A stretch of DNA of 46,784 nucleotides from Phycisphaerae bacterium (GTDB taxonomy: Bacteria > Planctomycetota > Phycisphaerae > Sedimentisphaerales > UBA12454), in the NCBI GenBank assembly GCA_026386845.1, contig JAPLMW010000002.1, forward strand, positions 1 to 46,784. The letters run 5' to 3'. The stretch's first letter is position 1. Each line of letters starts with the position of its first letter. Position numbers and translations under genes: made by a program. The notes beneath the pieces were generated by a model, which was given only the letters and a program-made list of their open reading frames with translations, was not told where the DNA came from and searched no databases. This document shows positions 1 through 46,784 of this stretch, in pieces.

Positions 1-7
1 AATCCGC

Positions 8-42
8 GAAACTTGTCCGCCATAGCCTTTGGCGGCGGCGGG
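8..42. repeat. Interspersed repeat, TTGTCCGCC/GGCGG family
   Basis: GC-rich imperfect palindrome beginning GAAACTTGTCCGCC and ending in GGCGGCGG. A close copy lies at 9372-9406, and shorter relatives at 15231-15254 and 29170-29203. No coding role is visible for this copy. Confidence 0.6.
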
Positions 43-71
43 TCAGCGGTTAAAAAAGTTAAGATAAATCA

Positions 72-100
72 GAGTAATCCGTGAAATCAGTGGTTAAAAA
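72..100. repeat. Interspersed repeat, GTGAAATCAGTGG family
   Basis: The block GTGAAATCAGTGG(T/C)TAAAAA recurs at 3827-3846, where it forms the start of a pseudopilin gene, and in reverse orientation near 26168-26200. Here it sits just upstream of the first pseudopilin gene. It contains an in-frame GTG at 81 that could act as an alternative start. Confidence 0.6.
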
Positions 101-125
101 ACAGTTATTATTGAAAGGTCATAAG

Positions 126-1118
126 ATGGAAACGAAAAAGACAAAATTTGGGTTCACCATCGTCGAGCTTCTGACAGTTATGGCAATTATAGCTCTTCTG
201 CTGACTATTCTTGCACCTGCCCTTCGTATGGTGCGCAGGATTGCCAAGGATACGGCTCAAAGAGCGCAGTTTCACAGTATTGATGTTGCGCTGGAAACCT
301 ACTCCGGCGAAACGGAACAGTATCCCGATTCTACCATAAGGCCTTCGGTAGGCGGCGACCCGACAACCAGCACTGCTCCTTTTACCGTTGGCGCTCATCA
401 TTTGGCCGAGGCACTTCTCGGCAGGGATATGCTCGGTTTTGACCCGTGGACTACCTGGGATGCGAAGGCGGATGACCTTAGCCATGATATATATGCCGCC
501 AAGCCCCCGTCTCCGAAGAATTCTAATGACGCCGAGGTTGTCAAAAGTCTTGACCGCAGAAAAGGCCCCTATTTAAGTCCTGACAGTGTAGAAGCATATC
601 AGATTGCTCAGTTATATACCGATACTGCCGTCGGCACCGGCGATGTCTATCCCGGCAATCTTAGTAATACCGGCGTCATTAACAATATTTACTCTCCCGC
701 CCCTGTTCTTACAGATTCCTATCGGGTTAAGGCAGTATCCCTGCCAAACGGCAGGCAGGTAAAGGCAGGCTCACCGATTCTTTATTACAGGGCAAATATT
801 TCATCGAGAGTGTTTGAGAATGGAACTACAATGCCATCGGGTGTAACGGATGTCTGCTCTGTGGCCGGTATCTACAACAGTTTTGATAATGAAGAATTGC
901 TGGCGCTTGGCACCGTAGCGGACCAGAGCAAAATGCATAATTTTAATAAGGATGAAGGCGGGGCATTAGCGGGACGCACCAAGTTTTATGATATGATTAC
1001 GAATCCTACAATTACGACTCAGGTCCGGCCTTTCAACCAGACGAGCTACATCCTTATGTCGGCAGGTTTCGACGGCATATTTGGAACGCCGGATGACGTT
1101 TATAATTTTAAGAATTAG
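126..1118 (+). CDS. Type II secretion/type IV pilus-like pseudopilin (GspG-like)
   Basis: Pseudopilin with a short basic leader METKKTKFG. The predicted prepilin peptidase cleavage is Gly|Phe, followed by FTIVELLTVMAIIALLL with Glu at +5 and one N-terminal membrane helix. The globular part (about 290 residues) carries motifs shared with the next gene: an EQYPDS-like stretch, RRKGPYL, PILYYRAN and a C-terminal SAGFDGIFGTPDD. I chose ATG 126 because AAAGG lies 7 bases upstream. The upstream in-frame GTG at 81 falls in an interspersed repeat and would add 15 residues. The Asp-rich C-terminal end matches the calcium-site region of major pseudopilins (family knowledge). It is the first of six pseudopilin genes in a row. 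No ATPase, secretin or prepilin peptidase gene is in the window, so a pseudopilus role is inferred. Confidence 0.8.
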   Translation: METKKTKFGFTIVELLTVMAIIALLLTILAPALRMVRRIAKDTAQRAQFHSIDVALETYSGETEQYPDSTIRPSVGGDPTTSTAPFTVGAHHLAEALLGRDMLGFDPWTTWDAKADDLSHDIYAAKPPSPKNSNDAEVVKSLDRRKGPYLSPDSVEAYQIAQLYTDTAVGTGDVYPGNLSNTGVINNIYSPAPVLTDSYRVKAVSLPNGRQVKAGSPILYYRANISSRVFENGTTMPSGVTDVCSVAGIYNSFDNEELLALGTVADQSKMHNFNKDEGGALAGRTKFYDMITNPTITTQVRPFNQTSYILMSAGFDGIFGTPDDVYNFKN

Positions 1119-1124
1119 AAAAAG

Positions 1125-1199
1125 TAGCCACAAAGACACTAAGGCACCAGGGAAAAAGGATATATTGAAAAACTTCGTGTCTTTGTGACTTAGTGGCTA
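1125..1199. repeat. 75-bp imperfect inverted repeat (TAGCCACAAAGACAC family)
   Basis: The left arm TAGCCACAAAGACACTAAGG pairs imperfectly with the right arm ending GTGACTTAGTGGCTA, with about 25 bases between. It fills the gap between the first two pseudopilin genes. The right arm supplies a GTG (1193) in frame with the second gene. Confidence 0.65.
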
Positions 1200-1219
1200 A
1201 AGTTAAAAAGGGTGTAAAA

Positions 1220-2236
1220 ATGAAGACCGAAAAATTCAGGGCGTTTACCCCCACACCAATATGTGTTGTTGGTGAACAGGTAAACAATATGCAAAAACAG
1301 GTTCATCGGCAAATATCCAACTTTCTTGCTTCATACAAATTGGTGAGGGGGTTTACGCTGCCGGAGCTTTTAACGGCGATAGCTATAATCGCGATTCTGA
1401 TAGGGGTTCTTATGCCTGCTCTGTCGCAGGTAAAAAGAATCGCAAAGGAAACTAAGCAAAAAGCGCAAATCGGCAGCATCGAGATGGCTATAATGATCTA
1501 TAAGCAAGATACTGGCGCATACCCGCCGTCCGAGGGTTATAATTTGGGCATATCTAATAATTATTCTTACTGCGGCGCTCAGACTCTCGCCGAGGCTATG
1601 TTCGGCCAGGACCTGCTCGGCTTTCACGTCGAATCAGGTTATGTCAATGAAGGCAAAGACAACACTGTTCCCGATACATCCAAACTTTATATCTATACCG
1701 GGATACAAGATGCAAACAGGGATGTGAGCCTGAGCAAACGCAAAGGGCCTTATCTTGACAGGACAAATATCAGCGTATTTACACTTGGCCAGATATTTAA
1801 TAAAGACACTTATACTTCAAATTTTATAGTATCAGACAGATATGTTATATGTGATGTCTTTACCGCGGTAAATAGAAGTAGCGGCGTGAAAAATTATAAA
1901 ATCGGCACACCCATCCTGTATTTCAGGGCGAATCCTTCTGCGGTAAATACGGAACTTATCCCCAGTACCAATGTGAATGACCATCCGAAGAACATCTATA
2001 ACTATATGGATAATTATCGGCTTATGGCTCTCAAGAGCGTAGCTGATGGGAAAGACCATCCTCTGTGGAGTTCTACTATTGACAGTGGTAAGTTTTGCGG
2101 TTTTATTGGCGACCCCCAGATTTCGAACCTTACAAGGCCTGTTCGGCCTGATTCGTTCCTTTTGATTTCGGCCGGCAATGACGGTTTATACGGCACAAAA
2201 GATGATATCTGTAATTTTGACCCTAATTTACCGTGA
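1220..2236 (+). CDS. Type II secretion/type IV pilus-like pseudopilin with repeat-expanded leader
   Basis: Paralogue of the preceding pseudopilin. The mature part starts FTLPELLTAIAIIAILIG after the glycine of KLVRG, followed by one membrane helix. It shares KRKGPYL, PILYFRAN and a C-terminal SAGNDGLYGTKDD with its neighbour. ATG 1220 is preceded by AAAAAGGG at a spacing of 7. GTG 1193 is possible but lies in a repeat. The leader from 1220 is 44 residues, far longer than the usual 5-25. The excess comes from a 108-bp in-frame insertion bounded by inverted repeats (1243-1356). Removing it would leave MKTEKFRA directly before FTLPELL. Secretion-pseudopilus role is inferred from family and neighbours. 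Confidence 0.78.
   Translation: MKTEKFRAFTPTPICVVGEQVNNMQKQVHRQISNFLASYKLVRGFTLPELLTAIAIIAILIGVLMPALSQVKRIAKETKQKAQIGSIEMAIMIYKQDTGAYPPSEGYNLGISNNYSYCGAQTLAEAMFGQDLLGFHVESGYVNEGKDNTVPDTSKLYIYTGIQDANRDVSLSKRKGPYLDRTNISVFTLGQIFNKDTYTSNFIVSDRYVICDVFTAVNRSSGVKNYKIGTPILYFRANPSAVNTELIPSTNVNDHPKNIYNYMDNYRLMALKSVADGKDHPLWSSTIDSGKFCGFIGDPQISNLTRPVRPDSFLLISAGNDGLYGTKDDICNFDPNLP
1243..1356. mobile_element. MITE-like inverted-repeat element inside a pseudopilin leader
   Basis: The left arm ACCCCCACACCAAT (1247-1260) and right arm ATTGGTGAGGGGGT (1339-1352) match at 13 of 14 pairs. The hexamer GTTTAC flanks the unit at 1243-1248 and 1351-1356, exactly 108 bases apart (36 codons). The right arm encodes V-R-G|F-T, so it provides the cleavage-site glycine. 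A related element lies at 4402-4511. It carries no transposase, so any mobility would need help in trans. Confidence 0.6.
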
Positions 2237-2406
2237 TGAAAAAAAGAAGCAAGGAAGTAAAGAAGCAGGGAAGCAGGGAAAAACCAGTCGGCGTTCTTTA
2301 CATCCTTACCTGTCCTGAGCAGAGTCGAAGGACATCCTTATTTCCTTACTTCTTTAAAGGATATAGATAGAAGCGGCTAATGGCAGTCAATTTGAGATTA
2401 TGAAAA
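2237..2406. repeat. Intergenic repeats, including a 26-bp unit at 2309-2334
   Basis: The gap holds a purine-rich AAGAAGCAAGGAAGTAAAG stretch opposed by a CCTTACTTCTTTA stretch, forming a loose inverted repeat. Within it, the 26-bp unit at 2309-2334 (core CTGAGCAGAGTCGAAGG) is repeated identically in reverse complement at 29084-29109. No gene is seen. Confidence 0.6.
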
Positions 2407-2919
2407 ATGATAATAAAATTAAGACATACCGGCCTGATTCGGCAAGCTCACAGCGGGCTGACGCTTATGGAGATTCTGGTCGCTATTATGATAATAGCGA
2501 TTCTGGCCGCGGGGTTATATTCCGTCAGCAATTACGTTGAAAAACAAGCCCAAGCAAAACTTACCGAATCGACAATCGAAATTCTTTCCGCCGCCATCGA
2601 ACAGTATCACGACTTCTACGGCAAATTCCCCGATATTACTGTTGCCAGTGATTATCCTGCCAACTGCGACGGTATAGAAAGATTGTATTACAAGCTTTCT
2701 CTCGCTCCTGACGCGAAAAATATATTAAATCAGATAAATTCTTCAATGATAAAAAATGTTGATAAGAACGAATTGCCGCAAATTTATCTGGAGATTGTTG
2801 ACATCTGGGGGACGGATTTTAGATACAGCTATAACAGCGGCGATAATTTTCCCTTAATAGAATCAGCCGGGCCGGATAAAAATTTTAATACCCCTGCGGA
2901 TAATATCTCCAGCAAGTAG
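2407..2919 (+). CDS. GspG-like pseudopilin
   Basis: Small pseudopilin of 170 residues. The leader MIIKLRHTGLIRQAHSG is followed by LTLMEILVAIMIIAILAAGL (Glu at +5) as the membrane helix. The body has the EQYHDFYGKFPD motif typical of major pseudopilin GspG, and ends in SAGPDKNFNTPADN, matching the GspG C-terminal calcium-site pattern. Part of the leader is encoded by ATTCGGCAAGCTCA (2442-2455), which matches the repeat inserted in mcsA at 10573-10605. A TTGAGA stretch about 8 bases upstream is the only ribosome-site candidate. Of the six, this best fits a major pseudopilin. Confidence 0.8.
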   Translation: MIIKLRHTGLIRQAHSGLTLMEILVAIMIIAILAAGLYSVSNYVEKQAQAKLTESTIEILSAAIEQYHDFYGKFPDITVASDYPANCDGIERLYYKLSLAPDAKNILNQINSSMIKNVDKNELPQIYLEIVDIWGTDFRYSYNSGDNFPLIESAGPDKNFNTPADNISSK

Positions 2920-2971
2920 CAATTTTAAATTTAATACTCTGTGTTCTCGGTGTTCTCTGTGGCAAAAAAAA

Positions 2972-3757
2972 ATGAACTCTGTGGCTAAAAAAAAACTGAA
3001 ACAGCAAACCTCAAACGGCTTTTCGCTGGTGGAGCTTCTTGTTGTGCTTGTGATAGTCGCTTCGCTGGTTGCTCTTTCGATACCTGCGATAAACGCGATG
3101 CAGAAATCTTTCGGCTCTACCGGCGCAGAAGGAATGATTAGCGCAGCTTTGTCAACCGCAAGAACATTAGCAATCAAGAACGGCCATTACGCCGGCGTCA
3201 GATTCCAAAAAGCTTACGATGTGAAAGGTCCGCTCGAAGCAAATCAGTATATGATTTTTATAATTAATGATGAAGATATGGGCACTCTTACGGACGCATT
3301 TCGTGCCATTGAAGGATATAAACCCATAAAATTACCGGAAAACACCGGCGCTATGGATATGAGCAAGATTACTAAAGACAGTGATATTGTTGATGCATGT
3401 GTGGTTGACGCAACTGCTTTTTCCATAATTTTTTCATCTGCCGGAAAACTTGTAATTCACGACGTTCAGACGAGAAATAAAGATGGCAAATACAGGCCTT
3501 CAGGACTTACTGGTGTAAATGGTTCAGATGATAAAGTTTTTAATTCTGTACCGAACATCACCGTCAACAATACCGGCCAATTTGTTCAGGATGATTATCC
3601 TATTGATGGTCTTGATAAGGAGCAAAGCCGCAATAAATTTGTAATTTATGATTGTGAAAAATTCAGCAGGTTGGATGTTAATAATCGTTATTCGAAATAT
3701 TTGAAATACTTGAAATTTATTTATATCAACGCTTATACCGGCGAGATTATTAAGTAG
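2972..3757 (+). CDS. GspH-like pseudopilin
   Basis: Pseudopilin of 261 residues with leader MNSVAKKKLKQQTSNG and mature start FSLVELLVVLVIVASLVAL (Glu at +5), then a body without a recognised enzymatic motif. The N-terminal pattern with IPAINAMQKSFG and SAALSTARTLAIKNG resembles GspH/FimT minor pseudopilins. The first eight codons lie in a CTCTGTGGCTAAAAAA interspersed repeat, itself a second tandem unit after a copy at about 2938-2970. The basic lysine leader is therefore repeat-encoded. No clear ribosome-binding site precedes the ATG. Confidence 0.75.
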   Translation: MNSVAKKKLKQQTSNGFSLVELLVVLVIVASLVALSIPAINAMQKSFGSTGAEGMISAALSTARTLAIKNGHYAGVRFQKAYDVKGPLEANQYMIFIINDEDMGTLTDAFRAIEGYKPIKLPENTGAMDMSKITKDSDIVDACVVDATAFSIIFSSAGKLVIHDVQTRNKDGKYRPSGLTGVNGSDDKVFNSVPNITVNNTGQFVQDDYPIDGLDKEQSRNKFVIYDCEKFSRLDVNNRYSKYLKYLKFIYINAYTGEIIK

Positions 3758-3826
3758 TCGTTAGTCGCTGGTCGATAGTCGTTAGTAAAAAGAAAAAAAT
3801 AAAATTAAAAATTATCTGAGAAATCT

Positions 3827-4403
3827 GTGAAATCAGTGGCTAAAAATAGCGGTTTCTCTTTAACTGAGGTCTTAATGGCCGTGGGCATTCTTTCTATCGC
3901 TATGATGCTTATAGCCACGATGTTTCCGGTCGCGATTTACCTGACTTCTGTCGCGTCCGAAAGGACAATGGCCGCGATTGTCGCGGATGGGGCTTTTGCC
4001 AAGATTCAGCTTTACGGCGTTGACCCCTGCGATGACCCTTGTGCTTGTATTGATTATGAAAATGAGCTTGTCAGCAAGGGGAAAATCGACCCCAAAAAGA
4101 CCTAAAGTTACCGCCATTGATGTGGAGAATGTGCCGGGTGAACCGAACGACAGGCTGAAAATTTCGGAACCAAACAAGGCAAAATATGTCAATCCGCGGA
4201 CAACGATATTCGATACCAGGACAGGTCAGCTCTACCGTGTTGCTGATAAGATTGGGATTGGTAATATTGACGCCAATATTGTTACGCTTGATAGGAACTG
4301 GGACGCAACCCCGCAGCCGCGTCCTGTCTGGCTTATACCGCCGCCTGATACCGGCGGAAGAAACGCGGGTATTGAAGTATATCAGAGAATAATAAAATTT
4401 TAA
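3827..4403 (+). pseudogene. GspI/PilV-like pseudopilin interrupted by a frameshift
   Basis: The first part (3827-4105) reads MKSVAKNSG then FSLTEVLMAVGILSIAMML (Glu at +5), a clear pseudopilin start from a GTG codon. It ends early after GKIDPKKT. The following frame continues the plausible body from about 4080 to 4403 (PKRPKVTAIDVENVPGE onward, ending QRIIKF). The switch falls at homopolymers GGGGAAAA/CCCCAAAAA near 4077-4097 and would need one base removed. It could be a sequencing or assembly indel, a true lesion, or less likely programmed frameshifting. The start codons lie within a copy of the GTGAAATCAGTGG repeat. Confidence 0.65.
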
Positions 4404-4511
4404 CCCCCACACCAATGTGTTGGTCGGGGAAAAGTATTTAAGAGAAAAAATAAAAATGAAATCATTATCAAAAAAGAAATATTTAAGAATTAATACATTG
4501 GTGTGGGGGTT
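4402..4511. mobile_element. MITE-like element with perfect 17-bp inverted repeats
   Basis: The left arm AACCCCCACACCAATGT (4402-4418) is the exact reverse complement of the right arm (4495-4511), with 76 bases between. It overlaps the stop codon of the frameshifted pseudopilin at its left end. At its right end it encodes V-W-G|F-T of the next pseudopilin, so the start codon, leader and cleavage glycine of that gene come from the element. It is related to the element at 1243-1356. Confidence 0.65.
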
Positions 4512-5379
4512 TACAATAATGGAGCTTTTGGTAGCGGTTGGTCTGCTTGCGGTTGTGCTTGCGGCGACGGGAATGATTTTTCGTTATTCAATAGACGCCC
4601 AGAGAACAGCCGCCTCTACCGCGGAAATGATGCATACCCTCCGGGCCATTACAGACCAGCTTAATTCCGACTTTGCCGGTCTGCGGGAAGATGGATACCT
4701 CGTTTTGCAGTCCGACGACTCAAACAGTGCGGTATATTTTTTCAGTACAGGCGATTTTCAATCGTGGTATGACCCGACTGTAAAGTCAAATATCGTGCGC
4801 GTTTATTTAGGTCCGGCCGGAAATGACCCCAATAACCTGGCATTAGATATGCGGCTCTTAACTCCCGGCAACATTCCTACTCCGGGCCGCAAACTTGATT
4901 ATAACGATGTCAGTTTTGCACAGTGTCAGGCCAATATCGCATCTTTGGAAAATCCCAATGCCGTGCTTTCCACCGACAGGCCGGATATTAATATGGCCCG
5001 TGACCCCAATGATGCCAGGAGGCTTTTGGCTCAGAAAGTCGGCAGTTTTAAGATTGAGTGGACTTATGGCTGGGTCCGTTCGAGTGCCATTAACCAGATA
5101 GTATGGTGGGGTTTCCCTAATGCTTTGCAGGATGAAACCAGCCTCACAGAGCCGAACGGTACTGTGATAGATTTACTATCCGGTAAAATAGGCCAGATAG
5201 TTACTGCTATTAATGAAACTAAAAATGCAGGTCCGCCGCCATATTACGCGGTCTATTGGGACCCCGCTAATCCGCAGTATTGGCCGAAGGCTCTGAAGTT
5301 TACGTTTACGCTTTACGACTCCAGAGGCCTGTTTAAAAACGGCAGAAAGTTTGAACATATTGTTTATATTGGAAAATAA
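4456..5379 (+). CDS. GspJ-like pseudopilin
   Basis: Pseudopilin with leader MKSLSKKKYLRINTLVWG and mature start FTIMELLVAVGLLAVVLAATGM (Glu at +5). The body resembles GspJ minor pseudopilins, with an early Arg/Thr-rich helix, RRLLAQKVGSFKIEWTYGW and a terminal KFTFTLYDSRGLFKNGRKF strand. I prefer ATG 4456 because it gives a normal 18-residue leader. GTG 4417 in the same frame would add 13 residues and lies in the left arm of the inverted-repeat element. GspJ works with GspI and GspK in a pseudopilus tip complex (family knowledge), which fits the gene order here. Confidence 0.75.
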   Translation: MKSLSKKKYLRINTLVWGFTIMELLVAVGLLAVVLAATGMIFRYSIDAQRTAASTAEMMHTLRAITDQLNSDFAGLREDGYLVLQSDDSNSAVYFFSTGDFQSWYDPTVKSNIVRVYLGPAGNDPNNLALDMRLLTPGNIPTPGRKLDYNDVSFAQCQANIASLENPNAVLSTDRPDINMARDPNDARRLLAQKVGSFKIEWTYGWVRSSAINQIVWWGFPNALQDETSLTEPNGTVIDLLSGKIGQIVTAINETKNAGPPPYYAVYWDPANPQYWPKALKFTFTLYDSRGLFKNGRKFEHIVYIGK

Positions 5380-5430
5380 TAGTTAACAGTTCACTGTTCA
5401 CTGTAAACTCTCCTTTAAAGAAGAACAGAA

Positions 5431-8400
5431 ATGATAAATAACTTCATAAAACGATTTGAATCTGACCGGATTGGTTCCGCCCTCATAATGACGGTTGTCC
5501 TGACGGTCCTGCTTTCGATAATAGCCGTGATGTTTGTGGCTGTCGCCCGGATGGATATGGCCTCTACCGGCAATATCGCCGACAACAAAATGCTCGAGTC
5601 GTCGGTTAAATCCATTATTGAACTTATCAACTGGCAGCTCGTTCTCGATGTGCCGGGCGCGGCAGGACAGGAATATTACGATTATCCCGATGCCAATGAC
5701 GCCTGGCTCGCGAGTATCGAGCCTTACGAATCCGCAAGCGGAATTTACAAATGGCGGCAAATAAGCGATGTAACAAATTATCTGCATCAACACAGCTACC
5801 CTACAACTGATGTGGATACCGATCCGCCGGGCATCAGAGAAGTTATTAAAGACTATCCTGAAATAAAACTAAATCCGGATGGTACTATTCAAAATAATGA
5901 CACCTGGGCCGATGCCGACGGCGACGGCATAGCGGATTCGAAATGGTTTGAACTTGCAAATATGCGCTCATCCAAAGGCAAACAAATTTTTGCCGCTGTC
6001 CGAATTATAGACAACAGCGGAATGGTTAATATAAATACTGCTCACGAATTCAATGCCAATGACCCAAACATAAGTGAAATTGACGGCTCAGGCCAGATGC
6101 AGGTCAATCTTAATGGCCTGCTTAAAGGAATCGATACGATTAATACATTGCATAACACACGCTGCGGCGGCAGCGGCGACCCGAACCGGAATAGTTACAC
6201 TCAAAATGTCATCTGGCAATACGGCGAACCGAACGGCAATTATTTTCCCTTTGATATATCCGATGAGCTTGAACTGAAATACCGTTATTGTATAGACAGC
6301 AAATTCAAGTGCCGGTTTGAAACAAGCGACCCCTGCACGGCCAAAACTTATGGTAACCCCGGCAGTCTTTATGATGCCTCCAGCAACTGGGGACTTGGAG
6401 ACTGGCAGAACAGGGTTGCAGAACCAAATAATATAGACCGCAGGCATATGCTGACCGCTTTAAATCTCGACAGGATTATCGACCCCGCAGGCAGCAAGAT
6501 GACTAATATAAATACCGCTGACGTTGATGCTTTATATCGCAGCATTCGCAGGGGCATTATTGATGCGTGTGATAATTTCCCCGATGTGAACAAAATCGCA
6601 GCCCAGCTCGCCGTCAATATAATTGATTATCGCGACAGCAATTCAAATGTTACCGTTTTCCATAACTCTGACAACGACAGCAACTATTACGGTTTTGAAC
6701 GCCCCTGTATTTACATATCGGAATTGGCATACCGGGGCGGCGTGGATGGAAATTCTTATGCTATTGAGCTTTATAAGCCTTATCCTGAAGATGCGAACCC
6801 TGACCCTAACTGGCAGCTTATTATTAAAAAACCAGCCAGTTCTGATATAACAGTTTCCATTACCAACTGGTCGGGAACCTCTCAATTCTATGTTATAGAC
6901 TGGAACGATCCTTGTTGTCCATTGAACGCCATCAATATTGGTCAGGAAATTTCAAACATCGCTCATACTGAAATTTTTAATGGCAGTAGCACGATTCTAC
7001 TGACGCGCAGGGTTAATGATGTTAATGTTGTTGTTGATTCTGTGCCTGTTCCGGGCAGCTGGATGATAGCCGATGGCAATAGTCATAGTCTTCAAAGGGA
7101 TATTACGCCGGCCAAATGCATAAGGCGTTCGTGGGACCCGAACACAAACGGCAGCGGTTCTCCAACGCTCGGAAGTGGAAATCCTTATTTAAGCAGCGAT
7201 TCGAATTTCATTCAGGCTCATCCGAAAAATGGTCTCTTTACAAATATCGGCGAAATAGGAATGATTTTACGAAAAGCGGCTTATTATCCCGCCGTCGGCG
7301 GCTCGAATAATGGTGTAATCGGATACGATAGCAGTGCTGACGTAGAATCCGAGGTTCGTCTGAATCTGGCCGACCCGAATTTTCAGAAAATCTTCAAATA
7401 CCTGACCGTTTGGCCGCCGTCTTATGTCTCCGACCAGAATGAAACAAAGATTAAAGGTAGAATCAATATCAATACCGCCCCGACGTATGTCCTGGCACAG
7501 TTGCCGTGGGTTTCGCTTAGAAGCGGCACCTACAACGACCCAAATCTTGCCAAGGCGATAGTTGCTTACAGGGATAAAATGGCAATATCCGGCGGTCCGG
7601 ATTACAGAGGTTCAGACCCTTGCGGCTTTAGAAATATCGGCCAGCTTTGTGATGTAAATCTCGGCAGCACAAATTATAGTATTAATTATTACGGCCGTGA
7701 TGGTTTCGAGCAGGTAGGATTCCCTGACCTTGACCCGAATGATGGTGCGGTAGATGATTTTAAGGAGCGGGATTTGATTTTTACCCGAATCAGCGACCTT
7801 GTAACGGTCCGCAGCGATGTATTTACCGCTTATATATTAGTGCGAATCGGCACAGACGGCCCGCAGAGAAGGGTTGTAACAATTCTTGACCGCAGCGATG
7901 TGAAACCAAGCGACTACTGGACGCAATGGACCAGCGCGGCAATCGGCACCCCCGGCACAGCCGCAGGAACAATCAGCGAGCTTGGCGTCAATGTTAGCTA
8001 CAACGGCGAAATCCAAGGCTCGTTAGTTAATCCTCCTCCAAGCTGGCAGCCGATGACCACTTTCAGTGGCGGCACGATTCGCAACCCGCCGCCAGTCAAA
8101 TTCGGCAGTATTAAGCTTCAAGGTGATAGTGCAGCGCCAACAAATACTATTTTCTTCTCGAAGCCCGTCGTCGACCCGATTATGGCGATTTGGAGCCTTG
8201 GATGTCCCGGAACTACTGCCTCTTTCGTATTCCAGTTCCCGCCGACGCAGCCGACCATCGAGAGCGGCGGGCCGTCGGCCGAAAATAGCAACGGCACCTC
8301 AATCACCCGGATTGGTAATACAATCTCTGGTGTTGAGGGCAGCGGCACGATTAAGTTCCACGGTACTTTCCAGTGGATTTCATGGACCTGCCCGGTGTTC

Positions 8401-8508
8401 GAAAGTAATTACGCCTTCACGATTGGTGCTTCCGGCCAGGCAGGACCTGTTTTGGTTAAAAGTAGGGTTTCCGTAAAATCTTTTCAGGCTACGCCGGAAG
8501 CAAGATAA
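5431..8508 (+). CDS. Large GspK-like minor pseudopilin/secretion protein
   Basis: Protein of 1025 residues starting MINNFIKRFESDRIGSALIM, with one N-terminal membrane helix (VVLTVLLSIIAVMFVAVA). It lacks the +5 Glu, as GspK proteins do. It has three N-I-N-T-A motifs, near residues 197, 358 and 678, the last as RININTAPTYVLAQLPW. Such motifs mark the helical SAM-like domains of GspK. A WADADGDGIADSKWF stretch near residue 165 looks like an Asp-rich metal site. Usual GspK proteins are about 300-400 residues, so this one is greatly expanded. The last 200 residues are Ser/Thr/Gly-rich. AAAGAAG about 8 bases upstream of ATG 5431 is a weak ribosome site. It probably caps the pseudopilus encoded upstream. 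Confidence 0.75.
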   Translation: MINNFIKRFESDRIGSALIMTVVLTVLLSIIAVMFVAVARMDMASTGNIADNKMLESSVKSIIELINWQLVLDVPGAAGQEYYDYPDANDAWLASIEPYESASGIYKWRQISDVTNYLHQHSYPTTDVDTDPPGIREVIKDYPEIKLNPDGTIQNNDTWADADGDGIADSKWFELANMRSSKGKQIFAAVRIIDNSGMVNINTAHEFNANDPNISEIDGSGQMQVNLNGLLKGIDTINTLHNTRCGGSGDPNRNSYTQNVIWQYGEPNGNYFPFDISDELELKYRYCIDSKFKCRFETSDPCTAKTYGNPGSLYDASSNWGLGDWQNRVAEPNNIDRRHMLTALNLDRIIDPAGSKMTNINTADVDALYRSIRRGIIDACDNFPDVNKIAAQLAVNIIDYRDSNSNVTVFHNSDNDSNYYGFERPCIYISELAYRGGVDGNSYAIELYKPYPEDANPDPNWQLIIKKPASSDITVSITNWSGTSQFYVIDWNDPCCPLNAINIGQEISNIAHTEIFNGSSTILLTRRVNDVNVVVDSVPVPGSWMIADGNSHSLQRDITPAKCIRRSWDPNTNGSGSPTLGSGNPYLSSDSNFIQAHPKNGLFTNIGEIGMILRKAAYYPAVGGSNNGVIGYDSSADVESEVRLNLADPNFQKIFKYLTVWPPSYVSDQNETKIKGRININTAPTYVLAQLPWVSLRSGTYNDPNLAKAIVAYRDKMAISGGPDYRGSDPCGFRNIGQLCDVNLGSTNYSINYYGRDGFEQVGFPDLDPNDGAVDDFKERDLIFTRISDLVTVRSDVFTAYILVRIGTDGPQRRVVTILDRSDVKPSDYWTQWTSAAIGTPGTAAGTISELGVNVSYNGEIQGSLVNPPPSWQPMTTFSGGTIRNPPPVKFGSIKLQGDSAAPTNTIFFSKPVVDPIMAIWSLGCPGTTASFVFQFPPTQPTIESGGPSAENSNGTSITRIGNTISGVEGSGTIKFHGTFQWISWTCPVFESNYAFTIGASGQAGPVLVKSRVSVKSFQATPEAR

Positions 8509-8543
8509 AATAGTCGATGGTTACCGGTTGTTAGTAAAAAAAT

Positions 8544-8566
8544 AAGGCCCGCCTGAGGCGGGCCTT
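8544..8566 (-). terminator. Rho-independent terminator of the cold shock gene
   Basis: Ten-base stem AAGGCCCGCC/GGCGGGCCTT with a TGA loop. On the minus strand it is followed by TATTTTTTT. On the plus strand a GGTTTTT run follows, so it may also stop transcription from the pseudopilin operon. Confidence 0.85.
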
Positions 8567-8592
8567 GGTTTTTCGAGTTGTGTGCCGCTTGG

Positions 8593-8796
8593 TTAAGCAG
8601 GAACTACATTGGTCGCGCAGGGTCCTTTTTTGCCCTGGCCGATGTCAAACGTGACGCTTTGGCCTTCATCGAGAGATTTGTAGCCTGCGGCCTTAATTTC
8701 CGAATGATGCACGAACAAATCTTCGGTGCCGTCGTCCGGTGTAATAAAGCCATATCCCTTACTCGCATTGAACCATTTTACTTTGCCTGTACTCAC
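8593..8796 (-). CDS. Cold shock protein (CspA family)
   Basis: Single cold-shock domain of 67 residues. It contains [15 protein letters not shown] (RNP1-type KGYGFI) and DLFVHHSEI (RNP2-type LFVHHS), the nucleic-acid binding surface of the family. It ends [10 protein letters not shown] as many Csp proteins do. The start is GTG, with AAGGAGT ideally placed upstream (8804-8810). Members bind single-stranded RNA or DNA and act as RNA chaperones. The gene stands alone between a terminator and a long AT-rich 5' region (8797-8890). Confidence 0.95.
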
Positions 8797-8890
8797 TTGA
8801 TTACTCCTTAAATGCTGTTAAAAAAAACAACTAAATATCTCTCTGTTTTTATTTATAGGGAAGTACTTCAGGGTTTTTACGGACAAAATT

Positions 8891-9226
8891 CTAAACAAAT
8901 ATTTGATGGATAGCCGCGGTTATCAGCCAGGCCGTGAATGAAAAAGCCACCGTTGGGAGTATTGAAATCTGCTTTTTGAAGCATAAAAAAGCCGTGATAA
9001 AGAAAAATACGGTGGGAATTATCCCCCATAACACGCCTCTTGTGTAATCCGTCATTAATTTAAAGTCGCCGGGCTTGTCGGACCACAGCCACAAAAGGAC
9101 TATCAGTGTTGTTATCGGGGCTGTCGCTATTAAACCCGCAAAAGCGGGGGCCTTTTTGCCGATTTGAGAGCAGAAAATGATTATTACAATTGTTATTAAA
9201 AGCTTGATAAGAAATTTCACATCCAT
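8891..9226 (-). CDS. Small integral membrane protein, DUF3147-like
   Basis: 111-residue protein with about four hydrophobic segments: FLIKLLITIVIIIFCS, an ATAPITTLIVLLWLW helix, GIIPTVFFFITAFLCF and LPTVAFSFTAWLITA. The GKKAPAFAGLIATAPITTLIVL pattern after the first helix resembles the DUF3147 family, whose function is not known. GAGAGGT lies 5-6 bases before ATG 9226. No functional neighbour gives a clue. Confidence 0.6.
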   Translation of the reverse strand: MDVKFLIKLLITIVIIIFCSQIGKKAPAFAGLIATAPITTLIVLLWLWSDKPGDFKLMTDYTRGVLWGIIPTVFFFITAFLCFKKQISILPTVAFSFTAWLITAAIHQIFV

Positions 9227-9420
9227 ACATTACCTCTCGTATTTTGTTTATCGGTTGCGCCGCTCGTCACGGTTACGTTATACGTAGGACGATAGACGGA
9301 ACGAGCCTCGCAACCGCAACCGTTTAACGTTGACATTAGAATTTTGGTCATTAGGATTTGTTTAGGATTTAGAAACTTGTCCGCCACAGCCTTGGCGACG
9401 GCGGATTAGAATTTAGGGTT
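9227..9420. repeat. Intergenic repeat mosaic
   Basis: No gene seen. It holds an inverted repeat with CGGTTGCG and CGCAACCG ends (about 9263-9320), a TTAGGATTTGTTTAGGATTTAG stutter, and a copy (9372-9406) of the repeat found at 8-42. Confidence 0.5.
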
Positions 9421-10470
9421 TTAATTTAGCTTTGCTCTTAACGTTTCTGCCCGCAGAATGTCTCTTTGTTCCGGGTCAAGGTTTTGACCTTTGTTTATCT
9501 GCAGGTGAGCCGGCTGAGTAAGCAGAAACAGCTCGTTTATTGTGTCGATGGAAATTTCTTTTATCCTGCCCATATTGACGCCCATTCGCAGGTTGCTCAA
9601 AAGGAACATTGCCTCGTGCGAGCTGATAAGTCTTGCACTTTTCAATAAGGCCAGTGCCCGGGAAATTTTATCGTCGAGGATATTCGCGTCTTTTACCATT
9701 AATCTGTCGCGTGCAAGTCTTTCGTACTCGACGATTTTGGGGATTATTAACGTCATAAAATCTTCAACGGTTTTTTCTTCGCTGATGCCGAGCGTAACCT
9801 GATTCGAAATCTGGAAGAAATCGCCGACCGCTTCCGTGCCTTCGCCGAATAGGCCGCGAATAGCGAGGTTCATATCCTTAGCCGCCTCGAAAAGCTTTTT
9901 GAGCTGGTCGGTCATTTTAAGGCCGGGCAGGTGAACCATCACGGAAACCCTGATGCCGCTGCCGAGATTGGTGGGGCAGGCGGTTAAAAATCCGAGTTTC
10001 GGACTGAAGGCATATTCAATTTTTCTGCCGATGGCATCGTCAATATCGTTAATTCGCTGCCAGCATTTATCGAGATTAAGACCTGCGGCAAAAACGGCCA
10101 GTCTTAAATGGTCTTCCTCGTTTATCTGGGCTGCGAAAAGCTCGTTTGTGGCGATAACAACGCCTCGCGGCCCTTTGCCTGCGGCCAGATTTCTGCTGAT
10201 AAGCTGTCTTTCAATGAGTAAATCTCTTTCAAGACCGCTGCCGCCGGCGATATCGACAAAGAAAATATCACCGAGCAGGTCGAGAGAAAGAATGGCATCC
10301 TTAAGTGTTTGCAGAATTTCCTGTTTTTCCCTGTCGTCGCAGCGGGAAATAAACTTATGCCCCGCCAGATTGCGGGCAAGTCTTATTCGAGACGATATCA
10401 CTATATCGGACAGCGGCGATTCCGAGCAGAACCACTGTGAAAGTCTTGAGCTTAATTCGTTAAGTCTCAT
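9421..10470 (-). CDS. mcsB: Protein-arginine kinase McsB
   Basis: 349 residues, normal length for McsB, which phosphorylates arginines on proteins to mark them for the ClpCP protease (known from Firmicutes). Family signatures are SSRIRLARN near residue 26, NEEDHLRL with the catalytic Glu near 136, and LTACPTNLGSGIRVSVMVHLP with the conserved active-site Cys. GLFGEGTEAVGDFFQISNQ and a C-terminal helical domain with RMGVNMG follow. The start overlaps the mcsA stop by ATGA, so the two are co-translated. No ctsR or clpC lies nearby, unlike in Bacillus. Confidence 0.95.
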   Translation of the reverse strand: MRLNELSSRLSQWFCSESPLSDIVISSRIRLARNLAGHKFISRCDDREKQEILQTLKDAILSLDLLGDIFFVDIAGGSGLERDLLIERQLISRNLAAGKGPRGVVIATNELFAAQINEEDHLRLAVFAAGLNLDKCWQRINDIDDAIGRKIEYAFSPKLGFLTACPTNLGSGIRVSVMVHLPGLKMTDQLKKLFEAAKDMNLAIRGLFGEGTEAVGDFFQISNQVTLGISEEKTVEDFMTLIIPKIVEYERLARDRLMVKDANILDDKISRALALLKSARLISSHEAMFLLSNLRMGVNMGRIKEISIDTINELFLLTQPAHLQINKGQNLDPEQRDILRAETLRAKLN

Positions 10471-11066
10471 TGCATCGCCTTTAGCTGGTCCCGCAGTTTT
10501 GCGGCAAGCTCGTAATCTTCATTTCGCACCGCCTGCTCAAGCTGTTTTTCGAGTTCTTTCACTCGTGGTGAGCCTGCCTGCCCTGAGCTTGCCGAATGGG
10601 TCGAATCCATTTCATTTTCAGTTTTTATTTCTTTTTTATCCTTCGTAGTATCGCTGCTGGATGCTGTCTGTGACTCGACGGAATTTGTTGAAGTCGATAT
10701 GCCGCCGGGGATTTTTCCTTTGTGTGTCAGGTTGCCGTCGTGGGCTTTTTCGATAATCACCTGCAGGTTCCGTTCGAAAATTTCATAATCCTTCGGACAG
10801 CCAAGCAAAGCCTGTTTGCGGAATATCTCCATAGTCATGCCGCAAACCGGACAGCTTTTTTCTGCTTCACCCCGGCCTTGCTCGTCGGGCTGCTGATGTG
10901 CGGCTATCAGGGAACCTAAAAGTTCGTTGAGCGAAAGCTGGCTTTTTATTGTTATGCCTTCTTTTTGTGCGCAGCTCTGGCACAGGTGACTTTCAGTTCG
11001 CTGGCCGTCAATTATCTCGGTCAGATGAACTGTCGCGGTTCGGGTTTTGCAAATATTACACTGCAT
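10467..11066 (-). CDS. mcsA: McsA, zinc-binding activator of the McsB arginine kinase
   Basis: 199 residues. The N-terminal zinc-finger region has CNIC (3-6), CQSC (29-32) and CPVC (about 72-75). The fourth motif, usually CxxC, is reduced to one cysteine (GCPKDYEIF). The C-terminus carries a UVR/coiled-coil motif (KELEKQLEQAVRNEDYELAAKLRDQLK). Between them is a low-complexity Ser/Thr/Lys linker. In it residues about 154-165 (STHSASSGQAGS) are encoded by an interspersed repeat (10573-10605). McsA activates McsB (family knowledge) and the overlap with mcsB supports pairing. Confidence 0.9.
   Translation of the reverse strand: MQCNICKTRTATVHLTEIIDGQRTESHLCQSCAQKEGITIKSQLSLNELLGSLIAAHQQPDEQGRGEAEKSCPVCGMTMEIFRKQALLGCPKDYEIFERNLQVIIEKAHDGNLTHKGKIPGGISTSTNSVESQTASSSDTTKDKKEIKTENEMDSTHSASSGQAGSPRVKELEKQLEQAVRNEDYELAAKLRDQLKAMQ
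10573..10605. repeat. Interspersed repeat in frame inside mcsA
   Basis: The unit with core CCCTGAGCTTGCCGAATGGG belongs to the family seen at 2442-2455 (ATTCGGCAAGCTCA) and, more loosely, at 17476-17499 (TCCTTCGGCAGGCTCAGG). It adds about 11 codons to the mcsA linker without breaking the frame. Confidence 0.6.
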
Positions 11067-11162
11067 AAGTCTTTGTCTATAAATAAGTTATATACAAACC
11101 TGTTTTCCTGCCATTACTAATATCGGCAATAAAACTATAGGACTAAACGGATGATTTTTCGT

Positions 11163-11225
11163 CCCGTTAGAAACAAGGCATTTATGATGCCTGACGGCTG
11201 CCAAAGGTAGCCCGTTTCTAACGGG
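11163..11225. repeat. 63-bp palindromic element, copy 1 (at the queD stop)
   Basis: Bounded by CCCGTTAG and CTAACGGG, with two internal hairpins (GGCAT/ATGCC and CTGCC AAA GGTAG). It aligns over its full length with copies at 16783-16845 and 42593-42655. Its right arm contains the TAG stop codon of queD (11218-11220 on the minus strand). Confidence 0.85.
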
Positions 11226-11586
11226 ATTCGCCGTATCTGGTTTTGCAGCCCGGCGTTTCCGTTACTTCTACATATAGCAAATCGATATTTTTAGGCAACT
11301 GGCTTTTTATACTGTCGTAAATATATCGGGCGACATTTTCAGCGGAAGCATTGGTATTTTCAAAGCATTCTAAATCTTCCAGTTTCCGCCCGTCAAGCCG
11401 GCACACTATGCTTTCCAGAATTTTTTTGAGCTTATTAAAATCGAAAAGCAAACCATTATCGTCGAGACCCTGGCCGCCGACAGCCGCTTCAGCTTTCCAG
11501 TCGTGCCTGTGACAGGATTCCGTCATATCAGCGAATTTAAGCTGATGGCTCGCGCGAAAATTTGTTGTTACGGCTATTCTATACAA
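11218..11586 (-). CDS. queD: QueD/6-pyruvoyltetrahydropterin synthase-family protein
   Basis: 122 residues, the size of QueD, which makes 6-carboxytetrahydropterin from dihydroneopterin triphosphate in queuosine synthesis. Zinc ligands appear as the His of FRASHQL and both His of CHRHDW. DFNKLKKILES, LECFENTNASAENVA and the terminal VTETPGCKTRYGE match the family. The catalytic Cys normally sits four residues before the HxH. Here the only Cys lies directly before it, so activity toward the usual substrate is uncertain. The stop codon falls inside a 63-bp palindrome. The gene overlaps coaD by 13 bases. No other queuosine gene is near. Confidence 0.82.
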   Translation of the reverse strand: MYRIAVTTNFRASHQLKFADMTESCHRHDWKAEAAVGGQGLDDNGLLFDFNKLKKILESIVCRLDGRKLEDLECFENTNASAENVARYIYDSIKSQLPKNIDLLYVEVTETPGCKTRYGESR

Positions 11587-12098
11587 TTGTCTCGTTCCTG
11601 CTTTGTGCCTATTTCCGCAAGGCGCTTTTGAAGTTTTTCAAAAACCTCCTGCGGTATCAGGTTCGATACATTTCCGCCGAGTCTGGCAATCTCTCTAATC
11701 ATTGTTGAACTTGTGAAACCATACTGTTCGCTGGTCATAACGAAAACAGTTTCGATGCCTGCGACTGCACGGTTGGTCATCGCAAGCTGAAACTCATACT
11801 GAACGTCTGTCAGGTTTCGCAGGCCTCGCAGCATTGCTGTCGCTCCGACGCTGGCCGCATATTCGACCGTCAGGCAGTCATAACTTTGAACGCTTACGCC
11901 CGGTATATCCTTAACCAGCGGCTTTATCATTTCGACGCGCTCAGCGAGAGTAAAAAGCAGGTCTTTTGATGGGCTGTTGCCTACCGCGACAATCAGTTCG
12001 TCAAAAAGTTTTATGCCTCGATGGATTACATCCAGATGCCCGTTGGTTATCGGGTCGAATGAGCCGGGGAAAACCGCTCTGACAAATCTCTTTGCCAT
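11574..12098 (-). CDS. coaD: Phosphopantetheine adenylyltransferase
   Basis: 174 residues, slightly longer than usual (about 160). CoaD transfers AMP from ATP to 4'-phosphopantetheine, the penultimate step of coenzyme A synthesis. The nucleotidyltransferase signature is complete: AVFPGSFDPITNGHLDVI with the GHLD form of (T/H)xGH, AMLRGLRNLTDVQYEFQLAMTN, and MTSEQYGFTSSTMIREIA as the C-terminal ISSTxIR equivalent. An AAAGGCATTATATG context gives a fair ribosome site. It overlaps queD, suggesting joint transcription. Confidence 0.95.
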   Translation of the reverse strand: MAKRFVRAVFPGSFDPITNGHLDVIHRGIKLFDELIVAVGNSPSKDLLFTLAERVEMIKPLVKDIPGVSVQSYDCLTVEYAASVGATAMLRGLRNLTDVQYEFQLAMTNRAVAGIETVFVMTSEQYGFTSSTMIREIARLGGNVSNLIPQEVFEKLQKRLAEIGTKQERDNCIE

Positions 12099-12159
12099 AT
12101 AATGCCTTTCAATTTATGAAACTGATAAGATTATAACCGAAATATCCTCTGCGTCAAAT

Positions 12160-12915
12160 TTATCCGCCGTAGGCAGGGATATCATGCGCTGCGCAGAGCG
12201 CAATTATCTTTTCGCGGTTTAGCCGTCGCCGCAACGGCGACGCATTAATTTTCGATTCGCACCTGTTTATAACTTTCTCGACAAGTTTAAGCGCCTCTTT
12301 TGCGCTTGCCGCACAAACAAATAATCCATGCTTTTCAAGAAATAATATTTTCGGCCTTCGCCCGTATCTTTTCTGATATTGAATTGTTAGTTTGCCGACC
12401 TTTTTAGCAAGCTCATACCCCGGCTTTGCGTAAGAAACCCATAAAGGCGCGGGTTTCATATCGGCAAACAATTTTTCCAGTTCAGCCTTTCCATTTTTAG
12501 TGATTAAAAATGCGCAAACCATAATCGGATGAAGATGAATAACGTATTTGTCTAAAAATGCGTGCAGATTGCTTTCAATCGAAGGCTTTATATTGCCTTG
12601 GCAGGCCGCGGTTAATCGGCGGGAAATTTCCAGCCCCCTTTTTTTCGGCGAAAGTCTGCTTAATTTTTTATCTTTTACTATTTCTCGAACTTTTTGCAGG
12701 TTTATTTTGCACCAGCCCTTTTTTGCGCTCATATTTTTAAGTTCGGTGCCGCTTGCCTTTATGAACATATATTTTCCGTCAGGCGTCTTTACGCTCGTAT
12801 TCCCGCTGGCCCCGCAGGTTAAATCAGGGTCTCTGCCCACCCTGCGGCTGATATAGATAAGTTCTGCGAGTCCCGCACCTTCTTTAATTCTGTTTTTAAC
12901 TTCGCTATATTTCAT
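12160..12915 (-). CDS. Class II aldolase/adducin-family protein
   Basis: 251 residues. Class II aldolase fold signatures are CGASGNTSVK near residue 35, FIKASGTELKNM near 53, ESNLHAFL with the conserved Glu, and VIHLHPIMVCAF with zinc-binding His residues. A later EKHGLFV supplies the third His. The sequence most resembles the aldolase part of rhamnulose-1-phosphate aldolase-type proteins, but the sugar substrate cannot be told. It lies 61 bases upstream of coaD on the same strand, with no sugar pathway genes nearby. Confidence 0.8.
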   Translation of the reverse strand: MKYSEVKNRIKEGAGLAELIYISRRVGRDPDLTCGASGNTSVKTPDGKYMFIKASGTELKNMSAKKGWCKINLQKVREIVKDKKLSRLSPKKRGLEISRRLTAACQGNIKPSIESNLHAFLDKYVIHLHPIMVCAFLITKNGKAELEKLFADMKPAPLWVSYAKPGYELAKKVGKLTIQYQKRYGRRPKILFLEKHGLFVCAASAKEALKLVEKVINRCESKINASPLRRRLNREKIIALCAAHDIPAYGG

Positions 12916-13218
12916 ATATAAATCTTTAAATCCTTGAAAGCCTTGTATAATTCACTGAATATTTGGAAGGTGCGGGATTCATCCCGCACCTTCTTTATAT
13001 TCTATTTTTTAAATCTATCTTAATTATACAACCTTTCGATTCTTAAAAAAATATGAATAATTAACTTAATATTTAGAAGGTGCGGGGTTCATTCCAAATA
13101 ATGTAGCCTTGATAGACTTTTTTTGCAAGAAAGTTATTGTTGTTTAGCCCCGCCAATACCTTGGCGGGGTTCGTATTCTCAATTTTCGACACCGCCGCCG
13201 CAAGCAGGGAGAAAACGG
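12916..13218. repeat. Intergenic region with hairpin repeats
   Basis: No gene seen. A perfect 13-bp hairpin GAAGGTGCGGGAT/ATCCCGCACCTTC spans 12966-12993. A decayed second copy with similar flank (TATTTxGAAGGTGCGGG) starts at 13071. A further hairpin, AGCCCCGCC/GGCGGGGTT (13146-13171), belongs to the TTAGCCCC family. It is in the right place to follow the DUF4041 gene, but has no T run on that strand. Confidence 0.6.
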
Positions 13219-14928
13219 CTATTTCGATGGAGTTTCGGTAGGTATATCTGAAGTTAACATGGTTGCTTCGGAAATCTCACGATCAACAGGCTCAAGTTTA
13301 AGTTGCCGTTTGAGCCATGCTTCACGCAAAGCCGGGGTCTCTTTGATAGCCTTTTCTATGGAAAGACTTTCACGATATTCCCTTGCTTCCGCCATCATAG
13401 TCCATTTCACTGTAAGGCCAAATTTTTCAACTTCTTCACGAATATGTTTAAGATCAACTTTGAAAAATTCTTTGCGATGATTTACTTTGTTCATTTGCAT
13501 CATCACGAAATGTTTGTGCAACTGGCACTCCAGCGCCGGGGCATCTTCACTGGAAATTAGTGCGTGAACATCAAATTCAAAAGGCACACTTGAATCCCCA
13601 AGTTCCTTTACTCTGTCTAAGGGGTCCCATCGACGTGTCAAACCAATTTTATACACATCTTCTCCGAACGAGCCTACATTTGAAATGATATAGACATGCC
13701 CTCGTTTTGTTTGTTGCGCCATCGATATTGCCCGTTGATTCCGCTCTTCTGCTTGCTTTAGTTTTTCTGAAAGTTCCTGAAGTTGTTGTTCATATTGTGT
13801 CTTTTGCTCAGAAGTAGCTTTTTCAATCTGCTGACGGGCATTCTCCATTGCTTTCCGTAAAATCTCCTCTTCCTTCACTGCATCACGTTTAGCTTGTTCA
13901 TACTCCCGCTGAGCCTTTTCCTCTTCACGAATTTGTTCTTTGATGCGTCTCTGCTCTTCACGTTCCTGCAGCTTGAGTTCTTGTGCAATAGTCGCCCACT
14001 TCAGTTCATTAATCCGTGCATTAAGATATTCCTCGGTAATCCTTGCTTCCCTAAATGCTTTTCCATTGTAATTAACGACTGCGAAAGCGTCGCGAATTTC
14101 TTGTTCTAACGTCCCAACATTATCATGTCTAACTCTGGAAAGAATAGAATCAACTTTCCCATTGAACGCATCGACAACAAAATTGATAGCAGTATCACGA
14201 CGGTTCATTTCTACATATTCACAGGTAGCTGCTGTATTATTTCGAATCATTGTCTTTGTGCATTCTCTTGCCGCTTTCAGTGCTTGGCCAGCCTGAGTAT
14301 GACCGAAATCTTCAGCTAAATCGTCTAACAAACTTTGTGTAGGAATAATATATTGATCACCATAACCTCTGATAATATTTTTCATCGCCTTGGCGGTATG
14401 TTCATAAAGTGTAGCATTCTTCATTATTTCATAAGCGCCGCCAGCAATTTCTTTAGCCTTTATATTAGCTATATCAATAATCTGTTTTGCTTGTGTAGTA
14501 GCAGAATCCAGGGTTGCCTGAGTTTCATCCTTCATTGCTTTGGCTTGTTGCTTTGCTTCCGATGCAATTGTATTTGCTTCATTTTTTGCTGTTGCTAAAA
14601 GGGTATCAACTCCTTGCTGTGTATTTGCTGTTAATTGGTGAGCATCGGTAGTTGCCTTATCCAAGATATTTTTAGCTTCGTGAACCATCTCTTGAGCTTT
14701 TGTATCAGCATCTGCAACACTTGCCCATTTAGCAAGACGCTGAACATTAGCTTTCAGAACAGAAATGTATTTTGCACATTTTTGAATATCTTGTTGGTAT
14801 TTTGTTTTTTGATTAGATAATTCAGTATCGAGAGATGAGATTTGTTTTTGAGATGCAGAAAGCAAGAAAAGCAAATAGATTACCACTGCGAGTATTACGA
14901 CTAACAAAATAACCAGTGGCATTACCAT
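13219..14928 (-). CDS. Membrane-anchored coiled-coil DUF4041 protein with C-terminal GIY-YIG (T5orf172-type) nuclease domain
   Basis: About 569 residues. AGGAGG lies at the right distance before ATG 14928, so I prefer it to ATG 14955, where the site itself would be coding. The N-terminus has one membrane helix (LVILLVVILAVVIYLLFLL), then a long Ala/Lys/Glu-rich helix with many EAK repeats. A DUF4041-like block follows (about residues 220-320, with AVVNYNGKAFREARITEEYLNARINELKW nearby). Next comes a charged coiled coil rich in EE/RR, then a GIY-YIG-like domain: GHVYIISN, DVYKIGLTRRWDPLDRV and ALECQLHKHF with the candidate catalytic Glu. T5orf172 domains are common in phages and accessory islands. 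The target is unknown. The gene is AT-rich and sits beside two other nuclease systems. Confidence 0.75.
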   Translation of the reverse strand: MVMPLVILLVVILAVVIYLLFLLSASQKQISSLDTELSNQKTKYQQDIQKCAKYISVLKANVQRLAKWASVADADTKAQEMVHEAKNILDKATTDAHQLTANTQQGVDTLLATAKNEANTIASEAKQQAKAMKDETQATLDSATTQAKQIIDIANIKAKEIAGGAYEIMKNATLYEHTAKAMKNIIRGYGDQYIIPTQSLLDDLAEDFGHTQAGQALKAARECTKTMIRNNTAATCEYVEMNRRDTAINFVVDAFNGKVDSILSRVRHDNVGTLEQEIRDAFAVVNYNGKAFREARITEEYLNARINELKWATIAQELKLQEREEQRRIKEQIREEEKAQREYEQAKRDAVKEEEILRKAMENARQQIEKATSEQKTQYEQQLQELSEKLKQAEERNQRAISMAQQTKRGHVYIISNVGSFGEDVYKIGLTRRWDPLDRVKELGDSSVPFEFDVHALISSEDAPALECQLHKHFVMMQMNKVNHRKEFFKVDLKHIREEVEKFGLTVKWTMMAEAREYRESLSIEKAIKETPALREAWLKRQLKLEPVDREISEATMLTSDIPTETPSK

Positions 14929-14955
14929 ATTCGTCCTCCTAATTTTAGTATTCAA

Positions 14956-15291
14956 ATTATACCCTTAAATCGGGCGGAAAACAATGAAAAATACGGCGAA
15001 GCCGTTCCTATAACTAACGACTATCGACTAAAAACTAACGACTTGCTATGTCCAGATAAGCAAAAATGCGCAACAAAAAAGTTGCGCGCTTTGAAAAAAT
15101 AAAAAAATTTTTCTCCATATTTAATAAACACTTACGAATTCCAGACAAAATTTTCTTGATCAAATTTCGACAAAAACGCGCAACCTTTCAGGTAATACGG
15201 AAGGGCATAGTTAGCCCCTCGGCCTTAATTCGCCGAAGCCTTGGCGAAGGCGGATGCCGAGGGGTTCAGAGATTTAAAACAGGAGATAAAA
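14956..15291. repeat. Intergenic region with repeats upstream of the HNH gene
   Basis: No gene seen in the first 240 bases. It holds an ACTAACGACTATCGACTA-type repeat (about 15012-15045), related to 3757-3785. A GC-rich hairpin, TTAGCCCCTCGG...CCGAGGGGTT (15210-15266), encloses a copy of the CGCCGAAGCC/GGCGAAGGCGG repeat. The region also has AT-rich stretches (15100-15180). Confidence 0.55.
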
Positions 15292-15981
15292 ATGTATATA
15301 AAATTTCAAATTAAAATTCCGGCATTCATCGAAACCATCGTTGTTTATTTTCTCCTGCGCTGTCGGAAAAAACACTTCGGCTGCGCCTTTCGTAAAATCA
15401 AACTAACCAAAGGCAAATTTGCTATTGTCAGTCCCGAAGATTACGGAAAACTATCCGACGAAGATTGGCAATGTGTTGAAACCAATGGTAACAATTCGTA
15501 TGCAGCAAGAATTGAGCGGGGGAAAATCATATATATGCACAGAATTATTATGGATGCGCCTGCCGGCAAAATTGTTGACCATAGAAATCGTGAAGGTCTC
15601 GATAATACCAGAAAAAATCTGCGTTTTGCAACTCGCTCTCAAAACACCTGTAATAGCATGACAAAAAAAGGGGGTACTTCAAAATACAGAGGAGTCAGTT
15701 TTCAGAAACATAGAAGGAAATGGGTGTCTGTTATACGATATGATGGAAAAACTAAGTATTTAGGTCTTTTTACTAACGAGGAAGACGCCGCAAGGGCTTA
15801 TGACGAGGCGGCAAAAATTTATCACGGCGAGTTCGCCGTCCTGAACTTTCCCGATGAACCGCAAAACCAAAAGTGTTTAGCCCCCAGTTTTACTGGGGGT
15901 TTTATTCCCCAGATTATTGTTGCCGCAACCGCGATTTGGAGTAAATTAGTAGTTCAGGTTATTAACGTAAAGGAACGGATT
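15292..15981 (+). CDS. HNH endonuclease with AP2 DNA-binding domain (stop codon lost, reads into UPF0210 gene)
   Basis: Start ATG 15292 follows AGGAG at a spacing of 6. The HNH core is MHRIIMDAPAGKIVDHRN...LDNTRKNLRFATRSQN (about residues 79-118). The AP2 domain SKYRGVSF...KWVSVIRYDGK...YLGLFTNEEDAARAYDEAA..FAVLNFP (about 130-190) follows. Freestanding HNH-AP2 proteins are homing-type mobile nucleases. The recognised domain ends near 15855. No stop follows, because the frame stays open through a hairpin at 15878-15904 and enters the UPF0210 gene, giving one open frame to 17412. Either a true fusion or a stop lost when the hairpin inserted. The end coordinate given is simply where the next gene begins. 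Confidence 0.7.
15878..15904. repeat. TTAGCCCC-family hairpin at the HNH/UPF0210 junction
   Basis: TAGCCCCCAG-TTTTA-CTGGGGGTTTTA hairpin. Its 5' TTAGCCCC and 3' GGGGTT ends recur in palindromes at 13146, 15210, 29125, 29861 and 29899. It resembles a terminator with a weak T tail, but is translated in the open frame. Confidence 0.65.
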
Positions 15982-17412
15982 ATGAGAATATCGGTTGAAG
16001 AGGTTTTTGAGACGGTAAGGATGACTATCGAGCAGAATTTCGATATCAGGACTGTTACGCTCGGCGTCAATCTTAAAGACTGTATTGACAGGAACCTTAC
16101 GGCCTTTAACAAAAGAATTTTTAAACGTATTTCCGAGATGGGCAAACGTCTTAACAAATGCGCCGACCAGCTCGAGCAGAAATACGGCATACCCATTACG
16201 AACAGGCGAATAAGCGTAACGCCGGTTGCGCTGCTTATTGAGCCGCTGCCGAGAAGAATCTCAACTGCTGTATCAGTCGCCAAAACGCTCGACAGGGCCG
16301 CAAAGGCGGCGGATATTGATTTCATCGGCGGATTCGGCGCTCTCGTTCATAAAGGTATGACTGGCGCTGATGAACTTTTGATAGATTCTATTCCGCAGGC
16401 TATATCGCAGACGCAGAGACTATGCGCTTTTCTTAATCTGGCTTCCAGCAGGGCGGGTATGAATATGACTGCTATTGAAAAGGTCGGGCATATCATTAAA
16501 GACCTTGCCGCAAAAAGCAAAAACGGCATTGGCTGCGCGAAGCTTGCCGTATTTGCCAATGTGCCGGAGGACAATCCTTTTATGGCAGGCGCCCATCACG
16601 GAATTGGCGAACCGGACTTTTCATTAAATATCGGCATATCAGGCCCCGGCGTGGTTCGTGATGTCGTTGCGAACAATCCCAAATGTGATTTAACTGCTTT
16701 GTCGGAGGTTATAAAGAGGACTGTTTTTAAGATTACGCGAGCAGGCGAGCTTGTTGGCCGGGAAATTGCGCAAATGATGAATCCCGTTAGAGACAAGACA
16801 TCAAAGATGTCTGACGGCCGCCAAAGGCGACCTGTCTCTAACGGGATGAAGGTTGATTTCGGCATAGTTGATATTTCGCTTGCCTCGACGCCAAAAAGAG
16901 GAGATTCGGTAGCTGAAATAATTGAAGCTATGGGTGTATCGCGTATTGGCCGTCCGGGTTCGACCGCCGCCCTTGCGATGTTAATGGATGCGGTAAAGAA
17001 AGGTGGTGCTATGGCATCTGGAAATGTCGGGGGGCTGAGCGGCACGTTTATTCCAGTAAGTGAAGATGCCGGTATGATAAAAGCAGTTCAAACAGGAGCG
17101 CTTAGCCTTGAAAAACTTGAAGCCCTCACAAGCGTTTGTTCTGTAGGCTTAGATATGTTTGCGGTTGCAGGAGACACGCCGGCGGATGTTATAAGTGCTA
17201 TACTCGCTGATGAGCTTGCAATCGGCGTTGTGAATAATAAGACAACAAGCGTGAGAATTATACCGGTGCCGGGGAAAAAGGCGGGACAGATTGTTCATTT
17301 CGGAGGACTGTTAGGCTCGGCGCCAATTATGAGAATCTCGAAAATTGCTTCGCCGGATTTTATAAAACGCAAAGGCCGAATCCCAGCCCAGGTCGGGGCG
17401 TTAAGAAATTAA
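15982..17412 (+). CDS. UPF0210/DUF711 (PFL-family) protein with in-frame palindrome insertion
   Basis: 476 residues from ATG 15982, which has AAAGGAA 6 bases upstream. The family normally has about 450. Conserved stretches are IGGFGALVHKGMT, AFLNLASSRAGMNMTAIEKVG, FANVPEDNPFMAGAHHGIGEPD, ISGPGVVRDVV, DFGIVDISLASTP, GRPGSTAALAMLMDA and GNVGGLSGTFIPVSED. Biochemical function is not established for the family. Residues 267-288 (NPVRDKTSKM...RPVSNG) come from a 63-bp palindrome and have no place in the family pattern, where the segment before DFGIVD is short. The same frame is open upstream through the HNH-AP2 gene. No UPF0237/ACT partner gene is adjacent. Confidence 0.88.
   Translation: MRISVEEVFETVRMTIEQNFDIRTVTLGVNLKDCIDRNLTAFNKRIFKRISEMGKRLNKCADQLEQKYGIPITNRRISVTPVALLIEPLPRRISTAVSVAKTLDRAAKAADIDFIGGFGALVHKGMTGADELLIDSIPQAISQTQRLCAFLNLASSRAGMNMTAIEKVGHIIKDLAAKSKNGIGCAKLAVFANVPEDNPFMAGAHHGIGEPDFSLNIGISGPGVVRDVVANNPKCDLTALSEVIKRTVFKITRAGELVGREIAQMMNPVRDKTSKMSDGRQRRPVSNGMKVDFGIVDISLASTPKRGDSVAEIIEAMGVSRIGRPGSTAALAMLMDAVKKGGAMASGNVGGLSGTFIPVSEDAGMIKAVQTGALSLEKLEALTSVCSVGLDMFAVAGDTPADVISAILADELAIGVVNNKTTSVRIIPVPGKKAGQIVHFGGLLGSAPIMRISKIASPDFIKRKGRIPAQVGALRN
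16783..16845. repeat. 63-bp palindromic element, copy 2 (in frame in the UPF0210 gene)
   Basis: CCCGTTAG...CTAACGGG with inner hairpins GACAT/ATGTC and CGCC AAA GGCG. Same length as copies 1 and 3. Stem positions that differ from copy 1 do so in pairs (GGCAT/ATGCC versus GACAT/ATGTC). It encodes 21 residues read in the same frame as copy 3 in rnpA. Confidence 0.85.
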
Positions 17413-17743
17413 AAGAATCCCGCTCTGTTATTACGATAATAGGGCAGGCAGTTATCGGGTATCAGTAATTCAGTTATCCTTCGGCAGGCTCAGGACAGGT
17501 CAGTTATCGGTTATCAGATAAAGATATGGATTTTAGGGTGAAAAATGATGCTTGATAACTATCAAGCAAAGGTGAAAAAAAACGACATAATTTTTAATTG
17601 AAGATTTTTTACCCCCGCAATTTCTTCATTGAAGCAATGAAAAAATTAAATCGTAGAGCTTCATTGGGGCGGGGGTCTCCGCTGCGGCTCCGAGGTTTTT
17701 AGGGTGAAAAATGGGCATAAAAAAGGTGAGGGTATAAAAGGGT
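17413..17743. repeat. Intergenic repeat mosaic before the hsd operon
   Basis: No gene seen. It contains a CAGTTATCGG/TTATCAG repeat interrupted by the AGGCTCAGGACAGG unit (17476-17499). A long inverted repeat with ACCCCCGCAA and TTGGGGCGGGGGT ends spans about 17610-17678. The 17-mer TTTTAGGGTGAAAAATG occurs twice, at about 17531 and 17697. Confidence 0.55.
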
Positions 17744-17772
17744 TTGATTTATAAGGGGTTAGAGGGTATAAT
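17744..17772 (+). promoter_or_regulatory. Predicted sigma70-type promoter of hsdMSR
   Basis: TTGATT (17744-17749), 17-base spacer, TATAAT (17767-17772). It lies 43 bases before the hsdM ATG, which has GAGGA at 17802-17806. Confidence 0.6.
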
Positions 17773-17815
17773 TTTACCAGTTTTTTATGTTGTAGAACTG
17801 TGAGGAAATAAAGAT

Positions 17816-19861
17816 ATGCCAACAAACTATCGAGAAATATCAAATACAATCTGGAATATAGCATGTCATTTACACGGCACTTTTAAGGCGTATGAATATC
17901 AAGATGTTATTCTTCCACTTACCGTTCTTAAAAGACTTGACGACGCTCTTGAACCAACAAAACAAAAGACGCTTGAGCGGTTTAATGAATTAGATGGGCG
18001 TGTTGCAAATCTTAATATTCTTTACCGTACAACCAAATATAATTTTTACAATACTTCTCCTTATACGTTTAAAAAACTTTTAGAAGCATCAACGCAAGCT
18101 GCGCCAAATTTGCGCAAATATATTGATGGTTTTTCGGATAACGTCAAAGAAATTTTTGCAAAGTTTGAATTTGATAGGATTTTAGATAAATTGCACGAAT
18201 CGGAATTGCTTTACCTTGCGTTAAAAGAATTTAGTAAAATAGATCTTCACCCCGATAAAGTAGAAAATCATGTCATTGGGCTTGCTTTTGAGGATCTTAT
18301 TCGTCGTTTTGCTGAGCAATCAAACGAAACCGCCGGAGAGCACTACACTCCGCGCGATGTGGTTCGTCTGATGACTTCTTTGCTTTTTGATGGCGAAGAG
18401 AAAGAGCTGGCAAGACCAGGTGTAATCAAAGAAATTTATGACCCTGCCTGCGGTACCGGCGGAATGCTTACAGTGAGCAAGGACTATATTCAAACCAATT
18501 TCAATAAGGATGCCAAAGTTTTCCTGTATGGACAAGAACTCAACGCTACTACCTATGCAATCTGCAAGGCAGATATGCTTATTAAAGGTGAAGATATTGA
18601 TTCAATAAAAGGTGGCGATAAAGAGCATACTAAGGCGAGTACTTTATCCAACGACCAGCACCACGAGCAGAGATTTGACTATGTCCTTTCCAATCCGCCC
18701 TTTGGCGTAAGTTGGGAAAAAGATAAAACTGCAGTTGATAACGAAGCAGAGCGAGGTTTTTCCGGTCGATTTGGCGCTGGTTTGCCGCGCATTTCAGATG
18801 CGCAATTTCTCTTTATGCAACATGTGATTTCCAAACTAAAGACAAAGAAAGAAGGCGGTGGTGAGGCGGCAGTTGTTTTTAACGGTTCTCCGCTTTTTAC
18901 TGGTGGTGCTGGTGGAGGCGAAAGTGAAATTCGCCGATGGATTTTGGAAAATGATTTATTAGATGCAATTATTGCGCTTCCCGAAAGGTTATTTTTTAAT
19001 ACGGGTATTTCTACATATATCTGGATTTTTTCTAAACGAAAACCAGCCGATCGAAAAAATAAAGTAATGCTAGTTGATGCGCGCAATATTCGAACCCAGC
19101 TCCGGAAAAATCTTGGAGAGAAGCGTTATGAAATAAGCGACGAAAACGCCAAAGAAATTCTGGCGCATTATTCCGAAAACAAAAATACCGATCAAGTGAA
19201 GATATTTAACACAACTGATTTTGCATATCGACAAATTACAGTTCAGCGACCACTTCGGCTCAGGTTTGAAATTACCGATGAAACTATGGCGAGACTTAAA
19301 GAGCATAAGAACTTTTGGAACGATGTGCCGAGCAAGAAAGAAGGCGAAAGTGGTGATGTTGAAAACAAAGCGTGGCAAGAGCTTCGCGCAGCCATTTATG
19401 AAATATTAGAAAAAATGCGCGGAACGGTAATTTCTTCTCGCGAAAAATTCTTAGAAAAATTTGAAAGTGAACTCAAAAAGCGAGATTGTAAAATCACAAA
19501 AAAAACTCTTAAAACGGTTTGGCAACAAATTGGTGAACGTGATGAAAAGGCGGAAATTTGTTTAGATGAAGACGGTAAACCCGAAGCAGACAATGAACTC
19601 AAAGATTATGAGCGTGTGCCTTGGAGTATGGATGTGAATGAATACTTTAAAAAAGAAGTAAAACCCTATGCGCCGGACGCGTGGATAGACGAAAGTGTGC
19701 GCGATGCGAAAGACAGCAAAGTTGGCATCGTCGGCTATGAGATTCCCTTTATGCGGTATTTCTATAAATATGAAGAGCCACGCAAAGTTGAGGAAATAGA
19801 AAAAGATATTAGAGCGACAGAAGCGGAAGTGCAGAAACTGCTTAAAGAATTAGGCGTATGA
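17816..19861 (+). CDS. hsdM: Type I restriction-modification DNA methyltransferase subunit HsdM
   Basis: 681 residues, N6-adenine methyltransferase of a type I system. Order: the HsdM N-terminal helical domain (from YREISNTIWNIACHLHGTF), then AGEHYTPRDVVRLM and motif I DPACGTGGML, which binds S-adenosylmethionine. Catalytic motif IV SNPPFGVSW follows, then AQFLFMQHVISKL, VFNGSPLFTGGAGGGES and LPERLFFNTGISTYIWIF. The C-terminal 200 residues are charged and longer than in short HsdM types. It overlaps hsdS by ATGA. The AT-rich composition contrasts with the housekeeping genes nearby, consistent with horizontal acquisition. Confidence 0.95.
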   Translation: MPTNYREISNTIWNIACHLHGTFKAYEYQDVILPLTVLKRLDDALEPTKQKTLERFNELDGRVANLNILYRTTKYNFYNTSPYTFKKLLEASTQAAPNLRKYIDGFSDNVKEIFAKFEFDRILDKLHESELLYLALKEFSKIDLHPDKVENHVIGLAFEDLIRRFAEQSNETAGEHYTPRDVVRLMTSLLFDGEEKELARPGVIKEIYDPACGTGGMLTVSKDYIQTNFNKDAKVFLYGQELNATTYAICKADMLIKGEDIDSIKGGDKEHTKASTLSNDQHHEQRFDYVLSNPPFGVSWEKDKTAVDNEAERGFSGRFGAGLPRISDAQFLFMQHVISKLKTKKEGGGEAAVVFNGSPLFTGGAGGGESEIRRWILENDLLDAIIALPERLFFNTGISTYIWIFSKRKPADRKNKVMLVDARNIRTQLRKNLGEKRYEISDENAKEILAHYSENKNTDQVKIFNTTDFAYRQITVQRPLRLRFEITDETMARLKEHKNFWNDVPSKKEGESGDVENKAWQELRAAIYEILEKMRGTVISSREKFLEKFESELKKRDCKITKKTLKTVWQQIGERDEKAEICLDEDGKPEADNELKDYERVPWSMDVNEYFKKEVKPYAPDAWIDESVRDAKDSKVGIVGYEIPFMRYFYKYEEPRKVEEIEKDIRATEAEVQKLLKELGV

Positions 19862-21162
19862 CAACGAAATTACAAACATATTCAAAATATAAGGATTCCA
19901 GCATAGAATGGCTTGGTGAAATTCCAAGTGATTGGGATATTTTTACTTTTAAAAAAATATTTAAACTCAGTAATGAAAGAGTAGAAGATGTATCTTCTGT
20001 TGAATTACTCCTTTCTGTGTCTGGCTACAGAGGCGTTGAGCCGAGAAATGTCGAGTCTATGGAAGGACAAATGCCATCAGAAGATATTGGAAAGTATCGG
20101 ATTGTTAGAAGAGGCCAGTTAGCAGTGAATACAATGTGGTTAAATTGTGCTGGTTTGGGCGTATCTGATTATGAAGGATATATAAGTCCAGCATATCGCG
20201 CATACAACATTGATCGAGCTGTTAATAAAAAATTTGTACATCATTTATTGCGATCGTCTTTATATATTCAAAAATATACAAGCTTGCTTTATGGACTTCG
20301 TCCGAATTCGTTACAAGTTAAAAACTATGATTTTGAAAAGATAGAAATTCTCGTTCCGCCCCTCGAAACCCAAAAGAGAGTCGCGGATTTTTTGGATGAG
20401 AAGACGAAAATTATTGATGAGCTGATTGCGAAAAAAGAAAAAATGATTGAACTTTTGCGTGAAAAGCGAGCCGTGCTTATTACTCATGCTGTCACCAAAG
20501 GACTCGATCCAAAGGCAAAAATGAAACCATCCGGCATTGACTGGCTGGGCGATATTCCCGAGGGATGGAAAGTAACAAAACTCCGTCGAGAAGTCAGTTT
20601 TCAAAATGGTCATGGTTTCCCTGATGAAATTCAAGGGCAAGACGAGGGAGAATTTCCTTTTTTGAAAGTAAGTGATATTAACGGAGAACAGATTCATATT
20701 TCATCTGCACGAAATTATGTAAGTGCGTTAAATGTCAAATCCCGCGGTTGGAAAATAATTCCTGCTGGATCAGTTCTAACTGCGAAAATTGGAGCTGCAT
20801 TGGCGGTTAACCATAGAAAAATTAATGATGTCGAGTGCATAATCGATAACAACATGTTAGCTTTTATTTTGTTCAAAAAAACCTGTTTGAACCACAATTA
20901 CTTTTTTATGTTATCTAAATCATTTGATTTAAATTGGTTTGTCAATCCAGGTGCTGTTCCGTCAGTAGACATGTTTCAGCTTAAAGAATTAATAATTCCG
21001 GTTCCACAAACAGGGGAACAGAAACGAATCATTGATTTTTTAGACGCCGAAACCAAAAGAATAGAAAAAAATGTTGTACTAATTAAGTTGCAAATTGATC
21101 AATTAAAAGAATACCGTTCATCGTTGATTTATTCTGCCGTGACCGGTAGAATTAAAGTATAA
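19858..21162 (+). CDS. hsdS: Type I restriction-modification specificity subunit HsdS
   Basis: 434 residues with the standard twofold design. Two target recognition domains begin with matching phrases, SSIEWLGEIPSDWDIFTFKK (about residue 13) and SGIDWLGDIPEGWKVTKLRR (about 223). Each is followed by a conserved helical spacer (PPLETQKRVADFLDEKTKIIDELI; GEQKRIIDFLDAETKRIE). The two half-sites of its bipartite DNA target cannot be read from sequence. The complete length and intact repeats indicate a functional subunit. It starts inside the end of hsdM and is followed by hsdR after 4 bases. Confidence 0.95.
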   Translation: MTTKLQTYSKYKDSSIEWLGEIPSDWDIFTFKKIFKLSNERVEDVSSVELLLSVSGYRGVEPRNVESMEGQMPSEDIGKYRIVRRGQLAVNTMWLNCAGLGVSDYEGYISPAYRAYNIDRAVNKKFVHHLLRSSLYIQKYTSLLYGLRPNSLQVKNYDFEKIEILVPPLETQKRVADFLDEKTKIIDELIAKKEKMIELLREKRAVLITHAVTKGLDPKAKMKPSGIDWLGDIPEGWKVTKLRREVSFQNGHGFPDEIQGQDEGEFPFLKVSDINGEQIHISSARNYVSALNVKSRGWKIIPAGSVLTAKIGAALAVNHRKINDVECIIDNNMLAFILFKKTCLNHNYFFMLSKSFDLNWFVNPGAVPSVDMFQLKELIIPVPQTGEQKRIIDFLDAETKRIEKNVVLIKLQIDQLKEYRSSLIYSAVTGRIKV

Positions 21163-21166
21163 AATT

Positions 21167-24130
21167 ATGCCAAACATACATAAAAATTTAAAAGAGATTG
21201 AATTTGAAAAGCATATTGAAAAAGAGCTTGTGCGTTTGCATAGCTTTCGGAAGAGAAATGCCGAAACAGACTATGATAAGGTAACCACATTCGACAAGGC
21301 GCTTTTGTTTGAATTTTTGCGCACTACACAAAAAGACAAACTTTCTCGGCTTCAAGAAATATCCGGCGATGCCCTTGAAGCTCGACTTGTTCGTAGAATC
21401 GATGAAGAGATTGGCAGGCGCGGGATAATTGATTGTCTGCGCAAAGGCGTGGAAGAGGGGCCGGTTAAGTTTGATCTTATGTATTTTCGCCCTGTGAATT
21501 TAGAAAATGAAGATGTTGAGAAGTTGTATAAATCCAACATTTTTTCTATCACTCGTCAGATAAAATTTTCACAAACAACAGAACAGTCTATTGACGCGGT
21601 GCTTTTTGTAAATGGTATCCCAATCATCACCGCAGAACTCAAAAATGAGCTGACCGGACAGAATGTGTATCATGCAATCCGCCAATATCAAAACGACCGC
21701 GATCCGCGCGAAAAGTTATTTGCTTTCAAGCGTTGTGTGGCTCACTTTGCTATGGACACAAGCGAAGCATTTGCGACTACCGAACTTAAAAACGAGCGCA
21801 CATTTTTCCTGCCGTTTAATAAGGGATTTGAGCTCGGAGCCGGTAATCCGCCGGTAGAGGGTAAACATAAAACACATTATGTTTGGGAAAATTTGTGGGC
21901 ACCGGATTCATTGGCAGATTTGTTGCAGTTTTTTGTCCATGCTTACGATGAGGTACGCGAAGACCGTTTAGGCAGAGAATATCGCCAACCGATCCAACTT
22001 TTTCCACGTTATCAACAATGGCGAACGGTGCTCGATTTACTTTCAGCTTCGCAAGAAAATGGTGTTGGAAAAAATTATCTTATTCAACATAGTGCCGGTA
22101 GCGGTAAAAGTTTGACTATTGCATGGCTTGCACATCGCTTGATTAATCTTTTCAATGATAAGAATGAGCGCGTGTATGACGCAGTAATTGTTCTTACTGA
22201 TCGTCGTGTTTTGGATAAAATGTTGCGAGAGATTATTCGTGCACTGTCGCCAGTGCCGGGAATATTTGTGCCAGCGGGTGAAGACGGCGTGCGACTAAAA
22301 GACGCACTGGAGGGTAACGCTCAAATAGTTACCTCCACCATTCAGAAATTTCCATTCGTAAATGGGTTGGTAAATCAACTTTCTACAAAAAAGTTCGCGC
22401 TCATTGTGGATGAGGCGCACTCTTCTCAATCCGGTGAGCTTACGCGAGCAGTACAAGATCGACTTGGCGCAGAAGGTGTTGAAGATTGGCTGGTTGAACA
22501 GGTGAAAAGCCGAAAACAGCCGGGTAATATTAGTTATTTTGCTTTTACCGCGACACCAAAGCACGAAACGCTGGAGCGATTCGGCGAAAAACAGACCGAC
22601 GGTTCTTTTGCACCTTTTAGCTTGTATTCGATGAAGCAGGCAACTGAAGAAAAATTTATTCTTGATGTGCTTACAAACTATACAACTTACAAAACCTATT
22701 TCAAACTTTTGAAAAAAGCGGCTGAAGATCCGACCGTGCCACGCGTACGAGCACTCTCTGCTATTATGCGATACGTTAATCTTCACGAAACCACTTTGGA
22801 GCAGAAAATAGAAGTGATTATGGCGCATTTTGAGAAAACTGTTAAAGATTTATTGCGCGGAGAATCAAAAGCGATGATTGTGACTTCGTCGCGAGAAGCG
22901 GCTGTTCGATACAAGCTGGCGTTGGATCATTATTTGCGAGAACATAATTATTTTTATAAAACACTGGCGGCGTTTACAGATTCAATTGAGATAGATGGCG
23001 CATCTTATACTGAAAACTCTATCAATGGAGGAATACCAGAAGATAATACTGCCAAAGAATTTAAAAAAGCAGAATATCGTTTCTTAATTGTGGCAGAAAA
23101 ATATCAAACCGGGTTTGACGAGCCGTTTTTGTGTGCTATGTATGTAGATAAGCCTTTATCAGGAGTACAGGCAGTCCAGACCCTTTCTCGCTTAAATCGA
23201 ACTGCGCGAGATAAGGATCAAGTATATGTTCTTGATTTTGTGAATGAAGTAGATGATATTAAACGCGCTTTTGAGCCATATTATACAAGTACGATTATTT
23301 CAGAAGGAACGGATATAAATGCGCTCAATGATTTACGACAAGCGCTTTTTGCAGTTTATCCTTTTAGTGATGATGTGCTTGATGGTTTTGTTGCCTTAAT
23401 TGATCCTGATGCCGAAGAAATACACCAGAACGCTAATTCATTTTTAGATAACATTGCAAAGAAAATTATCGATGAACTACCTCATGGGAGTGAAGGCGAT
23501 GTAATAGCAGAGGATAAATATGGAGAATTTCTTTCAATTGGCAATGTTTATATAAAACGCTATCCATATCTTGCGCAGGTTGTGGGATATTCAGAAGTTT
23601 CTCATGAAAAGTTATATCTTTTATTGAAGTATCTTTCGAAAAAATTACCAAAGGATCCGAAGAAGCCGCTCATTGAGATTTTGAAATATGTTGATATGGA
23701 TTCAGTGAGGGTTGTTCGCAAAATTCAATCAAGCATTACTCTTTTACCGGAAACCGGAGATGTACACCAAGAAGAAATAATACCTGGACCTCCTCTAGAG
23801 GAAATGGAAGATCTCCTGTCTCAAATAATTGGGGATGTAAATAAACGCTGGGGCTTAGATTTTGGGAAAGAGCAGCAAAAGACACTTGATTCTATCGGTG
23901 AAGAACTCGTGAATGATGAAGATGCCCAAAACGTTGTTTATAACAACAATTCTATGCAGGCGGTCGGTAGATGGTTCCATAAACCGTTTGAAAATAAAGT
24001 GTTTGATAAATATGACATTGACAAAAAGCTTTATGAGACGCTTGCAAACAATACAGAACTAAATGAATATATTGAAAAGAAAATGTTGCGATATGTGGTT
24101 GACAAGGTTTTGGCATTGAGGGAAGCATAG
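21167..24130 (+). CDS. hsdR: Type I restriction-modification restriction/translocase subunit HsdR
   Basis: 987 residues. The N-terminal PD-(D/E)xK nuclease domain shows the Asp of SIDAVLF and the AELKN pair. Superfamily II helicase motifs follow: HSAGSGKSLTIAW (Walker A, about residue 310), VLTDRR (Ia), LIVDEAHSSQSGE (DEAH, Walker B), FAFTATPK (III), EKYQTGFDEP and AVQTLSRLNRTA (V-VI). A C-terminal HsdM/S-binding region closes it. It cuts DNA at sites distant from the recognition sequence after translocation. The operon is complete and all motifs look intact, so the system should restrict unmethylated DNA. Confidence 0.95.
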   Translation: MPNIHKNLKEIEFEKHIEKELVRLHSFRKRNAETDYDKVTTFDKALLFEFLRTTQKDKLSRLQEISGDALEARLVRRIDEEIGRRGIIDCLRKGVEEGPVKFDLMYFRPVNLENEDVEKLYKSNIFSITRQIKFSQTTEQSIDAVLFVNGIPIITAELKNELTGQNVYHAIRQYQNDRDPREKLFAFKRCVAHFAMDTSEAFATTELKNERTFFLPFNKGFELGAGNPPVEGKHKTHYVWENLWAPDSLADLLQFFVHAYDEVREDRLGREYRQPIQLFPRYQQWRTVLDLLSASQENGVGKNYLIQHSAGSGKSLTIAWLAHRLINLFNDKNERVYDAVIVLTDRRVLDKMLREIIRALSPVPGIFVPAGEDGVRLKDALEGNAQIVTSTIQKFPFVNGLVNQLSTKKFALIVDEAHSSQSGELTRAVQDRLGAEGVEDWLVEQVKSRKQPGNISYFAFTATPKHETLERFGEKQTDGSFAPFSLYSMKQATEEKFILDVLTNYTTYKTYFKLLKKAAEDPTVPRVRALSAIMRYVNLHETTLEQKIEVIMAHFEKTVKDLLRGESKAMIVTSSREAAVRYKLALDHYLREHNYFYKTLAAFTDSIEIDGASYTENSINGGIPEDNTAKEFKKAEYRFLIVAEKYQTGFDEPFLCAMYVDKPLSGVQAVQTLSRLNRTARDKDQVYVLDFVNEVDDIKRAFEPYYTSTIISEGTDINALNDLRQALFAVYPFSDDVLDGFVALIDPDAEEIHQNANSFLDNIAKKIIDELPHGSEGDVIAEDKYGEFLSIGNVYIKRYPYLAQVVGYSEVSHEKLYLLLKYLSKKLPKDPKKPLIEILKYVDMDSVRVVRKIQSSITLLPETGDVHQEEIIPGPPLEEMEDLLSQIIGDVNKRWGLDFGKEQQKTLDSIGEELVNDEDAQNVVYNNNSMQAVGRWFHKPFENKVFDKYDIDKKLYETLANNTELNEYIEKKMLRYVVDKVLALREA

Positions 24131-24324
24131 TGTATGAAGTTAAAAAGAAACCGTGAAAATAGACAGAATATCAAATTGGTGCGGGATATAAAATAATACA
24201 TTTGCAAAAAGAGGGGTTTTTCAATATACTGTCTGCCGATTAAACAAAAACCATTCCGCCATTCGCCTTGGCACTTTGTGCTTCGGGCTAATAAGCAGGC
24301 GGATAAATTTAAAGGACTTGATAA
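24131..24324. other. Intergenic gap between hsdR and accB
   Basis: About 190 bases without a gene. It marks the right edge of the AT-rich hsd block and the return to GC-balanced housekeeping genes. A CCGCCATTCGCC...AGGCGGA stretch (about 24256-24304) is a loose inverted repeat. Confidence 0.4.
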
Positions 24325-24792
24325 ATGGGCGATGACAAAAAGTTCGATTTGAAAAAGGTGAAGGAAATTGTCGAGTTTATGCTCGAAAACGACCTTGTGG
24401 AAGTGGAAATAGCCGAAGGCGATAATAAAATCCACCTCAAACGTCCCGGCTCATCTGTATCGCAGATTCCTGTTGTTGCGCCAGTGCCTGCTGCGGCACA
24501 TGCAATACCGGTTATCGCCGCTGCGCCGGGGCAGCCAGCCGCTGACGATAAACTTGTCGGTATAAAGTCGCCAATAGTCGGCACATTTTACTCGGCGCCA
24601 AGTCCTGATTCGCCGCCTTATGTGAAAGTAGGCGACCATGTGACAAGTGATACGGTAGTCTGTATCGTTGAGGCGATGAAGGTAATGAATGAAATAAAAG
24701 CGGAGGCGACCGGCATAATTGAAAAAATTATGGTAGCCAACGGCCAGGCAGTCGAATTCGGCCAGGTGCTTTTCAAGATAAGACCAGACTAA
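24325..24792 (+). CDS. accB: Biotin carboxyl carrier protein of acetyl-CoA carboxylase
   Basis: 155 residues. The N-terminal part ([26 protein letters not shown]) matches AccB. A Pro/Ala-rich flexible linker (about 47-75) leads to the biotinyl domain with [21 protein letters not shown] and the EAMKVMNE site, whose Lys carries biotin. It carries CO2 between biotin carboxylase and carboxyltransferase in the first step of fatty acid synthesis. AAAGGA lies 9 bases before ATG. accC follows after 34 bases; accA and accD are not in the window. Confidence 0.96.
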
Positions 24793-24826
24793 AAAGTCTG
24801 TTATTTTTTTTTGCCGCAGGTATTTA

Positions 24827-26170
24827 ATGTTTTCAAAAATACTCATAGCAAACAGAGGCGAAATAGCCTTAAGAATAATTCGGGCCTGCCGGGAACTGGG
24901 CATCGGAACAGTAGTTGTCTATTCCGAAGCCGACAAAGGTTCTTATTATCTTGAACTTGCCGATGAGGCAATCTGCATCGGCCCGGCAAAGCCTGCGCTA
25001 AGCTATCTAAATATACCAGCCATTATCAGCGCCGCTGAAGTTGCCGATGTCGAGGCGATTCATCCCGGCTACGGCTTTCTGGCTGAGAACGCGCACTTTG
25101 CCGAGATATGCAGGGACTGCGGCATAGTCTTTATCGGGCCCAGGCCGGAATCGATGAAGATGCTCGGCGATAAGGTCGCCGCGAGAAAACTTGCCAAAGA
25201 AGCTCACGTTCCTGTCGTGCCGGGCTCTGAAGGCCAGATTAAAGATGAAAACGAAGCGATAAAACTGGCCAACAAAATCGGCTATCCGGTAATAGTAAAG
25301 GCGGCGGCGGGCGGCGGCGGCAGAGGTATGCGGGTCGCTCATAACGATATTACCCTGCGAAACGCGATGGCCACCGCAAGTGCCGAGGCGGAAGCGGCAT
25401 TCAAGGACGGCACAATTTATCTTGAAAAATATATTGTCGAACCCCGCCATGTTGAGGTGCAGGTTATGGCCGACAAGGCGGGCAACACGCTGCATTTCTT
25501 CGAGCGTGACTGCTCGATACAAAGACGCCATCAGAAACTTATCGAAGAATCTCCCTGCCCTGTGCTCGATGAGCATACCCGCGAAGAGCTTTGCAAGGCG
25601 GCTCTTAAAGTAATAAAAGAAGCGAAATACGAAAACGCGGCGACAGTGGAGTTTCTGTTAGATAAAAATAAAAATTTTTATTTCATTGAGGTCAACACGA
25701 GAATACAAGTTGAACATCCGGTTACAGAAATGGTTACCGGCAGGGATTTAATCAAAATGCAGCTGACGGTCGCAGGCGGCCAGAATATAAATTTAAAACA
25801 GAGGGACATTACGCATACCGGCGTTGCGATAGAATGCCGGATAAACGCCGAAGACCCTGCCCGCAATTTTGCGCCTAATCCGGGTAAAATCGAAAGATTT
25901 ATCCTGCCCGGCGGAATGGGTGTCCGAGTCGATACGCATATTTTTCAGGGGGCAACGGTTACGCCTTATTACGATTCGATGATTGCAAAATTGATTGTGC
26001 ACAGGCCGACCAGAGATGAGGCGATTACGACGATGAAGAGGGCACTGAGGGAATTTAAGATTGAGCCGATAAAAACCACAATACCGGCCTGCGAAAAAAT
26101 ACTCTCACATAGTATGTATCTTCAGAACAAGGTCGATACGAGCTTTATCGAACAGCATCTTACACTTTAG
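24827..26170 (+). CDS. accC: Acetyl-CoA carboxylase biotin carboxylase subunit
   Basis: 447 residues, the normal AccC length. It carboxylates the biotin on AccB using ATP and bicarbonate. Seen: N-terminal [30 protein letters not shown], the ATP-grasp glycine loop [39 protein letters not shown], and the metal/active-site block [20 protein letters not shown]. Pyruvate carboxylase-type C-terminal domains are absent, so it is the stand-alone subunit. It forms an operon with accB. Confidence 0.97.
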
Positions 26171-26215
26171 CCGCAGATTTCACTGATTAAACGGATTTAT
26201 TTCTCACCACAGAGA
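26168..26215. repeat. Two interspersed repeats in reverse orientation
   Basis: TTAGCCGCAGATTTCACTGA is the reverse complement of the GTGAAATCAGTGG-type repeat seen at 72-100 and 3827. CACCACAGAGACACAGAGAA is the reverse complement of the CTCTGTGTTCTCTGTGG type seen near 2938-2970. Confidence 0.6.
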
Positions 26216-26336
26216 CACAGAGAATTTTTGGATTACCTTTAAACCGTCTTTATAAGGTAAGATTTTGATTGATTTTGAAAAAATAAATGATTATAATTAA
26301 AGCTATCAATCAATGGTGAGAGCTGAGGTTTAAGAC

Positions 26337-26903
26337 TTGAAAGTAGAAAACGAAACGCTGAGTAGAATTGCGAAGTTATATAACCTTGCTATTGGTGGTG
26401 TAGGAGGGGAAAAGGAAAATGCAAAGAGCATTCTTGCAAAATTTTTAGATGAGCACCATATTGATGTTTCTCCATCAAATAAATCTCCTGAGGAAAGTAG
26501 TAGTCTTTGCTGGTCTTGTGATAATCGTAAAAGTTTATTCTGTAGGATTCACAAGGATATTGTAATCTTATGGGATAATAGGATAGGGGTAGTAAATTGT
26601 AAGGATTATATCAAAAAGGTTGAAAGCTGGGACGGAAAACAATCTCAGTCACCAAATAATCCAGCAAATAACTCCTTTTGGAAGAGTATTCAGAGGAAAC
26701 AGAGAAAAGAATCTATTGGTAAAGTGATAAAGTTTCCGTTTAAGGCAGCGTGGCGGACTACAAAATTTGCGATTAAACTACCCTTTATACTAATCAAAAT
26801 GGTGTGGTGGATTACAAAATTTGTGATTATGCTGCCTTTTATACTGATAGGTCTGGGTGTAATTGGCGATTCAATTAAACGAATGGCTGGAAGGAGACGA
26901 TAA
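26337..26903 (+). CDS. Uncharacterised protein with DUF2786-like N-terminus and two tandem membrane segments
   Basis: 188 residues from a TTG start, supported by GAGGT 7-8 bases upstream. The first 45 residues (LSRIAKLYNLAI...NAKSILAKFLDEHHIDV) loosely resemble the DUF2786 helical motif. A CWSC and a later Cys pair (CRIH, NCKDY) could bind metal. The C-terminus carries two near-identical hydrophobic segments, TTKFAIKLPFILIKMVW and ITKFVIMLPFILIGLGV, from a 54-bp tandem duplication starting at 26751 and 26805. It ends in a basic tail (KRMAGRRR). AT-rich, with no known partner. I do not recognise its function. Confidence 0.6.
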   Translation: MKVENETLSRIAKLYNLAIGGVGGEKENAKSILAKFLDEHHIDVSPSNKSPEESSSLCWSCDNRKSLFCRIHKDIVILWDNRIGVVNCKDYIKKVESWDGKQSQSPNNPANNSFWKSIQRKQRKESIGKVIKFPFKAAWRTTKFAIKLPFILIKMVWWITKFVIMLPFILIGLGVIGDSIKRMAGRRR

Positions 26904-26907
26904 GTAT

Positions 26908-27744
26908 TTAACTTTTCTGGATTTCGTCAAGTTTCTGTTTAAAAAAATAAAAGTACTTTACAAAGTTAAGATTTAATCTGTCATGTTTAATTTTGTTACT
27001 TATGATAGGTAATTGTTCTGAGTATTTTTTAATTAATTCAGACAAATCCGGGGCATAATTTTCTGCTTCTGTTACAGATATCTTTTTTAGAGTTTTGGAT
27101 TTAGCAAAACCTCTTTGCGTATTTGTATATTGTATTATTTCAATCAGTTTTTTATCTGATGGATTATCAGCGTAACAATGTGAAGGAAATTCTTTGTTGC
27201 TAGCATTTATTACTAGTTGAGGTCCTAAACTTTTGAAGTCTAATTTCAAATATTCTTGGCTGGCCAAAATATGTTTCTTTAATTTTATGTCATTATTTTC
27301 ACCATTACTTTTTCTTTTAAGCGAAAACTTTGATAAATTTGCAACTGCGATACATTGAGCAACATCTTGATTTTGTTCAATAGGTATTTTTAATTTTTGA
27401 AGAGCTATTAGGGCTGCAAGTTTTAATCCGTCAGTATCAAACGGTTCAATCCCAATAATTTTTTCCTTTTCAAAGCGAACTCTGTGACGGTCATAAACGA
27501 ATTCAGGCTTGAAATAAGGTTCCTTAATTACGTTTTCGTTGAGATTTTCTGCAGAGGCGTAAATGAGAATACGATATTTAGAATAATTCTTGCCTATCCA
27601 TGGGATTGTAGGCGGAATATTATCATTATTATCATCTTTAAAAAACTCTTTTGGAAGTATTGATTTTTGCTTTTCGTAAATAGACTTATATTCTGAAATT
27701 AACTTTTTTCGAATAATTTCAGCGTCCATAGTTTCATTTTCCAT
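26908..27744 (-). CDS. Uncharacterised protein
   Basis: 278 residues, AT-rich, soluble-looking, with no membrane segment. It has a PTIPWIGKNYSKYRILIYASAENLNE stretch and LKLAALIALQKLKIPIEQNQDVAQCIAVANLSKFS. The first faintly recalls uracil-DNA-glycosylase-fold proteins, but no catalytic motif is secure. It converges on the preceding gene, with stops 4 bases apart, and lies upstream of lysA on the same strand. Low GC suggests that the pair is accessory DNA. Confidence 0.6.
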   Translation of the reverse strand: MENETMDAEIIRKKLISEYKSIYEKQKSILPKEFFKDDNNDNIPPTIPWIGKNYSKYRILIYASAENLNENVIKEPYFKPEFVYDRHRVRFEKEKIIGIEPFDTDGLKLAALIALQKLKIPIEQNQDVAQCIAVANLSKFSLKRKSNGENNDIKLKKHILASQEYLKLDFKSLGPQLVINASNKEFPSHCYADNPSDKKLIEIIQYTNTQRGFAKSKTLKKISVTEAENYAPDLSELIKKYSEQLPIISNKIKHDRLNLNFVKYFYFFKQKLDEIQKS

Positions 27745-27772
27745 ATTAAACTATCTACAGGTAACGATGACT

Positions 27773-29062
27773 TTATTTTTCTAATGAAATTAAATCTTCG
27801 TAAGATTGGCGTTTTCGGATGATTTTGAAATTTTTGCCGTCAACAAGCACCTCAGCGGGCAACGGCCTTGCGTTATAATTACTTGCCATCGTAAAGCCAT
27901 AAGCGCCTGCGGTAAAAACGGCTAATAAATCGCCGCGATTAACGGGAGGAATAGCCCTGTCTTTTGCGAAAAAGTCTGTTGGTTCACAGATTGGGCCGAC
28001 AATGTCAACAAACTCCAAATCTTTGATATCGAGATTTTCTGTTCTTTTCACATAAGAAAATTTTTCTTCAATCTTTGCCGGCCAGATGAAATGAAAGGCC
28101 TCGTAAAGACTGGGCCTGATTAAATCGTTCATACCGGCATCGACAATAACGAATTTCTTATTGCCGCCCTGTTTGAGATATAAAACTTTTGTAAGCAGAA
28201 TGCCCGCGTTTGCCATAATGCTCTTGCCGGGTTCGAGGACGAGTTTTAAATTTTTGCCCGCCAGCAGCGGGACAATTCCTTTTGCGTAATCAGCAGCAGT
28301 CGGGACGGTATCGGTCTGGTAATCTGCGCCGTATCCGCCGCCCAAATCAATCATTTCAATTTTAAAGCCTTTGCCGCGAAGTGTGTCGATAAGCGGCAGA
28401 ACTTTTTCGGTCGCAAGACGGTATGGGTCGATTGTCTTGCCGCCAGAACCGAGATGGACGTGAATCGCGCATAGATTTACATAATCATTCTTGCCGTATT
28501 GCTCGAAAAATTTCTGTGCGCGCTCAATATCAACGCCGAACTTTGTTTCCTTTTTGCCGGTGGTGATAAACTTATGAGTTTTTGGGTCAACATCGGGATT
28601 GACTCTCAGTGCGGCTTTTGTTTTTATGCCGGTTTGTTTAGTAAGTTTTACGAGATTTTCAAATTCTGCCTCTGATTCGATATTGAAGTAACCGATACCT
28701 GCCTTAAGAGCGGCAGTAATTTCCTCATCGGTTTTGCCTACGCCTGCGAAGACTACTTTTTTCATATCAGCGCCGGCCTGCCGGGCGCGGAAAAGCTCGC
28801 CGCCGCTTACGATATCGAAACCGCTGCCAAGTCCGGCGAAAATTTTAAGAATATTTATATTGCCGCAGGCCTTGATTGAATAGCAGATGGTCGTATCAAG
28901 TTCGGCAAAGGCCTTTTTGATTTTTTCATAATGGTCGAGTATTGTCGATTTGCTGTAAATATAAACAGGTGTGCCGACCGAGGCGGCAATTTTTGCGATA
29001 TCAACGTCTTCCGCGAATAAACAACCATTTTTATATGTAAAAAAATCCATAGTTCTTATCAT
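27773..29062 (-). CDS. lysA: Diaminopimelate decarboxylase
   Basis: 429 residues. PLP-dependent fold III enzyme that converts meso-diaminopimelate to lysine, the last step of lysine synthesis. Seen: TPVYIYSKSTI, the PLP lysine in CYSIKACGN (residue 64), GFDIVSGGEL, HVHLGSGG, EMIDLGGGYG, LEPGKSIMANAG (EPGxS phosphate-binding motif), VDAGMNDLIRPSLYEAFH with the Arg and Tyr of the active site, and GPICEPTDFF with the active-site Cys. MTM context allows ATG 29062 or 29050. No other lysine gene is adjacent. Confidence 0.95.
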   Translation of the reverse strand: MIRTMDFFTYKNGCLFAEDVDIAKIAASVGTPVYIYSKSTILDHYEKIKKAFAELDTTICYSIKACGNINILKIFAGLGSGFDIVSGGELFRARQAGADMKKVVFAGVGKTDEEITAALKAGIGYFNIESEAEFENLVKLTKQTGIKTKAALRVNPDVDPKTHKFITTGKKETKFGVDIERAQKFFEQYGKNDYVNLCAIHVHLGSGGKTIDPYRLATEKVLPLIDTLRGKGFKIEMIDLGGGYGADYQTDTVPTAADYAKGIVPLLAGKNLKLVLEPGKSIMANAGILLTKVLYLKQGGNKKFVIVDAGMNDLIRPSLYEAFHFIWPAKIEEKFSYVKRTENLDIKDLEFVDIVGPICEPTDFFAKDRAIPPVNRGDLLAVFTAGAYGFTMASNYNARPLPAEVLVDGKNFKIIRKRQSYEDLISLEK

Positions 29063-29083
29063 TTTCCTAATATTACGTCGCCG

Positions 29084-29203
29084 TGTCCTTCGACTCTGCT
29101 CAGGACAGGCCGGCGACGGCTAAACTAACCCCCGGTAAAACCGGGGGCTAAATAACGTTACCGCTCACTTATCCGCCGTCGCAGGGCTATGGCGAGACAG
29201 GCG
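29084..29203. repeat. Nested repeat cluster between lysA and hypB
   Basis: It holds a 26-bp unit (29084-29109) identical in reverse complement to 2309-2334, set between GTCGCCG and CGGCGAC arms. It also holds a TAACCCCCGG/CCGGGGGCTAA hairpin (29125-29151) and a TCCGCCGTCGCAGGGCTATGG unit (29171-29203). The last overlaps the hypB stop and encodes its terminal residues TPVSP. Confidence 0.65.
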
Positions 29204-29849
29204 TTCGCGGCTCTGTTAGCCAATTGAACCAGTTTTTCATACCGGCAGCAGTTTTAGCAGATATTTCAAAGATTTTCAAATGTTTATTCAGCTTTAAAGC
29301 GTCTTTTTTAACCTTTTTTATATCAAAATCGAGGTGCGGCAAAAGGTCAGTTTTGTTTATCAAAAGAATATTAGCCTTTGCGAAACTCTGGGGATACTTT
29401 CTGCACTTGTCGTCGCCTTCGGCAACTGAAAGAACTACCACTCGCATTGTCTCGCCGAGGTCGAAATCGGAAGGGCAGACGAGATTACCTATGTTCTCTA
29501 TCACAATGATATCGAGATTGTCGGTATCAAGTTTATGCAGGGCGTTGGTAATCTGGTCGGCGTTCAGATGGCAGGCGCCTTTTGTTTCAATCTGAATGGC
29601 TTGAACGCCGGTTGCGCGGATTCTTTCGGCGTCAAGTTTCGTATAAAGGTCTCCTTCAATTACAGCAATATTGATTTTTTTCTTTAGCTGCCCGATGGTT
29701 TTTTCGAGTATGGTTGTTTTGCCGCTTCCGGGCGAAGAAATCATATTTATACACAGGATATTTTTCTTTTTGAAAAATTTTCTGTTTACTGCGGCGAAAT
29801 CTTCATTTTTCGCCAGAATTTTTTTGCCGATTTTTATTTTCATTTTCAT
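29187..29849 (-). CDS. hypB: Hydrogenase nickel incorporation GTPase HypB
   Basis: SIMIBI GTPase that drives nickel delivery to [NiFe] hydrogenase. From ATG 29849 it is 220 residues. It has P-loop SSPGSGKTT (about 38-46), metal-site GACHLNA with the Cys-His pair, VIENIGNLVCP and NKTDLL. The N-terminal His-rich nickel store of some HypB proteins is absent. The frame is open further, to ATG 29873, but those codons lie in a palindrome (29861-29889), so I prefer ATG 29849. The C-terminus (EPRTPVSP) is repeat-encoded. A 60-base gap with two hairpins separates it from hypA, unlike the tight spacing in the rest of the operon. Confidence 0.92.
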   Translation of the reverse strand: MKMKIKIGKKILAKNEDFAAVNRKFFKKKNILCINMISSPGSGKTTILEKTIGQLKKKINIAVIEGDLYTKLDAERIRATGVQAIQIETKGACHLNADQITNALHKLDTDNLDIIVIENIGNLVCPSDFDLGETMRVVVLSVAEGDDKCRKYPQSFAKANILLINKTDLLPHLDFDIKKVKKDALKLNKHLKIFEISAKTAAGMKNWFNWLTEPRTPVSP

Positions 29850-29860
29850 TAAATTCTTTC

Positions 29861-29928
29861 TTACCCCCAACATAAAGTTGGGGGCTTTCGGATTTTGACG
29901 AACCCCGCCATTGTGATGGCGGGGCTAA
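29861..29928. repeat. Two TTAGCCCC-family hairpins between hypA and hypB
   Basis: TTACCCCCAAC/GTTGGGGGCT (29861-29886) and AACCCCGCC/GGCGGGGCTAA (29900-29927). Both match the end signature of palindromes elsewhere in the window. They could act as operon-internal attenuators or processing sites. Confidence 0.6.
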
Positions 29929-29936
29929 CCGATAAT

Positions 29937-30281
29937 TTATTTTTTTTCAAATTCTATTTCTTCGAGCAGCAGGGGGGCGTCGTCGCCGATAGAAAAATCG
30001 CTTTTGCCGCACTTTGAGCACTTGGGGTCGTACAAATCAAAATCAAATTTTCTGCCGCAGCTTCTGCAAATGCCTTTTAGCGGAATATGTTTTATTTTTA
30101 ATTTCGCGCCTTTGCATATAGTATCCGCTGCGGCAACCTCGAAGGCAAACTGCATCGCCTCATCGTTAATAGCGTTTATCTGGCCGCAGCTTATAACAAC
30201 GCGAGTTACTTTACCGGCCTTAGTTTTTGTCTGAGCAAGAATTGTTTCGAGAATATTTTCGGCAATCATTGCTTCGTGCAT
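29937..30281 (-). CDS. hypA: Hydrogenase nickel incorporation protein HypA
   Basis: 114 residues from ATG 30281, which gives the obligatory N-terminal MHEAMIAENI, where His2 and Glu3 bind nickel. The longer open frame to 30428 overlaps hypE and is not real. Zinc is bound by CRSC and CSKC (about residues 74-92). HypA receives nickel and passes it with HypB to the hydrogenase large subunit. Its ATG overlaps the hypE stop (TGATG), so translation is coupled. Confidence 0.94.
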   Translation of the reverse strand: MHEAMIAENILETILAQTKTKAGKVTRVVISCGQINAINDEAMQFAFEVAAADTICKGAKLKIKHIPLKGICRSCGRKFDFDLYDPKCSKCGKSDFSIGDDAPLLLEEIEFEKK

Positions 30282-31303
30282 CAGCAAATCCTCGGCAATT
30301 CTCTGCCGTAAGGCATCGGCACAATGCGTCTGCCTTTTATCATTGTGATAAGCTCGACGAGCGGTTCTGTGCCCTGAATGATTTGACCTATTATCGCGGC
30401 CTCTTTGCCGATTTCGCAGCTTTGGCAAATCTCAAGGCACTTTTGAGCCTTTTGCGGTGAAACCACAATTACGGCTTTTCCCTCATTGGCGATATTTAAA
30501 ATATCGAAGCCCAGCATATCCGCTGCCGCTCTGACTGTCGGATTTACAGGTATTTGACTTTCCTCTATTTCGATACCCAAGTTAGTCTGATTGACAATCT
30601 CATTTAAAGTTGCGGCCAGTCCTCCGCGTGTCGGGTCGCGCATAAATTTTATATCATCGCCGAGAGCTTCAATTACTTTCCCGCAGATTTCCGAAACAGG
30701 GGCGCAATCGCTTTTAAGGTCGGATTCGAATTTTGTTCCCTCCCTGTGCGATATAATAGTCATACCGTGGTCGCCGATTGTGCCGGTTATAATAATTTTA
30801 TCGCCGGCGGCAATTTTTTCAAAGCCGACATCGGCCTTCGGCAGTTTTAATCCTATTCCGGAAGTATTTATAAAAATTTTATCGGCGGCACCTGCCTCGA
30901 CGACTTTTGTATCGCCGCAGACGATTTCGACATTTTCCTGTTTTGCCGCTTTTGCGGCACTATGCAGAATTTTCCGCAGGACTTCTAATTCCAGGCCTTC
31001 TTCGATTATAAGAGACAGGCTCAAAACGAGCGGTTTTGCGCCGCCCACGGCAAGGTCGTTTATTGTGCCGCAAACCGCGAGTTTTCCGATATCTCCGCCG
31101 TTAAAAAACAACGGCTTTACTACGAAACTATCTGTTGTGAAACAAATATCGGTTTGTCCAATTTTCAGCTCAGCTGAGTCGGTAAGTTTGGATAAGGTGT
31201 AATTTCCGAGAGCCGAGATGATTACGCTGCGGATAAGCTCGTTTGTTAATCTGCCTCCTCCGCCGTGCGCGAGCAAAATCTTGTCATCATCGGCCATCAT
31301 CAT
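30281..31303 (-). CDS. hypE: Carbamoyl dehydratase HypE
   Basis: 340 residues from ATG 31303, which overlaps the hypD stop as ATGA. HypE dehydrates a carbamoyl group on its own C-terminal Cys to a thiocyanate, giving cyanide ligands for the NiFe centre. Seen: LLAHGGGGRLTNELI, FTTDSFVVKPLFFNGGDIGKLAVCGTINDLA, IITGTIGDHGM, MRDPTRGGLAATLNE, and the essential C-terminal PRIC with the reactive Cys as the last residue. The intact tail argues that the enzyme is functional. Confidence 0.96.
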   Translation of the reverse strand: MMMADDDKILLAHGGGGRLTNELIRSVIISALGNYTLSKLTDSAELKIGQTDICFTTDSFVVKPLFFNGGDIGKLAVCGTINDLAVGGAKPLVLSLSLIIEEGLELEVLRKILHSAAKAAKQENVEIVCGDTKVVEAGAADKIFINTSGIGLKLPKADVGFEKIAAGDKIIITGTIGDHGMTIISHREGTKFESDLKSDCAPVSEICGKVIEALGDDIKFMRDPTRGGLAATLNEIVNQTNLGIEIEESQIPVNPTVRAAADMLGFDILNIANEGKAVIVVSPQKAQKCLEICQSCEIGKEAAIIGQIIQGTEPLVELITMIKGRRIVPMPYGRELPRIC

Positions 31304-32379
31304 TTTTGCCTTTTTTTGCGGGTATATTTGAACCACGCGGCACAGGCGCCTTCACTGCTTACCATACAGGGACCGACCGGAGAATCGGGAGTGCAGCTTG
31401 TTGCAAACAGGCCGCAATCAGGCGGGTCCATCAGGCCGCAGAGAACTTCGCCGCAGCAGCAGCCGGTAAGGTCCTCCTCAGGTATGAATTTAACGCCAAG
31501 CTGTTTTTCAGCGTCTAAACTACTGAATTTTTCCTTGAGTTTTAAAGTGCTTTTTTTAATCTCGCCCAAGCCTCGCCAGTAACCGTCTGAAATATCAAAA
31601 GTATCATTTATTATTTTTTTTGCGGTTTCGTTGCCGCCAGGCTTTACGGCAGCCTGATACACCGAGCCGAGTTGAGGTTCGTCTTCCGCGAGCTGTCTGC
31701 AAATTTCGGAAATCGCATCGATTATCTGCATCGGTTCAAAACCGGCGACAACGCAGGGTTTGTGAAATTGTTCGACAATCGGCAAATAAGCATCGCAGCC
31801 GATTATAACGCTGACGTGGCCTGGACAAATAAATGCGTCTATCCTGTGATTTTTGGTAGTCAAAAGCGATGCCATTGCAGGCACGACAAGTTTATGATTG
31901 CTGAAAATAGCAATATTTTTTATGCCCTGCTGAAGGGCTTCATTAGCCAGAACGGCGGTTGCCGGCGCGGTTGTTTCAAAACCTACCGCTACAAACAGGA
32001 TTTTTTTGTCGGGGTTCTGTTTCGCGAGTTTCAGGACATCTTCTGCACTTAAAATTATTTTTATATTTCCTCTGTTTGTTTTCTGCTCCAGAGAGCCGTT
32101 TCTGCCGGGGACACGAATCATATCGCCATAGGTTGCGATTATGATGTCTGTTCTGTCCGCAAATGCCAGGATGGCGTCAATATATCCCTGGTCGGTAATG
32201 CACACAGGACAGCCGGGGCCGCTTAAAAGTTTTAATCCTTCAGGCAAAGCGCTTCTTAAACCGGCTCGAAATATAGTTACAGTGTGCGTGCCGCAAACTT
32301 CCATTATGTTTACTGTTCTGCCAAGCGTTTTTTGCGCTCTTGCTATCTGCGTGTAAGCTTCGTTGATTCTCTCGAGCAT
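31300..32379 (-). CDS. hypD: Hydrogenase formation protein HypD
   Basis: 359 residues. Scaffold for assembly of the Fe(CN)2CO group with HypC and HypE. Seen: IMEVCGTHT, LLSGPGCPVCIT, FVAVGFETTAP, CVVAGFEPMQI, and the 4Fe-4S block GCCCGEVLCGLMDPPDC...CTPDSPVGPCMVSSEGACAAWFKY. The CCC run at the cluster site is a small variation on the usual CxCG. It is tightly linked on both sides: 3 bases after hypC, overlapping hypE. Confidence 0.96.
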   Translation of the reverse strand: MLERINEAYTQIARAQKTLGRTVNIMEVCGTHTVTIFRAGLRSALPEGLKLLSGPGCPVCITDQGYIDAILAFADRTDIIIATYGDMIRVPGRNGSLEQKTNRGNIKIILSAEDVLKLAKQNPDKKILFVAVGFETTAPATAVLANEALQQGIKNIAIFSNHKLVVPAMASLLTTKNHRIDAFICPGHVSVIIGCDAYLPIVEQFHKPCVVAGFEPMQIIDAISEICRQLAEDEPQLGSVYQAAVKPGGNETAKKIINDTFDISDGYWRGLGEIKKSTLKLKEKFSSLDAEKQLGVKFIPEEDLTGCCCGEVLCGLMDPPDCGLFATSCTPDSPVGPCMVSSEGACAAWFKYTRKKRQK

Positions 32380-32382
32380 TTT

Positions 32383-32625
32383 TTATCCTGAAACTCTTTT
32401 ATTGGTTTTGGAAAAGTTGTCCAGATCGGCCAGAAGCTGCCAGATTTTTTTGGCTTCTTCTTCATCGAGAACTGTTATGGCAAAGCCGGCGTGTATAAGC
32501 ACAATATCGCCGAGCTTGACGTCCGGCACAAGCGTGGTCTTGGCCTGTATGCGATTGCCGATTACATCTGCAATTGCCTCATCGCCTTTTAATTCAATTA
32601 TTCGAGCGGGAACAGCCAAACACAT
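32383..32625 (-). CDS. hypC: Hydrogenase assembly chaperone HypC
   Basis: 80 residues, HypC/HupF family. The N-terminal MCLAVPARI has the essential Cys2 that binds the iron and HypD. GDIVLIHAGFAITVLDEEEA is the conserved C-terminal half. It starts 2 bases after the hypF stop. Confidence 0.96.
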   Translation of the reverse strand: MCLAVPARIIELKGDEAIADVIGNRIQAKTTLVPDVKLGDIVLIHAGFAITVLDEEEAKKIWQLLADLDNFSKTNKRVSG

Positions 32626-32627
32626 AT

Positions 32628-34973
32628 TTAATCCTGTTTTTTAGATTTTTTTGCCGCTATCGCAGCTTGTCCTAATGAAATTCCGCCGTCATTGGCGGGA
32701 ATCAGCCGGTTAAATAATACCCTAAACCCGCCGTTTTGCAACAGTTCAATCAGTCTTTCCAAAAGAAATCTGTTGCAAAAAACTCCGCCGCTTATCGCAA
32801 CTGTTTTTATTCCGGTTTCATTTCGTGCCTGTTTTGCCAGCGCGAGGAAAAATTCCGCAACGGTATTATGAAATTTTGCCGAGATAACGCCTTTATCAAT
32901 GCCGGCCATTCTGTCTGTTATTATACTTTTAAGCATATCGCCGATTTCGACAGCAGTAACGCCATTTCCTTTTTTCAAATTGAAGTTATAACTTTGATAT
33001 GTTTTTCGGTCTGCAATTGCTTCGAGAGCCATCGGAAGCTGTGCCTCAAAATGATTATAACCTCCGAGGCCGCAAAGAGCGCTGGCTGCATCGAACAACC
33101 TGCCGAGACTCGATGTTTGAACAGTATTTATATTTTTCTCAATCTGCATTTGAATTGCGGCTCTTTTTTCTCTGTCCGGTTCAGTCTCGTCAAGAATAAC
33201 GTCAGGGACAAAAAAATTATATTTTTTCATCAATCCTATTATCGGCCTGATGGCTTCTTTTGCGGCTGAATCGCCGCCTGCAAGCGGATAGTAAGCCAAA
33301 TGGCCGAAACGCTGAAAATCATCAAGCGAGGCAATCAGACATTCGCAGCCCCAGATTGCGCCGTCTAAGCCGTAACCTGTGCCGTCTGCGACAATACCGA
33401 TTACTCTTTCGTCAAGATTATGCTCTGCCAGAACCGAAGCTATATGTGCCCAGTGATGCTGAACTTCAATGGATTCGACAAGCTCACCATTAATGAGTTT
33501 ATCTTTTTTTAACTTTCCTGCCCGCTTCGCTGAATCGAGGCGAGCGTATTGGCTCGACAGATAATTCGGATGCATATCACAGGTAACAATAGAAGGATTA
33601 GCGTCGAGAAGTTTTTTTAAGTGTTCAATCGATTGCATCCAGTGTTTGTAAACGCTCGCATCGGCCATATCGCCTATATGCTCGCTGAGGATGAACCGGT
33701 TTTGTTTTGCAAAGCAAAAGGTATTTTTCAAATCCGCGCCGGTCGCGAATATATCGGCTGAAGCGGAAATTTTTGAAGTGAAGACCTGCGGCACAAAGCC
33801 TCTTGATCGCCGCAGCAGGACAGGATCATTGCGAACAATCTGCACTATGGAATCGTCAACCTGCCTGAAAATATCCCTGTTGTGCATTAAAAATACATCG
33901 GTGATATTTCCAAGTTTTTCAAGAGCCTGGCTGTCCTTGCAAATCAAAGGCTCATCAGCGATATTGCCGCTGGTCATTACAAGTGCGTTTATTTTTTCTT
34001 CAGCAAATATAAGATGATGCAAAGGTGTATAAGGGAGCATAAAACCAAAAGTATTGACACCCTCGGCAACGGATGGGGCGATTGTGGCTGGTTCTTTCTT
34101 TGGCAAAAGCACGATTGGAGACTGCGGACTTTTCAGAATTGCTTCTGCCGTTTTATCGACATAAGCAAACTGCCGGATTTTATCAATATCGGCCGCCATC
34201 ATCGCAAACGGCTTATAATCGCGCATTTTACGCAATCGGAGCAGTTTTACCGCCTCGTTATTTTCAGCGTCACAGGCTAAATGAAAACCGCCAAGTCCTT
34301 TGATTGCGACAATTTTTCCAGCCGATAAAAGTCGAACTGTCTCTTTAATAACTTTATCGCAATCAGATTCAATTTCTTTGCCTTTGTTATCGCAAAGTTT
34401 TATTTTCGGTCCGCATACGGGACAGGCAACCGGCTGAGCGTGAAATCGTCTGTCTGCTGGATTTTCATACTGCTCTTTACATCTGCCGCACATTGAGAAT
34501 TCCGCCATAGTAGTATTCGGCCGGTCGTAAGGTATGGATTTTATTATTGAATATCGCGGCCCGCAGTTGGTGCAGTTGATAAACGGATAACGGTATCTGA
34601 AATCGTTTTTGTCGAACAGTTCCGACAGACAATCTTTGCAGGTTGCGATATCAGCGGTAACTTCCGCACTTATTTCTCCACCTGCTACACTTTTTTTAAT
34701 CTCAAAGGATTTGTCTGAGTCAATCGGGACGGTTTGGGCAATATTTATTGAGGTGATTTTTAAAAGCGGTATTTCATTGCCGCCGGCTTTTAATTTTTCG
34801 GTAAAATTATCTATATTATTGCTACTGCCCTGAATTTCTATTATTACGCCCTGAGTGTAATTATAGATGAAACCTGTCAGATTAAGCTGGGTGGCGAGTC
34901 TGTAAACAAAAGGCCGAAATCCTATGCCCTGGACCTGTCCCTGGACAATTATTTTTTTTCTTGTGATGTTCAT
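32628..34973 (-). CDS. hypF: Carbamoyltransferase HypF
   Basis: 781 residues, normal length. Makes carbamoyl-adenylate from carbamoyl phosphate and ATP, then loads HypE. Domain order: acylphosphatase-like (GQVQGIGFRPFVYRLA), two zinc fingers (CKDC...CTNC and CGRC...CPVC), a YrdC-like domain (AIKGLGGFHLACDAEN...LRLRKMRDYKPFAMM), and a Kae1-like domain (CDMHPNYLSSQYA, VQHHWAHIASVLAEH, GIVADGTGYGLDGAIWG, SGGVFCNRFL, ANDGGISLGQA). A segment of about 14 extra residues (LDSAKRAGKLKKDKLINGE) lies between the MHPNYLSSQYA and VQHH motifs. HHWAH replaces the more frequent HHHAH. Confidence 0.95.
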   Translation of the reverse strand: MNITRKKIIVQGQVQGIGFRPFVYRLATQLNLTGFIYNYTQGVIIEIQGSSNNIDNFTEKLKAGGNEIPLLKITSINIAQTVPIDSDKSFEIKKSVAGGEISAEVTADIATCKDCLSELFDKNDFRYRYPFINCTNCGPRYSIIKSIPYDRPNTTMAEFSMCGRCKEQYENPADRRFHAQPVACPVCGPKIKLCDNKGKEIESDCDKVIKETVRLLSAGKIVAIKGLGGFHLACDAENNEAVKLLRLRKMRDYKPFAMMAADIDKIRQFAYVDKTAEAILKSPQSPIVLLPKKEPATIAPSVAEGVNTFGFMLPYTPLHHLIFAEEKINALVMTSGNIADEPLICKDSQALEKLGNITDVFLMHNRDIFRQVDDSIVQIVRNDPVLLRRSRGFVPQVFTSKISASADIFATGADLKNTFCFAKQNRFILSEHIGDMADASVYKHWMQSIEHLKKLLDANPSIVTCDMHPNYLSSQYARLDSAKRAGKLKKDKLINGELVESIEVQHHWAHIASVLAEHNLDERVIGIVADGTGYGLDGAIWGCECLIASLDDFQRFGHLAYYPLAGGDSAAKEAIRPIIGLMKKYNFFVPDVILDETEPDREKRAAIQMQIEKNINTVQTSSLGRLFDAASALCGLGGYNHFEAQLPMALEAIADRKTYQSYNFNLKKGNGVTAVEIGDMLKSIITDRMAGIDKGVISAKFHNTVAEFFLALAKQARNETGIKTVAISGGVFCNRFLLERLIELLQNGGFRVLFNRLIPANDGGISLGQAAIAAKKSKKQD

Positions 34974-34977
34974 AAAA

Positions 34978-35637
34978 TTATTCTATCTCGGTCTGGTGAG
35001 GCAGATTTTCAAGAGGGCAGCCGGCACATCTGGCCTGCGGTCTGCAAAACTCTTTGCCGGTGCGGACAAGCAGGGCGTGACACTCATTAAAAAGCCGGAC
35101 ATTATCTTCAAGATTATCTTCAAAAAGACTCCGAAGCTCTTCATAGCCGCACTGCGGTTCAATCAGCAAATGCCTCGTCGCTATCCTGTATGTATAGGCA
35201 TCGACTACGAAAACAGGTCTGTCAAAAGCATAAAGCAGAATTGAATCCGCTGTTTCGGGGCCGATGCCGTTTATCTGCAAAAGTTCTTCTCGAAGATTTT
35301 CAGTATGAATCGACTCTATTTCCGACAGTCTGCCGTTATGCTGTTCGAAAAGCCATTTCAGAAAGGCCTTTAGTCTTTTTGCCTTTATGTTGTAATATCC
35401 GGCAGGCCTGATAAGCTGGGCCAGCCGCTCCTGCGGCAGCGAATAAAGTTTATCAAGGCTCATTACCGATGCTTTTTTCAGATTCAGTATGGCTTTTTCG
35501 ACATTCTGCCAGTTTGTGTTCTGGGTCAGGATAGCACCTGCAATAATTTCGTCCTTCGTTTCGCCCGGCCACCAGTGCTGCGGACCGAAACGCTTAAAAA
35601 GCAGCTTGTATATCTGTTGTATCGTTTCTCTGGTCAT
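34978..35637 (-). CDS. MagIII-like DNA glycosylase (endonuclease III domain)
   Basis: 219 residues, HhH-GPD base-excision glycosylase. WWPGETKDEIIAGAILTQNT, LIRPAGYYNIKAKRLKAF, the helix-hairpin-helix LLQINGIGPETADSILLYA and the catalytic Asp of VVDAYTYRI are clear. The catalytic Lys of bifunctional endonuclease III (GxGxKTA) is Glu here, and only three Cys of the iron-sulfur loop remain (FCRPQARCAGC). Both features, with the WWP and SGFYN-like signatures, resemble Helicobacter MagIII, a 3-methyladenine glycosylase. It is separated from hypF by 4 bases and so leads the hyp operon. Confidence 0.8.
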   Translation of the reverse strand: MTRETIQQIYKLLFKRFGPQHWWPGETKDEIIAGAILTQNTNWQNVEKAILNLKKASVMSLDKLYSLPQERLAQLIRPAGYYNIKAKRLKAFLKWLFEQHNGRLSEIESIHTENLREELLQINGIGPETADSILLYAFDRPVFVVDAYTYRIATRHLLIEPQCGYEELRSLFEDNLEDNVRLFNECHALLVRTGKEFCRPQARCAGCPLENLPHQTEIE

Positions 35638-35725
35638 AGTTTTTCGGCATTATCAAACACTTTTTTGCTGACGTCAAATGATATGTTTTGCTTTTTTTGT
35701 TTGGTTCGGTTAAACTTCTGCCGCA

Positions 35726-36640
35726 ATGGCAGCAAAAAATTCAGACGGAGCTGATAAGAAATCGCGTGTCGCGGTCGCGGCAGAGAACGGATATTTTGCC
35801 AGGACATCCCGGCCTTTTTATGCGCTGGTTTTTATTCTGCCGTTTATCATAGCTTATGAAATTCTTGTCCTCCTGGTTAATCCGCAGCTTCTGACCGAAT
35901 CTGTCAGCAATATCCGCGGGGCGGTAGTGTCTTTTGTCTGGATACAAAATTTTCTGCATTATTTCGGTATGGGCACGAAAAACGCATGGCTTTTTGCGCC
36001 CGTTGTCGTGATAGTTACGCTTTTAATACTTCAGCTTGCCGCAAGGCAGAGCTGGAAGGTCAGGCCGGGCGATTTGCCCATTATGGCTGTGGAATGCTTA
36101 GTGCTGGCGATACCTCTTATCGTTCTTGCTCTTGTTCTTAACAGGGGAGCAAACCCACAATCATCGGCAGTTGGAAATTTTTCCGGCATTATCGTCTGCA
36201 AAACCTCTTTGGCAGAGTCTGCATCCGGTACTGCCGCTGATAATATGAGTTCCAGTTATGACAGCAGCAGCCATAACATCGCGATGGACATCTTGACCGG
36301 TATCGGGGCGGGAATTTATGAAGAGCTGATTTTCAGGCTGCTTCTCATAAGTCTTTCGATGATGTTTTTCGAAACGATACTCGGCGTCCGCAGAATGAGG
36401 GCCGTAATTATATCTGTGATTATTTCTTCGATTCTTTTCAGTCTTCATCATCATTTTGTGTTTATAAACGGTCAATTTGCCGTATCAGAAAAATTCTCTG
36501 TGATTCCTTTTGCTTTTCGAACCATCGCGGGGGTTTTCTTCGCCGTTATTTTCGCCGCTCGCGGTTTTGGCATCACTGCCGGCACCCACGCTTTTTACGA
36601 TATAATCGCCACATTCCTCAATGCCTGGATGTTTGGATAG
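35726..36640 (+). CDS. CPBP-family intramembrane metalloprotease
   Basis: 304 residues with about seven membrane segments. CPBP/Abi protease motifs are all present: EELIFRLLL (EExxxR, about residue 198), SLHHHFV (about 239) and GTHAFYDIIATF (HxxxD type, about 287). Such proteases cleave within the membrane; some act in CAAX processing or bacteriocin immunity, but the substrate here is unknown. The N-terminal 20 residues are charged. No convincing ribosome site precedes ATG 35726. It is divergent from the glycosylase/hyp operon, with an 88-base AT-rich intergenic promoter region between. Confidence 0.88.
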   Translation: MAAKNSDGADKKSRVAVAAENGYFARTSRPFYALVFILPFIIAYEILVLLVNPQLLTESVSNIRGAVVSFVWIQNFLHYFGMGTKNAWLFAPVVVIVTLLILQLAARQSWKVRPGDLPIMAVECLVLAIPLIVLALVLNRGANPQSSAVGNFSGIIVCKTSLAESASGTAADNMSSSYDSSSHNIAMDILTGIGAGIYEELIFRLLLISLSMMFFETILGVRRMRAVIISVIISSILFSLHHHFVFINGQFAVSEKFSVIPFAFRTIAGVFFAVIFAARGFGITAGTHAFYDIIATFLNAWMFG

Positions 36641-36734
36641 AGCCGAAAATCCGAAAATAATTTCACCATTGAGCTTTTTATTGAAAAAAGCGATTTATTT
36701 TTCAAATCTTTATTCCAGCCTGTTTATGGACTTG

Positions 36735-36743
36735 TGTTATAAT
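36735..36743 (+). promoter_or_regulatory. Possible extended -10 promoter
   Basis: TGTTATAAT, with the TGn extension at 36735-36737 and TATAAT at 36738-36743. No good -35 box is seen. Confidence 0.4.
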
Positions 36744-36789
36744 CGTCCCATAATGCCGCAAAACTGCATTATCAGTATTGATAACGGCC

Positions 36790-36818
36790 TTGAATTGGAA
36801 GGCTGTTTATGGTAGAAT
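36790..36818 (+). promoter_or_regulatory. Predicted sigma70-type promoter of the DUF2617 gene
   Basis: TTGAAT (36790-36795), 17-base spacer, TAGAAT (36813-36818), 48 bases before the ATG. Confidence 0.5.
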
Positions 36819-36866
36819 AACGTCATAAGAAGTAACCAGCTTTTTAATATCTTAGATGGGTTTTAA

Positions 36867-37412
36867 ATGGAAATTCCGAACACAAATGTTGTTGTCAGCG
36901 AACTGACCTTCACGCTTTATCAAAGGCCTCTTCATCCGGAGCTTTTCACTATTTATGAAAAGCGCACCATAAAGACTGACAAGTATGAAGCGCTGATTTG
37001 GGCGACCGGCGGCTCGCACGTAGTAAGTGTTTTCACAAATGACCTTTGTCTTTCGGAATTGATAAGCACACCGACGCAGCCTTTGCCGCGCCGCGGCCTG
37101 ATTGAAAGATTCAGATTCAGCGGCCAGAGAAATCACAAATGCACCCTTGCCAAGGGCCTTAGCTATATGACCGATTTTCAGGTCGAAAAGATGAGTCCCA
37201 ATCTTTATCGTCAAAGCCATACCGACCTTGAGAGATTTGCCCGCAACCACGGCATATTCGTGAAATTCCCCAAGCTCGCCATCGGCGGTCTTGAGCCTTT
37301 CAGCTATATTGATTTTGAGGCAAGAAAAGACGAACTGCATATTCACGCGTTCCACGCATATCCCGACCAGGTAACAATCATAAAGACTCAGTCCCTGTTC
37401 GATATGCACTAA
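36867..37412 (+). CDS. DUF2617-family protein
   Basis: 181 residues. The layout VSELTFTLYQRPLHPELFTIY, ATGGSHVVSVF, LPRRGLIERFRFSGQR, ISYMTDFQVE-like GLSYMTDFQVEKMSP and the terminal HAFHAYPDQVTIIKTQSLF matches DUF2617 proteins known from Planctomycetota. No function is established. No signal peptide or membrane segment is present, so it is probably cytoplasmic. It has its own predicted promoters and is followed by a separate promoter for the transporter gene. Confidence 0.8.
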   Translation: MEIPNTNVVVSELTFTLYQRPLHPELFTIYEKRTIKTDKYEALIWATGGSHVVSVFTNDLCLSELISTPTQPLPRRGLIERFRFSGQRNHKCTLAKGLSYMTDFQVEKMSPNLYRQSHTDLERFARNHGIFVKFPKLAIGGLEPFSYIDFEARKDELHIHAFHAYPDQVTIIKTQSLFDMH

Positions 37413-37442
37413 TCCTGTCCGTGCAGGTCATTCCATAAACAA

Positions 37443-37471
37443 TTGACGCACAGATAAAGTCTGACTATAAT
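37443..37471 (+). promoter_or_regulatory. Near-consensus sigma70 promoter of the nucleoside transporter
   Basis: TTGACG (37443-37448), 17-base spacer, TATAAT (37466-37471). It is the best promoter match I found in the window. GGAG (37492-37495) precedes the ATG by 9 bases. Confidence 0.75.
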
Positions 37472-37504
37472 GCCTTCTCGTTTATTTTTCCGGAGAAGAT
37501 AAAT

Positions 37505-38704
37505 ATGCCCAGATTGATTAGTCTTGCGGGTCTGATTGTAATGGTCTTTCTGGCCTGGCTGCTTTCTGATAACCGCAGAAAGATGAACTGGCGGCTGATT
37601 ATCAGCGGCATTATTTTACAATTCGCACTTGCAGTTATCATCCTGCATACTGTTCCCGGCCGGTTTGTTTTTGACGGCGTAAGAATCCTTATAACAGAGC
37701 TAATCGGTTTTTCAGAAGCAGGGTCTGAATTCGTTTTCGGGGCGACTTTCAAAGAGCATTTTTTCGCATTTTCTGTTCTGCCGACAATAATCTTCGTATC
37801 CTCACTTATGACAGTCCTTTTTCATCTTGGCGTTCTGCAGAAGATTGTCGAATTTATGGCAAAAATTATGGTCTATGTTATGGACACCGCCGGCTCGGAA
37901 TCGCTTGCTACCGCGGCAAACGTATTTATGGGAATGGCTGAAGCGCCGCTGGTGATAAGACCTTATATAAGAACAATGACCCGCTCGGAAATTATGGCTA
38001 TGATGACAGGCGGAATGGCTACAATTTCCGGCGCAACGCTGGCGGCCTATACAGGCTTTGGCGCAAATGCCGGACATCTGCTTACAGCCTCGATAATATC
38101 CGCTCCTGCCGCACTGGTTATCGCAAAGATAATGATTCCGGAAACCGAACCATCCCAGACCAAAGGCGTAGTAAAGATTAAAATTCCAAAACAGGATGTC
38201 AATGTTCTCGATGCCGCCTGCCGCGGAGCAATTGACGGTGTCAAACTGGCAATCAATATCGCGGCGGTGCTGATTTGCTTTATAGCATTTGTCGCTCTTG
38301 TAAACTGGCTGTTTTCATTTCTGCCGAGTCTTAACGGCCAGCCGTTTACGCTCGAAAGAATCCTCGGCTGGTTCTGCTCGCCGATAGCGTGGATTATGGG
38401 AGTCGAATGGAAAGATGCCTCGATAGTCGGCGCTCTTTTGGGCAAAAGAACGGTGCTTAACGAATTTATCGCTTATCTTGACCTTGTTAAATTCAAGGAT
38501 GTTATTTCTCCCCGTTCATTTACGATAGCGACTTACGCCCTTTGCGGCTTTGCCAATTTCGGCTCAATCGCGATTTTGATAGGCGGTTTAAGTACTCTTG
38601 TGCCTGAAAGACGAGTTGATTTTGCAACGCTTGGCTTTAAATCCATGATAGCGGGAATGCTTGCCTGTTTTATGACAGCCACAATCGCAGGTGTGCTAAT
38701 TTAA
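37505..38704 (+). CDS. nupC: Concentrative nucleoside transporter (NupC/CNT family)
   Basis: 399 residues with about ten membrane segments. CNT signatures: GSESLATAANVFMGMAEAPLVIRPY, TGGMATISGATLAAYTGFG, LLTASIISAPAALVIAKI and GKRTVLNEFIAYLDL. Family members import nucleosides with protons or sodium across the inner membrane. In characterised members the GxEAPL and NEFIAY segments form the nucleoside and cation sites. Nucleoside preference cannot be told. Its last 9 bases overlap the end of the convergent iorB gene, so the two transcripts overlap. Confidence 0.92.
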   Translation: MPRLISLAGLIVMVFLAWLLSDNRRKMNWRLIISGIILQFALAVIILHTVPGRFVFDGVRILITELIGFSEAGSEFVFGATFKEHFFAFSVLPTIIFVSSLMTVLFHLGVLQKIVEFMAKIMVYVMDTAGSESLATAANVFMGMAEAPLVIRPYIRTMTRSEIMAMMTGGMATISGATLAAYTGFGANAGHLLTASIISAPAALVIAKIMIPETEPSQTKGVVKIKIPKQDVNVLDAACRGAIDGVKLAINIAAVLICFIAFVALVNWLFSFLPSLNGQPFTLERILGWFCSPIAWIMGVEWKDASIVGALLGKRTVLNEFIAYLDLVKFKDVISPRSFTIATYALCGFANFGSIAILIGGLSTLVPERRVDFATLGFKSMIAGMLACFMTATIAGVLI

Positions 38705-39280
38705 GGCTCTGCCGGCGGCGAATGCCTTTTTGTTTAGTTCGATATATTTCTTTTCGACTACCGTTTCAATCGCTTTTTGCCAGCAGTCAATTGATAAATC
38801 GAGATGATTTGACATCGCACCAAGTAAAACGGTATTTGCAGTTCTTATATTGCCGGACTCTATTGCGATTTTCACGGCATCTATAAAAACAAATTTTTTG
38901 AAAACATCTTCGAGCATCTGCCTGACGTTCTGCGGATATTTCGCTATACCCGATGAAACGGTAACAGGAATAATCGCCTGTGAGCTTACAACGGCAACGC
39001 CGTCAGGAGAAAGATAATCGCTGAATCGCAAAGCTTCAATTTGCTCAAGTGCGACAAGCACTTTTGCCGTTCCCCTGGCGACAAGAGGACTATAAACTTT
39101 TTTGCCGTAGCGAATCTGACCGATTACGGACCCGCCTCGCTGTGCCATTCCGTGAACCTCGTTTGTCTTTACGTCGAACCCAGCCAGCATCGCCGCCTGA
39201 GCGGTTATTTCGCTTGCCAGGAGAATTCCCTGGCCGCCCACACCTGCAAGAACAATGCTTGTGACTTGTCCATCACTCAT
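38696..39280 (-). CDS. iorB: Indolepyruvate:ferredoxin oxidoreductase beta subunit
   Basis: 194 residues, gamma-type domain of 2-oxoacid:ferredoxin oxidoreductases. IVLAGVGGQGILLASEI, EVHGMAQRGGSVIGQIRYG, LVALEQIEALRF and NTVLLGAMSNHLDL match IorB. With IorA it oxidises arylpyruvates (from aromatic amino acids) to aryl-CoA, reducing ferredoxin. Its start overlaps the iorA stop by ATGA. The presence of this oxygen-sensitive pair points to an anaerobic lifestyle. Confidence 0.94.
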   Translation of the reverse strand: MSDGQVTSIVLAGVGGQGILLASEITAQAAMLAGFDVKTNEVHGMAQRGGSVIGQIRYGKKVYSPLVARGTAKVLVALEQIEALRFSDYLSPDGVAVVSSQAIIPVTVSSGIAKYPQNVRQMLEDVFKKFVFIDAVKIAIESGNIRTANTVLLGAMSNHLDLSIDCWQKAIETVVEKKYIELNKKAFAAGRALN

Positions 39281-41037
39281 AGCTGCTCCTTCTCGTCAAT
39301 GGGGTTTATCGCATCGAAAGGACAAATCTGCTCGCACAGGCCGCAGCCGCTGCAAAGCAGCTCGTTTATCACCGGTTTTTCGCCTGTGCCGTCAATTGCA
39401 GGGCAGCCGAGTTTGAGGCACATTTTGCAGTTTTTACAAACCAGTTTATCTATTCGGCGGATTATACCGACTCTTTTTCTTTCTCTTAACGGACAGGGTG
39501 CGTAAGAGACAATCAGCGAAGAGACATTCGAATTCAATTCTTCTTCAATAATTTTCTGAGTTTTTTCGGCGTTATACGGGTCGATTGTAACAACTCTTTC
39601 TATTCCGCAGGCTTTGCCGATTTGTTCTATTGAAATTGCCTTTGTGGTTTCGCCCATAAGTGTTCTGCCCGTGCCGGGATGCTCCTGATGACCTGTCATC
39701 GCCGTTGTTCTGTTATCGACAACAATTATGGTTGCCTTGCCCTTGTTGTAAGCGATATCGAGCAGGCCTGTTATGCCGGAATGGAAAAATGTCGAATCAC
39801 CAACAATGCCGACGACCTTTTTCTTTTCGCCGACCTTGTCGAGGCCGTGCGCCATTGATATGCCTGCCCCCATACACAGGATTGAGTCGAGTCTGTTCAA
39901 AGGCTTAAAAGTGCCGAGGCTGTAGCAGCCGATATCGCCTGTTACGATTACATCCTGTCTTGAAAGCGCCAGAAAGATTCCCCTGTGCGGACAGCCGGGG
40001 CATAACACCGGCGGCCTTGCCGGAAGCTGGTCGAGATATTTTATGGTTTTCTGGGCCGGCGGCTGCTTGCCTTCCATTTTTGCGCGGGATTTCTGCAGTG
40101 TTGAGATTGAAAGTTCTCCTATGCCCGGCAAAAACTCCCTGCCGATGCAGTTTATTCCGAGCGAGCGAACGTGTTCTTCAAGAATATCGTCAAGCTCTTC
40201 GACTACTAAAACTTTTTTTACGCCGGCGGCGAATTCCTTTATGAGTTTGTCCGGGAAAGGATATGAAAAACCGAGTTTGAGAACCGACGCATCCGGCCAG
40301 ACCTCGCGGACATACTGATATGAAATTGAGGCGGTTATAATGCCAAGTGATTTATCCCGCCATTCGATTTTGTTGAGTTCGCTTTTGTTGACTTCCTCGA
40401 AAAGTTCCTTTAAACGCCCCTCCATTTTATTCCGCATCTCTCTGGCGTAAAGCGGCACGGTTACGAACCGGGGAGGATTTTTTTCAAAAGCTATTTTCTT
40501 TGGATTTTCCTTTCTGTCGGCAGTTTCCACAATGCTGCACGAATGGCTTACTCTTGTGGTTGAGCGAAGGATTGTCGGCGTCTTGTATTTTTCGGATATT
40601 TCCAGCGCCTTGATGAGAAATTCCTTTGCCTCGCTGCTGTCTGAAGGCTCGAACATCGGCACCTTTGCAAATCGCGCATAATGCCGGCTGTCCTGTTCAT
40701 TTTGCGATGAGTGCATTCCGGGGTCATCCGCGACACAGCAGACGAAGCCGCCTTCTACGCCGATATAGCTTAATGTCATCAATGGGTCCGCTGCGACATT
40801 AAGGCCGACGTGTTTCATAGTTACTATCGCTCTTGCACCTGCCCAGGCTGCTGCTGCCGCGGCTTCAAACGCTACTTTTTCATTGGGTGACCATTCGCAA
40901 TAGATATGCTTTTTATATTGAACGATGTTTTCGAGAATTTCCGTGGAAGGCGTGCCTGGATAACCCGATGCGAATGTAACGCCTGCTTCATACGCTCCGC
41001 GGGCGATAGCCTCGTTGCCTGACATTAGCTGTGCCAA
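39277..41037 (-). CDS. iorA: Indolepyruvate:ferredoxin oxidoreductase alpha subunit
   Basis: 586 residues from a TTG start with GAGGT 6 bases upstream. Domain order: pyrimidine-binding half (MSGNEAIARGAYEAGVTFASGYPGTPSTEI), thiamine diphosphate-binding half (CPGCPHRGIF, GDIGCYSLG, IVGDSTFFHSGITGLLDIAYN), then two 4Fe-4S motifs at the C-terminus (CKNCKMCLKLGCP and CSGCGLCEQICP). Catalyses ferredoxin-linked oxidative decarboxylation of indolepyruvate and related acids. It is 44 bases downstream of the MlaD-like gene on the same strand. Confidence 0.96.
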   Translation of the reverse strand: MAQLMSGNEAIARGAYEAGVTFASGYPGTPSTEILENIVQYKKHIYCEWSPNEKVAFEAAAAAAWAGARAIVTMKHVGLNVAADPLMTLSYIGVEGGFVCCVADDPGMHSSQNEQDSRHYARFAKVPMFEPSDSSEAKEFLIKALEISEKYKTPTILRSTTRVSHSCSIVETADRKENPKKIAFEKNPPRFVTVPLYAREMRNKMEGRLKELFEEVNKSELNKIEWRDKSLGIITASISYQYVREVWPDASVLKLGFSYPFPDKLIKEFAAGVKKVLVVEELDDILEEHVRSLGINCIGREFLPGIGELSISTLQKSRAKMEGKQPPAQKTIKYLDQLPARPPVLCPGCPHRGIFLALSRQDVIVTGDIGCYSLGTFKPLNRLDSILCMGAGISMAHGLDKVGEKKKVVGIVGDSTFFHSGITGLLDIAYNKGKATIIVVDNRTTAMTGHQEHPGTGRTLMGETTKAISIEQIGKACGIERVVTIDPYNAEKTQKIIEEELNSNVSSLIVSYAPCPLRERKRVGIIRRIDKLVCKNCKMCLKLGCPAIDGTGEKPVINELLCSGCGLCEQICPFDAINPIDEKEQL

Positions 41038-41081
41038 ATCAATACCTCATTCCAAAATCAAAACTGGAGAATGGGATTTTT

Positions 41082-42008
41082 CTAAAAGATTTTTACCTGT
41101 ATGCCTTTCTCGCTGGTTTTGTCGAGGGTCTTTGTCAATTTCTCAAGTGCTGCCTTTAGTTCTTCGCTGCTGTCAACCAGATTATTATAGAGTTTGTCGT
41201 CATTGATAAGTTTTCCTACGGTGCCTTCGCCGCTGTTGATTTTGTTAATCGTCCTGCGCAGTTCGATAAGCGTTTCGCCAAGCTCTTCGCTGGTCTGCGT
41301 AACCGAATCTGAAACGGAGGCCAGCTTTTCTTTGCCTGTCTGCGAAAACTCTCTTATCTGCTGAAGCGTTGTAATGGATTCTTCCGTAGCCTTTGAAAGG
41401 TTTGCAAGTGACTTTTTAAGGTTCTGCTGATTGTTGGTGTCTCCGACTACAATATTAAGATTATCAACCAGCGTTGAAACCTTTGTAAAAAACGTATCGA
41501 TTTTATCCTGCAATTCTTCCGGCAGCAGTTCACCTGCTGTGCCGCTTTCGCCCTGCAGAGTCATTCCGTTTTGCAGAAATTTTGGTTCGAGCTTGTCAAA
41601 TTCCTCCGGCGCCATTGGCAAAGAACTAAGCTCAATGTAACTGCTGCCCATTCCGCGTTTGCCGAGTTTGATTTTCACATTGGCGGGAATGTTTGAGTAT
41701 TTTCGGTCTATCGCCATTTCCACGCCTACCTGATGAATGAATCTGCCGTTTTTATCCTGCACCGGCGTCGGCGGCGTAACATTTGTTACCAGGCCAATTT
41801 GATAGCCGCAATATCTTACCGGTGTGTTTTCCTGAACGCCCGGCGCAAATGGAAATCTGACTTTTACCTTATAAGATGTGAATTTAGTTACCGCTACCGG
41901 CAGTTCGCCGAAGAGAAAAACCATATAGGCGAAAACAAGAACGCCTACGATTACAAAAGCGCCGACAATCATATTTCGTTTATTCTGTATGTAATCATAA
42001 TCGCTCAT
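41082..42008 (-). CDS. MCE/MlaD-family lipid-transport protein
   Basis: 308 residues. One N-terminal membrane helix (MIVGAFVIVGVLVFAYMVFLF) anchors an MCE domain (YKVKVRFPFAPGVQENTPVRYCGYQIGLVTNV..., about 42-150). A long helical tail (about 170-300) has a heptad-like Leu/Ile pattern and a GEGTVGKLINDDKLYNNL motif, common in Mla-type tails. Such proteins form periplasmic rings that move phospholipids between membranes. The usual MlaE permease and MlaF ATPase genes are not next to it. Confidence 0.87.
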   Translation of the reverse strand: MSDYDYIQNKRNMIVGAFVIVGVLVFAYMVFLFGELPVAVTKFTSYKVKVRFPFAPGVQENTPVRYCGYQIGLVTNVTPPTPVQDKNGRFIHQVGVEMAIDRKYSNIPANVKIKLGKRGMGSSYIELSSLPMAPEEFDKLEPKFLQNGMTLQGESGTAGELLPEELQDKIDTFFTKVSTLVDNLNIVVGDTNNQQNLKKSLANLSKATEESITTLQQIREFSQTGKEKLASVSDSVTQTSEELGETLIELRRTINKINSGEGTVGKLINDDKLYNNLVDSSEELKAALEKLTKTLDKTSEKGIQVKIF

Positions 42009-42019
42009 TTTGCGGCTCC

Positions 42020-42265
42020 TTAAATATCCTGTCTGCCTTCGAGAAAGAGTTCCCGTATCGCACGAAGCGGATAACCGGATTTATTAAGTTTTTTTATAAG
42101 TTTTATTCTCTCAACGGTCCGTCCGTCGAAAAGTCTTCTATTCGTTTTACTCACGGCTGTCGGTTTTACAAGTCCGACCATTATATAATATTGCAGCGAC
42201 TGAGTCGAAATACCTGCCTGGCCGGCGGTTTTTCCTATAGCCATTAACTTTTCTTTTGCCTTCAT
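42020..42265 (-). CDS. Small MerR-type regulator
   Basis: 81 residues from ATG 42265. The frame is open to TTG 42274, and an internal ATG 42244 is a further option. Winged helix-turn-helix of the MerR family: MAIGKTAGQAGISTQSLQYYIMVGLVKPTAVSKTNRRLFDGRTVERIKLIKKLNKSGYPLRAIRELF. There is no C-terminal effector or dimer helix, so it is shorter than typical MerR proteins (110 or more). It overlaps or abuts the yidD end and lies 11 bases before the MlaD-like gene, which it may control. Confidence 0.8.
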   Translation of the reverse strand: MKAKEKLMAIGKTAGQAGISTQSLQYYIMVGLVKPTAVSKTNRRLFDGRTVERIKLIKKLNKSGYPLRAIRELFLEGRQDI

Positions 42266-42267
42266 AG

Positions 42268-42522
42268 TCAACAATTTTTTTTGTCTGCATCAGGCGAATC
42301 AAAACCGGCGGGACCGAAGGGATGGCATCGCAAAATTCGTCTTGCCGCCATATAGACGCCTTTGACTGCGCCGAACTGCCTTACCGCTTCAATGGCGTAT
42401 TCACTGCAGCTCGGCACAAACCTGCATTGACCGCCAAGGAACAATCCCAAGCTCGATTGATAAAGCCTGATTGCGAGAATAACCGTTTCTTTGACAAGAC
42501 TATTTATTATGTCTTTTTTCAA
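42268..42522 (-). CDS. yidD: Membrane protein insertion efficiency factor YidD
   Basis: 84 residues from TTG 42522 (GAAGGGA lies about 9 bases upstream). TTG 42546 is an alternative adding 8 residues. The conserved YidD core is IRLYQSSLGLFLGGQCRFVPSCSEYAIEAVRQFGAVKG, then RRILRCHPFGPAGFD, with the three Cys of the family. YidD assists YidC-mediated insertion of membrane proteins. It overlaps the end of rnpA by some 20 bases, the common rnpA-yidD order. yidC is not downstream here. Confidence 0.9.
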   Translation of the reverse strand: MKKDIINSLVKETVILAIRLYQSSLGLFLGGQCRFVPSCSEYAIEAVRQFGAVKGVYMAARRILRCHPFGPAGFDSPDADKKNC

Positions 42523-42961
42523 AAAGCCGCTGTCCCTTCTCAGCAAGTTCCATAAAGCTTTGCCTGACTTCGTTTAAGGTGATTTTCTTTATCCCGTTAG
42601 AAGTAGGCTGCCTTGGGCAGCCGTCAGGCATCTTTGATGCCTTACCTCTAACGGGATTTATATCAGAACGGGACCATTTCGACAACATTGGAGAATAGAT
42701 TAAAAGATAATCAAAGCCGGCCGCAATCTCGTTTTGGCTCAAACGGAATGCCTCTCTGGCAAGCCTTTTGAGTCTGTTTCTGATGACTGCGGGGGCGGTT
42801 TTTGCGCTTATGGAGGCGGCAAATCTTGACCTTGAGGCACCGTTAGGAGCCATATGTAAAGTCATTAAGTTGTTTTTGGCAAACAACTTATAATCCAAAA
42901 CCGCCCTGAAATCGGATTTTGAAGTCAGCCTTGCAGATTTTGGAAATCTATATTTTGGCAT
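42500..42961 (-). CDS. rnpA: Ribonuclease P protein component with in-frame palindrome insertion
   Basis: 153 residues, against the usual 110-125. RnpA binds RNase P RNA and helps mature tRNA 5' ends. Seen: FPKSARLTSKSDFRAVL, AASISAKTAPAVIRNRLKRLAREAFRLSQ (RNR motif) and DYLLIYSP. Residues about 102-124 (NPVRGKASKM...PTSNG) are encoded by a 63-bp palindrome placed between the central fold and the last helix (LNEVRQSFMELAEKG). rpmH, normally upstream, is not present. pntB ends 77 bases upstream. Confidence 0.92.
   Translation of the reverse strand: MPKYRFPKSARLTSKSDFRAVLDYKLFAKNNLMTLHMAPNGASRSRFAASISAKTAPAVIRNRLKRLAREAFRLSQNEIAAGFDYLLIYSPMLSKWSRSDINPVRGKASKMPDGCPRQPTSNGIKKITLNEVRQSFMELAEKGQRLFEKRHNK
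42593..42655. repeat. 63-bp palindromic element, copy 3 (in frame in rnpA)
   Basis: CCCGTTAG...CTAACGGG, same length and layout as copies at 11163-11225 and 16783-16845. Outer-stem bases differ from the other copies in a paired way (GGTA/TACT versus GACA/TGTC). It is read in the same frame as copy 2. Confidence 0.88.
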
Positions 42962-43038
42962 TTGGATAAAGGTTTAAAACGGCATTGCAGACATTTAAAA
43001 GCCTGAAATTTTTATATGTAGTCATTGTTGCCATTTCA

Positions 43039-44868
43039 TCAGTCTCTTCCTCTTCGCTTTCGCAGGGTCTCGGCGCTGATTCTGCGGTTTACAACTCTGG
43101 CATCAATCGCGCCGACAAGTTTGTTATCATCGCTGACAACAGGCATATATTCAAGGTCAAATTTCTTCATATATTCCATTGCCTTAGCCAGCGGTGTATT
43201 CAATGTGATTTTATCGTCTGCAGGCTGGGCGATGTCACAGGCCAGAAGCCAGTCTAATGCAACATCCCGTTGTGCGAATGTTTCCTTTATTCCGTTCACC
43301 GTTATTATGCCTTTAAGCCGCAACTGCTCGTCCACAACCGGATAATAAAGGCTGTCGCTTTTGCCTAACGTGTCAAGAATCGCGTCAAGCGGCAAATCTT
43401 CTCTCAAAGTAACAGGATTTGTGTCCATAATTTCCTTGACGGAATATTGCCGGATGAGGTCTTCTTCCGTAACTTCTATAACGGCTTCGCCGGCAAGGTA
43501 TTTAACCAGGTCACCCACTACGGCTTTGGCGTCGCCGAAAACCATTAGTGTCTTGTCGGCATAGTAAAGTTCGTTTTCAATACCGGCAAAACCGGGGTTC
43601 ATACTTCTCTTGATAGCCAGAACCATTTTTGCTTTATCAGCGTCGATGATAGGCATACCGTAAATGGGACTGCTCTTGTTTGTTCGGGCAGCGGGATTTA
43701 CCACGTCATTAGCACCAACCACAAGCACGACATCCACCTGCGGCATTTCGGGATTGATGTCATCCATCTCTACAAGGTCGGTGTAAGGGATATTGGCTTC
43801 GGCCAGCAGGACGTTCATATGCCCCGGCATACGGCCCGCCACGGGGTGGATAGCGAATTTAACCGTGATGCCGCGATTGGTGAGCTGGTCGTAAAGTTCT
43901 CGCACACGATGTTGCGCCTGGGCGACGGCCATGCCGTATCCCGGCACGATGACAACCGTGCCGGCCTGTTCCATAATTTGAGCGGCCTCTTCCGGCGTTG
44001 CACTCTTGACGGTCTTTTTGGACGCATCGCCGCTGGCAGCCTGTACTTGGCCGAACGCTCCGAACAGTACGTTGGTGAAGCTGCGGTTCATAGCCTTGCA
44101 CATAATAATCGAAAGAATTAAACCCGACGAGCCATCGAGCGCACCGGCCGTGATGAGAAGCTTGTTGTCCATGACAAAGCCCATAGCCACAGCCGAAAGT
44201 CCGGCGTAAGCATTCAGCATGGAAATGACCGTCGGCATATCCGCCCCGCCGATTGGTATAATCAACAGGACGCCGAACAGTAATGCCAAAAAAATGATAA
44301 TTGGAAAGATGAACGTATAATTTGTATCAATTGACAGCACTATACAACCGATGAGGGCAATACTTAAAAGACTTAAATTGATGATATTTTGTCCTTTATA
44401 GGTGATAGGACGCGTAGGAATGATTTCCTGCAATTTGCCTGCAGCCATCAAGCTGCCGGTAAAAGTCAAAAATCCCAAAAGCACTTCGGCACAAAGTGCC
44501 GCGGCACGGAAATGGCCCAACTCATGCCCGGAGGAACTGAAACTCAGATAAAACTCAGCGACACCCACAAGCCCGGCTGCCAAACCGCCGAAAGCGTGCG
44601 ACAGTGCGGTTCGCTGCGGAACTGCGGTAAGCGGCACCCACGACAGCGGCACGCCGATAGCCGAGCCAATCACAATGGCTATTGCAATCCATTTATAGTT
44701 TGACGCCACTATCGCCGGATTGATTAATGTTCCAATAACGGCGACGAGCATCGCTGCCACGCCGGCCATCACGCCCCGGCGCGCCGTTTTTGGGTCGTTC
44801 ATCCATTTCAAAGAAAAAATAAACAGCGCGGTGGAAATCAGATAAGCAATGTGAAGCCAGGTATTCAT
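43039..44868 (-). CDS. pntB: NAD(P) transhydrogenase subunit beta fused to a CBS-domain pair
   Basis: 609 residues, about 140 more than usual PntB (about 460). The first 270 residues are membrane helices of domain II. Then comes the NADP(H)-binding domain III (VVIVPGYGMAVAQAQHRV, FAIHPVAGRMPGHMNVLLAEA, DVVLVVGANDVVNPAA, MPIIDADKAKMVLAIKRSMNPGFAGIENELYY, MVFGDAKAV). After a short linker, residues about 473-600 hold two CBS motifs (VKEIMDTNPVTLREDLPLDAIL...YPVVDEQLRLKGIITVNGI; ITLNTPLAKAMEYMKKFDLEYMPVVSDDNKLVGAIDAR). CBS pairs often bind adenine nucleotides and regulate attached proteins. The transhydrogenase uses the proton gradient to make NADPH from NADH. Overlaps pntAB by ATGA. Confidence 0.93.
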   Translation of the reverse strand: MNTWLHIAYLISTALFIFSLKWMNDPKTARRGVMAGVAAMLVAVIGTLINPAIVASNYKWIAIAIVIGSAIGVPLSWVPLTAVPQRTALSHAFGGLAAGLVGVAEFYLSFSSSGHELGHFRAAALCAEVLLGFLTFTGSLMAAGKLQEIIPTRPITYKGQNIINLSLLSIALIGCIVLSIDTNYTFIFPIIIFLALLFGVLLIIPIGGADMPTVISMLNAYAGLSAVAMGFVMDNKLLITAGALDGSSGLILSIIMCKAMNRSFTNVLFGAFGQVQAASGDASKKTVKSATPEEAAQIMEQAGTVVIVPGYGMAVAQAQHRVRELYDQLTNRGITVKFAIHPVAGRMPGHMNVLLAEANIPYTDLVEMDDINPEMPQVDVVLVVGANDVVNPAARTNKSSPIYGMPIIDADKAKMVLAIKRSMNPGFAGIENELYYADKTLMVFGDAKAVVGDLVKYLAGEAVIEVTEEDLIRQYSVKEIMDTNPVTLREDLPLDAILDTLGKSDSLYYPVVDEQLRLKGIITVNGIKETFAQRDVALDWLLACDIAQPADDKITLNTPLAKAMEYMKKFDLEYMPVVSDDNKLVGAIDARVVNRRISAETLRKRRGRD

Positions 44869-45293
44869 GGTTTGCTGCCCTCCCGTTTTTTGAACATCTT
44901 CAGCATACGGTCGGTAATCAGAAAACCGCTGACGATGTTGCTGACGGAAGCTACAATAGCAACCATTCCTAAAATGTTAAATTTAAAATCTGCGTGCTGC
45001 TGGCCGGCGATAAGTATCGAGCCCACTACGGCAATTGCTGAAATCGCGTTGGTCAGCGACATCAGAGGCGTGTGCAGCAGCCGAGAGACTCGCCTGATAA
45101 CATCCAGCCCGACAAAAGTCGCAAGCATAAACACAAAAAGAGTCGAGATATAATCCATACCCTGCGCGGAGGCGTGCTGAACGGCGCCGGGCGATACCCC
45201 GCCCGCCGTTTCTGACGCAGACGCAATTACAACGCCGCTTGCTATAAGCACTGCGAAAGCAAATAGGAATCGTTTGGAAAATAAAAGTTTCAC
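44865..45293 (-). CDS. pntAB: NAD(P) transhydrogenase subunit alpha part 2
   Basis: 142 residues. The N-terminus looks like a signal peptide or extra helix (LLFSKRFLFAFAVLIASGVVIA). Then come three membrane helices of the alpha domain II: YISTLFVFMLATFVGLDVI, TPLMSLTNAISAIAVVGSILIAG and ILGMVAIVASVSNIVSGFLITDRML. The latter pattern is typical of split PntA part 2. It lies between pntAA (25 bases) and pntB (overlap). Confidence 0.92.
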   Translation of the reverse strand: MKLLFSKRFLFAFAVLIASGVVIASASETAGGVSPGAVQHASAQGMDYISTLFVFMLATFVGLDVIRRVSRLLHTPLMSLTNAISAIAVVGSILIAGQQHADFKFNILGMVAIVASVSNIVSGFLITDRMLKMFKKREGSKP

Positions 45294-45318
45294 AAAACTC
45301 CTTTAGTTTATTATTCCG

Positions 45319-46449
45319 TTATTTTTTAACTGCCTGACTGCATACTTGTCCGTTGTGTGTTATAAGGCAGTTTTTGATGATTTCATCGTCGAGTTTAAGT
45401 ACGAATTTTTTCCCTTCCTTATCCCAAAACTCCTCGATGAAACTAAGCAGGTTTGTGGAATAAACCTTGCTGGCGGGAACAGGCACACGCCCCGACAGGT
45501 TTGCTAAAGCGACAATCTTAACGCCGTTCTTTTCGACAACCTGGTTTATAACAGAGCCTTCGACGTTGCCGCCGCTTTCGATGGGCAAATCCACAATCAC
45601 ACTGCCTTTTTTCATTCCAGCCACAATGTCTGCCGTAAGGATAATCGGGGCCTTTTTTCCAAAAACCTGCGCCGTAGTAATAACCACATCAGCTGCTGCG
45701 CAATGTTTTTTTATTCCCTCCCGCTGCTTAGCTATCTGTTCCTCGGTCAGCGCCTTGGCATAACCATCCCTGGTCTGGCCGGTTTCACCAAGGTCAATTT
45801 TGACAAATTTTGCGCCCAGCGACTGCACCTGTTCGGCCACTACAGGCCTGGTGTCGAAGGCTTCCACGTTGGCGCCGAGTCGCCTTGCAGTGGCGATAGC
45901 CTGCAAACCTGCCACACCTGCTCCGATGATAAATACTTTAGCCGGCATAATTGTGCCGGCAGCGGTTGTCATCATTGGGAAAATCCGGTTCAGATGGTCT
46001 GCCGCCAGAATCACCGCCACGTAACCTGCCAGGTTGGCCTGAGAAGTGAGGGCGTCCATCTTTTGTGCCCGCGTAATGCGCGGTATCATTTCCATACTGA
46101 CGGCACTAACTTTTTGAGCCGCTAATTTTTGGATGAGTTCTGACTCGCTGAAAGGGTCGAGAAAACTAATATGAACACTGCCCTGCCTGAGCCAGCCAAT
46201 TTCTTCGACCGGCGGTTTGCGCAGACGCAACACCATATCCGCCGACGATAAAGACGCCTGATGGTTCTGGACTACCGTGGCGCCGGCAGCGATATAATCC
46301 GCGTCTGAATACCCGCAGGCATCGCCAATGCCGGTTTCAACAGCAACTTGCGCTCCCCGCTTGACTAATTTGGCGGCGTTTTCCGGCACCATAGCCGTCC
46401 GGGCTTCGCCGGAGTGCCTTTCTTTTGTAACATAGATTCTCATTGCCAC
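45319..46449 (-). CDS. pntAA: NAD(P) transhydrogenase subunit alpha part 1
   Basis: 376 residues, soluble NAD(H)-binding domain I. Seen: VTKERHSGEARTAMVPENAAKLV, SQANLAGYVAVILAADHLNRIFPMMTTAAGTI, the dinucleotide fold VFIIGAGVAGLQAIATARRLGA, EAFDTRPVVAEQVQSLGAKFV and GSVIVDLPIESGGNVEGS. GTG 46449 is favoured because AAAGGA lies about 11 bases upstream. ATG 46443 is an alternative. It is the first gene of a three-gene split transhydrogenase operon with a predicted promoter at 46588-46616. Confidence 0.95.
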   Translation of the reverse strand: MAMRIYVTKERHSGEARTAMVPENAAKLVKRGAQVAVETGIGDACGYSDADYIAAGATVVQNHQASLSSADMVLRLRKPPVEEIGWLRQGSVHISFLDPFSESELIQKLAAQKVSAVSMEMIPRITRAQKMDALTSQANLAGYVAVILAADHLNRIFPMMTTAAGTIMPAKVFIIGAGVAGLQAIATARRLGANVEAFDTRPVVAEQVQSLGAKFVKIDLGETGQTRDGYAKALTEEQIAKQREGIKKHCAAADVVITTAQVFGKKAPIILTADIVAGMKKGSVIVDLPIESGGNVEGSVINQVVEKNGVKIVALANLSGRVPVPASKVYSTNLLSFIEEFWDKEGKKFVLKLDDEIIKNCLITHNGQVCSQAVKK

Positions 46450-46784
46450 TAAATATCAGTCCTTTCTTCGATGCGGGTGCGCGGTCATCGTTTAGATTCC
46501 TGAAATCAGATTTTCAAAATGTCCGGATGTACATCTATCCTTAAAACATTAATTGATTAAATTTCCACCGGGGGATTGAATTGGATAATTCTAATTACCT
46601 GCCCGGTTAGCTGCAAGATAAAAACAACACAACATTATAGTATGCGGCGATTCCTTAAAGCAACCTTTAAAAACGCGGGTTTCCAGCCGTTTAATGGGTT
46701 TTTACACCAAAAACGGCGATTCTATAGGTCTTTTTGGGCTTATATAAAGGCCGGCAAAATTTTTTTAAAATTTTTAAAAATTTC
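46450..46784. other. 335-base gene-free region upstream of the pnt operon
   Basis: No gene seen. It holds the predicted pnt promoter. The 9-mer CGGCGATTC occurs twice (about 46644 and 46716). The end is AT-rich, with A/T-only palindromic sequence at 46761-46784. Confidence 0.5.
46588..46616 (-). promoter_or_regulatory. Predicted sigma70-type promoter of the pnt operon
   Basis: On the minus strand TTGCAG (46616-46611), 17-base spacer, TAGAAT (46593-46588), about 140 bases before the pntAA start. Confidence 0.45.

Follow-up and report, generated by a model that had tools for sequence, protein, structure and literature searches.

Why do the starts of six consecutive pseudopilin genes carry repeats of several kinds? 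A sequence-only reading of the window (the whole analysed stretch of 46,784 nucleotides from a Phycisphaerae bacterium) had placed repeat-derived DNA in or next to the 5' end of each of them, and had proposed that mobile repeats are recruited repeatedly as start-plus-leader cassettes. Our analysis supports the repeated entry of mobile repeats from unrelated families into prepilin leaders, and suggests a different history for most of the inverted-repeat inserts.

Repeats at the gene starts of the window

Each repeat named in that reading was found, at its given place or a few bases off (Table 1). The description of all six genes as pseudopilins is sound for the five that exceed the threshold of the Pfam profile of prepilin N-termini (PF07963), while gene 6 falls below it (17.6 bits) and gave no match in a second profile search, but has the motif WGFTIMELL. 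Gene 2 scores 26.5 bits with PF07963 and 20.9 bits with T2SSG, just under the cut-off of 21. The repeat at gene 1 probably lies upstream of the open reading frame rather than in the leader; an alternative start at 81 had been proposed and was rejected as unlikely, because the orthologues have short leaders of the kind that begins at ATG 126. The unit GTGAAATCAGTGG occurs at 81, at 3827 and at one further place when the whole 2.4-Mb genome is searched. At 3827, a repeat does supply the start and the leader MKSVAK of gene 5, the frame of which breaks near 4085-4105, the remainder continuing to 4403 in another frame. The repeat expected near 2442 was located in the leader of gene 3, for which two relatives have the leaders MKNKKLQFG/FTLAEML and MRNLHSQFG/FTIVEIL.

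An inverted-repeat element of about 105 bp (family A, arms CCCCCACACCWAT) is present in genes 2 and 6 and ends exactly at the codon of the cleavage-site Phe(+1). At gene 2 it had been taken to form the leader (1243-1356), but it sits within an older one, MKTEKFRA/FT, that begins at ATG 1220; the element with one target-site duplication measures 108 bp, or 36 codons without a stop. At gene 6, the claim that the element provides both start and leader is likely to be right, as ATG 4456 falls within it. The flanks of this copy differ (TTAA at 4400-4403, TTTA at 4510-4513) and its folding gives a 20-bp stem (z -3.2).

Table 1. Genes, repeats and duplications in the first part of the window.
Feature	Position	Strand	Description
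GTGAAATCAGTGGTTAAAA repeat	73..104	+	upstream of gene 1; GTG 81 an unlikely start
Gene 1	126..1118	+	prepilin-type; likely start ATG 126 (METKKTKFG/FTIVELL); profile match, orthologous leaders
Inverted repeat AGCCACAAAGACACTAAG / CTTCGTGTCTTTGTGACTTAGTGGCTAAA	1126..1201		just upstream of gene 2
Gene 2	1220..2236	+	prepilin-type, GspG-like; MKTEKFRAFT-(element A)-KLVRG/FTLPELLTA
Left 4-bp duplication TTTA	1244..1247	+	old Phe-Thr codons of leader MKTEKFRA/FT
Element A copy, gene 2	1248..1351		104 bp; arms CCCCCACACCAAT / ATTGGTGAGGGGG
Right 4-bp duplication TTTA	1352..1355	+	mature Phe +1; GGG of the element just before it is Gly -1
Gene 3	2407..2919	+	prepilin-type; leader MIIKLRHTGLIRQAHSG/LTLMEIL includes a piece of another repeat
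ATTCGGCAAGCTCACAGCGGGC	2437..2458	+	in gene 3 leader; inverted match to 10576-10597
Two repeat units, GTGTTCTCTGTGGC and ACTCTGTGGCTAAAA	2950..2990	+	at gene 4 start
Gene 4	2972..3757	+	prepilin-type; start ATG within CTCTGTGGCTAAAA repeat, MNSVAKKKLKQQTSNG/FSLVELL
CTGTGAAATCAGTGGCTAAAAA repeat	3819..3850	+	supplies start and leader of gene 5
Gene 5	3827..4105	+	prepilin-type; GTG start in repeat (MKSVAKNSG/FSLTEVL); profile match
Element A copy, gene 6	4404..4509		second subfamily, 106 bp; arms CCCCCACACCAAT / ATTGGTGTGGGGG
Gene 6	4456..5379	+	pseudopilin-like; start ATG within element A, MKSLSKKKYLRINTLVWG/FTIMELL

Two families of dispersed palindromic elements

Genome-wide, 65 matches to the arms of family A were counted (at most 2 mismatches), where the reversed pattern gave 5; for another palindromic family, B (arms CCCGTTAGAGAC), the counts were 62 (at most 1 mismatch) and 1. 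Such counts depend on patterns and therefore miss diverged copies. Both families consist of many dispersed copies with terminal inverted repeats. The 30 A pairs used below are arms at most 150 bp apart in the fetched loci, a set that excludes a 301-bp copy with a GIY-YIG gene, a 175-bp copy (C83) and unpaired arms; the 35 B rows were taken from a list of 40 in which one element was paired in more than one way and one row was false, and one element (L133) is still counted double. Identical 4-bp flanks were observed in 24/35 B rows, compared with 9% for shuffled pairs, and in 12/30 A copies, compared with 19%. The main flank of A is TTTA/TAAA and B prefers TTCA, TGAA, TAAA and TTTA; no longer target motif was seen around the 4 bp when the flanks were read by eye. 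Family A elements are 97-128 bp long here; those of other genomes range over about 27-131 bp, and short hairpin forms occur there. Family B elements mostly measure 65 bp. Like arms were found around different contents: A-type arms enclose a GIY-YIG gene in two genomes and, by eye, a tRNA gene in some copies. Family B lies in frame inside 15/15 long ORFs, which had been chosen for a large spanning frame, as an insert of mostly 23 residues that reads NPVRDK...PVSNGM in one orientation and IPLET...SLTG in the opposite one. The presence of family A in frame is mainly in prepilins.

Insertion at the Phe(+1) codon

Equal frequency of the repeats at other gene starts, which would have refuted the earlier reading, was not observed. 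At least 15 bases were covered by repeated 13-mers, within a 140-bp stretch, in 13/33 prepilins and in 31/211 other starts (one-sided Fisher p=0.0015), the comparison starts being simple ORF calls and the 13-mer library, built from prepilin-centred stretches and from loci fetched for A and B, being biased towards these two families. The excess is sharper at a single codon. Six of the 30 A copies of this genome end at a prepilin Phe codon, where TTTA is found in 25/33 prepilins, and a simple site model predicts 0.11; the A excess thus exceeds what tolerance alone predicts. Relative to non-coding TTTA/TAAA sites, P is about 2e-9, or 1e-7 with one pair merged, for a site number estimated at 6,500 by scaling 789 sites in 290 kb of stretches that had been selected around prepilins. 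Family B occupies the same codon in two copies here and in 17 in relatives; at C65:103322, a B copy lies within the left duplication that flanks an A copy. Across five genomes, B too is commoner than tolerance alone predicts, with 15 cases observed against about 0.8-1.7 expected, assuming a guessed tolerated share of 14% and prepilin counts with E up to 1 for this genome or 0.05 for the others.

The target-site duplication measures 4 bp in both families, and the TTYA doubled at prepilins belongs to the Phe and Thr codons. At prepilins, 20/22 A inserts have a length divisible by three, compared with 9/24 non-prepilin copies (p 0.0002); among the 22 cases, two pairs of genes are orthologous, while L179 and L182 come from a single genome and carry inserts that resemble each other, and the comparison is weak within this genome (5/6 against 9/24, p 0.06). 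Eighteen of the 22 are open from the left arm, and in the four that are closed the start must be inside or elsewhere. For family B, the insert length is divisible by three in 17/18 cases, and each of the 18 printed peptides is open from the left end. GGG or GGA precedes Phe in 6/6 A and 2/2 B cases here, all 33 leaders having been read, while the search patterns for other genomes fix these bases and give no independent evidence for Gly there. In the gene-side arm, TGG is replaced by AGG or AGA (Arg -2) in 5/6 prepilin copies here and in 2/48 arms of other copies with that base (p 4e-5), although Trp is kept in all 12 cross-phylum cases where the pattern permitted Arg; the Trp-to-Arg change suggests selection on the translated end of the element, as a trend of this genome. 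The dN/dS of shared inserts gave too few sites, and the true frame was not clearly distinct.

Orthologous sites are empty or differently occupied in relatives. Orthologues of gene 2 have short leaders (MKTGEKK/GFTL, MKAEKIK/GFTL); the leader is short and insert-free in G009, G006 and G002, whereas that of G008 carries a B element and that of G004 another repeat. The gene at C26:9501, matched to the others by eye, is insert-free here; its G009 counterpart has an A element and its G004 counterpart a B element. The insert that C65 shares with its G009 orthologue looks inherited (81% against 67% to the next copy), whereas the C44 insert most resembles the one in another gene of G009.

Family A is also found at the prepilin Phe codon in Patescibacteria and other lineages, the prepilins of other genomes being identified by motif only. 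An exact-pattern scan of one genome per species (84,980 species) gave 13 matches, 12 of which are prepilin genes that also have the left arm; they belong to Parcubacteria-type lineages, Ratteibacteria, a planctomycete and further bacteria. Among 383 genomes of the L191 class scanned for A, eight have a match and four are new: L222 and L228 look right (the left arm of L228 is poor), L223 shows no prepilin and L224 lacks the left arm.

Origin of the inserts and comparison with known systems

These data are in good agreement with the hypothesis that small, gene-less mobile palindromes, comparable to the Rickettsia palindromic elements (RPE), insert in frame at Phe(+1) of prepilins, the encoded peptide probably being removed with the leader; we consider this reading likely. 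Families A and B, without a gene of their own, would enter DNA with duplication of 4 bp, and prepilins would offer such a target in their Phe(+1)-Thr(+2) codons (TTY ACN). Insertion would duplicate TTYA, so that the gene retains the start that it had and the old leader as far as (G/A)-F-T, followed by the element in frame, the final triplet of which (GGG or GGA) would become Gly -1 before the second TTYA, now Phe(+1). Glu(+5) and the hydrophobic segment would be unchanged and the mature protein intact. Prepilin peptidase would cut after the new Gly, and the element peptide would depart with the leader, leaving no scar. Translation may begin at the old start, the elements may be mobile at present and selection may keep the frame. 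That the leader is cleaved is the natural reason why inserts could be tolerated there, as had been suggested, and the excess at the Phe codon, larger than tolerance alone predicts, most likely comes from such tolerance together with a better survival of translated copies.

The cassette proposal, in which repeats are recruited for the start codon and the lysine-rich leader that they bring, appears doubtful as a general account and fits part of the cases. It describes gene 6, the start of which is within its element, as is likely also in L179, L190 and L222 judging by their open frames, and genes 4 and 5, which start in GTGGCTAAAA repeats; near the gene 4 start, a GTGG(C/T)TAA repeat is present in 5/10 orthologues with close variants in 2 more. 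In the gene 6 subfamily, 6/10 copies contain an ATG and a lysine-rich stretch that share the frame of their LVWG end, against 1/20 others, and five of these six copies lie away from prepilins, but four members do not have the frame and the subfamily was set after some of its frames had been seen. Most A and B inserts, as their sequences read, lie in an existing leader at the cleavage codon, with frame and old start kept and Gly(-1)-Phe(+1) regenerated, and can be read through in frame from the older leader in 18/22 and 18/18 cases, respectively. Repeats ending in GTGG(C/T)TAA are not special to prepilins, being present also at other starts or at none. Among 19 copies of the GTGAAATC(A/T)GTGGC repeat, three open a frame of 131-318 aa, the 20 printed residues of which lack a prepilin motif, and 14 begin no frame above 64 aa, for which reason the idea that all the named repeats are one phenomenon was rejected.

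The same excess could result from a true hot spot, a recombinase that favours the prepilin site as such, perhaps through DNA structure around GG-TTTAC; leaders would then be a designated harbour in the way that islands use tRNA genes. The presence of 6 of the 30 A copies at the 25 TTTA sites that prepilins offer, among an estimated 6,500 non-coding ones, the use of one codon by two unrelated families, with A in other phyla too, and the striking of one gene family by different elements in different species would all suit it; however, when read by eye, the flanks of copies outside prepilins reveal nothing preferred apart from the 4-bp duplication, and 24/30 A copies of this genome are located elsewhere, and we hold this explanation to be possible but not favoured. 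Spread by duplication or gene conversion among prepilin genes, rather than by separate insertions, seems unlikely. One BLAST cluster holds 14 of the 38 genes, some B genes are close homologues (87% identity in the mature part for two of them), an identical stretch is common to C44 and C72, and inserts are more similar than mature parts in two gene pairs (82% against 74%, 84% against 66%), whereas clustering by mature sequence (C72 omitted, being too short) divides the 38 genes into 15 clusters, the old leaders differ, the six A copies at prepilins here fall into at least four groups when subfamilies are assigned by nearest neighbours, and one codon can be occupied by A in one genome and by B in another. 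Ordinary leader variation or terminator hairpins overlapping gene starts, with no mobile element involved, could account for arms able to pair and for the short hairpin forms of other genomes, but are highly improbable in view of the target duplications, the insert-free orthologues, the copies in frame within unrelated long ORFs and the different contents between like arms.

Returning to in-frame insertion, the review PMC10969869 describes RPE as small palindromic repeats, many of which lie in frame in unrelated protein genes, each with a recognisable peptide. As an in-frame insert in unrelated long ORFs, family B fits this description closely. The elements studied here differ in their hosts, and in that the prepilin cases lie at one codon with predicted removal of the peptide with the leader. 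To our knowledge, no removal is known for RPE peptides. Enterobacterial ERIC and RU repeats are likewise mobile units joined in frame to genes, but are described as single predicted Sec-type signal peptides, compared with a recurrent, codon-exact insertion that rebuilds its site here. Bacterial MITEs share the terminal inverted repeats, short length, target-site duplication and transposase-free interior, and differ in that some A-arm copies enclose a GIY-YIG or, by eye, a tRNA gene. Inteins and self-splicing introns likewise occupy conserved positions in genes without altering the mature product, but remove themselves, whereas the host prepilin peptidase would do so here. Coding palindromes are the topic of PMC2996958 and PMC6649704, and no paper on palindromic or inverted-repeat elements in prepilin leaders was found among titles and abstract openings, in a search outside which most subscription journals lay.

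An insertion in a conserved coding site normally destroys the gene unless the element splices itself out, while host processing may remove it in this case. This reading predicts unchanged mature pilins, would explain odd long leaders in prepilin annotation and would give a natural archive of insertions that have stayed in frame. More speculatively, the element might exploit the prepilin peptidase as its remover: its ends CCC...GGG beside TTYA would rebuild the site in any prepilin, one subfamily seems to bring its own start and lysine-rich leader (6/10), and prepilin genes would be a safe harbour found independently by unrelated families in several phyla. The question is raised whether other cleaved leaders, such as Sec signal peptides, harbour mobile DNA likewise. 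One family B copy sits in an apparent Sec signal peptide.

Palindromic elements in the prepilin leaders

The draft genome comprises 2.4 Mb in 96 contigs, the window being contig C11, and a motif search finds the prepilin motif at 33 places in it. Six prepilin-type genes stand in tandem within the first 8.5 kb of the window, and the gene after them, of 1025 aa, has a helix-hairpin-helix match slightly below the cut-off. Such a gene order would be expected for a pseudopilin operon of type II secretion. The open frame of gene 5 is broken within 4060-4120 and its remainder lies in another frame up to 4403, reflecting either a frameshift or an assembly error. The repeats named in the sequence-only reading were all located in the window, and the enrichment that it expected at prepilin starts was found, with repeated 13-mers of all repeat kinds covering at least 15 bases in 13 of the 33 prepilin starts versus 31 of 211 others.

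Genes 2 and 6 each carry a copy of a small palindromic mobile element (family A) that duplicates 4 bp at insertion. The two copies have 13-bp arms in common, with one base altered in the right arm of gene 2; their interiors are little alike and neither is within the other's four nearest copies. Across the genome, 65 family A arm matches (at most 2 mismatches) were counted versus 5 for the reversed control, and 30 paired copies were gathered from the fetched loci. When each leader was read, element A was found in 6 of 33 (genes 2 and 6, C44:10949, C65:103480, C72:13475 and C73:15568, given as contig:position), and in all six the codon of Phe(+1), the first residue of the mature prepilin, directly follows the element end. 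An ordinary leader is still readable 5' of the element in five of them: MKTEKFRA/FT, MREARKRNG/FT, MKWVFKKILLQYRKA/FT and MKIRRLKPA/FT (the slash marking cleavage), the fifth being that of C65, itself bearing an element of a second family (B). Under a simple model of about 6,500 non-coding TTTA/TAAA sites plus 25 prepilin TTTA sites, the six copies at the prepilin Phe codon compare with 0.11 expected (P 2e-9, or 1e-7 with five).

Positions of family A and family B copies in the window
Feature	Position	Flanks
Element A in gene 2	1248-1351	TTTA on both sides
Element A in gene 6	4404-4509	TTAA and TTTA
Family B copy	11162-11226	
Family B copy	16782-16846	
Family B copy	42592-42656	

Predicted cleavage site and reading frame after insertion

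The duplicated target TTTA is the Phe codon plus one base of the codon after it. In the occupied gene the old leader runs up to one TTTA, the element follows, and a second TTTA begins the part for the mature protein. Since element A ends in GGG (GGA in C65), a Gly precedes the second Phe; prepilin peptidase requires Gly before Phe at its cleavage site. In the genome studied, the element plus one duplication measures 108 bp in five of the six prepilin cases. A wider set, other phyla included, was found by a pattern in which the prepilin motif and the element's right end were fixed, with left arm and frame left free. Lengths are multiples of three in 20 of these 22 prepilin inserts versus 9 of 24 non-prepilin copies (p 0.0002 for all 22, among which are two pairs of orthologues and, in one genome, two genes that resemble each other; p 0.06, suggestive only, within the genome studied). 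In 18 of the 22 the frame stays open from the left arm onwards; gene 6 and loci L179, L190 and L222, which make up the rest, have no open in-frame path from that arm. At L179 a further palindrome, CCCCAGCACTAAC...GTTAGTGCGGGG, adjoins TTTA 5' of the insert in the same leader region and is, by eye, apparently nested.

The consensus arm codes LVWG and the gene-side arm of the six prepilin copies LVxG, Arg (AGG or AGA) replacing Trp in five of them; the base concerned is present in 2 of the 48 arms from non-prepilin copies. The change is clear in the genome studied and would be a mark of selection. It is not general, because three copies in G009, a same-family relative (uncultured planctomycete bin; records CAINDG; loci L185 and L186), have Lys once and Trp twice, another genome (G010) has Leu, and the 12 cross-phylum cases have Trp.

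The prepilin gene at C72:13475-13616, compared with C44:10949 and C96:938, resembles one gene in its 5' part and another in its 3' part. The halves meet at an A element and an identical stretch follows a gap; recombination through the element and strain mixture in the bin are both possible.

Family B, orthologous sites and other phyla

Family B (CCCGTTAGAGAC...GTCTCTAACGGG) was met in C65 and at C26:5997, and has 62 arm matches in the genome versus 1 in the control. A 4-bp duplication is present in 24 of 35 rows, and the length is mostly 65 bp, or 69 bp (23 codons) with the duplication; the element is in frame in 15 of 15 long ORFs, which had been selected for a large spanning frame. At prepilins it codes ...(G/A)FTPLE...SLTG/FTLVE or a near variant. 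A pattern joining the family B end to the prepilin motif matched 23 places in 9 of 98 relatives (the genome studied counted), and 20 of these places were examined. Eighteen are insert-bearing prepilin-type genes by motif, one of them in the genome studied, and at one (L245) no gene of this kind was found at the match. At the remaining one (L234; G056 C3:52683), the gene that carries the insert at its N-terminus reads FTHLHLHSQYSLLDGA; it is not a prepilin gene but, by its motif, presumably dnaE (DNA polymerase III alpha). The inserts are multiples of three in 17 of the 18, the exception (L249) probably reflecting a misplaced left arm. With the C65 copy, which is outside the 18, two prepilin inserts belong to the genome studied and 17 to relatives. 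Five genomes together have 219 arm-B ends (exact matches) and 288 prepilin motifs; 15 such inserts were seen in them, versus 0.8 to 1.7 expected under a rough model in which the tolerant share of the genome is guessed at 14%.

The mature sequences of 38 insert-bearing genes fall into 15 groups, and many insertions are therefore separate. The largest group holds 14 genes. Two of its members come from different genomes and share 87% identity, so inheritance is possible for some inserts. Among gene 2 orthologues, those of G009, G006 and G002 have a short leader and no insert, that of G008 carries family B, and that of G004 another repeat. The gene at C26:9501 is without insert in the genome studied; in G009 the counterpart carries an A element, in G004 a B element. 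The C65 gene carries element A in both the genome studied and G009, probably by inheritance; the family B copy inside the left duplication of that element is present in the genome studied only, not in G009.

The pattern TTGGTGWGGGGNTTTACNNTNNTNGAR was scanned in one genome per species (84,980 species) and gave 13 matches, 12 being prepilin frames with LVWG/FT and a left arm, in records of Parcubacteria, Nomurabacteria, Sungiibacteriota, Zambryskibacteria, Giovannonibacteria, Ratteibacteria, a planctomycete and two other bacteria. In the remaining match, in Galbibacter, the frame ends after ten codons. Two cross-phylum inserts, of 33 and 36 bp with duplication, consist of the arms with hardly anything between. 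Ten such genomes contain between 2 and 22 exact copies each of the 12-base arm (controls 0), often as short hairpins at the loci shown; these genomes are uninformative on the rate of prepilin insertion because they were chosen by motif. Within one class, family A matched in only 8 of 383 genomes.

The excess at the Phe codon and the proposed start-plus-leader cassettes

On sequence evidence, both families behave as in-frame coding palindromes, like the Rickettsia palindromic elements (RPE). Their harmlessness at one codon would follow from prepilin processing, which should remove the peptide that they encode. The Phe codon is used far above the prediction of the tolerated-site model. A hot spot may explain this excess, as may a benefit to the host; most likely it arises from better survival of translated copies, a reading favoured because copies elsewhere have more decayed flanks, identical 4-bp flanks being found in 5 of 6 prepilin copies of family A versus 7 of 24 elsewhere.

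The proposal that repeats are recruited as start-plus-leader cassettes holds in part: repeats ending in GTGG(C/T)TAA make a fair case at genes 4 and 5, and are not prepilin-specific, since they also occur away from prepilins. One supplies the start of gene 5; near the gene 4 start, several kinds are present in 5 of 10 orthologues, with close variants in 2 more. In the subfamily of the gene 6 element, 6 of 10 copies contain an ATG together with a short frame, Lys-rich in most cases, that ends in LVWG (such as MKSLSKKKYLRINTLVWG, MKMKDCERQYSRFRTLVWG and MKFVSKRQFTLVWG), five of the six lying away from prepilins, and such a frame occurs in 1 of 20 other family A copies. This pattern is a lead rather than a test, because the subfamily was set, by nearest neighbours, after some frames had already been seen.

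The family B copy at 16782 of the window is in frame inside a 709-codon open frame (L061). At another locus of this genome (L130, contig C69), family B forms residues 25-47 of an open frame, within an apparent Sec signal peptide (by eye), another kind of cleaved leader. Small GIY-YIG nuclease genes (PF01541) lie between family A arms at L055 (C33:7080-7380 of the genome studied) and, in a different phylum, at L209 (C3:56507-56792, genome of L191); this form is a candidate autonomous version of the element. Near position 1501 of L213, an apparent tRNA gene was seen by eye between family A arms.

Follow-up and report, generated by a model that had tools for sequence, protein, structure and literature searches.

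Palindromes within protein genes have long been puzzling because their mobiliser is missing. Those of Rickettsia were reported in 2000, and to our knowledge no mobiliser has become known since. The same question is raised by the window analysed here, a stretch of 46,784 nucleotides from a Planctomycetota MAG (2.40 Mb, 96 contigs), in which three palindromic copies lie in or at the end of protein genes.

Three palindromic copies and their family

Inspection of the sequence placed the three copies where the initial annotation had them, each exactly 63 bp long. The two inner hairpins described there were recovered, the fold of all three comprising one outer stem and two tri-loop hairpins, with folding energies far beyond those of shuffled sequence (z -6.6 to -9.1). 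The 63-bp core stood, but the full unit was 65 bp, [Y]CCCGTTAG..CTAACGGG[R], plus a 4-bp target duplication (Table 1). The in-frame addition to the host proteins was likewise upheld, and its size was corrected from 21 to 23 codons, since a 65-bp element with 4 duplicated bp adds a net 69 bp.

Only the rnpA and UPF0210 copies had been counted as genic. Both insertions were as described, but copy 1 also touched a gene, one of the PTPS family, at its 3' end. This copy was read in the third, TAG-bearing frame; the minus-strand frame ran ..GAA TCC CGT TAG, so the PTPS-family gene stopped at a TAG belonging to the end of the element itself. The rnpA and UPF0210 copies did have a common reading frame. 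Of the six frames, forward frame 0 and the +1-type frames were mostly open and the third always met TAG; the common frame is accounted for by two restrictions: on both strands one frame in three always contains TAG, and reverse frame 0 is mostly closed. A homing-endonuclease-like ORF with HNH_3 and AP2 domains (window 15241-16020, plus strand; Pfam PF13392, PF00847) ran in frame into the DUF711 gene and is possibly another mobile nuclease adjoining the same host gene.

Table 1. Positions, strand and supporting evidence of the window features.
Feature	Positions	Strand	Evidence
65-bp element copy 1 (core 11163-11225)	11162..11226	+	PTPS-family gene 3' end; sequence, fold
Copy 1 left target-site duplication TTCG	11158..11161	+	Sequence; duplication statistics
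Copy 1 right target-site duplication TTCG	11227..11230	+	Sequence
PTPS-family gene (6-pyruvoyl tetrahydropterin synthase), ended by element	11218..11586	-	Pfam PF01242 E 2.9e-25
65-bp element copy 2, in frame in DUF711/UPF0210 gene (NPVRDKTSKMSDGRQRRPVSNGM)	16782..16846	+	Empty site in 22/22 orthologues found
Copy 2 left target-site duplication TGAA	16778..16781	+	Sequence; orthologue comparison
Copy 2 right target-site duplication TGAA	16847..16850	+	Sequence; orthologue comparison
DUF711 (UPF0210) coding part holding copy 2	16021..17412	+	Pfam PF05167 E 1.8e-166 across insertion
65-bp element copy 3, in frame near rnpA C-terminus (NPVRGKASKMPDGCPRQPTSNGI)	42592..42656	-	Insertion absent in 13/14 relatives
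Copy 3 target-site duplication TTTA (gene sense TAAA)	42588..42591	+	Empty site GATATAAAG in relatives
Copy 3 target-site duplication TTTA (gene sense TAAA)	42657..42660	+	Sequence; relatives
rnpA, host of copy 3	42500..42961	-	Pfam PF00825 E 8.6e-21

The pattern CCCGTTAG-N40..65-CTAACGGG occurred at 30 places in the window's genome and the reversed control pattern at none. Single 9-mer ends occurred about 70 times per strand, compared with 12 for the control. Pairing of the ends (CCCGTTAGA/TCTAACGGG) gave at least 51 distinct elements of 41-299 bp. About 25 of these formed the 63-bp family, some of them shortened in one arm to 57-60 bp; the remainder had identical ends and different interiors. 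The same copies were also found in the relatives Phycisphaerae STB_133 (G007) and HGW-Planctomycetes-1 (G008). The family proposed from three copies was borne out.

A 102-bp version of the 63-mer (L035:1501-1602, contig C40) lay inside an RNase R gene (RNB domain), its first arm holding a nested further palindrome (CCCGCCTCGACTC..GAGTCGGGCGAGGCGGG). Two FAD-oxidase paralogues (L014 and L022, contigs C61 and C70) had 63-mers that were nearly identical and sat at roughly the same place in the protein, which would reflect a single insertion preceding the duplication or two separate insertions.

In an alignment of 25 copies, 15 of 28 pairs had changed on both sides (shuffled mean 7.8), as had 39 cells (shuffled mean 11.2). 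None of 500 shuffles was as high for either count, and 93.1% of cells were paired. The paired changes seen in three copies thus persisted in the larger alignment. The proposal that the fold and not the sequence is kept applied to the inner stem and arms, which covaried, but not to the 9 bp at each end, which were invariant in the aligned copies. These invariant CCCGTTAGA ends are terminal inverted repeats of the kind expected of MITEs, and the outer stem was 98.6% paired. Template-switch correction of palindromes is a possible alternative source of paired changes. Rfam covariance models applied to the window at the gathering threshold gave 0 matches.

Target duplications, empty sites and insertion niches

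Alignment of the flanks of 51 elements from the window's genome gave a 4-bp duplication, the core positions of which were identical in 45-49 of 51. Hexamers matched at five or more of six positions in 39 of 51 (shuffled mean 6.8, maximum 16). The terminal base pair outside CCC/GGG was complementary in every copy and was Y.R in 50 of 51. A 6-bp target duplication was rejected, since the outer positions matched in only 27 and 30 of 51 and the terminal bases always paired; this combination indicates a 4-bp duplication plus a Y.R terminal pair. The duplicated target was YNNR, with TGAA/TTCA within RTGAAY preferred, and is thus a target duplication as in MITEs. In the named MAGs, exact 4-bp duplications were present at 66 of 95 elements.

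The inserted peptide was not ancestral, a possibility the initial annotation had raised: it was lacking from all of the DUF711 orthologues found and from all but one of the RnpA orthologues in relatives (Table 1). Each DUF711 orthologue had the exact empty site, for example GATGATGAAC followed by GTTGAT compared with GATGAAT[element]ATGAAGGTTGAT when filled, with a net gain of 69 bp in the element-bearing gene. The exception among RnpA orthologues was HGW-Planctomycetes-1 (L310), which had a diverged copy at the identical site. The two rnpA copies, from two genera, had the same rare GAGGY stem, differed at many positions and were separated by a compensated T-A to C-G change. On this comparison, the rnpA insertion is probably old and has been retained in an essential gene. 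The insertion was common to the two genera (L310 and window 42592-42656) and was absent in other members of the genus of HGW-Planctomycetes-1, a distribution that would reflect precise loss, local transfer or parallel insertion. At the level of sequence comparison, the duplications and empty sites show that the 63-bp palindromes are mobile.

In-gene hosts included UDG, RsmD, DUF711, RnpA, Fe-ADH and two FAD oxidases, and further a TGS GTPase, shikimate kinase, TrmB and Sua5. The length of 50-70-bp elements was a multiple of three in 23 of 27 cases in the window's genome (binomial p 4e-8) and in 48 of 62 in other phyla (binomial p 1e-12), p values that overstate the evidence because copies of one family are not independent. 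Longer elements had no such bias (8 of 23 and 9 of 28, respectively). Inside ORFs, lengths were multiples of three in 21 of 22 and 41 of 42 elements, a test with some circularity, as any insert that shifted the frame would destroy the ORF; the bias across all 50-70-bp elements escapes this.

Approximately 14 of the 24 elements outside the 57-67-bp class in the window's genome directly abutted a start codon, and their ends contained a Shine-Dalgarno-like stretch (..AAAGGAGGTCTAACGGG or ..AAAAAGGATTTCTAACGGG immediately before ATG). The ORFs downstream encoded 77-427 aa, most with an in-frame stop shortly upstream. Longer elements thus often furnish a putative Shine-Dalgarno sequence to the downstream gene, and short ones lie in frame within genes. 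Short elements would survive in genes because 65+4 = 69 bp preserves the frame and the frames are open. At start codons, longer elements would survive because their duplicated target, often ATGAA, gives back the ATG, with the Shine-Dalgarno sequence coming from the element end.

GIY-YIG-coding members and the movement of the family

The initial annotation had covered a single size class and proposed no mobiliser. Full-length members with the same ends were about 263-299 bp and had as sole gene a GIY-YIG nuclease of roughly 85-105 aa. In the window's genome, L029 (G000:C22:653-951) had these ends and encoded from end to end a 103-aa GIY-YIG protein (MTSPVRPLWFYTYVL..KGGLTG, stop). The nuclease belongs to the GIY-YIG nuclease superfamily by domain (Pfam PF01541, E 5.9e-13 and 7.9e-18), by catalytic residues (Y, Y, R, H and E, all invariant) and by the fold of a predicted model (pLDDT 89), which matched UPF0213 (1zg2), Slx1 and I-TevI. 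dN/dS was about 0.1 in close measurable pairs, and pN was below pS in 119 of 120 pairs; on these estimates the element nuclease is under purifying selection. The nuclease gene usually drew its stop codon from the right duplication (GGR TGA or GGG TAA); in elements of the GACC type, the left flank provided the start codon (ATG AAT CCC GTT AGA). In a tree of 96 GIY-YIG domains, the CCCGTTAG-ended domains grouped (1 label change, shuffled 14.2), on a branch with weak support. This shows ends and gene to be inherited jointly as one unit, as judged from the sequences, which by itself is no proof of end recognition by the nuclease.

Four elements of about 100 bp with GACCT-type ends in the window's genome (L030, L040, L043 and L044) were deletion remnants of the nuclease element, being matched by 0-1 of 1000 dinucleotide shuffles. 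Extension of this origin to all elements of about 98 bp was rejected, as L028, L031 and the AAATC-type fell within the 1000 shuffles and L037 was borderline. With regard to the autonomous relative expected of MITEs, the four remnants derive from the GIY-YIG element, whereas the 63-mers share only its ends.

GARAC-type palindromes were scanned for in 84,980 species genomes. Among the matches listed were Patescibacteria, Omnitrophota, Planctomycetota, Nitrospirae, Cloacimonadota and one Nanoarchaeota MAG, together with a Marinimicrobium contig that may be chance; single contigs are open to MAG binning errors. Many GIY-YIG elements of Patescibacteria, Omnitrophota and Planctomycetota had exact duplications (for example TGAA, TAAA and TGGA). 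A 244-304-bp bounded element occurred in only five of 392 Planctomycetota genomes, so the family is patchy in the phylum; three of the five encoded GIY-YIG. Four viral contigs matched the end spacing, none of which encoded the nuclease or held GARAC palindromes, and a search for a viral or plasmid vehicle for the nuclease gave no phage match and one weak yazA match on a plasmid.

The idea that all GIY-YIG genes of relatives have CCCGTTAG ends was rejected: among 69 domain matches, the exact ends were present only on L029. L068 had variant ends (CCTGTTAG), and for the other matches the ends differed or none were found. Small GIY-YIG genes in relatives were flanked by inverted repeats of 13 bp or more in 27 of 67 cases, compared with 7 of 231 control windows. 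Other GIY-YIG elements of about 280-330 bp had the ends CCCGCACC, CCTGTTAG and CCCTCACACC, which are CC-ends, two with TGAA on both sides, and further GIY-YIG genes lay between common dispersed palindromes (GTCATTCCCGCG.., GTCATTTCGAGCG..). A separate GIY-YIG clade (L054, L056, L058, L079, L094, L095, L101-L103, L105 and L106) was flanked by the common dispersed palindromes GTCATTCCCGCGAAAGCGGGAATCC, GTCATTTCGAGCGAAGC..AGAAATCT and GTCATTGCGAGG. GIY-YIG ORFs with inverted ends of about 19 bp (L064 in G039, and L066 and L097, two copies in the closed genome G014) lay in what by eye appeared to be a 23S rRNA gene, in a hairpin before GAAGCCCCGGTAAACGGCGG; they look like an intervening sequence of rRNA that codes for protein and is built in the same way. 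In the window's genome, a GIY-YIG element with CCCTCACACCAATGG ends (L078, C33:6342-8154) lay at what, again by eye, appeared to be the start codon of a 6-phosphofructokinase gene.

These observations are likely to be explained by a minimal GIY-YIG transposon family with ends [Y]CCCGTTAGA...TCTAACGGG[R] and 4-bp YNNR duplications, of which the 63-mers would be non-autonomous, MITE-like members. The GIY-YIG nuclease probably moves the family members, its catalysis being inferred. It would recognise the element ends, probably by a folded or cruciform shape, and recognition of a fold would account for pairing being conserved where the inner sequence is not. Slx1-type enzymes are branched-DNA nucleases. 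The nuclease would cut at the element boundary and make cuts staggered by 4 nt in the YNNR target; filling of the gaps would then give the 4-bp duplication. Because we know of no joining of DNA ends by GIY-YIG enzymes, the insertion would need a ligase or a repair step from the host, and host repair would complete it. The 63-mers would be mobilised in trans by the nuclease. This step can only be inferred, because L029, the only intact GIY-YIG copy with CCCGTTAG ends in its genome, had no clean duplication (CAAG/TGAA) and differed from the 63-mers in its subterminal bases (GACCTC compared with mostly GARAC).

An alternative in which the 63-mers are ordinary MITEs that depend for movement in trans on a DDE insertion sequence with CCCGTTAG-like ends that escaped detection, GIY-YIG being a passenger, is considered unlikely. 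In its favour, DDE elements classically combine terminal inverted repeats with a 4-bp duplication of fixed length. MAG assemblies often lose multi-copy IS elements, so a transposase could be unseen, and in some genomes small elements with these ends occurred without GIY-YIG, as in G004, where nine small elements and no GIY-YIG with CCCGTTAG ends were found. However, in 50 genomes taken from the scan of species genomes, 244-304-bp bounded elements were matched in 18 and most encoded GIY-YIG, the others being without GIY-YIG or consisting of neighbouring end pairs. A 235-kb Patescibacteria contig held 12 paired elements, of which the two longest (275 and 277 bp) encoded GIY-YIG and had TTCA duplications, and nothing longer than 277 bp on it was bounded by the ends. 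No CCCGTTAG-bounded element with another transposase, DDE included, was found on this contig or at 244-304 bp in the 50 genomes. The GIY-YIG gene was also the sole gene in elements with other CC-ends, and its strong purifying selection is a further point against a passenger.

Spread of a homing type, in which GIY-YIG would cut empty alleles and the element would be copied by recombination across homologous flanks, is very improbable. GIY-YIG is a homing-nuclease fold (I-TevI), and the identical rnpA site and shared GAGGY stem in two genera would suit such copying, but homing does not yield many unrelated sites, a degenerate YNNR target and short duplications, and the many differences between the two rnpA copies are those expected of an old vertical insertion. 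Least probable is domestication of immobile hairpins retained because they serve the host (through mRNA stability, processing or an extra peptide), which would draw on the strong covariation, the long retention in rnpA and the Shine-Dalgarno supply, but is opposed by insertions scattered over functionally unrelated genes, by empty sites in relatives and intact duplications, by near-identical copies in different genes, by the lack of an Rfam family in the window and by template switching as another route to paired changes.

Relation to known systems

The likeness to Rickettsia palindromic elements (RPEs) drawn in the initial annotation was real for the mode of insertion, in frame within conserved protein genes. 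Wolbachia coding palindromes are, like RPEs, small palindromes of this habit, and in-frame palindrome fusions have been reviewed (PMC10969869). The family resembles RPEs in style; descent is not demonstrated. RPEs are 105-150 bp (PMC2229807, PMC10969869), whereas the elements here are mostly 57-69 bp with a 63-bp core, and RPE target duplication is not established, being listed as '?' (PMC2229807). By description, the present family is set apart by its clear 4-bp duplication, its start-codon niche, its occurrence in several phyla and its nuclease-coding full-length element.

Bacterial MITEs (ERIC, Correia/NEMIS and RUP) are also non-autonomous, with terminal inverted repeats, target duplications and some in-frame fusions (PMC2229807), but here the full-length gene is GIY-YIG and not a DDE transposase, and the target is YNNR and not TA. 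REP/REPIN sequences with RAYT, the REP-associated tyrosine transposase (Y1 HUH), likewise combine dispersed palindromes with one small nuclease in the same genome, and their fold matters. REPs are mostly extragenic (PMC2817692), and unlike the RAYT system the GIY-YIG gene (PF01541) lies inside inverted repeats with 4-bp duplications. GIY-YIG also serves as the endonuclease of a mobile element in homing endonucleases and Penelope-like retroelements (PMC3846280 for the latter), whereas the element here is a TIR-bounded DNA element of about 275 bp with no intron and no reverse transcriptase. Homing elements occupy a homologous-allele site without a short duplication, in contrast to the many unrelated sites and 4-bp duplications found here. 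In the open-licence literature searched, with preprints outside its scope, no prokaryotic transposon with a GIY-YIG nuclease as its only gene was found.

Alone, the 63-mers would be a new family of MITE or RPE style. The GIY-YIG transposon would be an element of a new kind, provided that movement by the nuclease is borne out. A broader claim is advanced tentatively, as a possibility: that small GIY-YIG nucleases are general transposition enzymes for bacterial palindromic repeats, including the clades with CCCGCACC, CCCTCACACC and GTCATTCCCGCG/GTCATTTCGAGCG, and that no known autonomous transposon is smaller than the element of about 275 bp, which takes its stop codon, and sometimes its start codon too, from the duplicated target. 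The Rickettsia palindromes might have a similar origin.

A palindrome family is here tied to a specific small nuclease within the same ends, in several mostly uncultured phyla. If the nuclease moves the elements, transposition would have a new kind of catalyst in a GIY-YIG enzyme, and the lower size limit for an autonomous transposon would fall to about 275 bp. For annotation, the NPVR..SNG and ..SLTG peptides in proteins of Patescibacteria, Omnitrophota and Planctomycetota would be transposon-derived, as would many small GIY-YIG nuclease genes.
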